From positions 1 to 37,293 of IMG/VR virus record IMGVR_UViG_3300048929_000397: a stretch of 37,293 nucleotides of DNA; one strand, 5' to 3'. The notes under the pieces were generated by a model that saw nothing but the letters and a program-made list of their open reading frames with translations, was not told where the DNA came from and ran no database searches. This document shows positions 1 through 37,293 of this stretch, piece by piece. The stretch's first letter is position 1. Every line of letters begins with the position of its first letter. The translations under genes were made by a program, and so were the position numbers. This DNA comes from a virus.

Positions 1-1824
1 CCAAAGGTGCGCAGGGAGGTAGACAAGATTCCTGTGGCAGATGTTCCTGTGGTGGGTGAAATCACTATGGAAGTTGATGGTAAAGAAATCATTGCAAAGA
101 AAGTACAGAAACGGACTACCAAAAAGGACAGTAGCTATTCTGATGATAATACATATTCCATCAATGGCGTGGAGAAGAATCTTAAAGACTTTATTGCCTA
201 TTTTGACTTTGATTTTGATGATCTGCTTATGTGTATGAACATCGGAGCATTCCTAGCTAAGAAACCAAAAGAGATGAGAGAGTTCCTTTTTAAACTTCCA
301 CAGGATATTTCCATTAAAGACATTGTGGCTAAGTATCCCGATTTTTCGGAGCTGGTGCCGTTGCTTGAAAAGTACGACATTGAAGAGATTTCTTCTATGA
401 ATAAGGCCAGCGTACTGAAACTAAATAAGGAAATTGCTGGCTATCCTGGTCGGATAGATGAGGTAAGCCGCCAAATTGTGGAAGATATTGATACAGCTGA
501 ATTGGAACTGCAGAAAAACGATCTGCAACGCCAGATTGCTGATGTTGAGAAGCAGGAAGATGATTCGCTAACACAGTCCAAGCAGCTTGACTCTATGTCC
601 AAAGATATCATGGACTTGCAGTTTAAACGTTCTGGTGTCGAGCAGGCTGCAAACGCAACTCTGGTAGAGAAAAAGAAAGAAATTCAGAAGCGAATTGATG
701 AAGCAGAGATTCAATTTCGTCAGGCCATGAATAATTCTTCTATGGCAGAAATGGATAAGCAGAGATTACTGGAAGCTATAGACCGAAAAAAAGAACATAA
801 AGCCAGTTTATTAGAGGAATATACAAACACTTCGCAGAGAATTTTCTCCCAATATTCACCGCTTCCTGAATTGGGCTCAGATGTATTTGTTTGCCCAACT
901 TGTGGGCAGGAATTGCCAGAAGTAGTTAAGACCCAAAAGCAGGACCAGTGTGAAATAAACAGCCAGAAGCACCGTGAAATGTATGAGAGTGAAAAGAAGA
1001 AATGGGAGCAGCAAAGATCAGACCTTCTGACTACCATTTCTGAAAAAGGTCGTACATTAAAAACGGAAATTGAGAAACTGGAAAACGAAGAGTTTCTTGC
1101 TATTGAGGAACGTCTCAAATTAGCTAATGAGCAGAAGGTTAAAGCCAATGGTTCCAAAAACAAGGCAAAGGATGAAATGGATTCTCTTCCTGCTCACGTT
1201 GATCTATCTGATAACCAAGAATATGAAGCCTTGTGTCATGAGATTACAAAAAAGGAAGAAGCCTTAAAGGCAATGAATACTGGAGCTGACTACCGGGCTA
1301 CGCTGCGGAATAGAAAAGCGGAAATTCAGACCGAACTGGATTCCGTAAAAGGGAAGATTTCCAGAACAGCTAAGAATGTGGAACTGGAAGAGCGATTATC
1401 TTTCCTTCGCAAAGAGCAGTTGCAGAAAGAACAGTCAAAAGCTGACTGTGAAAGAATTCTTGATTTACTGGATCAGCTTGACCAGAAAAAGAATGAACTT
1501 TTGGTTGATTCAATCAACAGCTATTTCGGTGGTAGGTTAACATGGGATTTGTTTGCTTTCGCTAAGAACGGTGGATACAAAAAGGATTATTGTGTGCCAA
1601 GAATTGATGGTTACGAAATTCATGACAATACAGCAAATCACGGTAGAAAGATAGAAGCCATGATGATTATCGCTTTGACTATCCAGAAGATTGTAGGTAT
1701 TCAGTGTCCAGTAATTCTTGATGACGGGGAAAGCCTTGATCCGTGGCGGCTTCCGGCATGTGAGAGCCAGCTAATTGTTATGAGCCGGGCGGATAATAAG
1801 GAGTTGAAAGTGGAGGTAGTATAA
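1..1824 (+). CDS. SbcC/Rad50-like ATPase, 5' end missing
   Basis: The frame is open from the first base, so the gene starts upstream of the window and the Walker A loop is not visible. What is seen is a long charged, coiled-coil-prone protein with a CxxC zinc hook (CPTCGQELP, about residues 293-301 of the visible part) in the middle of the coil. The C-terminal end carries a Walker B/D-loop-like segment (VILDDGESLDPW). This layout is that of SbcC/Rad50/RecN-type SMC-like ATPases, which tether and process DNA ends. It leads an operon that also holds a RecT-like protein, an HD hydrolase and an ERCC4 nuclease, so a role in phage recombination is likely. The next gene starts 2 bases after its stop. 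The family call is firm; the exact function is inferred. Confidence 0.8.
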   Translation, partial: PKVRREVDKIPVADVPVVGEITMEVDGKEIIAKKVQKRTTKKDSSYSDDNTYSINGVEKNLKDFIAYFDFDFDDLLMCMNIGAFLAKKPKEMREFLFKLPQDISIKDIVAKYPDFSELVPLLEKYDIEEISSMNKASVLKLNKEIAGYPGRIDEVSRQIVEDIDTAELELQKNDLQRQIADVEKQEDDSLTQSKQLDSMSKDIMDLQFKRSGVEQAANATLVEKKKEIQKRIDEAEIQFRQAMNNSSMAEMDKQRLLEAIDRKKEHKASLLEEYTNTSQRIFSQYSPLPELGSDVFVCPTCGQELPEVVKTQKQDQCEINSQKHREMYESEKKKWEQQRSDLLTTISEKGRTLKTEIEKLENEEFLAIEERLKLANEQKVKANGSKNKAKDEMDSLPAHVDLSDNQEYEALCHEITKKEEALKAMNTGADYRATLRNRKAEIQTELDSVKGKISRTAKNVELEERLSFLRKEQLQKEQSKADCERILDLLDQLDQKKNELLVDSINSYFGGRLTWDLFAFAKNGGYKKDYCVPRIDGYEIHDNTANHGRKIEAMMIIALTIQKIVGIQCPVILDDGESLDPWRLPACESQLIVMSRADNKELKVEVV

Positions 1825-1825
1825 A

Positions 1826-2188
1826 ATGGCTAAGGTACTTATTAAAAACGAAAGATTTAGGGATTTAGACAACAAGATACGTCTTAATAATGGAAATCTC
1901 CGAAATGGATTTGTACTTGGAACATATATTGTAACTTCATTTAGAAATAACAAAGGGAGTGATCGTTGGGAAAACACTGCACCGTATTGTAGCTTAATTA
2001 ACTTTGCAGATGGAAACATCAAATTTAGTGAACCGAGTAGCAGAAGTACCACAGAGAGAAGATTGTTATCTCATCTTACAAACGGAATGAATACGAACTT
2101 CAATTTCAATGAACATTCGATTTGTGTATACGCTAATGAAGCATATGGCATCGAAATTACACTGTCTGGTAAAGTTGAGATGGCGTAA
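1826..2188 (+). CDS. Hypothetical phage protein, 120 aa
   Basis: Starts at ATG behind a GGAGG site that lies inside the end of the SbcC-like gene; its stop overlaps the next start (TAATG), so it is translationally coupled. The protein is small, soluble and Asn/Arg-rich, without cysteine pairs, signal peptide or membrane segment. I do not recognise a domain. Its position in the recombination operon is the only hint of function. Confidence 0.7.
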   Translation: MAKVLIKNERFRDLDNKIRLNNGNLRNGFVLGTYIVTSFRNNKGSDRWENTAPYCSLINFADGNIKFSEPSSRSTTERRLLSHLTNGMNTNFNFNEHSICVYANEAYGIEITLSGKVEMA

Positions 2189-2586
2189 TGGACACTGGAA
2201 GCCTTTTACGTATTACAGAGTTCATGCACGCTTTGAAGATATTTGTTGTGGCAGCCAATCGTCTGAAAGATGAAGATATGAAGCATCTGGACAAAATAAC
2301 AGAAATGTTGGAAGAAGAAAATGGAGGAAGGCCTAAAGTGAATAAAGCCCAGTTTGAGAAAGCCGAACCAATCATGCAACATATTAAACATCTGAGTGAT
2401 TTGAAAAAGTCTATCAACCTACCGCCGGAATGCTATTCTATCGAGTTTAAAACGGCTTCTGGAAGCGTAGCAATTGCTGGCAATGCAGATCTTGGCTCAT
2501 TAAGTATGAATCGGTTGATTAATGAATTTAAAAGTATTATTGATGAGAGGATTGGAAAGCTTGAAAAAGAAATGGAGGAGATCTAA
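2188..2586 (+). CDS. Hypothetical phage protein, 132 aa
   Basis: ATG start overlaps the preceding TAA by one base. The predicted product is largely helical and charged, with a C-terminal stretch likely to form a short coiled coil (about residues 108-130). No known motif seen. The stop is directly followed by the next ATG, so the gene is part of the same tightly coupled operon. Confidence 0.7.
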   Translation: MDTGSLLRITEFMHALKIFVVAANRLKDEDMKHLDKITEMLEEENGGRPKVNKAQFEKAEPIMQHIKHLSDLKKSINLPPECYSIEFKTASGSVAIAGNADLGSLSMNRLINEFKSIIDERIGKLEKEMEEI

Positions 2587-3105
2587 ATGCAGATTATTAA
2601 AGTGCAATTTCTAAAGGGTGAAGTGCCCAGCGGTAAAGCCTATACATATTTTTCAGAAGAAGAGGTATCTACCGAAGATTTGGTGCAAATTAACTCTTCT
2701 GCAAAGGGAATTGTTACCGAAGTTGATGTACCGGAAAGTGAGATTGAAGCTTTCCGGGATAAGGTAAAGACAATTGTCGGGAGGGCTGTGGAAAAAGAAT
2801 CGGCGGCTGAATTACAAGATGCTGCTGAACATATGGAGAGATACAAAATAATTGGAATCACACATAAAGATGGTACTCCAAGAATTGATGGGAGATATCC
2901 GTTGCGGATCGGACGAATTTGTGAAAAGCCAAAAGCACATATTGGTAATCCTATGATTATCAATTACATTACTAAAGCTGATGGCACCGATTACCAGGGT
3001 TACTCTTTGAGAACGAGCCGTGTAACAGGTATTGGCGAAAGCGAATACCGGATACAAATTGAGACCATGAACAGTATTTATGAGTTTGAGAGAGTGAAAG
3101 AGTGA
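2587..3105 (+). CDS. Hypothetical phage protein, 172 aa
   Basis: Starts right after the previous stop, behind a GGAGGAG site. The N-terminal half (KVQFLKGEVPSGKAYTYFS) resembles small beta-rich phage proteins found in clostridial replication operons, but I cannot name a family. No membrane or metal-binding motif is visible. It ends overlapping the next gene's start. Confidence 0.7.
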   Translation: MQIIKVQFLKGEVPSGKAYTYFSEEEVSTEDLVQINSSAKGIVTEVDVPESEIEAFRDKVKTIVGRAVEKESAAELQDAAEHMERYKIIGITHKDGTPRIDGRYPLRIGRICEKPKAHIGNPMIINYITKADGTDYQGYSLRTSRVTGIGESEYRIQIETMNSIYEFERVKE

Positions 3106-3437
3106 TGAAACAGAATCCTTGTAGATATTGTGCTTTGAGTTGGGAGCATAATGGCAAGCATTACCCATCTTACGAATCTCCTTGTGCTGAATGTGAAAAT
3201 ATCAAGAAGCATAAGGAGTACCTGAAGTCTAAACGGCTGTTTGAAGAAGGTGCTCCAATCACGTCACTTGATGAACTTTTGAAACAAGAATGGGTTATGT
3301 GGTTTCACCAGACAAGGCACATTGAAGTTATAAAACATACGCAGTTGATAACCGTATTGAATTGGCTTGATAGGGGAGCGTTTCATATGGCAATCAGAAA
3401 GGAAAGCGAGGAAAAAAGTGAAACAGGAATTAATTGA
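3105..3437 (+). CDS. Hypothetical Cys-containing protein
   Basis: ATG at 3105 overlaps the previous stop (a GTG at 3102 is possible). The N-terminus holds two cysteine pairs, CRYC near residue 5 and CAEC near residue 28, that could bind one zinc ion. The rest is helical and ends with WLDRGAFHMAIRKE, a tail common in small clostridial phage proteins. The last 20 bases overlap the following HD gene. Function unknown; nucleic acid or protein binding through the zinc site is a guess. Confidence 0.65.
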   Translation: MKQNPCRYCALSWEHNGKHYPSYESPCAECENIKKHKEYLKSKRLFEEGAPITSLDELLKQEWVMWFHQTRHIEVIKHTQLITVLNWLDRGAFHMAIRKESEEKSETGIN

Positions 3438-4005
3438 AAGATTTGAGAAGTTATTGCTGGAAACAAAGCGTCCGGGAATTGAAAATCTCCTTGAATTTAT
3501 TCGCAAGAGTGATTTTTATACGGCTCCTGCAAGTACCAGATTCCACGGAGCCTATGAGGGTGGTTTACTGGAACATAGTTTGAATGTTCTTGATTGTTTG
3601 GCAGAAAAGAAAGCAAGTGACAATGCTATCTGGCACAAAGTATTAGTAAATGTGCAGAGTGAAAGCATCGTAATTTCTTCTTTACTCCATGACCTTTGCA
3701 AAACGTATTTCTATATCACAGAAATGCGTAACAAGAAGGAGGAATCCGGTGCATGGGTACAGGTTCCCTTCTACACGGTAAATGACTTGATTCCTTACGG
3801 TCACGGGGAAAAGAGTGTCATGATGATTAAGGAATACATAAAACTGTTACCGGCTGAAAGGTACGCCATTCGCTGGCATATGGGTTCTTACGAGCCGAAG
3901 GAACTTTGGAATACTCTGGGAACAGCCATGGAAAAATATCCTCTGATTTTGGCATTGCATGAAGCGGATATGAAAGCAACTTATTTATTGGAAAAGGAGA
4001 AATAG
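3418..4005 (+). CDS. HD-domain phosphohydrolase, 195 aa
   Basis: The metal-binding pattern of HD hydrolases is visible in order: LEHS, then LLHDLCK (the HD doublet), GHGEKS, IRWHMG and LALHEADMKA. These enzymes hydrolyse phosphoester bonds in nucleotides or cyclic nucleotides; phage members often act on dNTPs or signalling nucleotides. The substrate here is unknown. I place the start at the GTG at 3418, behind a GAGGAAA site; an ATG at 3367 would overlap the previous gene by 71 bases and lacks a good site. It lies between small unknown genes and the RecT-like gene. Confidence 0.75.
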   Translation: MKQELIERFEKLLLETKRPGIENLLEFIRKSDFYTAPASTRFHGAYEGGLLEHSLNVLDCLAEKKASDNAIWHKVLVNVQSESIVISSLLHDLCKTYFYITEMRNKKEESGAWVQVPFYTVNDLIPYGHGEKSVMMIKEYIKLLPAERYAIRWHMGSYEPKELWNTLGTAMEKYPLILALHEADMKATYLLEKEK

Positions 4006-4007
4006 AG

Positions 4008-4196
4008 ATGGCAGGATCACTAAAACATAAGCAGAGAAGTCATCGGAGTTTTTATCAGAATCGCAAGGTTCTGGGAAGTATAGCAACAGCAGCGGCGTAC
4101 CGTAGTAATTCAATGAGCATTGCCCGGCAGGCAGCAGGTGTTAATTGGTTAGAAAGATTCAAGCAGATGTTCAGAAAACAGAAAGGGGATAAATAA
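4008..4196 (+). CDS. Small basic protein, 62 aa
   Basis: ATG with an AAAAGGAG site 2 bases after the HD gene. The product is strongly basic (KHKQRSHRSFYQNRK at residues 6-20) and has no cysteine or membrane stretch. Charge suggests nucleic acid contact, but nothing more can be said. It directly precedes the RecT-like gene and is probably co-translated with it. Confidence 0.6.
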   Translation: MAGSLKHKQRSHRSFYQNRKVLGSIATAAAYRSNSMSIARQAAGVNWLERFKQMFRKQKGDK

Positions 4197-4198
4197 TT

Positions 4199-5002
4199 AT
4201 GGGAGAGCAGGCAAGTAAGAAACAGGAAGTAGCCGTTCAGGAGTCCAAGGAAATCACCAAATTTAATACAGATTTTAGCAAAGGTATCTTCGGCACCTCC
4301 GATAATTTTATGATGGCCACGCAGATGGCGAAAGCCTTTGCAAGTTCCACCATTGTTCCCAAGGAGTATCAAGGGAATTTCGCTAACGGTTTAGTTGCTA
4401 TTGAAATGGCGGTCCGTATGCAGACGAGTCCTCTAATGGTTATGCAGGGATTAGATGTTATCCAGGGCCGGCCCTCATGGCGGTCACAGTTCCTTATTGG
4501 TATGGTAAACAGTTCCGGTAAATACGAGATTGAGTTACAGTTTGAGGAAACTAAAGATAAGAACGGTAAGCCATTTGGGTGCTATTGCTGGACTACCAGA
4601 AACGGACGTAAGGTCACCGGACCGGAAGTAACCATGGATATGGCCAAAGATGAAAAGTGGCTGGAAAAGAACGGTAGCAAATGGAAAACCATGCCGCAGA
4701 TTATGTTAAGGTATCGGGCAGCTTCTTTCTTTGTAAGCATGAATTGCCCTGAATTAAAATTCGGTCTTTATACGAAAGAGGAAATCATTGATATTGGGTC
4801 AGAAGATGGCTATGTGACCGTGGAGAATATGGCAGAGCAGGTTCAAAAGGAGATTGCTGAAAATGCCAATGTACAAGAATTTCCTATGCCAGAGGAGTCG
4901 GATGCAGTTGAACGGGAAGAATCATCTGCAGGTGAAGAAGTACCAGAACAGCAGGCAGAACCGGAGCCAGCACCACAGCCTCAAAAGCCTGATTGGGCAT
5001 AG
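4199..5002 (+). CDS. recT: RecT-like single-strand annealing protein
   Basis: A 267-residue protein whose core matches RecT-family annealases by eye: an N-terminal lead-in, then ANGLVAIEMAVRMQTSPLMV, a WTTRNGRKVTGPEVTM strand region and a MLRYRAASFF helix where the family has its conserved arginine-aromatic segment. The last 60 residues are an acidic, Pro/Glu-rich tail, as in many SSB-interacting annealases. RecT-type proteins pair complementary single strands during phage recombination. Neighbours (SbcC-like ATPase, MBL-fold protein, SSB) fit. No RecE-type exonuclease is obvious next to it; the MBL-fold protein or an upstream gene could supply end resection. Confidence 0.75.
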   Translation: MGEQASKKQEVAVQESKEITKFNTDFSKGIFGTSDNFMMATQMAKAFASSTIVPKEYQGNFANGLVAIEMAVRMQTSPLMVMQGLDVIQGRPSWRSQFLIGMVNSSGKYEIELQFEETKDKNGKPFGCYCWTTRNGRKVTGPEVTMDMAKDEKWLEKNGSKWKTMPQIMLRYRAASFFVSMNCPELKFGLYTKEEIIDIGSEDGYVTVENMAEQVQKEIAENANVQEFPMPEESDAVEREESSAGEEVPEQQAEPEPAPQPQKPDWA

Positions 5003-5011
5003 GAGGACATT

Positions 5012-5308
5012 ATGAGGATTATTTCACAGAACGGTAAGATTGATGTTCCATACGAGATGACCGCCTTATATGCAACGGATAATCATATCAGAATGTGCAT
5101 GTCAGGAGATACTGGAAAGGGTTCATTGCTGGCAGAGTATTCTTCCATGGAAAAGACCAAGAAAGTTATGGGCATGATACCGCAAGCCTATGAAAGTAGC
5201 TTGTATATTGACCAGTTGTATGACAATGCGGCACAGGTGCAAAGGCCATACATATTCATGCGGAATAACGTCTTTCAAATGCCACTGGACAGTGAGGTGG
5301 AAGAGTAA
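5012..5308 (+). CDS. Hypothetical phage protein, 98 aa
   Basis: ATG preceded by TAGGAGG at ideal distance. Small soluble protein beginning MRIISQNGKIDVPYE; this opening is common among short clostridial proteins that accompany replication genes. No catalytic or metal motif seen. Stop overlaps the next start by one base. Confidence 0.7.
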   Translation: MRIISQNGKIDVPYEMTALYATDNHIRMCMSGDTGKGSLLAEYSSMEKTKKVMGMIPQAYESSLYIDQLYDNAAQVQRPYIFMRNNVFQMPLDSEVEE

Positions 5309-5619
5309 TGATAGCCCTTATTACTAAATCGGGAGCATTTCTACATGACTTATCAGAAGAGCAAGCAGATGGTTTTGCTAGAACCAAAGGGTTCGATAAT
5401 TTTAAGCCATATCAATCTGTAAAAGGGTGGCTCTTTTATGACAGCAATATTCCGTACCTGCTCTTACAATTAGGGATATCAACCTGTTATATAGATTTGG
5501 AAAGTATCAGGTTAAAGCGGAAAGGTAAGAAAGATTACTTGAAATTAAGCACTATGAAGCTAATGGAAATATGGGAAGAAATGTGTCCCATAAAAGACTA
5601 TATAAAATCAAGGGGGTGA
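5308..5619 (+). CDS. Hypothetical phage protein, 103 aa
   Basis: Coupled to the preceding gene through an overlapping stop/start (TAATG). Soluble, mixed alpha/beta by composition, basic C-terminal half. No domain recognised. The next gene's ribosome site (AGGGGGTGAT) lies at its 3' end. Confidence 0.65.
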   Translation: MIALITKSGAFLHDLSEEQADGFARTKGFDNFKPYQSVKGWLFYDSNIPYLLLQLGISTCYIDLESIRLKRKGKKDYLKLSTMKLMEIWEEMCPIKDYIKSRG

Positions 5620-5623
5620 TTCA

Positions 5624-6355
5624 GTGATCTTGAAATGTATCTCCTCTGGTTCAAAAGGAAACGCATATGCATTACAGGGCAAAGATGAAATTCTCCTGTT
5701 AGAATGCGGAAAACCTTTCATTGAAGTAAAAAAAGCCATTGACTGGCAAATTGTAAAGATAAAAGGTTGTTTGCTCACACATGGGCATTCAGACCATTCT
5801 AAAAATACTAAAGATTTTCTAAAAGCCGGAATCCCGGTGTATACCAATGAAGAAACAAAACAAGCTGTTGAATTTATCCCAGGGGCACAGTTTTATGGCG
5901 TGTCAGCGTTTAAGCCGATCCACATAGGAGGATTCAAAATAATTCCTTTCAATGTTCCCCATAATGGAACGCCGAATTTTGGTTATCTGATTGAGCATAA
6001 GGAAATGGGAAGGTTGCTGTTTTCTACCGATTATGAGTACATACCGTACAATTTCCAGAAACAGCAGATTCAGCATTTCCTGATTGAGGCAAACTACCAG
6101 GAGCAATTCATTGATAAGGACCTTCCTAATTATGAACATAAACTCTTAGGTCATGCTTCTTTAGAAACTTGTATCGGAGCTATTAAAGCGAGCCAGTCAC
6201 CGAACCTTAGGACCGTAATAATGTGCCATCTGGGAGCCGGTTCAAGTTCAGGTAAGTATTTTATTAATGAAATGCAGAAAGTGACTGGAAGAAACGTTAG
6301 TGTGGATTGTGCGGTACCAGGGCTTGTTATCGAGATAAATAAAGATCCTTTTTAG
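5624..6355 (+). CDS. MBL-fold metallo-hydrolase (YycJ/WalJ-like), 243 aa
   Basis: GTG start at 5624 behind AGGGGGTGAT. The N-terminus ISSGSKGNAYAL and the metal motif THGHSDH (HxHxDH) define a metallo-beta-lactamase-fold hydrolase. Further ligand positions are seen in PHNGTPNFGY, FSTDYEY and the HLGAGSSSG segment. YycJ-type members are nucleases or DNA/RNA phosphodiesterases. Here the gene sits 0.6 kb after the RecT-like gene, so a nuclease role in recombination is a reasonable inference. Length fits the family (about 240-260 residues). Confidence 0.8.
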   Translation: MILKCISSGSKGNAYALQGKDEILLLECGKPFIEVKKAIDWQIVKIKGCLLTHGHSDHSKNTKDFLKAGIPVYTNEETKQAVEFIPGAQFYGVSAFKPIHIGGFKIIPFNVPHNGTPNFGYLIEHKEMGRLLFSTDYEYIPYNFQKQQIQHFLIEANYQEQFIDKDLPNYEHKLLGHASLETCIGAIKASQSPNLRTVIMCHLGAGSSSGKYFINEMQKVTGRNVSVDCAVPGLVIEINKDPF

Positions 6356-6363
6356 CAAAGGAG

Positions 6364-6984
6364 TTGATTACTGCGATTTGCAGTGAAAATAAAGGCATTC
6401 CTAAATTTAGCAGAGATGCGAATGATATTGAAATACTCCGTTCTATGGAGCCGCAGAAGCGAAGAGATTGCTTAATCACAAATAATATGAGGCTGGCCAT
6501 ATCGGTAGCGCAAAAGTTCGGCTACGAAGAGGATTATGAATCAGTGGCTATGATTGGCTTGATAAGGGCAGCAGATACCTTTGATTTAGATAAAGGTGCG
6601 TGCTTTAGCACATATGCAGCCAGAGTAGTCCAAAATCAAATATTAATGTATTTACGAAAATGTAAAAGACAAATTCAAGCAATATCATTTGAAACGGTTG
6701 TTACAGGTACCGAGGAAAATTTGACAGTGAAAGATACGTTGAGCTATGAAGATGATCAGCTGATGAGGTTAGAGCAGGCAGAGCAAATTGCCGAGCTTTA
6801 CAAGGTAGTCCATTCTCTTCCGGATAGAGAATGCGAAATAATCTGCTTGCTTTACGGATTTGGTGATAAATCTCACACTCAAAAGGAAGTTGCGGAAAGA
6901 CTTAGTCTTTCGCAATCTTATATCAGTCGACTAGAGAAAAGTATACTTAAAAAGATGAAATCAATGTTGAAAAACCACAGATAA
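6364..6984 (+). CDS. Phage sigma-70-type RNA polymerase sigma factor
   Basis: TTG start at 6364 behind AAAGGAG. The 206-residue product has sigma region 2 (NMRLAISVAQKFG, then MIGLIRAADTFDLDKGACFSTYA, the core-binding and -10 recognising helix) and region 4 (LPDRECEIICLLYGFGDKSHTQKEVAERLSLSQSYISRLEKSIL), a helix-turn-helix that reads the -35 element. It resembles the shorter sporulation-type sigmas rather than ECF sigmas. It probably redirects host polymerase to phage promoters. The gap behind it (6985-7075) contains a perfect short palindrome, AACCCGGGTT. Confidence 0.85.
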   Translation: MITAICSENKGIPKFSRDANDIEILRSMEPQKRRDCLITNNMRLAISVAQKFGYEEDYESVAMIGLIRAADTFDLDKGACFSTYAARVVQNQILMYLRKCKRQIQAISFETVVTGTEENLTVKDTLSYEDDQLMRLEQAEQIAELYKVVHSLPDRECEIICLLYGFGDKSHTQKEVAERLSLSQSYISRLEKSILKKMKSMLKNHR

Positions 6985-7075
6985 ATATGACCGCAATGTC
7001 TTTAAACTATAAGACGCTTTTAACCCGGGTTGAAATATATGTAACTGTTAATTAGTGCCTATGGAGGGAAATATC

Positions 7076-7510
7076 ATGGCAAAGGTAAATTTGGAAGAAC
7101 TGGCAGATGGAGGATTACAGGAACTGTATACAGCAGCACAAGAAAAAGTGTTACAAAACATGCAGGATCCCAATACTCCCTATAAAAACAAAAGAGCTGT
7201 TACTATTAAGCTGACATTTGAGCAAAATGAGGATAGAGATGATACTCAAGTAAATATTTCTGTTGAAACAAAACTGGCTCCTGTTAAGCCAATTGTCACC
7301 AGAATGGCTATCGGCAAGGATCTAAAGACTGGAAAAGTTTTTGCTCAGGAGTATGGCGGACAGCTTCGTGGCCAGATGTCTATGGAAGATTATCAGACAC
7401 CGCAGGGAGATTTAAAGGTTGATGGTAAGACTGTTGATCCTGAAACGGGGGAAATCAAGGAAGAATCAGATAGCAAAGTAGTAGATTTGAGAACAGCCAA
7501 ACAGGCTTAA
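7076..7510 (+). CDS. Hypothetical protein of clostridial phage replication operons
   Basis: I choose the ATG at 7076, which follows GGAGGG at good distance, over an in-frame start at 7055. The 144-residue product has an N-terminal helix (LEELADGGLQELYTAAQEK) and a beta-rich middle. The C-terminal segment contains DPETGEI. Proteins of this look are often labelled 'replication terminator protein' in clostridial phages; I know of no functional support for that name. It opens the second early operon, followed 14 bases later by the next gene. Confidence 0.65.
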   Translation: MAKVNLEELADGGLQELYTAAQEKVLQNMQDPNTPYKNKRAVTIKLTFEQNEDRDDTQVNISVETKLAPVKPIVTRMAIGKDLKTGKVFAQEYGGQLRGQMSMEDYQTPQGDLKVDGKTVDPETGEIKEESDSKVVDLRTAKQA

Positions 7511-7524
7511 GGAGGATTTGAATT

Positions 7525-8247
7525 ATGGATATGACAAGAGATGCTTTACAGTATGTAGTTGGTTTAAAAGAAGCAACACTCCTTACTATCAATGGAGATA
7601 CATATGCCGATAAGGATATTTATCGTGTGGATAATAATCTTCGGGCAGCAGCTATTGAAATGAATACGCTTACAAGTCTGGTGGATTATGCAAAGGCTTT
7701 TACTGACGAGATGTCAGATCAGATGCTGGTGCAGGTAGTTTCTCCTACAGAAGTCAAATTAATTTCCTGTCTTGATGCAGATCGCAAGCGTGAATTTCTA
7801 GTAAGTGTAAAAGCTATGATTCCTGAATTCAGCTATGGCAGATATATCGACCATGAAAGTTTTATCATTGCCTTACAGTCAAAGTTTATCGACAACAAAG
7901 ATCGCGAGTTACTTTTGAGATTTGCTGGTACCGTGAAAGATGAATCAATTGCACAATACGGTGATGATGGTGTAACTCAGAAAGCCACCATTAAAACTGG
8001 AATTACTTCCGTTGGTGAAGCAATTGTTCCGAATCCGGTTTACCTGCGCCCGTTCCGTACATTTATTGAGATAGACCAGCCAGAAAGTGCATTTGTATTC
8101 CGTATGAAACAGAGCGAAGGGCGTGGAGTTGAGTGTGCTATCTTTGAAGCTGATGGCGGAGCATGGAAAAATGAAGCCATGAAGAACATCAAAACATATC
8201 TTGGTTTTGCATTGGAAGATTTACCGCAGTTTACAGTGATTTCATAA
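7525..8247 (+). CDS. DUF2303-like phage protein, 240 aa
   Basis: ATG behind AAGGAGG. Soluble protein with the C-terminal pattern VYLRPFRTFIEIDQPESAFVF, which resembles DUF2303-type proteins that sit beside SSB and recombination genes in many phages. The biochemical role of that family is unknown to me. A strong GC hairpin follows the stop and separates it from ssb. The family call is tentative. Confidence 0.55.
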   Translation: MDMTRDALQYVVGLKEATLLTINGDTYADKDIYRVDNNLRAAAIEMNTLTSLVDYAKAFTDEMSDQMLVQVVSPTEVKLISCLDADRKREFLVSVKAMIPEFSYGRYIDHESFIIALQSKFIDNKDRELLLRFAGTVKDESIAQYGDDGVTQKATIKTGITSVGEAIVPNPVYLRPFRTFIEIDQPESAFVFRMKQSEGRGVECAIFEADGGAWKNEAMKNIKTYLGFALEDLPQFTVIS

Positions 8248-8257
8248 CAACATATTA

Positions 8258-8283
8258 CCGCCGGTTCAGTAATGGGCCGGCGG
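8258..8283 (+). promoter_or_regulatory. GC hairpin between DUF2303-like gene and ssb
   Basis: A 7-bp perfect stem, CCGCCGG (8258-8264) with CCGGCGG (8277-8283), and a 12-base loop. No T-run follows, so it is not a classical terminator. It may protect an mRNA end or set relative expression of the two genes. Confidence 0.55.
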
Positions 8284-8301
8284 AGAAAGAAGGACATAAG
8301 T

Positions 8302-8748
8302 ATGAATCGTGTGATTTTATGCGGGAGACTGACCCGTGATCCAGAAGTGAGATATTCACAGGGCGAAAGAGCCATGGCCATTGCAAGATATACCCTTGCG
8401 ATAGATCGTAAAAAGCGTAGAGGTCAAGATAATAATGAGCAGACAGCAGATTTTATCAACTGTATAGCTTTTGACAAAGGCGGAGAATTTACAGAGAAGT
8501 ATTTTCGTCAAGGTATGAGAGTGCTTGTCTCTGGAAGAATTCAGACTGGTAATTACACAAATAAGGACGGCGTTAAGGTCTACACCACGGATATTGTTGT
8601 TGAGGAGCAGGAATTTGCTGATGGCAAAAATGCTTCTTCAAACGCTGGAAGTCAGCCTAGCAATACACCGGGGCCTTCCAGTGCTATTGGTAATGATTTT
8701 GTTAATATCCCAGATGGAGTTGAGGACGAAGGATTGCCTTTCAATTAG
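8302..8748 (+). CDS. ssb: Single-stranded DNA-binding protein
   Basis: 148 residues starting MNRVILCGRLTRDPEVRYS, the standard SSB opening, with the OB-fold strands DFINCIAFD and MRVLVSGRIQTGNY. It ends in an acidic tip, GLPFN, a variant of the usual DDDLPF tip that recruits partner proteins. I use the ATG at 8302 (AAGGA site upstream) because the family begins there; the in-frame start at 8272 would add ten atypical basic residues. SSB coats single-stranded DNA for the replication and RecT steps encoded nearby. Confidence 0.93.
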   Translation: MNRVILCGRLTRDPEVRYSQGERAMAIARYTLAIDRKKRRGQDNNEQTADFINCIAFDKGGEFTEKYFRQGMRVLVSGRIQTGNYTNKDGVKVYTTDIVVEEQEFADGKNASSNAGSQPSNTPGPSSAIGNDFVNIPDGVEDEGLPFN

Positions 8749-8760
8749 CGAGGAAAAACT

Positions 8761-9273
8761 ATGGAAATATGGCGTGAAATAAAAGGTTACGAAGGATGTT
8801 ATTCCATTAGCAATTTAGGCTATGTGAAGAATATAATAACCGGAAAAATCCTTAATCCTGCTTTAAAAAGAAATGGATATTTATCTGTTGATTTAAGATA
8901 TGGAAGATCGAAAACAGTATCAATTCATAGATTGGTCGCTGAAGCTTTCATTCCAAATCCAGTAGGGTTGCCATACGTAAATCATAAAGATGAATTCAAA
9001 ACTAATAACAAAGTTGAAAATTTAGAATGGTGTACGGCAAAATACAATGTTAATTATGGTTGCGGAGCATTAGTAAAAAACACACCAGTTCTTCAATTTG
9101 ATATGGCTGGACAATTTGTCAAGATGTGGACAAGTATAAAAGAGGCTGCTAACACATTAAGAATAAAGTACCAAGGAATTTCACGAGTGTGCAGAGGGGA
9201 GAGAAAATCTTCTGGAGGTTACATATGGAAATATTTAATTGAATTCAAAATATGTGACGAGGAGGCCAGCTGA
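8761..9273 (+). CDS. HNH homing endonuclease (NUMOD4-HNH)
   Basis: Starts at ATG 8761 after GCGAGGAAAAACT. Domains in order: NUMOD4-type N-terminus (WREIKGYEGCYSISNLGYVKN, residues 4-24), an HNH core of the HNH_3 type (IHRLVAEAFI then VNHKDEFKTNNKVENLEWCT), and a C-terminal NUMOD1-like helix-turn-helix (SIKEAANTLRIKYQGISRVCRG). Such free-standing enzymes spread themselves into intron- or gene-free alleles. It sits exactly between ssb and the next gene, and its 3' end supplies that gene's ribosome site (GAGGAGG). It is a mobile insertion in the operon, not a replication gene. Confidence 0.88.
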   Translation: MEIWREIKGYEGCYSISNLGYVKNIITGKILNPALKRNGYLSVDLRYGRSKTVSIHRLVAEAFIPNPVGLPYVNHKDEFKTNNKVENLEWCTAKYNVNYGCGALVKNTPVLQFDMAGQFVKMWTSIKEAANTLRIKYQGISRVCRGERKSSGGYIWKYLIEFKICDEEAS

Positions 9274-9662
9274 TGAAAAAGAAAAACAAGCCTAAGCCCT
9301 CGGAAGTGATAAAAGCTTTTCTTGATTATTTGGCTGACTGTCAAAAAGAGTATCATGCTTCTTGTACAGAAATGTTTGCAGAGGATAAAAAGCATCAGGA
9401 TTTTGTCCATGCCATTGAGTTTGAAAATAACTCAAAAGAACGGAGCAAAATAGCCACTCAATTTAATATCAGCAGGAACAAACGAAGGGCTGCAAAGGAT
9501 AGATCTCTTGAACTTGAACGAGTTGCAAAGTTTTATTCTGACAAGGGCAATAAGCCATTTATTGATAAATTACGCAGCATGGTTAAGGAGCAAAAGAAAG
9601 AGGAGGAATGGCTTGAAGGCGAGCGGACCTATTATCCCAGAGGAGGTGATTCAGTTTGTTGA
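9273..9662 (+). CDS. Hypothetical basic helical protein, 129 aa
   Basis: ATG overlaps the HNH stop (TGATGA). Highly charged, lysine/glutamate-rich, likely all-helical; no catalytic motif. It overlaps the ERCC4 nuclease gene by 7 bases and carries that gene's AGGAGGTGAT ribosome site, so the two are coupled and may work together. Confidence 0.6.
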   Translation: MKKKNKPKPSEVIKAFLDYLADCQKEYHASCTEMFAEDKKHQDFVHAIEFENNSKERSKIATQFNISRNKRRAAKDRSLELERVAKFYSDKGNKPFIDKLRSMVKEQKKEEEWLEGERTYYPRGGDSVC

Positions 9663-10402
9663 TCCTTGAAGATACACGTCAGCAGGAAAAGAAGCATGAG
9701 ACCAAGCACTTATATTTCCAATCAGTTGGGGTGCATTATAACAGAACCGCCTTATACTGTGGGGATTATACTCTTCCAGCTAATCAGAGTATTTGTATTG
9801 ATACCAAAAAAGATATAGCGGAGCTTGTTGGGGACATTCAAGTTAGGCAGATGCCTAAAAAAGAAGTGAAGGAAAGGATATATGAGCTTCTTGAAAATGA
9901 ATGCATTTCCTCAATTGTTGCAGATGAAGTATTTCATGCGATTTGTGACGATGACACCGATCGATTTGCTGAAAAAGAGATAAATGATATCTGTTATAAA
10001 TATGCTGTCACTGAAAGCGTAATATCTTTATTCCAGACTCTTTACGTCAAGAGACATGGATTCTTCCATAGGGGACTTAAAAGGGCGCAGAACAGCGGAA
10101 TACGGCTCTACATACTGGTTGAAAACGAGGACAGGGTTGCTTGCATTGAGGATTTATCTGTATGGCACAATTCCAGGATTGATATTCTAATCAACAGTAA
10201 TCAGATGATTGGCTTCTGGGGAAATGGAAAGCCCCGGTATAAAAAAGTCCGGAAATATCCTCATGCAGCAACTGGTGAATGGCTGGCAAAGGCTTGTTTA
10301 ACCATGGAACAGAAATATGGTTGTAAGTTCCTTTTCTGCAAGCCGGAGGAATCTGGATCAAACATTTTGGAACTGTTAGGGGTTACCCAAATAAATAATT
10401 AA
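9656..10402 (+). CDS. ERCC4/XPF-type nuclease-domain protein
   Basis: TTG start at 9656, five bases after AGGAGGTGAT. The N-terminal half follows the ERCC4 nuclease order: LILEDTRQQ (first acidic residue), CGDYTLP (second acidic residue) and CIDTKKDIAELVGDI, in the place of the ERKxxxDL signature. Such nucleases cut branched or flap DNA and are found in phage recombination operons. The C-terminal 130 residues include FFHRGLKRAQNSGIRLYILVEN, also typical of the fold. A hairpin (10407-10435) follows the stop. Active-site residues differ slightly from XPF, so activity is likely but not certain. Confidence 0.75.
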   Translation: MLILEDTRQQEKKHETKHLYFQSVGVHYNRTALYCGDYTLPANQSICIDTKKDIAELVGDIQVRQMPKKEVKERIYELLENECISSIVADEVFHAICDDDTDRFAEKEINDICYKYAVTESVISLFQTLYVKRHGFFHRGLKRAQNSGIRLYILVENEDRVACIEDLSVWHNSRIDILINSNQMIGFWGNGKPRYKKVRKYPHAATGEWLAKACLTMEQKYGCKFLFCKPEESGSNILELLGVTQINN

Positions 10403-10406
10403 AAAA

Positions 10407-10435
10407 GCTGGCCGGAGCTTCTATTTCCGGTCAGC
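10407..10435 (-). terminator. Hairpin behind ERCC4 gene; terminator-like on minus strand
   Basis: A 10-bp stem with one G-U pair, GCTGGCCGGA (10407-10416) with TCCGGTCAGC (10426-10435). Six A residues precede it on the plus strand, so only minus-strand transcripts would end in a T-run. On the plus strand it may act as an mRNA stabiliser. Confidence 0.45.
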
Positions 10436-10466
10436 AAATAAGATTTGACAGGTGGTGTTTTTTGAT

Positions 10467-10961
10467 ATGGAATGTCCAATTGTTCCAACGATACAATGTC
10501 AGTTGAATTGTCCTTATTCTGAATGCAAGCACAGCGATTTAATCGGTCAAGATGATATTGATGTTCTCCTTATCGTTGATAAGCAGGCTAAAATACTATC
10601 AGGCCAAATGAGATACGATAAATACAATCGCAGGTACAGGCAAGAACATAAAGGGAAAATACGTCAGTACAACAGAGAATATAGAAAGAAACATAAGACT
10701 TATTATTCTGAATATCAAAAAAGTTATGCCCCTGGTTATGCTGATATTAAAAGATTAAAAGACAGGCAGCATTACTATGAAAATCGTGATGAAATACTTT
10801 TAAAACAGAGAGAAAAATACCATCAAAATCGTGATTTGAAATTAGAAAAATATCGAAAGTACTATGACGAAAATAGGGACGAAATCAACCGGAAACGCAG
10901 AGAATACCGGGCAAGAAAGAAAGCAGAAAAGATGGTAGAAATGAGGTATCAACATGGCTGA
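10467..10961 (+). CDS. Hypothetical protein with Tyr/Arg repeats, 164 aa
   Basis: I place the start at ATG 10467 (GGTGGTG upstream), giving an N-terminus with four cysteines (residues 3, 11, 15, 20) that could bind zinc. From about residue 50 the protein is a row of short basic, aromatic repeats: YRQEHKGKIRQYNREYRKKH, then units such as YYENRDE and YHQNRD. The repeats suggest a long basic helix that binds nucleic acid. Similar repeat proteins are common and unnamed in clostridial phages. It overlaps the replisome organiser start by 8 bases. Confidence 0.6.
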   Translation: MECPIVPTIQCQLNCPYSECKHSDLIGQDDIDVLLIVDKQAKILSGQMRYDKYNRRYRQEHKGKIRQYNREYRKKHKTYYSEYQKSYAPGYADIKRLKDRQHYYENRDEILLKQREKYHQNRDLKLEKYRKYYDENRDEINRKRREYRARKKAEKMVEMRYQHG

Positions 10962-11766
10962 TAGACGCATGATGTCTAAAAAAATTATTGATAGTGACGC
11001 TTTTTTAGAAATGCCATTATCTTCTCAAGCGTTATATTTTCATTTATTACTTAGAGCTGATGATGACGGCTTTCTGAACAGTGCTAGAAAGATAATGAGA
11101 GAAGTGGGAGCCAATCAAAATGATTATGACGTACTTGTTATGAAACGATTCCTTATACAGTTTGAAGATGGAATATGTGTGATTAAGCATTGGAGAATAC
11201 ACAACTATATACAAAGAGACAGATATAAGCCTACTTTATATACGGATGAGAGATCATTACTGGTTACCAAAGATAACGGTTCGTACAGTTTGAATACAGA
11301 ATGTACACAAGACGAATCCGATATGAGTACAGACTGTATACCTTATGAATCCAGTATGGATACAGATTGCGTACCTTGTACGCCTAGGTTAGGTAAGGTT
11401 AGTATAGGTAAGGATAGTAATACAGTATCTAACGATACTGTTCGTAGCACTGACGTGCAACGCATCATTGATGATTGGAACTCTTTACCTGGATTAAGCC
11501 GTATTACAAAACTTGTCTCCGGATCACAACGTTATGAATGGTTAAAAGTGCGGATAAGGGAATATGGTATTGATGATGTTTTAAAGGCCATTGAAAATAT
11601 ACGATATAGCCCGTTTCTTTTAGGGAACGGAAAAGGAGGCTGGACCATTACATTTGATTGGTTTGTAAGACCAAACAATTTTCCTAAAGTTCTTGATGGG
11701 AATTACCTTGAAAACAAGCCAGATGAGCCACAGCCTACTGATGACGGAGGAGAAGTATGGCAGTAG
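10954..11766 (+). CDS. Phage replisome organiser / replication initiator
   Basis: 270 residues. The N-terminal domain (MADRRMMSKKIIDSDAFLEM ... LYFHLLLRADDDGFLN ... HWRIHNYIQRDR) is the winged-helix opening of clostridial phage replisome organisers. A variable linker at residues 110-150 contains RLGKVSIGKDS, a slippage-type repeat common in these proteins. The C-terminal part (IIDDWNSLP, later WTITFDWFVRPNNFPKVLDGNY) is DnaD-like. Such proteins bind the phage origin and load the helicase, here the product of the next gene, with which it overlaps by 10 bases. The origin itself may lie in the linker DNA, but I cannot show iterons. Confidence 0.75.
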   Translation: MADRRMMSKKIIDSDAFLEMPLSSQALYFHLLLRADDDGFLNSARKIMREVGANQNDYDVLVMKRFLIQFEDGICVIKHWRIHNYIQRDRYKPTLYTDERSLLVTKDNGSYSLNTECTQDESDMSTDCIPYESSMDTDCVPCTPRLGKVSIGKDSNTVSNDTVRSTDVQRIIDDWNSLPGLSRITKLVSGSQRYEWLKVRIREYGIDDVLKAIENIRYSPFLLGNGKGGWTITFDWFVRPNNFPKVLDGNYLENKPDEPQPTDDGGEVWQ

Positions 11767-13796
11767 GGCAGAAAGTATTTGAACCTGATGAGATACGCAA
11801 GACGATCAATGTCATAAAGCCAGAAGGAGAACTATTTGAGGTCCGGTGCCTGGAAGCGAATGGTCGTAAAGTCTATAGCGGATACTTTAAATCGCCAGAA
11901 TCCTTGATTGACCAGCTTTGCAGGTTGAATTCTACAGACAGCAATATTTACATAACTCTTGGCAAAGTAAAAGAAGATTGTTATTCACGGGAGCAGCGAG
12001 AAAAGTTCATCATGAATGCTAAGAATACAACTAATGACAATGATATCGTAGGGTATAAATGGCTGTTCATTGATGTAGACCCTCAGCGACCGGCTGGTGT
12101 ATCCAGCTCTGATGAGCAGTTACAGAAAGCAAAGGAACGTGGAAATCAGATTTATGTCTTTATGAAAAATCTTGGTTTTAATGATCCAGTAACAGCTTTA
12201 AGCGGTAACGGTATTCACTTACTTTACCGGATACAGATTGCCAATAACGAGGAAAACAAGATACTGGTTAAGAAGTGCTTAGCAGTCCTGGATATGTTCT
12301 TCAGTGATGATGATTTGAAGATTGATACTACAAACTTTAATCCTTCCCGGATATGTAAATTATATGGGACGATGGCTCGAAAAGGCAGTAATACGGAACA
12401 GAATCCACATAGGCTTAGTCACCTGCTGGCAGTGGGAAGCAGGGAGTCGACTGATAGGATTTACCTAGAGAAGTTAGTTGCTATGCTACCTGAAAAAGAG
12501 GAAAAACCTCAGAAATATAATAACTATAGTCCAAAGGATTTTGATTTGGAAGAATGGATGCAACGGTACAGCGTGCGTTACAGAAAAGCTGATTATAGTG
12601 ATGGAACTAAGTTCATCATGGACGAATGTCCGTTTGACAGTAACCATAAGGGAAAGGATGCCTGCATTTTTCAGACTCGGTCCGGAGCCATAGGATTTCA
12701 CTGTTTCCATAATTCTTGCTCAGATAAGACATGGCAGGACGTAAGAAAGCTATATGAGCCAGATGCTTATGAAAAGCGGCAGCAAGAGTATGAACGAAAG
12801 ATTTACTCACGGGGGGCGATTCAACAACGGCAGATGCAGAGCATAGTTCCGGTACAGGGAAATCCAGTGTTTTATACGGCGAAGAATATATTGGACCTGC
12901 AGGTACCAGAAGAATGGTTTGTGAAAAGTGGAATTATAGATCTTGACAAAAAACTAAGAGGATTAAAAAAGGGATATGTAACTGTTATGTCAGGTTTGAG
13001 AGCTTCTGGTAAGTCCAGTGTCATATCAGAAATAACCTTGGATGCCGTGGAATCTGGAAACAATGTAGGGATTTTTTCTGGAGAACTTGCTCCAAAAAAC
13101 TTCATGAGGTGGATGGACTTGCAGGCTGCCGGGAGGGGATACACACAGCCAACGCAATTTGAAGGATATTACAATGTTTCCCGAAACTATAAAGAGCAGA
13201 TTGCAGATTGGCTAGGTCAGCATTTCTTCCTGTACAACAATGATTACGGCAATGATTACCGAGCGGTAGCAGAACAGTTTGAAAAGGCTATTGAGGAAAA
13301 GAAGCTGGATTTGTTGATTCTGGATAACCTGATGGCTTTCAATATCCTTTGTCTATCAGATAATAAATTCGAAGCGCAGACAGCTTTCATTCTGGACATG
13401 CAGCGGATAGCAAAGAAACACAATGTTCATATTATATTCATTGCACACCCTAGAAAAGCCATGGGGTTCCTTCGACTGGATGATATTTCCGGTACTGCTG
13501 ATCTGGGGAATGCTGTTGACAATGCCCTGATAGTTCACAGGGTTAATAATGACTTTAAAAGGCTTGGTAAACAGATGTTTGGCTGGAATGATAATAACCC
13601 GTTATTTGAATCCACCAATGTGATTGAGATTGCAAAGGATCGTGATGGCGGCACAATGGATTATTTCGTTCCTCTGCATTATGAAGTGGAAACTAAGCGG
13701 TTAAAAAATTCACCTGCCGAAAATAAAATCTATGGCTGGAATAAATCGGATGATGGATTCTTGAATGTGGAACAGGGCGAGATACCTTTTGATTGA
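11757..13796 (+). CDS. Primase-helicase fusion (AEP-like primase + RecA-fold helicase)
   Basis: 679 residues with two enzymatic parts. The first (about 95-220) has archaeo-eukaryotic primase-polymerase motifs: FIDVDPQRP (metal-binding acidic pair), LSGNGIHLLY and DTTNFNPSRICKLYGT. A Cys/His cluster (CPFDSNHK ... HCFHNSC, about residues 285-325) links it to a RecA-fold helicase. There, VMSGLRASGKSS is Walker A (near residue 415), LLILDNLMA is Walker B and IIFIAHPRKA is the sensor region. It would make primers and unwind the fork with the organiser encoded just upstream, like a phage self-contained replisome. Start is ATG 11757 behind GGAGGAG. The primase subfamily assignment is by eye. Confidence 0.78.
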   Translation: MAVGQKVFEPDEIRKTINVIKPEGELFEVRCLEANGRKVYSGYFKSPESLIDQLCRLNSTDSNIYITLGKVKEDCYSREQREKFIMNAKNTTNDNDIVGYKWLFIDVDPQRPAGVSSSDEQLQKAKERGNQIYVFMKNLGFNDPVTALSGNGIHLLYRIQIANNEENKILVKKCLAVLDMFFSDDDLKIDTTNFNPSRICKLYGTMARKGSNTEQNPHRLSHLLAVGSRESTDRIYLEKLVAMLPEKEEKPQKYNNYSPKDFDLEEWMQRYSVRYRKADYSDGTKFIMDECPFDSNHKGKDACIFQTRSGAIGFHCFHNSCSDKTWQDVRKLYEPDAYEKRQQEYERKIYSRGAIQQRQMQSIVPVQGNPVFYTAKNILDLQVPEEWFVKSGIIDLDKKLRGLKKGYVTVMSGLRASGKSSVISEITLDAVESGNNVGIFSGELAPKNFMRWMDLQAAGRGYTQPTQFEGYYNVSRNYKEQIADWLGQHFFLYNNDYGNDYRAVAEQFEKAIEEKKLDLLILDNLMAFNILCLSDNKFEAQTAFILDMQRIAKKHNVHIIFIAHPRKAMGFLRLDDISGTADLGNAVDNALIVHRVNNDFKRLGKQMFGWNDNNPLFESTNVIEIAKDRDGGTMDYFVPLHYEVETKRLKNSPAENKIYGWNKSDDGFLNVEQGEIPFD

Positions 13797-13812
13797 GAGG
13801 AGGTTGATTATT

Positions 13813-14133
13813 GTGACATTAAGTGCTTCAAAGTCAACACGGGAAGAACGTGCGGCTATGACCAAAGATGAATTAATAAGAACAGTCTGGCTTCTTGATG
13901 ATGTGATTGAATCTTTAAGGTGGATTCCGATTAAGGAGATGCAACCTAAATATGATTGAGAGTATGAAGCGACGGTAAGGACTTTGCCTGCATTTAGAGG
14001 CGTTTCTCCAGGTGTTGTACAGAATGTCAGAATGGTTTATGTGTCCGGAAAATGGAAAAGTCAATGGTTTCAGGAGATTCCCTATTATCAGATATTGGCA
14101 TGGCGTGAAGTTGCAGAGCCGTTTAAAGGTTGA
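13813..14133 (+). pseudogene. Small phage gene broken by in-frame TGA
   Basis: A GTG at 13813 follows AGGAGG and opens a 48-codon frame that stops at TGA 13957-13959. The same frame then stays open to 14133 and still reads like protein (EYEATVRTLPAFRGVSPG ... WREVAEPFKG). The two halves together look like a small DUF551-type protein (RWIPIKEMQPKYD then a C-terminal AWREVAEPF). The simplest view is one gene of 106 codons plus an internal nonsense codon. The first half could still make a 48-residue peptide. The DUF551 link is tentative. Confidence 0.65.
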
Positions 14134-14163
14134 TGCATAACCTGCTTATACAGAAAGGGTAAT

Positions 14164-14514
14164 ATGAATACATATGTGATTATTTTGTCAGGATATGATA
14201 GACCGGCAATCGCTTACGGTGAAACATCTGGTAAAGCAAAGTATAATTTTTATTTAGAGATTGGTGATTTGTTTGGTGATGTTGAACAGTTCGAGCGAAT
14301 GAAAAAATATCGTAATATCCCATTTGTTCTTATGGGAATGAGTGTGATTTTAAAATCAGGAAGCAGAGGAAATATAAAAGGAACCATTGTAGGTTCAAAT
14401 GACAGTATGAATTTGAATATCTGCTTTGATGGAACCTGCCATAAAGGGAATTGTCATACACATTATGAATTGAATTATTTAGATAACAACGGGAAGGTCG
14501 TAGCCGAATATTAG
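14164..14514 (+). CDS. Hypothetical protein, 116 aa
   Basis: ATG behind GAAAGGG. Soluble, no domain recognised; a Cys/His cluster near the C-terminus (CFDGTCHKGNCHTHYEL) could bind a metal. It is the last intact gene before a run of broken or reverse-strand genes. Confidence 0.55.
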   Translation: MNTYVIILSGYDRPAIAYGETSGKAKYNFYLEIGDLFGDVEQFERMKKYRNIPFVLMGMSVILKSGSRGNIKGTIVGSNDSMNLNICFDGTCHKGNCHTHYELNYLDNNGKVVAEY

Positions 14515-14575
14515 TCAAAATTCAAGTAAACGCAGGTTTACCGGAGTAAGATAGTGTATTTATATAAACAGATTT

Positions 14576-14700
14576 CTATTTCATACCACCACATACAAGA
14601 CCACATACAAGACCACATACAAGACTAAATGAAAGGCCTAATGCAAGGATATGAAATAGTAATCCTAATGATAATGCAAGGCTGTAAATACTTAATAAGT
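14576..14700 (-). pseudogene. Hydrophobic repeat-protein remnant without start codon
   Basis: Reading the minus strand from about 14700 to the TAG at 14578-14576 gives a very hydrophobic peptide ending in three LVCG units and GGMK. The units come from a 12-base tandem repeat (ACCACATACAAG on the plus strand, about 14587-14624). Similar G-L-V-rich small proteins occur in gut phages, but no ATG, GTG or TTG is in frame upstream, so this is probably a remnant. A 10-base inverted repeat (CTATTTCATA 14576-14585, TATGAAATAG 14650-14659) flanks the repeats. Confidence 0.4.
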
Positions 14701-14826
14701 AATGTCTCGATTGCCAAAGTATATACCTTTTTTAATTGGGGATATCATAAAGCCAATAATTATACCAAGCAAAAAAGCAGTAAATGGATTTAGGGGGCGA
14801 CACACTATTTTAATTAGGTTTTTCAT
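14692..14826 (-). CDS. Small membrane protein on the reverse strand, 44 aa
   Basis: ATG at 14826 (minus) with AAAGGAC seven bases upstream. The product has one membrane segment, FTAFLLGIIIGFMI, followed by SPIKKGI. This is a common small prophage/element protein type with unknown role. It has its own promoter at 14888-14916, so it is transcribed against the surrounding plus-strand genes. A longer in-frame reading from 14916 would begin upstream of the predicted transcript start and is unlikely. Confidence 0.6.
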   Translation of the reverse strand: MKNLIKIVCRPLNPFTAFLLGIIIGFMISPIKKGIYFGNRDITY

Positions 14827-14887
14827 AAATACGTCCTTTCTATCAAGTGCAGGAAATGCACACGCTTGTACGATAAGTAATAGCATA

Positions 14888-14916
14888 ATTATAAAACTGG
14901 AAATACGATTTTGCAA
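14888..14916 (-). promoter_or_regulatory. Promoter for the 44-aa reverse-strand gene
   Basis: Minus-strand -35 TTGCAA (14916-14911), 17-base spacer, -10 TATAAT (14893-14888). Predicted start near 14881, about 55 bases ahead of the ATG. Confidence 0.65.
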
Positions 14917-14930
14917 GAGGAGGAATATAT

Positions 14931-15029
14931 TTGAGCAGTAAAGAAGAGTATGCAGCCATGGTTGCTACAATAACTAAACCAAAGTATAGGCTGCCAGGGC
15001 AGCAGGAAGGGGAACTATGGAAGATTTAA
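14931..15029 (+). CDS. Very small ORF, 32 aa, TTG start
   Basis: TTG at 14931 sits behind GAGGAGG at a good distance and encodes MSSKEEYAAMVATITKPKYR plus twelve residues. Its end overlaps the start of the next broken gene, and its 3' part provides that gene's AGGAAGGGG site. It may be a real small gene or the stub of a larger one; no function seen. Confidence 0.4.
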   Translation: MSSKEEYAAMVATITKPKYRLPGQQEGELWKI

Positions 15030-15208
15030 AGTTAAAGCATATTGCTGGAATTATAAAAATCAATGGGAGGATATCTATTCATGAAGATGATTAAGGAACT
15101 TCATTTTGTCCTACGGTAGCAGATTTTAACCGACGTGCGGAGAGTTATGTTGTTGGTATATCTGCAAGTGAAGGAGCATTAGAGATACATATCATGGATG
15201 AAATTTAG
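15017..15208 (+). pseudogene. Small gene broken by in-frame TAA
   Basis: ATG 15017 after GGAAGGGG reads 25 codons (starting MEDLKLKHIAGIIKI) to TAA 15092-15094. It then continues in the same frame as coherent protein (FCPTVADFNRRAESYVVGIS ... EIHIMDEI) to TAG 15206-15208. A single nonsense codon therefore splits a 64-codon frame. Family unknown. Confidence 0.55.
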
Positions 15209-15249
15209 GCAATAAAACCCGAATTTGACGTATTACTGAACTTTGATAA

Positions 15250-15285
15250 CTTAATATTGATAGTTAGTAGTGATTGGTGTATTCT
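15250..15285 (+). promoter_or_regulatory. Cargo-gene promoter with inverted-repeat arm
   Basis: -35 TTGATA (15257-15262), 17-base spacer, -10 TATTCT (15280-15285). The -35 lies inside the arm at 15250-15269, which is repeated inverted, with one mismatch in 20, at 15849-15868 behind the gene. Confidence 0.65.
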
Positions 15286-15318
15286 TATTTTAGAAAATAG
15301 GAATTTTGTGGGGGAATC

Positions 15319-15813
15319 ATGTCGAAGTTGATTATTATTAGAGGAAATTCAGGCAGTGGAAAAACAACTATTGCAAAATTATTACAGCAAAAGTTTGGTT
15401 ATAATACGATGCTAATTTCTCAGGATGTGGTGCGTAGAGACATGTTAAGAGTAAAAGATGGTATGGGTACAAAAGCGTTACCACTTATGAAAGAATTGCT
15501 GATCTACGGACATAATAATTGTGAAATTGTTATTTTGGAAGGAATCTTGTATGCTGATCGGTATAAACCCTTGTTTGAATTGGCGTTAGAAGTATTTGGT
15601 AATAATATATATGCATATTATTATGATTTAGATTTTGAAGAAACTTTAGAACGGCATCAAACGAAACCTAATAAAAATGAATTTGGCGCGGAATCCATGC
15701 GTAATTGGTGGAGAGATAAAGACTACATAAGTATAATTCCTGAAAAGAAATTAACGAAAGGAATTGATATAAAAACAACGGTTGAAATGATATTTTTAGA
15801 TACTGAAAAATAA
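15319..15813 (+). CDS. P-loop kinase (AAA_33 / zeta-toxin-like fold), 164 aa
   Basis: N-terminal Walker A loop GNSGSGKTT (residues 8-16) and a following ISQDVVRRDML segment, the substrate and Mg-binding region of small P-loop kinases such as zeta toxins, polynucleotide kinases and chloramphenicol phosphotransferase. A lid-like stretch lies around residues 110-135 (ERHQTKPNKNEFGAESMRNW). It phosphorylates an unknown small molecule or nucleic acid end. It is a stand-alone cargo gene with its own promoter and terminator. No epsilon-like antitoxin is adjacent, which argues against a zeta system. With RtcB and tRNAs present elsewhere, a 5'-OH RNA kinase is possible but unproven. Confidence 0.7.
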   Translation: MSKLIIIRGNSGSGKTTIAKLLQQKFGYNTMLISQDVVRRDMLRVKDGMGTKALPLMKELLIYGHNNCEIVILEGILYADRYKPLFELALEVFGNNIYAYYYDLDFEETLERHQTKPNKNEFGAESMRNWWRDKDYISIIPEKKLTKGIDIKTTVEMIFLDTEK

Positions 15814-15848
15814 TCGACAAATAGCATTGTGAAAATCATAAACACATT

Positions 15849-15883
15849 TACTAACTATCAGTATTAAGCTGGTAGTTTTTTTA
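15849..15883 (+). terminator. Terminator of P-loop kinase gene
   Basis: Stem AACTATCAG with CTGGTAGTT (nine pairs including one G-U), then a run of T. The 5' arm and loop (15849-15868) are the inverted copy of the promoter-side arm at 15250-15269. Confidence 0.8.
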
Positions 15884-15930
15884 TTGCGGTAAATCCGCAA
15901 AACTGAAATTTATAAGATCTGAATAAAAAA

Positions 15931-15958
15931 CTACGACCTCAGCAAAGTGAGATCGTAG
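15931..15958 (-). terminator. Terminator for reverse-strand 75-aa gene
   Basis: CTACGACCTCA paired with TGAGATCGTAG (one mismatch), followed on the minus strand by six T (15930-15925). Confidence 0.75.
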
Positions 15959-15965
15959 AAAGAAA

Positions 15966-16193
15966 TTATGATATCAAATAAGACATTATTTTAATGCGAG
16001 TATCTAAATTCCGGCTCGTACTTAGTAGAAAAGGTATCCCGAAATCACTAATGTAATATTTTGCGCGATAAGTAGGAAGTAATGGTTTATCAATTGGGTT
16101 GAAACCATACTTTCCCGTAATCTGGGATTCTTCTTTTAAATTTGATTTAATGAACAAAAGCAAATCATTAAACGAAAGATACTTAATGAACAT
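15966..16193 (-). CDS. Hypothetical reverse-strand protein, 75 aa
   Basis: ATG at 16193 (minus) behind AAAGGAGAT. Soluble, starts MFIKYLSFNDLLLFIKSNLK; no family recognised. It forms a complete one-gene unit, with a promoter at 16218-16246 and a terminator at 15931-15958, running against the surrounding genes. That layout is typical of a moron (independently expressed cargo gene). Confidence 0.6.
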   Translation of the reverse strand: MFIKYLSFNDLLLFIKSNLKEESQITGKYGFNPIDKPLLPTYRAKYYISDFGIPFLLSTSRNLDTRIKIMSYLIS

Positions 16194-16217
16194 ATTATTA
16201 TCTCCTTTCATTTTTTA

Positions 16218-16246
16218 ACAATAACAAATATATGAAAATTTGTCGA
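16218..16246 (-). promoter_or_regulatory. Promoter for 75-aa gene
   Basis: Minus-strand -35 TCGACA (16246-16241), 17-base spacer, -10 TATTGT (16223-16218). Confidence 0.5.
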
Positions 16247-16426
16247 ATTATTTATTTTAATGAATGAATTGTCAGATAAATCAGGTATATAAAAAAAGGG
16301 GGGAGATGATAGTTTGTATGAGGGAGATGGAATTTTAAATGAGGGGAGGAGGTTATTTTTAGGTTATTAGTAGAACTTATAGTATAAATCAGAAAAATAA
16401 AAATAAAAATTGACAGAATATTAGTA

Positions 16427-16479
16427 AGGAGCCGGAACCTTCCCGGGAATAAGGCGCGCCGGGTTCCTTTAAAAAGATG
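16427..16479 (+). promoter_or_regulatory. Structured leader with paired Shine-Dalgarno (copy A)
   Basis: AAGGAGCC (about 16426-16433) can pair with GGTTCCTT over eight positions (one G-U); the 3' strand ends just before the A-rich run and the ATG at 16477. The loop contains the palindrome TCCCGGGA. A copy with the same spacing lies at 18057-18111. No other ribosome site precedes the ATG. Confidence 0.55.
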
Positions 16480-17448
16480 GGATTAGAAGTTTTTGAAAAT
16501 TATGTATGTGAAGGTCAGATGGTAATGCCTGGAATCCGTGCATCTATGCGGATCAGCCTAATAGATGTTGATGGTCATAACTTCCCAAATCTTCCGCTTA
16601 TGAAGCTGTCAGCGTGGCATAAGCAGCAAGGGGATATCGTGGAATGGTACAGCCAAATGTTTTTAGGCCATATGGACCGGGTATATATGAGTAAGGTTTT
16701 TTTCTTCACTCCAGATTGTCAGGATATCATAGACGCAGACGAGATCATAAAAGGCGGCACTGGGTATTATTCTCCAGACGGGGGGCCTGGTGTTACAGGA
16801 AGAGATAGAACATATCTATCCAGATTACAGTCTATACCCTGAAATGTGCAAAGATACCGCATACGGATTCTTAACAAGGGGCTGTCCCCGTGGTTGCGCT
16901 TTCTGTGTAGTGGCTGATAAAGAAGGAAAATGCAGCGTGAAGGTTGCGGACCTGAAAGAATTCTAGAGCGGTCAAAAGGAAATAAAGCTTCTTGATCAGA
17001 ACCTCTTAGCCTGTAAGGATTGGAAAGAATTGCTGCAATAGCTTATAGATTCCGGTGCATGGGTGGATTTTACACAAGGTTTGGATATTCGAGTCATGAC
17101 ACAGGAAAAGGCTGATATGATCGGTGTGTGAAGGTCAAGCAAGTACATTTTGCATGGGATCAATATAAAGACAAGAATGTGATTGTGGAGCGGTTTAAAT
17201 GGTTCAAGGAGGTTACGGGATGGGATTACCGTAAAATGAGCGTGTATGTGCTAACCGGATTTGATACTACACTGGATCAGGACCTTGAAAGGATTTATAC
17301 GCTGCGTGACCTGGGATACAGTCCCTATGTAATGATTTACGATAAACACAAGCTGCGGAGGGGAAATGAATTAAAAAGGCTGCAAAGATGGGTTAATTCC
17401 CGGTTTGCGTTTGCGGCAGTAAAACGGTTTGAGGATTACAAGGGGTGA
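16477..17448 (+). pseudogene. Radical SAM protein gene, degraded
   Basis: Three frame blocks read together as one radical SAM protein. Block 1 (16477 to about 16790) holds SLIDVDGHNFPNLPLMKLSA. Block 2 (about 16800-17130, another frame) has the iron-sulfur motif RGCPRGCAFC (CxxxCxxC) and LIDSGAWVDFTQGLDIRVMT. Block 3 (17128-17448) has VKQVHFAWDQYKDKN and ends FEDYKG. Joining them requires two frameshifts (near 16790 and 17128), and block 2 has two in-frame TAG codons (16964, 17039). Intact relatives sit in phages and mobile elements of gut clostridia; their substrate is unknown to me. This copy cannot make the full enzyme. Just behind it, 17453-17497 reads as the start of another lost gene with GTA where a GTG start would be expected. 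Confidence 0.8.
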
Positions 17449-17514
17449 TCCGGTAAACGAATATTTAGTGAAGTTAGAAAGATTAGATAAGTGACTTTTG
17501 AAAGGAGAATTAAT

Positions 17515-17628
17515 TTGTATAGTTGGGCTAAATGGGCAAGCGTAGCAGCTGCTGTATCAGTGGGATTGTATTATACAAGAAATCCAAATTGCTTATGGGC
17601 ATTCTTGATATGTATTATGGGTTCATAA
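17515..17628 (+). CDS. Tiny membrane protein, 37 aa, TTG start
   Basis: TTG at 17515, seven bases after AAAGGAG. The peptide MYSWAKWASVAAAVSVGLYY is followed by CLWAFLICIMG, giving one or two short membrane segments around RNPN. Too short to classify; tiny membrane proteins are common in phage accessory regions (holin-like, inhibitors, toxins). Confidence 0.5.
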   Translation: MYSWAKWASVAAAVSVGLYYTRNPNCLWAFLICIMGS

Positions 17629-17643
17629 AGGTGGTGGTGTAAT

Positions 17644-18054
17644 ATGAACGAAAGTGAACTTAGGAAATACTGGTCCGCCTATACGGATGCCTGGAAACTA
17701 ATGAAAAATCGCCAGATGATCAAACCGGAACATATCACACAGATGATAAAGAAGCATGAGAATCCTGTCATGAGCCGGCTGTTCTGTCTGGTTGTCTGGC
17801 AAGAGATAAAAAGGATTAGACCCGGCGGCGCTCCGCTTAAAGATAAGCAGTATGAGGAATGTCTTACCGGAGCATGGAAGCTGTTTAAACAGTACAGCGA
17901 ACCAAATGATACAGATGAATACTGGAATGGTCTTGTTGATACGATTGGGGCCATGTCCAAAGAATATGGCAATTGTAGTTTTATAAGTAATCTCCTGATT
18001 CACGTAACGCTAGAAGAACTTGAAAGAATTTGGAGATCAGGAAAACAAAAATAG
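17644..18054 (+). CDS. Hypothetical protein, 136 aa
   Basis: ATG behind GGTGGTGGTGT. Soluble, helical, tryptophan-rich (RKYWSAYTDAWKLM at the start, ERIWRSG at the end). No family recognised. It sits directly before the methyltransferase and may share its transcript. Confidence 0.6.
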   Translation: MNESELRKYWSAYTDAWKLMKNRQMIKPEHITQMIKKHENPVMSRLFCLVVWQEIKRIRPGGAPLKDKQYEECLTGAWKLFKQYSEPNDTDEYWNGLVDTIGAMSKEYGNCSFISNLLIHVTLEELERIWRSGKQK

Positions 18055-18056
18055 GA

Positions 18057-18111
18057 AAGGAGCCAGCCTCCTGCAGGGGTAAGGGTATACCGGGCTTCTT
18101 TGAAAAAAATG
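18057..18111 (+). promoter_or_regulatory. Structured leader with paired Shine-Dalgarno (copy B)
   Basis: AAGGAGCC pairs with GGCTTCTT across eight positions (one G-U, at a different place than in copy A). The distance from the AAGGAG to the ATG at 18109 is 52 bases, against 51 in copy A. The changed wobble position supports a conserved hairpin. It may keep methyltransferase translation low until the helix opens. Confidence 0.55.
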
Positions 18112-20835
18112 AGAGATTTAATAATAGATTGCTTTGCCGGTGGCGGTGGCGCCAGTGTTGGAATTGAAATGGCTCTGGGTAGACCAGTTGATATAGCTGT
18201 CAATCACAATCCACAGGCTATCAGGATGCACAAAACAAATCACCCTGATACATTACATTTGACAGAGGATATCTTTAAAGTTGATCTGCAGAAGTATGTA
18301 AGAGGTCGTCACGTAGCTTTAATGTGGGCCAGTCCAGATTGTTTCCCTGCTGGGAATTTTGTTTGGACGGATAAAGGATATAAAAATATAGAAGATGTTG
18401 TTTGTGGGGATAGGGTTTTAACACATTTAGGGAATTGCAAGCGTGTATATAGAACCATTAAAAAGAATGATCGGAAGTTTTGCAATATAAAAATAGCTGG
18501 AACAGAGGAGTTTCAGGCTACCCTAAATCACCCTTTCTATGCAAGGAAAAAGAAATGGGTCAGTACTCATAAAGATGGGAAAGCACTGCAGTATACGGAT
18601 ATGCTGGAGCCGCAATGGATAAAAGCTGAAGAATTGACAACGGAATATCGGGTAGGAATTCCAATTAATTCAGAAGCAAAAATACCGGAATGGAACGGAA
18701 CAATCAAATATACATGTAATCAATACGGAATAAATAATTCTTGGATTGAAAATTCATTATCCCAATACTTAGATAAAAATGATTTCTGGTGGTTAATCGG
18801 CAGATACTTGGGAGACGGGTACGTTTCAAATGAAAAGCAGATGGTCGATATTTGTTGCAATTATGATGAGATAAGTGAAATTGATGAGGTCATTAAACGC
18901 CTTAAAATTCCTTATACCACAAGGGAAAAGGATTCTACTTTTAGTTTTTTGATTTCCAGTAAAGAGTTTTGCGAATTTGTGAGTGCTTTCGGTATTGGCT
19001 CTTTGAATAAAAGCATTACACCAGAAATACTCAATTTACCCAAGATTCTTTTACGATCATTTTTAGATGGATACATCAGTGCAGATGGTTCATGGGATAA
19101 TTCTTTAAATAATCCCAGGTGTCAGATAACTACCGTTAGCAGAAAACTTGCTTATGGATTGCAACAATGCTTATTAAAAGCCTATAGCAGATATGCTGGC
19201 CTGACAGTTAATAAACATCCTAATTCATTAATTGAAGGAAGAAAGGTTAATTCACATACAGCGTACATACTTGTATTTTACAAAAACGAAACCAATCGTT
19301 TGCAATACAAAGTTGAGGATAATATGGCATGGGTAAACATCAAGTCATGTAATAAAGTGAATGATAGCCAGAAATCCATATACACGCTTTCGGTGGAAGA
19401 TGATGAAAGTTTTACTGTAAATAATGTGGCCGTTCATAACTGCACCAGTCATAGTAAGGCGAAGGGTGGTAAGCCTAGGGAAAAGGGGTTAAGAATACTC
19501 CCTTGGGCAGTATATAAACATGCTAAAGCTATTCTGCCAGATGTGATCCTGATGGAAAATGTTGAGGAAATTCAGAAGTGGGGACCTTTGGATAATGATG
19601 GGTATCCCATAAAGGAACGTAAAGGGGAAGACTATCAGAGCTTTATAACGGCCATGAAGTCACTAGGCTATGTATTTGATAGTCGGGAACTGGTAGCAGC
19701 AGATTACGGAGCACCTACCACAAGAAAACGATGGTATGCAGTCTTTCGCAGAGATGGCAAGCCAATTGTCTGGCCAGAGCCAACACATAACAAATACGGT
19801 ACTGGTGAATTAAAGAAGTGGGAGCCTATATGGAAGTACTTAGATTTAATGGATTTAGGAAAGTCTATCTTTGGAAGAAAAAAGCCACTTGCAGACAAGA
19901 CTATGAACCGAATAGCCAGGGGCTTGGATAAATTTGTTTTTAACTGTCCAGAACCATTTATCGTTCAAGTAAATCATAGTGGAGATAATTTTCGAGGACA
20001 GAGTATACATGAGCCTATGCCCACTATTACGCAAAAGCATGGCTTTGGAACTGTGACACCGTACATTATGCAGATAGGGCAGACAGGCTTCTGCTCTGAT
20101 AGAAATAGATCCTTAGAAGATCCTATGAGTACAGTAGTTACTAAAAACGAGTATTGCTTTATCAGTCCTATTATGATTCAGTATCATTCCGAAACCTCAA
20201 AGTCTGATGTGAGAGGGCAGTCATTCGACGAACCAATAATGACGCTTGATACTAGTAACCGTTATGGTCTGGTAGCGGCTTTCCTAACAAAGTTCTATAA
20301 AACGGGAACAGGTCAACCTTTATGGGAACCGATACATACAATTACAACTAGCCCTGGACATTTTGGACAGGTAAGCATTCTTGCAATAAGCAAGGAAGAA
20401 CTGCTAATAAATGGTGTTGATGAAGAAACAGCGCAGAAATGTACATGGGTAAGCCAGTTTATTATTAAGTATTATGGTGGTGATGTGACTGGAGTTAGTT
20501 TGGAAGAGCCACTTCATACAATTGTGACGAAAGATAGATTTGCCCTGGTTACAGTCCTTGGGAATGAATATGTGATTCTGGATATTTTCCTACGGATGCT
20601 GAAAGCTGAACCGGAATTAAAACTGGGTCAGGGTTTCCCAGAGGATTACATCATTGATCATGATTACGAGGGAAAGAAATATCCAGTATGTGAACAGGTA
20701 GCCCGTATTGGAAACAGCGTTGTTCCTATTGTGGCAGAAGCTTTGGTTGAGGCGAATTGTCCCTACCTAAAAATAGGAGAGCGAATGCCTAACATGAGAA
20801 TTGATGATAGCCAGGAACAGCTTAGGTTTGCTTGA
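18109..20835 (+). CDS. DNA cytosine-C5 methyltransferase with intein
   Basis: ATG at 18109 (TTG at 18100 possible). Residues 1-77 carry motif I (DCFAGGGGASVGIEMALG). Residues 78-444 are an intein. From 445 the enzyme resumes with CTSHSKAKGGKPREKG (motif IV Cys), then ENVEEIQKWG (motif VI) and DYGAPTTRKRWYAVF (motif VIII). The C-terminus has RIGNSVVPIVAEAL (motif X). The target-recognition part holds about five similar units of the pattern EPMPTITQKHGFG. The spliced enzyme would be 541 residues. It methylates cytosine in DNA, probably to protect phage DNA from restriction. No endonuclease partner is adjacent. Confidence 0.92.
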   Translation: MRDLIIDCFAGGGGASVGIEMALGRPVDIAVNHNPQAIRMHKTNHPDTLHLTEDIFKVDLQKYVRGRHVALMWASPDCFPAGNFVWTDKGYKNIEDVVCGDRVLTHLGNCKRVYRTIKKNDRKFCNIKIAGTEEFQATLNHPFYARKKKWVSTHKDGKALQYTDMLEPQWIKAEELTTEYRVGIPINSEAKIPEWNGTIKYTCNQYGINNSWIENSLSQYLDKNDFWWLIGRYLGDGYVSNEKQMVDICCNYDEISEIDEVIKRLKIPYTTREKDSTFSFLISSKEFCEFVSAFGIGSLNKSITPEILNLPKILLRSFLDGYISADGSWDNSLNNPRCQITTVSRKLAYGLQQCLLKAYSRYAGLTVNKHPNSLIEGRKVNSHTAYILVFYKNETNRLQYKVEDNMAWVNIKSCNKVNDSQKSIYTLSVEDDESFTVNNVAVHNCTSHSKAKGGKPREKGLRILPWAVYKHAKAILPDVILMENVEEIQKWGPLDNDGYPIKERKGEDYQSFITAMKSLGYVFDSRELVAADYGAPTTRKRWYAVFRRDGKPIVWPEPTHNKYGTGELKKWEPIWKYLDLMDLGKSIFGRKKPLADKTMNRIARGLDKFVFNCPEPFIVQVNHSGDNFRGQSIHEPMPTITQKHGFGTVTPYIMQIGQTGFCSDRNRSLEDPMSTVVTKNEYCFISPIMIQYHSETSKSDVRGQSFDEPIMTLDTSNRYGLVAAFLTKFYKTGTGQPLWEPIHTITTSPGHFGQVSILAISKEELLINGVDEETAQKCTWVSQFIIKYYGGDVTGVSLEEPLHTIVTKDRFALVTVLGNEYVILDIFLRMLKAEPELKLGQGFPEDYIIDHDYEGKKYPVCEQVARIGNSVVPIVAEALVEANCPYLKIGERMPNMRIDDSQEQLRFA
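18340..19440 (+). mobile_element. Intein with LAGLIDADG homing endonuclease, 367 aa
   Basis: Begins with Cys (CFPAGNFVWTDKGYKNIEDV, splicing block A), has block B (ATLNHPFY with the TxxH histidine) and ends VAVHN before Cys+1, the normal HN/C junction. Two dodecapeptide motifs of a LAGLIDADG endonuclease lie between: WLIGRYLGDGYVS and LRSFLDGYISADGS. All splicing residues are present, so it should self-excise and also home. The insertion is exactly ahead of the catalytic Cys of the methyltransferase, so the precursor cannot methylate. Confidence 0.93.
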
Positions 20836-20853
20836 TTTATTGTTCTTTGATAA

Positions 20854-20882
20854 TTGAATATTGATAGTTGGAATGGTATAAT
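20854..20882 (+). promoter_or_regulatory. Cargo-gene promoter with inverted-repeat arm
   Basis: -35 TTGAAT (20854-20859), 17-base spacer, -10 TATAAT (20877-20882). GAATATTGATAGTTGG (20856-20871), across the -35 and spacer, recurs inverted without mismatch at 21335-21350. Confidence 0.8.
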
Positions 20883-20914
20883 AAAATTATTAATCATATA
20901 GGGGGATTCAAAAG

Positions 20915-21316
20915 ATGAAAAATTTAAAAGATCATGTTCCGTTTATTCAAGCAACAATCAAACTGGCAAGTGAAAGAGAAAGAGAAGAGTTTCAGGAAGA
21001 GAGCTATATTGAGGGTAAGGATTTAAAGTGGGACTTAGAGAGTTTAGCCATAAAGGGAAAGGAAAAGGAATTATATGATTATTTATCTTCACTTGATTAT
21101 GAAACGATTAAAGTAATGCAGACAATTATGTATATTGGTCGAGATGGTTCATTCGCTGAAGAAGATGGATCATACGATTACAATGAATCTCGAAAGGCCA
21201 TGGACAAGCAGGGGTGGCATCAGGATAAAACGATTGAAGCAAATCAGATGGCTGAAAAAGTTCCTCTTGCTGAGTATCTATTTGACGGTTGTAAGAAAAT
21301 TGGATTAGCAATATAA
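20915..21316 (+). CDS. DUF3775-like protein, 133 aa
   Basis: ATG behind AGGGGG. Acidic, helical protein; the segment LDYETIKVMQTIMYIGRDG resembles the core of DUF3775 proteins, a family of unknown role found in phages and gut bacteria. It has its own promoter and terminator, both carrying the inverted-repeat arms, so it is an independent cargo gene. Confidence 0.65.
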   Translation: MKNLKDHVPFIQATIKLASEREREEFQEESYIEGKDLKWDLESLAIKGKEKELYDYLSSLDYETIKVMQTIMYIGRDGSFAEEDGSYDYNESRKAMDKQGWHQDKTIEANQMAEKVPLAEYLFDGCKKIGLAI

Positions 21317-21334
21317 CTTAAGTAATGAAATGAG

Positions 21335-21365
21335 CCAACTATCAATATTCGGTAGTTGGTTTTTT
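21335..21365 (+). terminator. Terminator of DUF3775-like gene
   Basis: CCAACTA (21335-21341) pairs with TAGTTGG (21353-21359), 11-base loop, then six T. The 5' arm and loop are the inverted copy of the promoter element. Confidence 0.88.
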
Positions 21366-21397
21366 GTTACAAAAAATGAAAGGAGGTCAACTGACCT

Positions 21398-21712
21398 ATG
21401 TGAAAAATAAGGATTTTTTACAACGATAAAAGCAAGTGTACGTTGGCTGGAAAACATCGGGATATTCCATTAGAACTGGCTAAGCATTATTATAATCAGT
21501 ATGCTGCAGGGAAGCAGTGCAAAGTTATATATCAGCAATATCCTAAAGAGATCATGAGGAAAGGGATTTGTTTCAGAAGATCGAAGAACTGGAATCCTTT
21601 GAGAAATAAAGAACCTGGGGGACCGGCAAGGTTTCCCCGCCGGTATGAGTATGAAAAACACATACATAAAATTGAAAAGATGCATATGCACTATTATTAT
21701 AGCAAAATTTAA
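21398..21712 (+). pseudogene. Small basic protein gene with TGA as second codon
   Basis: AAGGAGG is followed by ATG 21398 and at once by TGA 21401-21403; the frame then runs open to 21712 (KIRIFYNDKSKC, then AGKHRDIPLELAKHYYNQYA and a basic tail). The good ribosome site and the coherent frame suggest one gene hit by a nonsense mutation. A TTG at 21443 could still give an 89-residue protein, but no ribosome site serves it. Family unknown. Confidence 0.55.
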
Positions 21713-21755
21713 TTGGTAAATGGATGTAAAAATTTACCAATTATACTTAAGGCAA

Positions 21756-21874
21756 TTAAAAAGCCGGGGAATAATCCCCGGTAAAAAAATAGCCAAAAAA
21801 GAACATACATTCGAATTCGGACAATAAACAAGCGGTAGAGTCCCCGACCAAAGTTCTTCCACCGCTTCACGCTT
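21756..21874 (-). ncRNA. Putative small RNA antisense to integrase leader
   Basis: Minus-strand promoter TTGCTT (21909-21904), 17 bases, TATAAT (21886-21881). The transcript would hold a 7-bp hairpin (AAGCGGT 21830-21836 with ACCGCTT 21861-21867, 24-base loop) and end at the CCGGGG/CCCCGG terminator (21764-21781) with a T-run. No open reading frame of note inside. An 8-bp inverted repeat, CTTAAGGA/TCCTTAAG (21872-21879, 21899-21906), brackets the -10 box and may be an operator. It resembles antisense or type I antitoxin RNAs, but no target is identified. Confidence 0.5.
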
Positions 21875-21938
21875 AAGGATATTATAAGTCAAATTGTCTC
21901 CTTAAGCAACCATATTTTTGAAAAGGAGATTACATATT

Positions 21939-22976
21939 ATGAATGGACAAACTGTTAAAGCTCAGGTTATTAACAATATTATTGTTGCCATGGCAGGGCA
22001 TGTGGCGAAAGAAGTTTTAGATATTCTTCATCAGGTGATCATAAAAGAATTTGTCAATGTCAATATGGAGGAAATCACGACTCTTCCGGTAAAATACCAG
22101 AACGATACGGATCAGAAGAATAAATACATTATTCGACTCTTTATTGTAAAGAAGAAAATAAAAGATAATACAAAGGAAGCGTATCTCAGTGCTATTAAGC
22201 GCCTGATCACCTTGATTGATAAGCCGCTGGACCGAATAGAGGAATCCGACATCAGCTATTATCTTTCCTGGTACGAGAAACGAAATATAAATATTGGTGG
22301 CAAGAAGAATCAGGCCGTTACTGTGAATAATGAAAGACGGTTCCTGTCAGCGTTCTTCACTTGGATGCGGAAAGAAAAATTAATCGGTGACAACCCGGTA
22401 GAAGCAACTGACCCACTAAAAGCAATCAGGAAGCCGATTGATTATTTCAAGCCAGAGGAAATGGCAAAGATGAGGGACGCATGTAAGAACCTCAGGGAAC
22501 GGGCCCTAATTGAAGTGTTGCGTAGTACCGGGGCCAGAGTAGGAGAGTTGGTTGACATTACCCTTAACCAGATAGATTGGAGAACTGGGGATATTATGAT
22601 TCAGGGGGAGAAGAACGACAGATATGAACCAATATTCTTAGATGATGAAGCACGGTATTATTACCAACAGTATCTCAATTCCAGGAGTGATGAAAGTCTG
22701 TTTATGTTTCCTCAATGCAAAGCACCTCATGAAAAGATGTCAACGTCTGGGATCCGAAGCCTATTGAAAACTATTGGCAATCGAGCAAAGTTAAGATGCC
22801 GGGTATATCCTCATAAATTGCGTAAAACGCTGGGAATGAATCTTAAAAATAAAGGAGTGGACCTTGGCACCATTCAGGAGATTCTAAGACATTCCAGTCC
22901 GTCGGTGACCGCTATTTATTACGCTCAATCTACACCGAATACATTAAGAAGTGTAAGAGAGAGGTGTGCAGGATAA
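21939..22976 (+). CDS. Tyrosine recombinase (XerC/D-type integrase), 345 aa
   Basis: I use ATG 21939, eight bases after AAAGGAGATT. The N-terminal core-binding domain (AYLSAIKRLITLI ... FLSAFFTWMRKEKLI) is followed by the catalytic domain with Arg I (RSTGARVGELVDI), HxxR (HKLRKTLGM) and the H/Y pair (LRHSSPSVTAIYYA). All catalytic residues are present. It overlaps the next regulator gene by one base and lies in the middle of the phage genome. Whether it integrates the phage or acts in resolution cannot be told, since no att core was found. Confidence 0.88.
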   Translation: MNGQTVKAQVINNIIVAMAGHVAKEVLDILHQVIIKEFVNVNMEEITTLPVKYQNDTDQKNKYIIRLFIVKKKIKDNTKEAYLSAIKRLITLIDKPLDRIEESDISYYLSWYEKRNINIGGKKNQAVTVNNERRFLSAFFTWMRKEKLIGDNPVEATDPLKAIRKPIDYFKPEEMAKMRDACKNLRERALIEVLRSTGARVGELVDITLNQIDWRTGDIMIQGEKNDRYEPIFLDDEARYYYQQYLNSRSDESLFMFPQCKAPHEKMSTSGIRSLLKTIGNRAKLRCRVYPHKLRKTLGMNLKNKGVDLGTIQEILRHSSPSVTAIYYAQSTPNTLRSVRERCAG

Positions 22977-23341
22977 TGGGAAATGCGACAAGAGATCAAC
23001 TTAAAAATTTGGTTGTTATCAATGCTGCCATTGCTGAAGCTGACGAAGAACTTCAGATGATTGAGACGGAAATAAATACACATGGCTATGATAAGAAATA
23101 TGTTTCTGTCTTAAAAGATCTAAATCATAAGGTTTTTTACTATCGGTATCAAAAAATAAAAAGCTGTGTAAATCTGTATGATAAAATCGAAGCATTGGAT
23201 GACGAGCAAGAAAAGCGGCTAATTAAATATCGTTACATACGTGGCTATCGCTGGGATGATATTGCTGAAAAAATGGGATATAGTGTTAGACAGGTGTTCA
23301 ATATACATAAACGGGGATTACGTAGCTTGGGATTCAAATGA
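22976..23341 (+). CDS. Sigma-region-4-like late regulator (ArpU/RinA type)
   Basis: 121 residues; ATG overlaps the integrase stop. The C-terminus (LDDEQEKRLIKYRYIRGYRWDDIAEKMGYSVRQVFNIHKRGLRSL) is a sigma-70 region 4-type helix-turn-helix. Small proteins of this shape usually sit just before terminase genes in Gram-positive phages and switch on late transcription. Here the terminase is 13 kb further on, so the DNA in between looks like inserted cargo. Confidence 0.72.
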   Translation: MGNATRDQLKNLVVINAAIAEADEELQMIETEINTHGYDKKYVSVLKDLNHKVFYYRYQKIKSCVNLYDKIEALDDEQEKRLIKYRYIRGYRWDDIAEKMGYSVRQVFNIHKRGLRSLGFK

Positions 23342-23361
23342 GAAGCTGTAATCTACAAAAG

Positions 23362-23400
23362 CCTCACAGACTGTAGAATACCAGATTTGTGAGGTTCTAT
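23362..23400. terminator. Bidirectional terminator between convergent genes
   Basis: CCTCACA (23362-23368) pairs with TGTGAGG (23388-23394), with T-rich sequence on both sides. It serves the plus-strand regulator and the minus-strand nuclease operon. Confidence 0.6.
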
Positions 23401-23440
23401 TTAAGTGTTAATACTGTTGATACTTGGAATTATGTATAAT

Positions 23441-24673
23441 TTAATATTTACTGTTTTTATAGATGATATCTATATTTTTATATTCATCAAATGGAATGGG
23501 AATAGACAAAAGCATTATTCTTTCTTCTACACAATCATCTAGAAGATCCTTTTTACAAGATTTGCAGTAGGTATCATTTCTATTACTAAAAAAATCATTC
23601 AGGTAGTTAAATATTTTATCATCAGTCAGTTCAGGTTGTGTTTTTACAACTTCAAATTCTCCACATTCACAAAATGCAATCATTGTAACATAAGGGTTGT
23701 ATCCGCAGTCTGGACAAGCAATACCTTTTAATCCATTAATATTTGCAATCATTGGATGACCACATATTGGGCATCGTTTAGCTCCAAATACACTGCTTTT
23801 TAGAAATTCCTTAAGATATGCTTTTCGCCAGTTACTCAATATTATTTTAACTGCTTTTTTAGCGCCAAGTTCAATCGATTCTCTTTTGGATATCAGAGTT
23901 TTATCTTTGACATAACCGTTTTCTGTTCTGGTGTATCCTAATGCAAGAGACATACCTGATAAATAACTAGATCGGCATAGTTCCTTACCAAGCATAGCTT
24001 CAATGCTAGACTTTTCGATAAAGTTTCGGTTCCTTCTTAATTCTGCAAATGTATTAGTTAATAAGATGAAAAGATTATCGATACTTTTTTCCCCATGATC
24101 TTTAAAGCCATAAGCTAATCTTAGATATCTAGCAAAAATTGCTTTTGTATCTTTGTTATCACGAAATAAAGGACGTGTATCTATAGTTAAGTAATCTATG
24201 ATTTCTTTATATTTTTCCATAGAAAAATCAGATAATAAAGTATTCTTGATATCTTTCTTTACAGAGTCTGATTCAAATTTATTATGATAAACATTAATAT
24301 ATTCATGTAAGCGATCAGTAAAATTTTTATTATTAATCTTGACGCATTCAAAAGCAGAGATTACAAAAAAGCTTTTTTTGTCTGTTTCTAAACTAGAGTT
24401 GTTTAGAAAAGATTCCATTGTTTTTGTAAATTCTGCATTGTTTATCGTTGAACTCTTAACTTGTATAAAAATGTGATAATCATTATTAATTATTTCTATA
24501 TCATCATTCCCCTCGCATTTTATGGAATAATCATTAATTGAAATATCAAAATTGAAAATATCGGGGTTATTCAACTGCTCAATTGCATATATAGCGGCAA
24601 CAGAATCTTGATTGTCTATTTTGGAATTTATTTTTCCACCTGTTTTGCTTTTAGAATTATAGTCACTCATCAT
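23441..24673 (-). CDS. Putative DUF4297/Cap4-like nuclease with zinc ribbons, 410 aa
   Basis: The N-terminus (QDSVAAIYAIEQLNN, then KCEGNDDIEIINNDYHIFIQVKSSTI) matches the D...QxK active site layout of DUF4297/Cap4-type PD-(D/E)XK endonucleases, which cut DNA in anti-phage systems. The middle is helical. The C-terminal third has three Cys clusters (CPICGHPM, then CPDCGYNP; CECGEF; CKSCKKD) that form zinc ribbons. It is the second gene of a reverse-strand operon with the 241-aa gene upstream. The family call is by motif only; an ABC-three-component-like or other nuclease effector is possible. Confidence 0.6.
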   Translation of the reverse strand: MMSDYNSKSKTGGKINSKIDNQDSVAAIYAIEQLNNPDIFNFDISINDYSIKCEGNDDIEIINNDYHIFIQVKSSTINNAEFTKTMESFLNNSSLETDKKSFFVISAFECVKINNKNFTDRLHEYINVYHNKFESDSVKKDIKNTLLSDFSMEKYKEIIDYLTIDTRPLFRDNKDTKAIFARYLRLAYGFKDHGEKSIDNLFILLTNTFAELRRNRNFIEKSSIEAMLGKELCRSSYLSGMSLALGYTRTENGYVKDKTLISKRESIELGAKKAVKIILSNWRKAYLKEFLKSSVFGAKRCPICGHPMIANINGLKGIACPDCGYNPYVTMIAFCECGEFEVVKTQPELTDDKIFNYLNDFFSNRNDTYCKSCKKDLLDDCVEERIMLLSIPIPFDEYKNIDIIYKNSKY

Positions 24674-24715
24674 TTTTTTCCTCTTCTTTAGTTTATGTAA
24701 ATTTATATTTGTACG

Positions 24716-25441
24716 TCATTGAACTATTTTCTGAGTATATGAATACAATCTTTTACTAAGCAGATTAAACTGAAAATATTTATCATAATCAGCACTGCTT
24801 AAATCAACGTTATCGGTATCCACACTCAAATCTATTTCTCCATCAGCATCAACAAGTCCATATTTTTCGAGTAATTTAATTGTCAGATCTAAACATTCAT
24901 AACTGTCCCCATATTTGTTATAGCAAGTTTTTTTATTTTGAGAATTTATTATTTTGTATTTTGCTTTTTTGTCCCAAGTGATAGTTGACATAAGGTGAGT
25001 GAAATTGGTGATGTCAAAATCGTTCATCATTGCCAAGGCTTGTAAAATAACTAAATCATGCTGAGAAATATTTTTCTTTGTAATGCACAAGTCATTTAAA
25101 AGGAGACCTATTGTACAGCAAGCTAATTTTGAATTAGACATTAATATTTTGTCAAAGACATTTATAACAAATTCTGCTTTTTCTGAATTGTCAATATAGT
25201 CTATTAATTTTTGTATATTTTCTTCATCAGTGTCTAAGTTTAATCCCTTTATAAAGTGTTTAAACTTAATCATTTCTAGATATTTGCGGCCGGAATTGAG
25301 CAGTTTAAGAACTTTAATTGAATCCTCGGCTAATTCAATGCTATAGTCGTCAAAGAATAATTCCTTTAATTCAGCATATTCACCTGATAAAGAATTTAGC
25401 TTTTCTATTAAGCTGGGAATTTGCTTTACAACATTATTCAT
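24716..25441 (-). CDS. Helical partner protein of the nuclease operon, 241 aa
   Basis: Start at ATG 25441 (minus) behind a G-rich site; an ATG at 25513 lies upstream of the predicted transcription start and is rejected. The protein is acidic and helical (MNNVVKQIPSLIEKLNSL ...), with no enzyme motif. The middle (ILQALAMMNDFDITNFTHLM) and a C-terminal winged-helix-like stretch (CLDLTIKLLEKYGLVDADGE) suggest a regulator or sensor. It ends 43 bases before the nuclease start. Its role is unknown; sensor or immunity partner is inference. Confidence 0.6.
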   Translation of the reverse strand: MNNVVKQIPSLIEKLNSLSGEYAELKELFFDDYSIELAEDSIKVLKLLNSGRKYLEMIKFKHFIKGLNLDTDEENIQKLIDYIDNSEKAEFVINVFDKILMSNSKLACCTIGLLLNDLCITKKNISQHDLVILQALAMMNDFDITNFTHLMSTITWDKKAKYKIINSQNKKTCYNKYGDSYECLDLTIKLLEKYGLVDADGEIDLSVDTDNVDLSSADYDKYFQFNLLSKRLYSYTQKIVQ

Positions 25442-25493
25442 CCTTTGTTCCCCCCCTAAGTCTTCTGTGTGATTAAAAATTTCAGATACAGAT

Positions 25494-25521
25494 ATTATAC
25501 GATGCAATTTCAATCAAGTAA
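25494..25521 (-). promoter_or_regulatory. Promoter of reverse-strand nuclease operon
   Basis: Minus-strand -35 TTACTT (25521-25516), 16-base spacer, -10 TATAAT (25499-25494); start near 25487, about 46 bases before the ATG at 25441. Confidence 0.65.
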
Positions 25522-25600
25522 ATAATTATTGGTAAAAGTATTCATGGAATTTCACTACTATTTTATAGTATAGTTCGACGCATAAAGGAGGTATAGTCTC

Positions 25601-26356
25601 ATGAATAGTTTTATTAGCTGGATTGGCGGAAAGAAGTTATTACGAAAGCAGGTACTTGAGCAGTTCCCGGATCAGACTTCCTACGGACGTTATATTGAAG
25701 TTTTTGGAGGGGCCGGTTGGGTTTTGTTTTCAAAAGATAAACATGCTCCTATGGAAGTATTCAATGACGTAAATGGAGAATTAATTAATTTATATAGAGT
25801 GGTCAAATATCACTCGGAGCCGCTGCAGAAAGAATTGGAGTGGTTGCTTATGTCTAGGGAACAGTTCTTTGATGAGTTAAACCGGAATACCAGAGGAATG
25901 ACCGATATACAGCGGGCGGCCCGTTTCTTCTGCCTGATCAGGGAGAGTTTTGGGACAGACTGTAAATCATTCGGTGTAAGTTCCAGGGATATTCATAAGG
26001 CAGTTGATTATCTGAAAGACGTTTCGTACCGGCTCAATAAAGTGGTAATAGAGAGCCAGGACTTTGAACGATTGATAAAAACATACGACAGACCAGACGC
26101 TTTATTCTATCTGGACCCTCCATATTACAATGCAGAGAAGTATTATCCAGACAGGTTCAATCCAGAGGATCATGAAAGACTACGGGAATGCTTGGGTAAT
26201 ATAAAAGGCAGGTTCGTTTTGTCTTATAACGATTGCCAGCAAATCAGGGATTTGTATGTGGGATATAACATCATAGAAGTCGACAGAATGGATAATCTGG
26301 TGAATAAGGATAAGGGTAGAAGATATAAAGAGCTTATTATCAAGAACTTTGTATAA
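25601..26356 (+). CDS. Dam-type (D12 class) DNA adenine methyltransferase
   Basis: 251 residues with FISWIGGKKLL (AdoMet-adjacent N-terminus of D12 enzymes), YIEVFGGAGWVLFSK (motif I) and LFYLDPPYYNAEKYY (DPPY catalytic motif IV). Length fits Dam/DpnM. It methylates N6 of adenine, probably as protection against restriction; target unknown. The ATG follows AAAGGAGG. The gene lies between the nuclease operon and the NdpA/alarmone operon and could protect the element from its own or the host's nucleases. Confidence 0.9.
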   Translation: MNSFISWIGGKKLLRKQVLEQFPDQTSYGRYIEVFGGAGWVLFSKDKHAPMEVFNDVNGELINLYRVVKYHSEPLQKELEWLLMSREQFFDELNRNTRGMTDIQRAARFFCLIRESFGTDCKSFGVSSRDIHKAVDYLKDVSYRLNKVVIESQDFERLIKTYDRPDALFYLDPPYYNAEKYYPDRFNPEDHERLRECLGNIKGRFVLSYNDCQQIRDLYVGYNIIEVDRMDNLVNKDKGRRYKELIIKNFV

Positions 26357-26478
26357 AGATATCCCTTACGGTTGCCGAGTAAAACAGCTTGTAGCTCATC
26401 TGCCCCAGACATTTTCCCAGGCCTTCAAGTCTCTTAGCTTATAGCTAGGCGCCATTTATATTATTTAGGAGATTATAA

Positions 26479-26541
26479 ATGCTTACAATTAATAAAAAAC
26501 CAAAAAATGGATGTTTTCTTTGTGAGTATATGCTAGAATAA
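26479..26541 (+). CDS. Possible 20-aa peptide or gene stub
   Basis: ATG behind TAGGAGA encodes MLTINKKPKNGCFLCEYMLE. The CxxC at the end looks like the start of a zinc-ribbon protein cut off by the following insertion. It may mark the left edge of the NdpA/alarmone module. Weak call. Confidence 0.25.
   Translation: MLTINKKPKNGCFLCEYMLE
26531..26539 (+). promoter_or_regulatory. Extended -10 promoter for NdpA/alarmone operon
   Basis: TGCTAGAAT (TGn-TAGAAT) ends 32 bases before the ATG at 26572; no good -35 is present. Confidence 0.4.
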
Positions 26542-26571
26542 AGAAAAATGTCATTTATGGGGGGATTATTT

Positions 26572-27657
26572 ATGGTATTTAATCAAAACAAATTTTCAAA
26601 TTTAAAAATTAATAGGATTATTGTGCATCAGATATATCAGAGAGAAGATAAAACAGTACTTATTCCTCCTTTTTACAGTTCTTTATGTTGCGAGATTGAT
26701 GTTAATTATAATAGCAAGATTAAGGAGAGAATAGTGAAATCCATGGGAAGCGGGGCCCATTCAATACGCATGGATATTTCTGATACGAGTGACGATAGCG
26801 CATATAAAGCCATTTCAAATTATTGGACAAAAGGAGAGGGAGAATCTGGATTTATTGAATTATCAAAAAATCTAACCTTGATGCTTGCAAATGCACAAAA
26901 CAATAGGAGATATCCTGGTGGCATATTGATTTTTGTTGATGGAACCGTTCAGGCCAATAATCGCCAGTTCTTTTGCATAATCAAAGCAGAAGAGCAAGAT
27001 GGTTTTTCCTTAAAGAAAGAAATAAATAACTTAGATTTGTCATATGTTGCTCAAATATTCATGACAAAGAATGAGAAGTTCCAAAAAATTGGTATTTTTA
27101 TAAACAATGCAATAAAGGGTAGAGATATTGAATCTAAGGATGTAGATAGCTTTATATTTGACAGCAATACAGATCCCTCCATTTCAAAATCTAAAGCAGA
27201 ATATTTTTACGATTCATTTTTGGGCCTGGATTTCAGAAGAGATAGCGATCTTTTAACTTATAATTTTGTGGAATGTACCAAAAGGTTTATAAAGAGTTTA
27301 GAAAATGTTGATGACGTAAAAAAGATAGAAATGTCAACGGCCCTATTGGCTTATGTTGGGGCTGATGGGATTGCTATTATTAATCCTAAGGACTTCGCTG
27401 CAAACAATTTTAATACGCCGGAATTAATTGATGAATATGAAAAGTATCTTACCGAAAGATCGGTAGAATTAAATAGTATACATAAAAATACGGCTATGCT
27501 TGGAGGATTATTAAAAACTAGAAATTTACTTTTCTCAAACAAGGTAAAGTTACAAATACCTGTGGATGAGTTTGAAGAAGCTGTTGAAATAGTAAAAGAT
27601 GGAGCCAGTGGGGAAACAATTGTAAAAATAAAAGGGCTGATGCTGAGTGAAAAATAA
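26572..27657 (+). CDS. Nucleoid-associated protein NdpA/YejK-like, 361 aa
   Basis: I choose ATG 26572 behind GGGGGGATT. Family pattern: an N-terminal half ending GGILIFVDGTV, then QFFCIIKAEEQDGFSL, YVAQIFMTKNEKFQKIGIFI and AEYFYDSFLGLDFRRDSDLL, as in 37-kDa nucleoid-associated proteins. Those bind bacterial chromosomes; in defence contexts relatives may sense DNA state. It overlaps the downstream alarmone synthetase gene by 11 bases, so the two are made together. The rest of the window carries no other nucleoid gene. Its pairing with an alarmone enzyme is the unusual point. Confidence 0.7.
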   Translation: MVFNQNKFSNLKINRIIVHQIYQREDKTVLIPPFYSSLCCEIDVNYNSKIKERIVKSMGSGAHSIRMDISDTSDDSAYKAISNYWTKGEGESGFIELSKNLTLMLANAQNNRRYPGGILIFVDGTVQANNRQFFCIIKAEEQDGFSLKKEINNLDLSYVAQIFMTKNEKFQKIGIFINNAIKGRDIESKDVDSFIFDSNTDPSISKSKAEYFYDSFLGLDFRRDSDLLTYNFVECTKRFIKSLENVDDVKKIEMSTALLAYVGADGIAIINPKDFAANNFNTPELIDEYEKYLTERSVELNSIHKNTAMLGGLLKTRNLLFSNKVKLQIPVDEFEEAVEIVKDGASGETIVKIKGLMLSEK

Positions 27658-28627
27658 AGTTACAGAGAAAGAGTTTATTGAGCGATACAAATTGGAACGC
27701 TCTATATATGAATCTTGGGGAAATTATCTAAAAGATTATATCTTACGAGAGTTAAGGAATGAATATGTGAATCTTGACAAAATATTAAAGGTACCTGTTT
27801 CTTGTAGAACCAAAGACATAGAATCTTTGGTAACTAAAGCATTTTATAGAAAGAAGGATTATAAAGATCCATATCAGGATATTACTGATAAAGTAGGCAT
27901 TCGGTTCGTTGTCATGACAGAGCGTCAGGTCGATTCAATAAGTAGAATTATTGAATCATGTGTTAATTGGCTGAAATATTCAAAAGATGTAGATTATAAT
28001 ATACTAAGAGAAGTGCATCCAGAGGAGTTCGATTACCAATCACAACACTATATTGTAAAAAATCTGAATGAAATTAAACTTGATGAATATACTATACCAC
28101 AGGATACACCATGTGAAATACAGATACGAACTTTAGAACAGCATGCCTATGCGGAAGTATCTCATGAATTGTTTTATAAAAAGAATTGTGCGCAGGATGG
28201 CAAGGCTCTAAGATTGTTGGCTCGGACGGCCGCTTTTAATGAGCAAAGTGATGAGCTCTTTGGAAGGATGTATGACATGATTGAGAATCAGGATATATAT
28301 TATAATGATTTCATGAAAATCCTTACCGACAGATATAATTTTGTTTACAATAATGATAAACTAAATCGTACAATATATGATGATATTGAACCCTTAATTA
28401 CTAAATACGGTATAGATGCTGAGAAAATTACCCGATATATTTTGGATAAACCGTTTGTTTTGGAACAAATAAAGGAAAAACAGTGGGAAATACTTTTTAA
28501 TCAGCCTGTAGTATTGGTTTTATATTATTTAGTAGAAGGCTTTAATAACGAATTAAGTAGCGTTTGGCAATACACGGAAAATGTTTTAGATCCTATTAGG
28601 GCAGATTTAGGCATAGCAACGGATTAA
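27647..28627 (+). CDS. RelA/SpoT-type alarmone synthetase, 326 aa
   Basis: Synthetase signature in order: RTKDIES (R54, K56, S60) with K64 and RKK at 68-70; DKVGIRFVVM (D81, the Mg/ATP aspartate); FDYQSQHY (Y130, the G-loop tyrosine); EIQIRTLEQHAYAEVSHEL (E157, catalytic glutamate). All key synthetase residues are present, so it should transfer pyrophosphate to a nucleotide or another acceptor. There is no HD hydrolase domain. A 140-residue helical C-terminus is unlike housekeeping RelQ/RelP. Toxic small alarmone synthetases (toxSAS, CapRel) are phage-defence effectors; this may be a related effector controlled by its NdpA-like partner. A strong terminator follows. Confidence 0.82.
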   Translation: MKNKVTEKEFIERYKLERSIYESWGNYLKDYILRELRNEYVNLDKILKVPVSCRTKDIESLVTKAFYRKKDYKDPYQDITDKVGIRFVVMTERQVDSISRIIESCVNWLKYSKDVDYNILREVHPEEFDYQSQHYIVKNLNEIKLDEYTIPQDTPCEIQIRTLEQHAYAEVSHELFYKKNCAQDGKALRLLARTAAFNEQSDELFGRMYDMIENQDIYYNDFMKILTDRYNFVYNNDKLNRTIYDDIEPLITKYGIDAEKITRYILDKPFVLEQIKEKQWEILFNQPVVLVLYYLVEGFNNELSSVWQYTENVLDPIRADLGIATD

Positions 28628-28654
28628 AGAGGCGGTCACTCCCGTCTCTTTTTT
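28628..28654 (+). terminator. Terminator of NdpA/alarmone operon
   Basis: AGAGGCGG (28628-28635) pairs with CCGTCTCT (28642-28649) including one G-U; six T follow. Confidence 0.88.
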
Positions 28655-28723
28655 GATATAAAAAGATTTAGATATCGTAACGTATACTATTGACATAAAA
28701 TGATACCGTAAGATGCGAAGACG

Positions 28724-28780
28724 TACGCGCGCATGTCCTGCACATGCGTATGCACATGCAATGTGCGGAAGTACTTCGTA
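28724..28780. repeat. Cluster of short palindromes
   Basis: Two adjacent perfect hairpins, CGCATGT/ACATGCG (28730-28736, 28742-28748) and GCACAT/ATGTGC (28752-28757, 28761-28766). They lie inside an imperfect outer pairing of CGAAG..GTAC with GTAC..TTCG. The stretch alternates purine and pyrimidine and is richer in GC than its surroundings. It could be a protein-binding or replication site; nothing else is seen between 28655 and 28870. Confidence 0.45.
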
Positions 28781-28870
28781 GCAGATTGCGTATAAAAAAA
28801 ATATATATTATCAATAGTTATCTTTTATTAAATTCAATTATTGTAATGGGATAATACTGGGGGGATAAGG

Positions 28871-29410
28871 TTGGTTAATTTCAATGAAATGAGCAAAAGG
28901 GAATACGACGAGCTGGGTTTCTTATATGAGCAAAAGTATGGTCCATATAAGCCTTTTAAAGAGTGGATAATAGTTGACGGTGATATCAATCTATACATCA
29001 GACAGCTAATAGATATTGCTTTTGAGACTGAAGTGGATAAAATCAATGTTGATACTGTAGAAAAGTTTTTATTTAATAGGATATCTAGAGAAGAATCACG
29101 TATAATTTTGTCGTTACTCCTAAAGAATAATATTATATCCGAGCAAGGAAAGTTGCTTATGAGCAATGAAGAATATTCAGAATTTACTCATAAAATATTA
29201 GAAGAAGTAAGGCAAAAAGTAAAATCAACAGAACAAGAACGTGAAGTAAAGGAATCAAAAGAACTTGATTCAGAATTGTTGACCTTTTGCATGTTATTGC
29301 TAGTTAGTTCAATGTTTTTGTGTGCTATGACATATAAAGTCTTTGGCTTTGCTTTTTTAATTCCTGTATTTGTTACAATAGGAGCATGTTTGTATAAATA
29401 TACAAGATGA
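28871..29410 (+). CDS. Membrane-anchored hypothetical protein, 179 aa
   Basis: TTG start at 28871 after GGGGGGATAAGG. The first 130 residues are soluble and charged. The C-terminus holds two close membrane segments (LLTFCMLLLVSSMFLCAM and FGFAFLIPVFVTIGACLY). No family known. A C-terminal two-helix anchor with a cytoplasmic domain is a layout seen in exclusion and abortive-infection proteins, but that is only suggestive here. Confidence 0.6.
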   Translation: MVNFNEMSKREYDELGFLYEQKYGPYKPFKEWIIVDGDINLYIRQLIDIAFETEVDKINVDTVEKFLFNRISREESRIILSLLLKNNIISEQGKLLMSNEEYSEFTHKILEEVRQKVKSTEQEREVKESKELDSELLTFCMLLLVSSMFLCAMTYKVFGFAFLIPVFVTIGACLYKYTR

Positions 29411-29491
29411 TTAATAAGATTAGCTTTTATTGCTCAAATAACGGAAGTTAAAATAATTGTCGAAAATAAATAAACATCATGATTTTTGGTA

Positions 29492-29568
29492 AAAGAAAAG
29501 CCCTGCAACATCTGCAAGGCTGAACTTCTCCGACATACCGATTGGGGGCAGCTATGTCGGTAGCTGTT
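29492..29568 (-). ncRNA. Putative small RNA, minus strand
   Basis: Minus-strand -35 TTGACA (29603-29598) and, 17 bases on, TGC-TATTTG (extended -10, 29580-29575). The ~75-base product would have an 8-bp hairpin (CCGACATA 29530-29537, TATGTCGG 29553-29560) whose loop contains a run of C. It would end at a 9-bp terminator stem (29499-29507 with 29513-29521) followed by T-rich sequence. No reading frame inside. Layout is that of a short antisense regulator. Confidence 0.55.
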
Positions 29569-29597
29569 ATAATACAAATAGCACAAACAAAATTTCT

Positions 29598-29635
29598 TGT
29601 CAAGGGTTGATTTGAAATTTATTTTATGCTAATCT
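29598..29635. promoter_or_regulatory. Back-to-back promoter pair
   Basis: The minus-strand -35 TTGACA (29603-29598) and plus-strand -35 TTGATT (29607-29612) are separated by GGG. The plus-strand -10 is TAATCT (29630-29635) with a TGC extension. Confidence 0.55.
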
Positions 29636-29641
29636 GAAAAA

Positions 29642-29758
29642 GCCGAGGGGGCTCTATAAGAAATACTCAAGGGTATATTTTCCGGACGTTGACAATTTAT
29701 CATGACGATTTTATCAGGCAGGCCAAGGAGCAGTAAAACGCTTTGAAGCCTGCTTTTT
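29642..29758 (+). ncRNA. Putative small RNA, plus strand
   Basis: From the promoter TTGATT-17-TAATCT a transcript of about 115 bases runs to a terminator (GCAGGC 29718-29723 with GCCTGC 29748-29753, then five T). Its 5' end has AGCC/GGCT flanking GAGGG; the GGGGGC there could kiss the C-run loop of the opposite small RNA. No reading frame of note. Confidence 0.45.
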
Positions 29759-29908
29759 GTATGCAAAAATACGTATATTTTAGCCCTATATAATATAAAA
29801 TATATATAGATATATAAGTTTATTTATAATATACTCTTAGGCTTTCTATATCCCCTGAGGTATGTATAACACTATATAGGGTGTATATTTAAAATAAATA
29901 TCCAGATA

Positions 29909-29937
29909 TTGACAGATAATTAAATATCTGCTAGAGT
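29909..29937 (+). promoter_or_regulatory. Strong promoter with flanking inverted repeat
   Basis: -35 TTGACA (29909-29914), 17-base spacer, TGC-TAGAGT (-10 at 29932-29937). CAGATAT (29903-29909) and ATATCTG (29924-29930) form an inverted repeat across it, a possible operator. The stretch 29760-29900 upstream is AT-rich without a gene. Confidence 0.6.
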
Positions 29938-29943
29938 GTAAAT

Positions 29944-30085
29944 AATTAAATATTAAAGCGTGTATATGCTAGCCTGGTTGGTCTTGACCATATACAATGT
30001 CCCCGTAATAGGCGGGAAAGAACCAATGACTTCTAGTCCTTGTGTTGTACGGTATTCACTCCGTATGGCGCGAGGACTTTTTTAT
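29944..30085 (+). ncRNA. Putative structured RNA, about 140 nt
   Basis: Transcript from the TTGACA promoter to a strong terminator: AGTCCTTGTG (30035-30044) pairs with CGCGAGGACT (30069-30078) over ten positions with G-U pairs. An inner TACGG/CCGTA stem sits inside, and T6 follows. The 5' part can form GTATATG/CATATAC and CCCG/CGGG hairpins. A frame of 80 codons crosses it, but it has no ribosome site and ignores the structure, so I call RNA rather than protein. Confidence 0.5.
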
Positions 30086-30123
30086 TTGTCCCGTAAATCA
30101 ATTTTAAGTTTGGAGACAAGAAA

Positions 30124-30264
30124 ATGTCCGTGGAAGACATTAAAAACAGAGTATAGGGCATGTATGAACGCCAGAACGGCACTTAAAAGTTATTGGTTAT
30201 AGCACAGATAGAACAATTTGAAAAAGAATCTAAGATTGAGGAGTTGAGCAGATGCAAGGCATGA
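30124..30264 (+). pseudogene. Small gene with two in-frame stops
   Basis: ATG 30124 after TTTGGAGA reads MSVEDIKNRV, then TAG (30154), GMYERQNGT, TAA (30184), and KLLVIAQIEQFEKESKIEEL to TGA 30264. The frame stays coherent across both stops and overlaps the next start by 13 bases as intact phage genes do. Remnant of a small helical protein. Confidence 0.6.
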
Positions 30265-30425
30265 GTAATAAATGCGGTCGGGAAAGTTGCCGGTTCTGTG
30301 AGACAGGGAAATGTACTGATCAAGAGCAACGTAGTAAGCGCCTGGGGCTGCTGAATCGAATCATTCCAAACCCAGAGGACCGGATAAAATTTGCTCTATC
30401 AGATCAGTTAATTAAAGATTATTAA
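30252..30425 (+). CDS. Small Cys-rich protein, 57 aa
   Basis: ATG behind GAGGAG. Sequence opens MQGMSNKCGRESCRFCETGK, giving four cysteines (with CTDQ) that can bind one zinc. Helical, charged tail. Family unknown; small zinc-binding proteins are usual in this genome region. Confidence 0.6.
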   Translation: MQGMSNKCGRESCRFCETGKCTDQEQRSKRLGLLNRIIPNPEDRIKFALSDQLIKDY

Positions 30426-30518
30426 ATCTGTGGTATCTACCCAGATAATAAATATATAAAGCTTTTATATGTATCTGTATGATACCTGTATAAGAACCAG
30501 AAAGGAGATATAAACACT

Positions 30519-31151
30519 ATGTCAGATAATATTAATTACACTGCTGTAACTGATACAGATGGTAATACAGTAGATGTCTTTGAAAATGAGATATCTCTAT
30601 ACCTCCAAGAATACATAGATGATCGTAAGATCCAGGACATGCGTAAAGAACCCCAGAGTCGTTGGAATGCTGCTCTTATATATATTAATAAATCTTTATT
30701 TGGAGTTAATAGAGATAAGTTATTAATAGACAGCAGAGTAAGTAATGCTTATAACATAAATCTTATTAATGAGATATGTAATGTATATATAACTCTCTGT
30801 TATGAGTATGACAAAGAGATTAGTATTATAGGTTTCTCTAAGCTTACGGGTATTAACCAAGATACTTTCTATTCTTGGGGCAATAATGAGACACAAGTCG
30901 GCTCTTGCGCCTCCGAGATATACAAAAAACTTAATTCCGAAAGAGAAGAAAGTTTGAGCAATAAATTGATTTCCGGAGGCTCAAATCCTATGAAAATCCT
31001 ACCGGCACTTAACAGGCATTATGGTTGGAACATGGGACAGCCAAGAGGAGCAGACGGCACGGCACGCATATCAGTAAGCCGTGAGGAGATAGAAGCTAGG
31101 GCGCAAACGGTTGACCAGCTGCCGGGCTCAGCTGAAGAACTACCCGATTAA
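30519..31151 (+). CDS. Hypothetical phage protein, possibly DNA-binding, 210 aa
   Basis: ATG behind AAAGGAGAT. Mostly helical. The segment IIGFSKLTGINQDTFYSW looks like a helix-turn-helix, and the later ISGGSNPMKILPALNRHYGWNM recurs in clostridial phage proteins near packaging genes. A terminase small-subunit or adaptor role is possible; I am not sure. Upstream (30426-30480) there are GGTATC/GATACC and ATATAAAGC-type inverted repeats that may be operator sites. Confidence 0.55.
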   Translation: MSDNINYTAVTDTDGNTVDVFENEISLYLQEYIDDRKIQDMRKEPQSRWNAALIYINKSLFGVNRDKLLIDSRVSNAYNINLINEICNVYITLCYEYDKEISIIGFSKLTGINQDTFYSWGNNETQVGSCASEIYKKLNSEREESLSNKLISGGSNPMKILPALNRHYGWNMGQPRGADGTARISVSREEIEARAQTVDQLPGSAEELPD

Positions 31152-31507
31152 TACATTAAATATTCTGACAATATCTACATTCTCCCAAACAAAAGACAAA
31201 ACTTAATACCACATATACAACATGCATAATAATCATGGTTGGTTTTTTGCAGTATTTAAGTACAAGACTGCGTTAAACAGTAATTTAACGAATAGTTTAA
31301 ACGGCAATAACGATCTGATCCTCATGTTTTGTGTGATTTGCTTAAAAAAACATGCTAGTTTTGTGCAATATTCAAAGATTGATCTTAGGGAGTGCTTGGC
31401 GGTTGTATAGGCACCCGGGAGGGGGTCTGTGGCGAAGCCGTTCAGAGGCCAGTTAGCCGTCCAAGTTCCGAAAAAATTAAAAAAGACTCTTCTTGAAAGG
31501 AGACTTG
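31152..31507. other. Intergenic stretch with a GC-rich patch
   Basis: No convincing gene. A 62-codon frame at 31222-31410 lacks a ribosome site. Bases 31415-31475 are unusually GC-rich for this genome and contain CACCCGGGAGGGGG; such G-runs occur at cohesive-end sites of some Gram-positive phages, but I have no further support. Confidence 0.3.
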
Positions 31508-31735
31508 ATGAAAGAAAGCACAGAGAAGTATCTCTACACAAAAGATGAACTATGTGTATTGGGTTATAAGCATAACTGGGAGATAGATGATGACCAATGT
31601 GTATCAGAATTTGTAGAAATCAAATCTGGAGATGTGGTTGAATCAAATAAAAAGGGTTACTTAAAGAAAGATGGACTGTTCATATGCCACAGGGATAGTG
31701 TTTTTGGACAGAAATACTTTAGAAAAATTCTCTAA
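31508..31735 (+). CDS. Hypothetical protein, 75 aa
   Basis: ATG 31508 behind AAAGGAG. Begins MKESTEKYLYTKDELCVLGY; acidic, no known domain. Followed by another small-gene operon. Confidence 0.55.
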   Translation: MKESTEKYLYTKDELCVLGYKHNWEIDDDQCVSEFVEIKSGDVVESNKKGYLKKDGLFICHRDSVFGQKYFRKIL

Positions 31736-31770
31736 AAAATAAAAAGGCCTTTTCTCGGGAGGATACATAA

Positions 31771-32319
31771 ATGTTTAATCGTAAATTATTGTTCGCTAAA
31801 AGGTATAGAGGCACCTTCATGTTTGCCTTTGTGAACTTTAAAACGCAGGAATGCTATGAATGGTTCTTTCAATTTTCTTTTAAGGATCCCTGGTGGATTC
31901 CCAAATATGATCCGTATTACCTAAATGGAAAGTGGCCGTTAGCCGGCTGGTTGTTTTTCTATTTCGGTAGGCATACAAGAGGGGCGGTAATCCCATGCAG
32001 TCAAAGCCAAATCAGTGAAGGCAAAAAGCCAGTTGTTGATAAAGACGGGAATACCAATATGGAGGTAGCTGATATGATTTGCTTCACGGAGCAGCAGAAA
32101 CAAGAAATTGTACATACAGGAATGCTTGTGGTTAAGTTTAAACAGTCAATCATGAAGGCAAGTGTAGCCCTAAAAGAGGTATTTGAGTTTGTAAAAGATG
32201 CACTACGTAAGCTTGCAGACAGAATCTCGAAAAACCTATGGGTGACTCCCCGAAAATATCAGGGTTTGCTTCCAAAAGAAAAATTTAAGACGATCCGCAG
32301 ACTGGATAAATGCGAATGA
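31771..32319 (+). CDS. Hypothetical protein, 182 aa
   Basis: ATG behind GGGAGG. The first 75 residues are aromatic-rich (WFFQFSFKDPWWIPKYDPYY and GWLFFYFGR), the remainder basic and helical with a SIMKASVALKEVFEFV stretch. No membrane segment clear enough to call. Family unknown. Confidence 0.55.
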   Translation: MFNRKLLFAKRYRGTFMFAFVNFKTQECYEWFFQFSFKDPWWIPKYDPYYLNGKWPLAGWLFFYFGRHTRGAVIPCSQSQISEGKKPVVDKDGNTNMEVADMICFTEQQKQEIVHTGMLVVKFKQSIMKASVALKEVFEFVKDALRKLADRISKNLWVTPRKYQGLLPKEKFKTIRRLDKCE

Positions 32320-32390
32320 ATAACTGTTAGGAGGCTATAAGAAAATTGATTTTTACATATTTTTGAATTGTCCTGTTCTTCATCACAGAA

Positions 32391-32474
32391 TGGGTGCGAT
32401 TTGTAAAGGAGCGACCATGTCTGGCTTCACAGGGTCATGCATTGACCTATGAGGCGGACAGGTCGAGGCACCCA
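32391..32474. ncRNA. Long nested hairpin beside tRNA genes
   Basis: Four stems nest in order: TGGGTGC/GCACCCA (32391-32397 with 32468-32474), CGACC/GGTCG (32412-32416 with 32461-32465), TGTC/GACA (32418-32421 with 32457-32460), GGTCA/TGACC (32433-32437 with 32443-32447). The outer stem is tRNA-like in length, but no T-arm or D-arm fits. Strand of transcription unknown. A second weak hairpin, GGCAGT/ACTGCC, lies near 32601-32626. Confidence 0.45.
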
Positions 32475-32632
32475 GTATAGATGGTGCCAAAAGCGGAAGA
32501 TGTGTAACTGTAAACAATGTATGATAATTTGTATACCAAACAACATCAAGTGCCTAGTAATAAAAATTATTCTTCCGTAGGCCAATGGCAACGCAATTAT
32601 GGCAGTAAGTTGCTGAAAAGACTGCCAAGTAT

Positions 32633-32704
32633 GGGGATTTAGCTGAGATGGCATAGCAATAGGCTGTTAACCTATGCACATCGGTTCGAATCCGATAATC
32701 TCCT
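32633..32704 (+). tRNA. tRNA-Asn (GTT)
   Basis: Acceptor GGGGATT/AATCTCC (one G-T pair), D-arm GCT...AGC, anticodon stem ATAGG/CCTAT with loop CTGTTAA (anticodon GTT at 32666-32668), T-arm ATCGG TTCGAAT CCGAT. CCA is not encoded. It has all arms, so it should be functional. Phage tRNAs can offset codon bias or replace host tRNAs cut by anticodon nucleases. Confidence 0.88.
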
Positions 32705-32826
32705 TGCGAGATGTGTTGACGTTTTCTTGTTTCCAAACGACTCTGTGATAAACGGTAGTGAAACAGGCGTTTACGACCGGCGGTAGTGAAGCTCCGATCT
32801 TGTACGGAACAAGGGAAAACTACACT

Positions 32827-32899
32827 GTACCTTTAGCGCAGTGGTCAGCGCACCCGGCTCATAACCGGGCGGCCCTGGGTTCGAATCCCAGAAGGTACA
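32827..32899 (+). tRNA. tRNA-Met (CAT)
   Basis: Acceptor GTACCTT/AAGGTAC, D-stem GCGC, anticodon stem CCCGG/CCGGG with loop CTCATAA (anticodon CAT at 32860-32862), T-arm CTGGG TTCGAAT CCCAG. CCA not encoded. Elongator Met is most likely; an Ile-type lysidine-modified CAT tRNA cannot be excluded. Confidence 0.9.
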
Positions 32900-32915
32900 T
32901 TTTGCACATTGGAAA

Positions 32916-32944
32916 TTGAATATTGATGGTTGGTGTGGTAAAAT
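32916..32944 (+). promoter_or_regulatory. Cargo-gene promoter with inverted-repeat arm
   Basis: -35 TTGAAT (32916-32921), 17-base spacer, -10 TAAAAT (32939-32944). GAATATTGATGGTTGG (32918-32933) recurs inverted without mismatch at 33844-33859. Confidence 0.8.
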
Positions 32945-32975
32945 AAAGGAAATATTTGAATGGAGATTTTTACAT

Positions 32976-33836
32976 ATGAGTACTATATTAGAATGGGTTA
33001 AGAACAATAAAAAGTTTACTTTAATAATACTACTAGGAATGATTTTTTTTCCAATATTTTTTTGTCATATTATATTTAAAATTCCATCTCCATTTAATTT
33101 ACTTAATCATGAATTTGAATCTGGAGATTTACTAGGGTATTTTGGAGATATCCTATCATTTATAGGAACAGTTTTTTTGGGGTATGTGGCTATATGTCAA
33201 ACTGAAAGAGCAAACTCAATAAGTACTGAACTTGCCGAACTGGAATGGAAAAAAAGACAACCATGTTTAGATATTGGTGGAAATCAAGCCTATAATCTAT
33301 ATGTTGATCCAGAAGCGATTGAAAAGTGTAATAAAAAATACGGAATCAATGATTTCAAGATAAGGCCATATTATATTAATAAAAACAATCGTACTGGTAT
33401 TATTACAACAATTGCGGTAATGGTAATTGATATAAAAAATACTGGTGGGAGCGATATAAGGAATATTTTTGTAAAGTCAAATTATTGCTATTTATCAACG
33501 AGATTACCAGAAGGATATGATGAATGTGAAGTATTTGGTATTGAGGGAGATACATATATCAAACAAGGAGAAAGCAAGAGGTTATTTATTGAATTTCAAC
33601 AAGAGCTAGATGTAGAAAATGAAAATTTTGATTTTGATAAAGTTATATCATGGGTTAATGATAATAAATTGATGATTCCAGCATTTGACTTTGACTTACA
33701 ATTAATAACAACGGATGAAATTAAATACAATGAAAACTTAGTATGCACGACATCTATACCGTATATAGATTATAAAAAAAATGAAGTGAAAAGATATTTA
33801 TCATCAGTGAGCATTAATGTCAAAAGACAGAAATAA
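32976..33836 (+). CDS. Two-transmembrane cargo protein, 286 aa
   Basis: Start at ATG 32976 (TGGAGA upstream); the in-frame start at 32916 lies before the predicted transcript start. Two membrane segments near the N-terminus (TLIILLGMIFFPIFFCHIIF and LLGYFGDILSFIGTVFLGYVAI) are followed by ~200 soluble residues rich in beta strands, without a recognisable enzyme motif. It has its own promoter and terminator with inverted-repeat arms. Phage-encoded membrane morons of this shape often block superinfection or act in abortive infection; no direct evidence here. Confidence 0.7.
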   Translation: MSTILEWVKNNKKFTLIILLGMIFFPIFFCHIIFKIPSPFNLLNHEFESGDLLGYFGDILSFIGTVFLGYVAICQTERANSISTELAELEWKKRQPCLDIGGNQAYNLYVDPEAIEKCNKKYGINDFKIRPYYINKNNRTGIITTIAVMVIDIKNTGGSDIRNIFVKSNYCYLSTRLPEGYDECEVFGIEGDTYIKQGESKRLFIEFQQELDVENENFDFDKVISWVNDNKLMIPAFDFDLQLITTDEIKYNENLVCTTSIPYIDYKKNEVKRYLSSVSINVKRQK

Positions 33837-33843
33837 TACACTA

Positions 33844-33874
33844 CCAACCATCAATATTCGGTGGTTGGTTTTTT
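33844..33874 (+). terminator. Terminator of two-transmembrane gene
   Basis: CCAACCA (33844-33850) pairs with TGGTTGG (33862-33868), then six T. The 5' arm and loop are the inverted copy of the promoter arm. Confidence 0.88.
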
Positions 33875-33895
33875 ATTGTGAAAATGAGGTGGATT

Positions 33896-34062
33896 ATGGA
33901 CGGATTCCAGTTATGCTTATATAATTTCTGCTCTTATTGCCCGGATTTTGAGCCGGAGGTTGAAAAAAGGATTGTACCTTACTTGGTGATTCCTCGCCAA
34001 AGATAATGAATAATATCCGTTGCCAGAGTGAGGGAAGATGTAACAAATTGTGGAGAATATGA
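33896..34062 (+). pseudogene. Small Cys-rich gene with frameshift
   Basis: ATG 33896 reads MDGFQLCLYNFCSYCPDFEP and stops early. A shifted frame from about 33977 continues LLGDSSPKIMNNIRCQSEGR and CNKLWRI to TGA 34062. The combined order of cysteines fits a small zinc-binding phage protein. One frameshift near 33975 explains it. Confidence 0.55.
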
Positions 34063-34069
34063 AAGGGAG

Positions 34070-34387
34070 ATGGAATTGAAAGAAATAGACTCATTGGATA
34101 TTCGCAAGATAGAAAAGGCATTTGGATTTCCGCTGTATGACTGGCAAAAGGATTATCTGCTTGGGAATCATTACAAATTTCCTCATGGTAAGCGGTGCAG
34201 TGGTAAAACCTTTGCATATTGCCTAAAACTATTACTTTCAGACGGTGAGCCGATTAAGCGCAGAGATTTGTTCAAATATAGAGATGAAAATCATGGTACT
34301 CATTATGATTCATGGTTTGCCGGATACATATGGGACATTAATAAAATATTGGTTGCTGCAAGATTTGAAACGAGGATTGTGGAATGA
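34070..34387 (+). CDS. Small P-loop protein, 105 aa
   Basis: ATG 34070 or, with better ribosome spacing, TTG 34076 (AGGGAG). Contains FGFPLYDWQKDYLLG, then KRCSGKTFAYCLKLLL, a Walker A-like loop (GKRCSGKT) at the position where terminase or helicase ATPases begin. The protein ends soon after, so it may be a stand-alone N-terminal ATPase piece. Its role is unknown. Confidence 0.55.
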   Translation: MELKEIDSLDIRKIEKAFGFPLYDWQKDYLLGNHYKFPHGKRCSGKTFAYCLKLLLSDGEPIKRRDLFKYRDENHGTHYDSWFAGYIWDINKILVAARFETRIVE

Positions 34388-34407
34388 GTCGGGAGGTCGA
34401 TTTTAAC

Positions 34408-34614
34408 ATGAAAAAGAGTAATCCAGTTGTAATATATCGTTGCCGCCGGTGTAGAAAAGAATTTCATGAGAAAGGTGCTATAAGAGAAAGTATGTTGCAA
34501 ACAAATGGTGTCGATGTCCCTGTAGGTCCGGTATATCAGTACCATCTTTGTGATGATGGAATATATGGCCTTGGCGATTTAATCGGTGCATATGAGGTGA
34601 AGAATGAGCATTAG
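34408..34614 (+). CDS. Zinc-ribbon protein, 68 aa
   Basis: ATG 34408 behind GGGAGGT (34384 possible). Opens MKKSNPVVIYRCRRCRKEFH, with a CxxC near residue 12. One more Cys lies at about residue 47 (YHLCDDG), so four-ligand zinc binding would need the histidines. Overlaps the next gene by 11 bases. Confidence 0.55.
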   Translation: MKKSNPVVIYRCRRCRKEFHEKGAIRESMLQTNGVDVPVGPVYQYHLCDDGIYGLGDLIGAYEVKNEH

Positions 34615-34852
34615 TAAAGTAATTGAATCAATAGAGCATGATGCATTTGGCCGGGTTATGAATCCTCCTGAAGAAGGATTTGACGGGCAGGCGGAGATAA
34701 GAACAAATGTCCAGGGCCAAAAGTGGGTATACTGCCCTTGGTGTGATAAGAAACACTTTCCGGTGAATGATGGGGCGAAAATAGAAAATTTTCAGTACCA
34801 GTGCCGGAATAGTAAATGTAAAAGGATTTTTATTGTAAATACGGAGGGGTAA
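34604..34852 (+). CDS. Com-like zinc-ribbon protein, 82 aa
   Basis: ATG with coupled overlap. C-terminal half holds CPWCDKKHFP and CRNSKCKRIF, two CxxC-type knuckles resembling Mu Com-like or phage zinc-ribbon proteins. Upstream part soluble. Sits 1 base before rtcB and likely shares its transcript. Confidence 0.55.
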   Translation: MSISKVIESIEHDAFGRVMNPPEEGFDGQAEIRTNVQGQKWVYCPWCDKKHFPVNDGAKIENFQYQCRNSKCKRIFIVNTEG

Positions 34853-34853
34853 A

Positions 34854-36050
34854 ATGAGTGATTTAAAAATCTTCACTGAAAATATAGAGCAAGAGGCTTT
34901 GGATCAGATTTATACCCTGATTAAACAACCAGCATTTGCTGAATGTAAAGTGCGAATAATGCCAGATGTGCATGCCGGTAAGGGATGCGTAATTGGTTTT
35001 ACTGCTGATTTAGGAGATAAAGTAATTCCAAACATCGTCGGAGTAGACATTGGCTGCGGCATGTTGACTGTTGGTTTGGGGAATATCAATATTGACTATG
35101 AAAAATTGGATTCGGTCATTCGGAAGAACATTCCTTCTGGTCGTAATGCTCGGGAAGAAGAAATTACTTTTTCAAATATTGAAGAACTGTATTGCAGATC
35201 CGAACTTAAAAATATCAGTTGGCTACGCTACAGCATGGGAACACTGGGCGGTGGGAATCACTTCATAGAGGTCGATGAAGATTCAGATGGCAACAAATAT
35301 CTAATTATTCATACCGGGAGCCGTAACCTTGGTAAGCAGGTGGCTGAGATATATCAACAATTGGCCATAGACAGTATGCAAGGATCAGGCAAACTGGAAC
35401 AGGCCATTCAGGAGTTGATTCAGGAATATAGGATTGCTGGTCGTGCAAAGGAAATTCAATCTGGTATACGGGGTCTGAAACGTAAATTTCAGCCGGATAA
35501 GTTGAACATTCCAAAAGAACTTTGCTATTTGACAGGGGAAGATAGGGAACGTTACCTTCACGACATGAAAATTTGTCAGAGCTTTGCCGGAACAAATCGT
35601 GAGTGGATTGCCTCTATCATTTGCCAGAAGATGGGATGGGATTATTCCATGGGGAAGTCATTTCAAACCATTCATAACTATATTGACCATGATACCAACA
35701 TTGTGAGAAAGGGTGCTATTTCTACCAGAGCAGGCGAATTGCTGTTAATTCCCATTAATATGCGTGATGGTTGTATTATTGGTAGAGGCAAAGGGAATCT
35801 GGATTGGAACTGTTCTGCACCGCATGGATCCGGCCGGATAATGAGCCGATCTAAAGCCAAAGAAAAAGTTTTATTAGAAGAGTTTGAATCTTCTATGTCT
35901 GGTATTTTTACAACTTCTGTAAACAGCTCAACTATTGATGAGTCTCCTATGGTGTATAAACCAATGGGAGAAATTGTTCAAAATATTAAAGACACCGTTG
36001 ATATTGAGAATATTATAAAACCAGTATATAATTTTAAAGCAAGTGAATAA
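34854..36050 (+). CDS. rtcB: RtcB RNA ligase, 398 aa
   Basis: Complete RtcB signature: PDVHAGKGCVIGFT (D38, H40), VGVDIGCGM (C68), GGGNHFIEVD, HTGSRNLG, HNYIDHD and NCSAPHGSGR (guanylation-site region), then DESPMVYKP near the end. The enzyme joins RNA with a 2',3'-cyclic phosphate or 3'-phosphate to a 5'-OH end, using GTP and Mn. Its shorter length is normal for one RtcB branch. It is in a phage transcript next to zinc-ribbon proteins, 2 kb from two tRNA genes. A role in repairing tRNAs cut by host anticodon nucleases is plausible. Confidence 0.93.
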   Translation: MSDLKIFTENIEQEALDQIYTLIKQPAFAECKVRIMPDVHAGKGCVIGFTADLGDKVIPNIVGVDIGCGMLTVGLGNINIDYEKLDSVIRKNIPSGRNAREEEITFSNIEELYCRSELKNISWLRYSMGTLGGGNHFIEVDEDSDGNKYLIIHTGSRNLGKQVAEIYQQLAIDSMQGSGKLEQAIQELIQEYRIAGRAKEIQSGIRGLKRKFQPDKLNIPKELCYLTGEDRERYLHDMKICQSFAGTNREWIASIICQKMGWDYSMGKSFQTIHNYIDHDTNIVRKGAISTRAGELLLIPINMRDGCIIGRGKGNLDWNCSAPHGSGRIMSRSKAKEKVLLEEFESSMSGIFTTSVNSSTIDESPMVYKPMGEIVQNIKDTVDIENIIKPVYNFKASE

Positions 36051-36052
36051 CC

Positions 36053-36111
36053 AGAGCCGAGAGCCAGAGAGCCGAGAGCCGTTATATTTTAAGCGGAAGG
36101 AGGCTCTTTTT
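36053..36111 (+). promoter_or_regulatory. Repeat-hairpin with overlapping ribosome site before terL
   Basis: Four copies of AGAGCC (36053, 36060, 36068, 36075) face a single GGCTCT (36102-36107) followed by T5. The pairing buries part of AAGGAGG (36097-36103), the ribosome site of the terminase. It looks both like a weak terminator and a translation gate. Confidence 0.55.
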
Positions 36112-36113
36112 CT

Positions 36114-37293
36114 ATGGATTTCCATGAACACCGGGAAATAATCAAAAAATTAAAGCGGCAGATTGAATCGCTGCCATCTTACGACATTCTAAACATTCTT
36201 TTGTCAGAACTCCAATATACAATGCAAGATAATTTGGATTTACCCGTTGAGGACCGGGATTTTATCATGACTTATTCCGGATTCATCAAAAAGTGGGCCG
36301 TTACAAGGTTTGTCCAGACTATGGATATACGGTGGGATGATCTGTACTGGAAGACCTTGCATTTTGAAGCTCCATATTTATTTGAATCATATCTGATCTA
36401 TCTGGAAAAGAGCCGAGAAGCAAAGGATCGATTTTATTTACCGAAACGTGAGCAGCTGAACAAACACGGCTTGATTCAGGCAATGCAGGATTTGGAAGAT
36501 GATAGGCTGGATATCTTAAGTATATCAATGCCCCCCGGGACGCAGAAAACGACCTTGGAGAAGTTCTTTGCTTCGTGGGCAATTGGTAAGCACCCAGATG
36601 ATTTCAGCTTATTCTATTCTCATAGTGGCGATATCACGAGAATGTTTTATGACGGCATATATGATATCACTATGAATTCAGATGAATATACCTGGAATGA
36701 AATATTCCCAAATGTGACACTTCAAAGCACAAATGCTAAGACAGAAACAATTAATTTCAATAAGTACAAGCCTTTCCCCAATATTCAGTGTACATCTATT
36801 GGATCAAAGAATGCTGGTAAGGTTAGGTGTAACCGGTACCTGTATTGTGATGATCTTATTGGTGGTATTGAAGAAGCATTAAACAAAATCCGGTTAGATA
36901 AACTCTGGTCCCTATACAGTGTTGATGGCAAGCAGAGAAAGATGGACGGTTGTAAGGAGATTCATATTGCGACAAGGTGGTCTGTCCATGATGTCATTGG
37001 AAGAATAAAAAAATTGTATCACGACAGTGACAGGGTGAGATTTATTGAGGTTCCAGACATTGATCCAGTTACTGAGAAATCAAACTTTGACTATGAATAT
37101 AATGGCTTTTCAGTTGCTTTCTTCAATGATCAGGCATTGGCAATGGATGACATTTCTTATAAGTGCCTATATAAAAGCCAGCCGATTGAGCGTGAAGGCC
37201 TTTTATATCATGAAGATGAATTAAGGCGATACCTTGCGCTACCGTTAGGGGAGCCAGACGCACTTCTTGGAATATGCGATACAAAGGATAAAG
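36114..37293 (+). CDS. terL: Terminase large subunit, 3' end missing
   Basis: ATG 36114; reading frame runs off the window (393 codons seen). The ATPase part has SMPPGTQKTTLEKFF where Walker A belongs (Q replaces the usual Gly before Lys), LYCDDLIGG as Walker B and ATRWSVHDVIGR as the coupling motif. The final LLGICDTKDK is the first acidic motif of the nuclease domain. It cuts and packages phage DNA into capsids. The small subunit is not obvious; candidates lie upstream. Confidence 0.88.
   Translation, partial: MDFHEHREIIKKLKRQIESLPSYDILNILLSELQYTMQDNLDLPVEDRDFIMTYSGFIKKWAVTRFVQTMDIRWDDLYWKTLHFEAPYLFESYLIYLEKSREAKDRFYLPKREQLNKHGLIQAMQDLEDDRLDILSISMPPGTQKTTLEKFFASWAIGKHPDDFSLFYSHSGDITRMFYDGIYDITMNSDEYTWNEIFPNVTLQSTNAKTETINFNKYKPFPNIQCTSIGSKNAGKVRCNRYLYCDDLIGGIEEALNKIRLDKLWSLYSVDGKQRKMDGCKEIHIATRWSVHDVIGRIKKLYHDSDRVRFIEVPDIDPVTEKSNFDYEYNGFSVAFFNDQALAMDDISYKCLYKSQPIEREGLLYHEDELRRYLALPLGEPDALLGICDTKDK

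Follow-up and report, generated by a model that had tools for sequence, protein, structure and literature searches.

This study showed that the repeated arm at the start of a cargo cassette from phages of gut bacteria is a leader strand lying directly after a boxA, and that it is complementary, as RNA, to a trailer strand, which is the ascending arm of the intrinsic terminator of the same cassette. The window, that is, the whole 37,293-nt stretch of viral DNA analysed here, contains three such cassettes, each in the order of boxA, leader arm with promoter, one gene, and trailer arm with terminator. With this rRNA-type module of boxA and leader-trailer complementarity, the cargo gene would have a promoter and a terminator of its own and yet probably be transparent to read-through.

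Results

All features of the three cassettes are on the + strand. Cassette 3 begins with the boxA TGCACATTGGAAA (32903-32915), 2 nt downstream of a tRNA-Met gene (32826-32900, +; ARAGORN and Rfam), followed by the 5' (leader) arm (32916-32935, with its partner strand at 33842-33861), the promoter (32916-32944; TTGAAT-17-TAAAAT with TG ahead of the -10), a cargo gene of 286 aa (32976-33836), the 3' (trailer) arm (33842-33861), which is the ascending half and loop of the terminator, and the intrinsic terminator itself (33843-33874; 10-bp stem, 7-nt loop and U tract, -14.5 kcal/mol, z -4.4). The initial annotation had placed the cassette at 32916-33874; these limits are correct for the stretch between arm and terminator, whereas the conserved unit begins 13 nt earlier, at 32903, with the boxA. 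Cassette 2 consists of the boxA TGTTCTTTGATAA (20841-20853), the 5' arm (20854-20871), the promoter TTGAAT-17-TATAAT (20854-20882), a gene for a 133-aa protein without a Pfam family and with a homologue in cassette L018 (20915-21316), and the 3' arm (21335-21352) within the terminator (21332-21366). A third, more divergent cassette, cassette 1, spans 15237-15882 and comprises the boxA TGAACTTTGATAA (15237-15249), the 5' arm CTTAATATTGATAGTTAGTAG (15250-15270), a promoter in another register (TTGATA-17-TATTCT, 15257-15285), a gene for a 164-aa P-loop kinase (AAA_33; 15319-15813), and the 3' arm (15848-15868) in the terminator (15853-15882).

As had been pointed out from the sequence of the window, G/C replaces A/T in both arms of cassette 3: GATGGTTGG (32925-32933, +) and CCAACCATC (33844-33852) correspond to GATAGTTGG (20863-20871) and CCAACTATC (21335-21343) of cassette 2, and the same complementary base differs in both arms. 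In cassette 3 the two make up the central part of an inverted repeat of 17 nt without mismatches (32918-32934 and 33843-33859), the arms of which are separated by 908 nt. The second, descending half of the terminator hairpin also differs between cassettes 3 and 2 (GGTGGTTGG vs. GGTAGTTGG). The GAATATTGATNGTTGG arm is present in the window in four exact copies; with up to two mismatches allowed there was one extra match, at 15252, the start of cassette 1, and the reversed control pattern gave none. With up to three mismatches, TTGAATATTGATRGTTGG was found five times in the window against 0.23 expected, a number that none of 100 shuffles reached.

Scans of viral contigs and genomes yielded 92 non-redundant cassettes with both ends. 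In this set, which was collected with a tolerant boxA pattern, every arm is preceded by a boxA, the signal for NusB/S10 antitermination in rRNA operons, and the boxA letters G, C, TT and AA vary little or not at all. When cassettes were found by terminator sequence alone, the boxA core G..C.TTG was present at a fixed offset in 55 of 59 (background 0.12%), and two of the four misses have a boxA that is off by one base. Of the four exact matches to the pattern TGNNCNTTGRNAA in the window, three are the cassette starts. Like rrn transcripts, RNA entering a cassette from upstream would contain a boxA of the TGNNCNTTGANAA type and beside it a leader complementary to a trailer.

Likely hosts show this arrangement in their rRNA operons. 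In Claveliimonas bilis, AGCACCTTGATAACTGAACAATAGACAAC lies ahead of the 16S gene and the matching trailer GTTGTTGTCTATTGTTGAG behind it, so that the boxA is immediately followed by a leader strand pairing with a trailer strand; the same genome carries cassette L117. In the Lachnospiraceae-type genome G075, CGAACTTTGATAATTGAACAACA stands before the 16S gene, and its GAACTTTGATAATTGAA is identical at 17 of 17 positions to cassettes L012, L068 and L110. These two genomes are those in which a host rrn boxA could be read, as few sampled genomes yielded 16S matches. Since boxA and leader/trailer recur in the rRNA operons of likely hosts, the cassette has the layout of a 16S leader and trailer.

The initial annotation had proposed that the two ends change together, and the alignment of the 92 cassettes and the covariation check confirmed this: the arms do not vary independently. 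At position 12, the site first noticed, there are 45 A-U, 43 G-C, 4 G·U and no A·C pairs, and compensated changes were also found at positions 2, 3, 11 and 16, so that five of the 18 pairs have changed on both sides. For the 46 distinct arm pairs, the paired cells amount to 96.0% of 828, compared with 92.8% in shuffles, and 31 cells are changed on both sides, compared with 8.8 (a count that no shuffle of 500 reached). The covariation score of 0.215, compared with 0.149 in shuffles, was likewise reached by none of the 500 and exceeds that of all slid controls. These shuffle statistics are inflated by the kinship of the sequences. Controls in slid registers were 20-51% paired. One-sided changes at positions 2-17 left 34 G·U and 15 A·C (p 0.005; 46 distinct arm pairs, which are not independent). 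As DNA repeats without a mutational strand bias predict equal numbers of the two, the excess of G·U indicates selection on RNA pairing; the 15 A·C together with 11 other mismatches at these positions count against this reading. Pairing of the two arms as RNA is thus well supported.

A repressor or another DNA-binding protein with an operator shared by promoter and terminator, acting by looping or by a stoperator-like block of elongation, would also place one 16-nt sequence in the promoter spacer and in the terminator of every cassette, as is seen. We consider this highly improbable, because the arm sequences of cassettes 1, 2 and 3 differ within one phage, G·U is favoured in one-sided changes, the arm is not palindromic, and boxA alone is constantly found next to it.

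In each of the 92 cassettes the leader-trailer duplex is energetically favoured over the terminator hairpin, with medians of -25.6 and -14.9 kcal/mol, respectively; the corresponding values are -25.6 and -10.9 kcal/mol for cassette 1, -24.4 and -14.7 kcal/mol for cassette 2, and -28.6 and -14.5 kcal/mol for cassette 3. Within the window, every leader pairs best with the terminator of its own cassette; looked at from the terminators, the best partner is the arm of the same cassette or, where cassette 3 is concerned, the match shows in the preference of the arms for their own terminators. The arms extend through the terminator loop, which is not required for termination. Cassette 1 and L080 have their terminator stem in a different register with the arm unchanged.

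A functional link between promoter and terminator arms had been suggested from the sequence, and the -35 and spacer of the cassette promoter do overlap with the 5' arm. The arms covary, but as a description of them this link is imprecise: the promoter does not account for the arm, because the -10 is found beyond the conserved block, in one of two registers (56 vs. 33 of the 92 cassettes; at least five of six letters matched in 83 of 92). In both registers, judging from the promoter motifs, transcription would start downstream of boxA and arm, and with such a start only RNA entering from upstream would include them.

In 10 of the 92 cassettes, cassette 3 among them, boxA lies 1-4 nt after a tRNA gene, and for these the region upstream is certainly transcribed. 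The tRNA-Met/boxA junction of cassette 3 is also present in L071, L083 and L090, and other tRNAs abut boxA at 1-4 nt in L039, L051, L068, L094, L123 and L192, the kinds overall being Met, Gln, Ile, Thr and Arg. The order of tRNA and then boxA recalls rRNA spacers.

Comparison of related phages demonstrated that the cassettes are inserted as whole units between operon genes. In L319 the site is empty, with a Dam-like methyltransferase gene, 31 bp and the start of the next gene, and L006, L021, L045 and L041 carry a full unit, boxA through U tract, between this pair of genes; L311, L316 and L320 have other DNA there, in which boxA was not found. Different cassettes occupy one site in the related phages L067/L078, in L016/L023, and in the window/L083/L090/L071; the similarity of the flanks runs to boxA and resumes at the U tract, and the cargo differs. 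According to strands from a crude ORF caller, both neighbours share the direction of the cassette 51 times and both oppose it twice. Because the unit lies inside operons, an unconditional terminator there would be polar. An opposite-strand gene follows 15 cassettes, where read-through has no obvious use, and this counts against the reading preferred here. Around the gene for an RtcB-type RNA ligase near cassette 3, no empty site was found, as the site-bearing relatives all have boxA and the rest are too diverged, and at the site of cassette 2, a hotspot, the relatives have inserts of many kinds and none was cleanly empty. The RtcB gene itself (34854-36050) lies between cassette 3 and a terminase-like gene and is kept in related viral contigs.

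The presence or absence of full units at sites and their exchange for others are also what would be expected if the arms were terminal inverted repeats or recombinase sites acting in DNA, as in a non-autonomous transposon or an integron-type cassette. The arms are inverted repeats, and a tyrosine recombinase gene (21918-22976) is located 0.6 kb downstream of cassette 2. This explanation seems very unlikely to us: the conserved outer sequences are asymmetric, boxA on one side and the U tract on the other, with the arms inside them; orientation is biased 51 to 2 and G·U exceeds A·C; arm sequence varies between families with complementarity kept; and no target duplication is evident at the empty-filled junction of L319 and L006. 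Neither outer inverted repeats with a target duplication nor an orientation independent of neighbouring transcription, as transposons would have, were thus found.

Alternatively, the ends could be conserved boundaries for homologous recombination, and the arms could match owing to the inheritance of entire units. The exchanged sites described above, with different cargo between flanks that are similar up to boxA and from the U tract, fit such boundaries, and arm types cluster by lineage. Linkage accounts for the joint travel of the arms, but not for independent changes that still pair, for the complementarity of loop and leader, or for the invariant boxA, and we therefore regard it as improbable as the whole explanation. 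Homologous exchange in the conserved ends is probably how the cassettes spread, besides the RNA function.

Units with other arm sequences were also found. A complementary arm lies 0.15-2.6 kb downstream in 39 of 114 boxA sites with other arms, compared with 2 in the reversed-arm control, and many of these units lead on into a hairpin with a U tract, as in L164 (TTGAATAATGCGGTGTTT ... AAACACCGTATTATTCA ... CGGTGTTTTT). We listed 22 other arm sequences, approximately two-thirds of which are convincing by eye; in L177 the leader-trailer pair has 29 aligned positions. Some units outside the core family have no obvious U tract, and their trailer may not be a terminator. A boxA with the 17-nt complementary leader-trailer pair GAATATGGGTGCGTTG / CAACGCACCCATATTC is present in L169, L195, L160, L135 and L176; a Shine-Dalgarno sequence stands close behind the arm in some of these, and a promoter and a strong U tract are not obvious. 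From their sequence, these units may represent the helix without a terminator.

No Rfam family covers the cassette ends, and a similarity search with the short ends found no close relatives in annotated phage records. In the Streptococcus prophages Javan549, 570 and 583 (L250 2501-2860, L251 2501-2850 and L253 2501-2860), a boxA, promoter, small gene and hairpin adjoin an antirepressor gene at differing places in the genome. No complementary arm was noticed by eye in them, and they are possibly boxA-tagged units without complementary arms.

The cargo is diverse, as the 83 surveyed proteins form 53 clusters. The G+C content is lower than that of the phage (28-33% compared with 37%). The protein of cassette 3 belongs to the largest cluster (9 of 83) and has two transmembrane helices and a divergent beta-rich domain. 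It has no family in Pfam, PADLOC or PHROGs, and its AlphaFold model is of low confidence (mean pLDDT 45). Domains identified in the cargo include DUF4062, DUF2971, KAP NTPase, NYN, FRG and the AbiJ N-terminal domain, and PADLOC returned the candidate defence families PDC-S31, S20, S32, S15, QatA and PifA. Some of the cargo genes are therefore candidate anti-phage defence genes.

Other features were noted in the same DNA. A C5-cytosine methyltransferase gene of the window (18100-20835) has an intein-like interruption with hedgehog/intein-type splicing motifs and an endonuclease-like insert. In a variable low-G+C stretch (26548-28627), an NA37-like nucleoid-protein gene overlaps a RelA/SpoT-domain gene, and this pair is possibly a two-gene defence or toxin-type unit. 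The cassette-bearing viral contig L068 contains a Type II hammerhead ribozyme (9217-9284).

Discussion

The layout of the cassettes suggests how a cargo gene could be expressed alone and still be transparent to transcription of the surrounding operon. In a prophage, RNA started at the cassette's own promoter would omit boxA and arm and end at the terminator, so that the cargo would be the only gene expressed. Transcription of the phage operon from upstream would give RNA with a boxA, which would be bound by NusB/S10 and tethered to RNA polymerase, and the leader arm adjoining the tethered boxA would be kept at the RNA exit. The emerging trailer arm would then pair with the leader (18-21 bp) rather than form the terminator hairpin, and the polymerase would continue into the next phage gene, leaving the cassette in the operon without polarity. 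Because the trailer is the ascending arm of the terminator, its pairing with the leader would block termination.

The binding of NusB/S10, the tethering and the antitermination are what we infer by analogy with the rrn operons of E. coli, for which a leader tethered through boxA by NusB/S10 on the polymerase is modelled to pair with the trailer as it emerges (PMC10250234). Altered boxA-boxC spacing had modest effects in that system (PMC10250234). On the assumption that NusB also acts at boxA on the phage operons of these hosts, the cassette would hold a conditional terminator, which would work for RNA begun inside the cassette and be disarmed in cis, by the boxA-tethered leader and without a phage protein, for RNA from outside. 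Such a terminator would sense where a transcript had begun. We give roughly even chances to this reading taken as a whole, in which the rRNA boxA and leader-trailer helix have been adopted as a general insulation device by many Firmicutes phages, with arms of unrelated sequence.

The main rival to the conditional terminator is RNA processing, in which the leader-trailer helix of read-through RNA would be cut by RNase III to excise or stabilise the cassette mRNA, with boxA aiding the helix and termination control being secondary. The anatomy resembles that of pre-rRNA and the complementarity is at the RNA level, the helices of 18-21 bp are near the >17 bp required by the 16S leader-trailer helix (PMC10250234), some units outside the core family have a helix and no obvious U tract, and the tRNA that abuts boxA in 10 of the 92 cassettes is a transcript needing processing. 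Against this, the trailer of the core family always overlaps the terminator, and in cassette 1 and L080 the arm stays complementary where the stem register shifts, so that both functions appear to be co-selected. Processing in place of antitermination accordingly appears unlikely to us, though not negligibly so, and the two may coexist.

Several known systems share parts of this design. In the rRNA operon with its 16S leader-trailer helix (rrnTAC), as in the cassettes, boxA is followed by a leader complementary to a trailer after the gene, and the letters of the cassette boxA match host rrn leaders at up to 17 of 17 positions. Unlike rrnTAC, the cassettes enclose a protein gene with an internal promoter, their trailer also serves as an intrinsic terminator's ascending arm, and they are phage-borne and mobile between sites. 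They resemble phage morons, which are single genes of low G+C with their own promoter and intrinsic terminator, present or absent between adjacent phage genes; here, too, a promoter and terminator surround a non-essential gene, the cargo is diverse, and the site in L319 is empty. Classical lambdoid morons depend on phage-wide N or Q antitermination, whereas every cassette described here brings along a boxA of its own, with an arm that is complementary to the cassette's terminator.

The lambda nut site (boxA-boxB with the N protein) likewise puts a boxA antitermination signal into a phage transcript. Unlike it, the cassettes have no local boxB-type hairpin beside boxA, the 5' ends of the three window cassettes folding no better than shuffles (z 0-0.8), and the arm pairs 0.3-1.4 kb downstream. 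With integron gene cassettes and attC they share the single-gene unit and the palindromic end, but no arrays were seen, and they differ in having their own promoter, scattered sites, a biased orientation, and ends made of boxA and U tract. In a literature search largely confined to non-subscription journals, we found no description of a boxA and leader-trailer module around phage accessory genes, or of boxA in morons or in Gram-positive phages. The single components, namely morons, boxA and the leader-trailer helices of rRNA, are already known; what appears from the sequences to be new is moron cassettes with an rRNA-type antitermination module.

An inserted gene with its own terminator should silence the genes behind it, and the cassettes appear to solve this problem locally, with a copy of the antitermination layout of host rRNA. 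If true, this would account for the free swapping of terminator-bearing cargo, including candidate defence genes, among phage operons. The arrangement also provides a search signature for cargo genes, namely a boxA with an adjoining arm whose complement is found again ahead of a U tract. Further, the proposed tethering of the rRNA leader by boxA would become testable with a small reporter in place of the ribosome.
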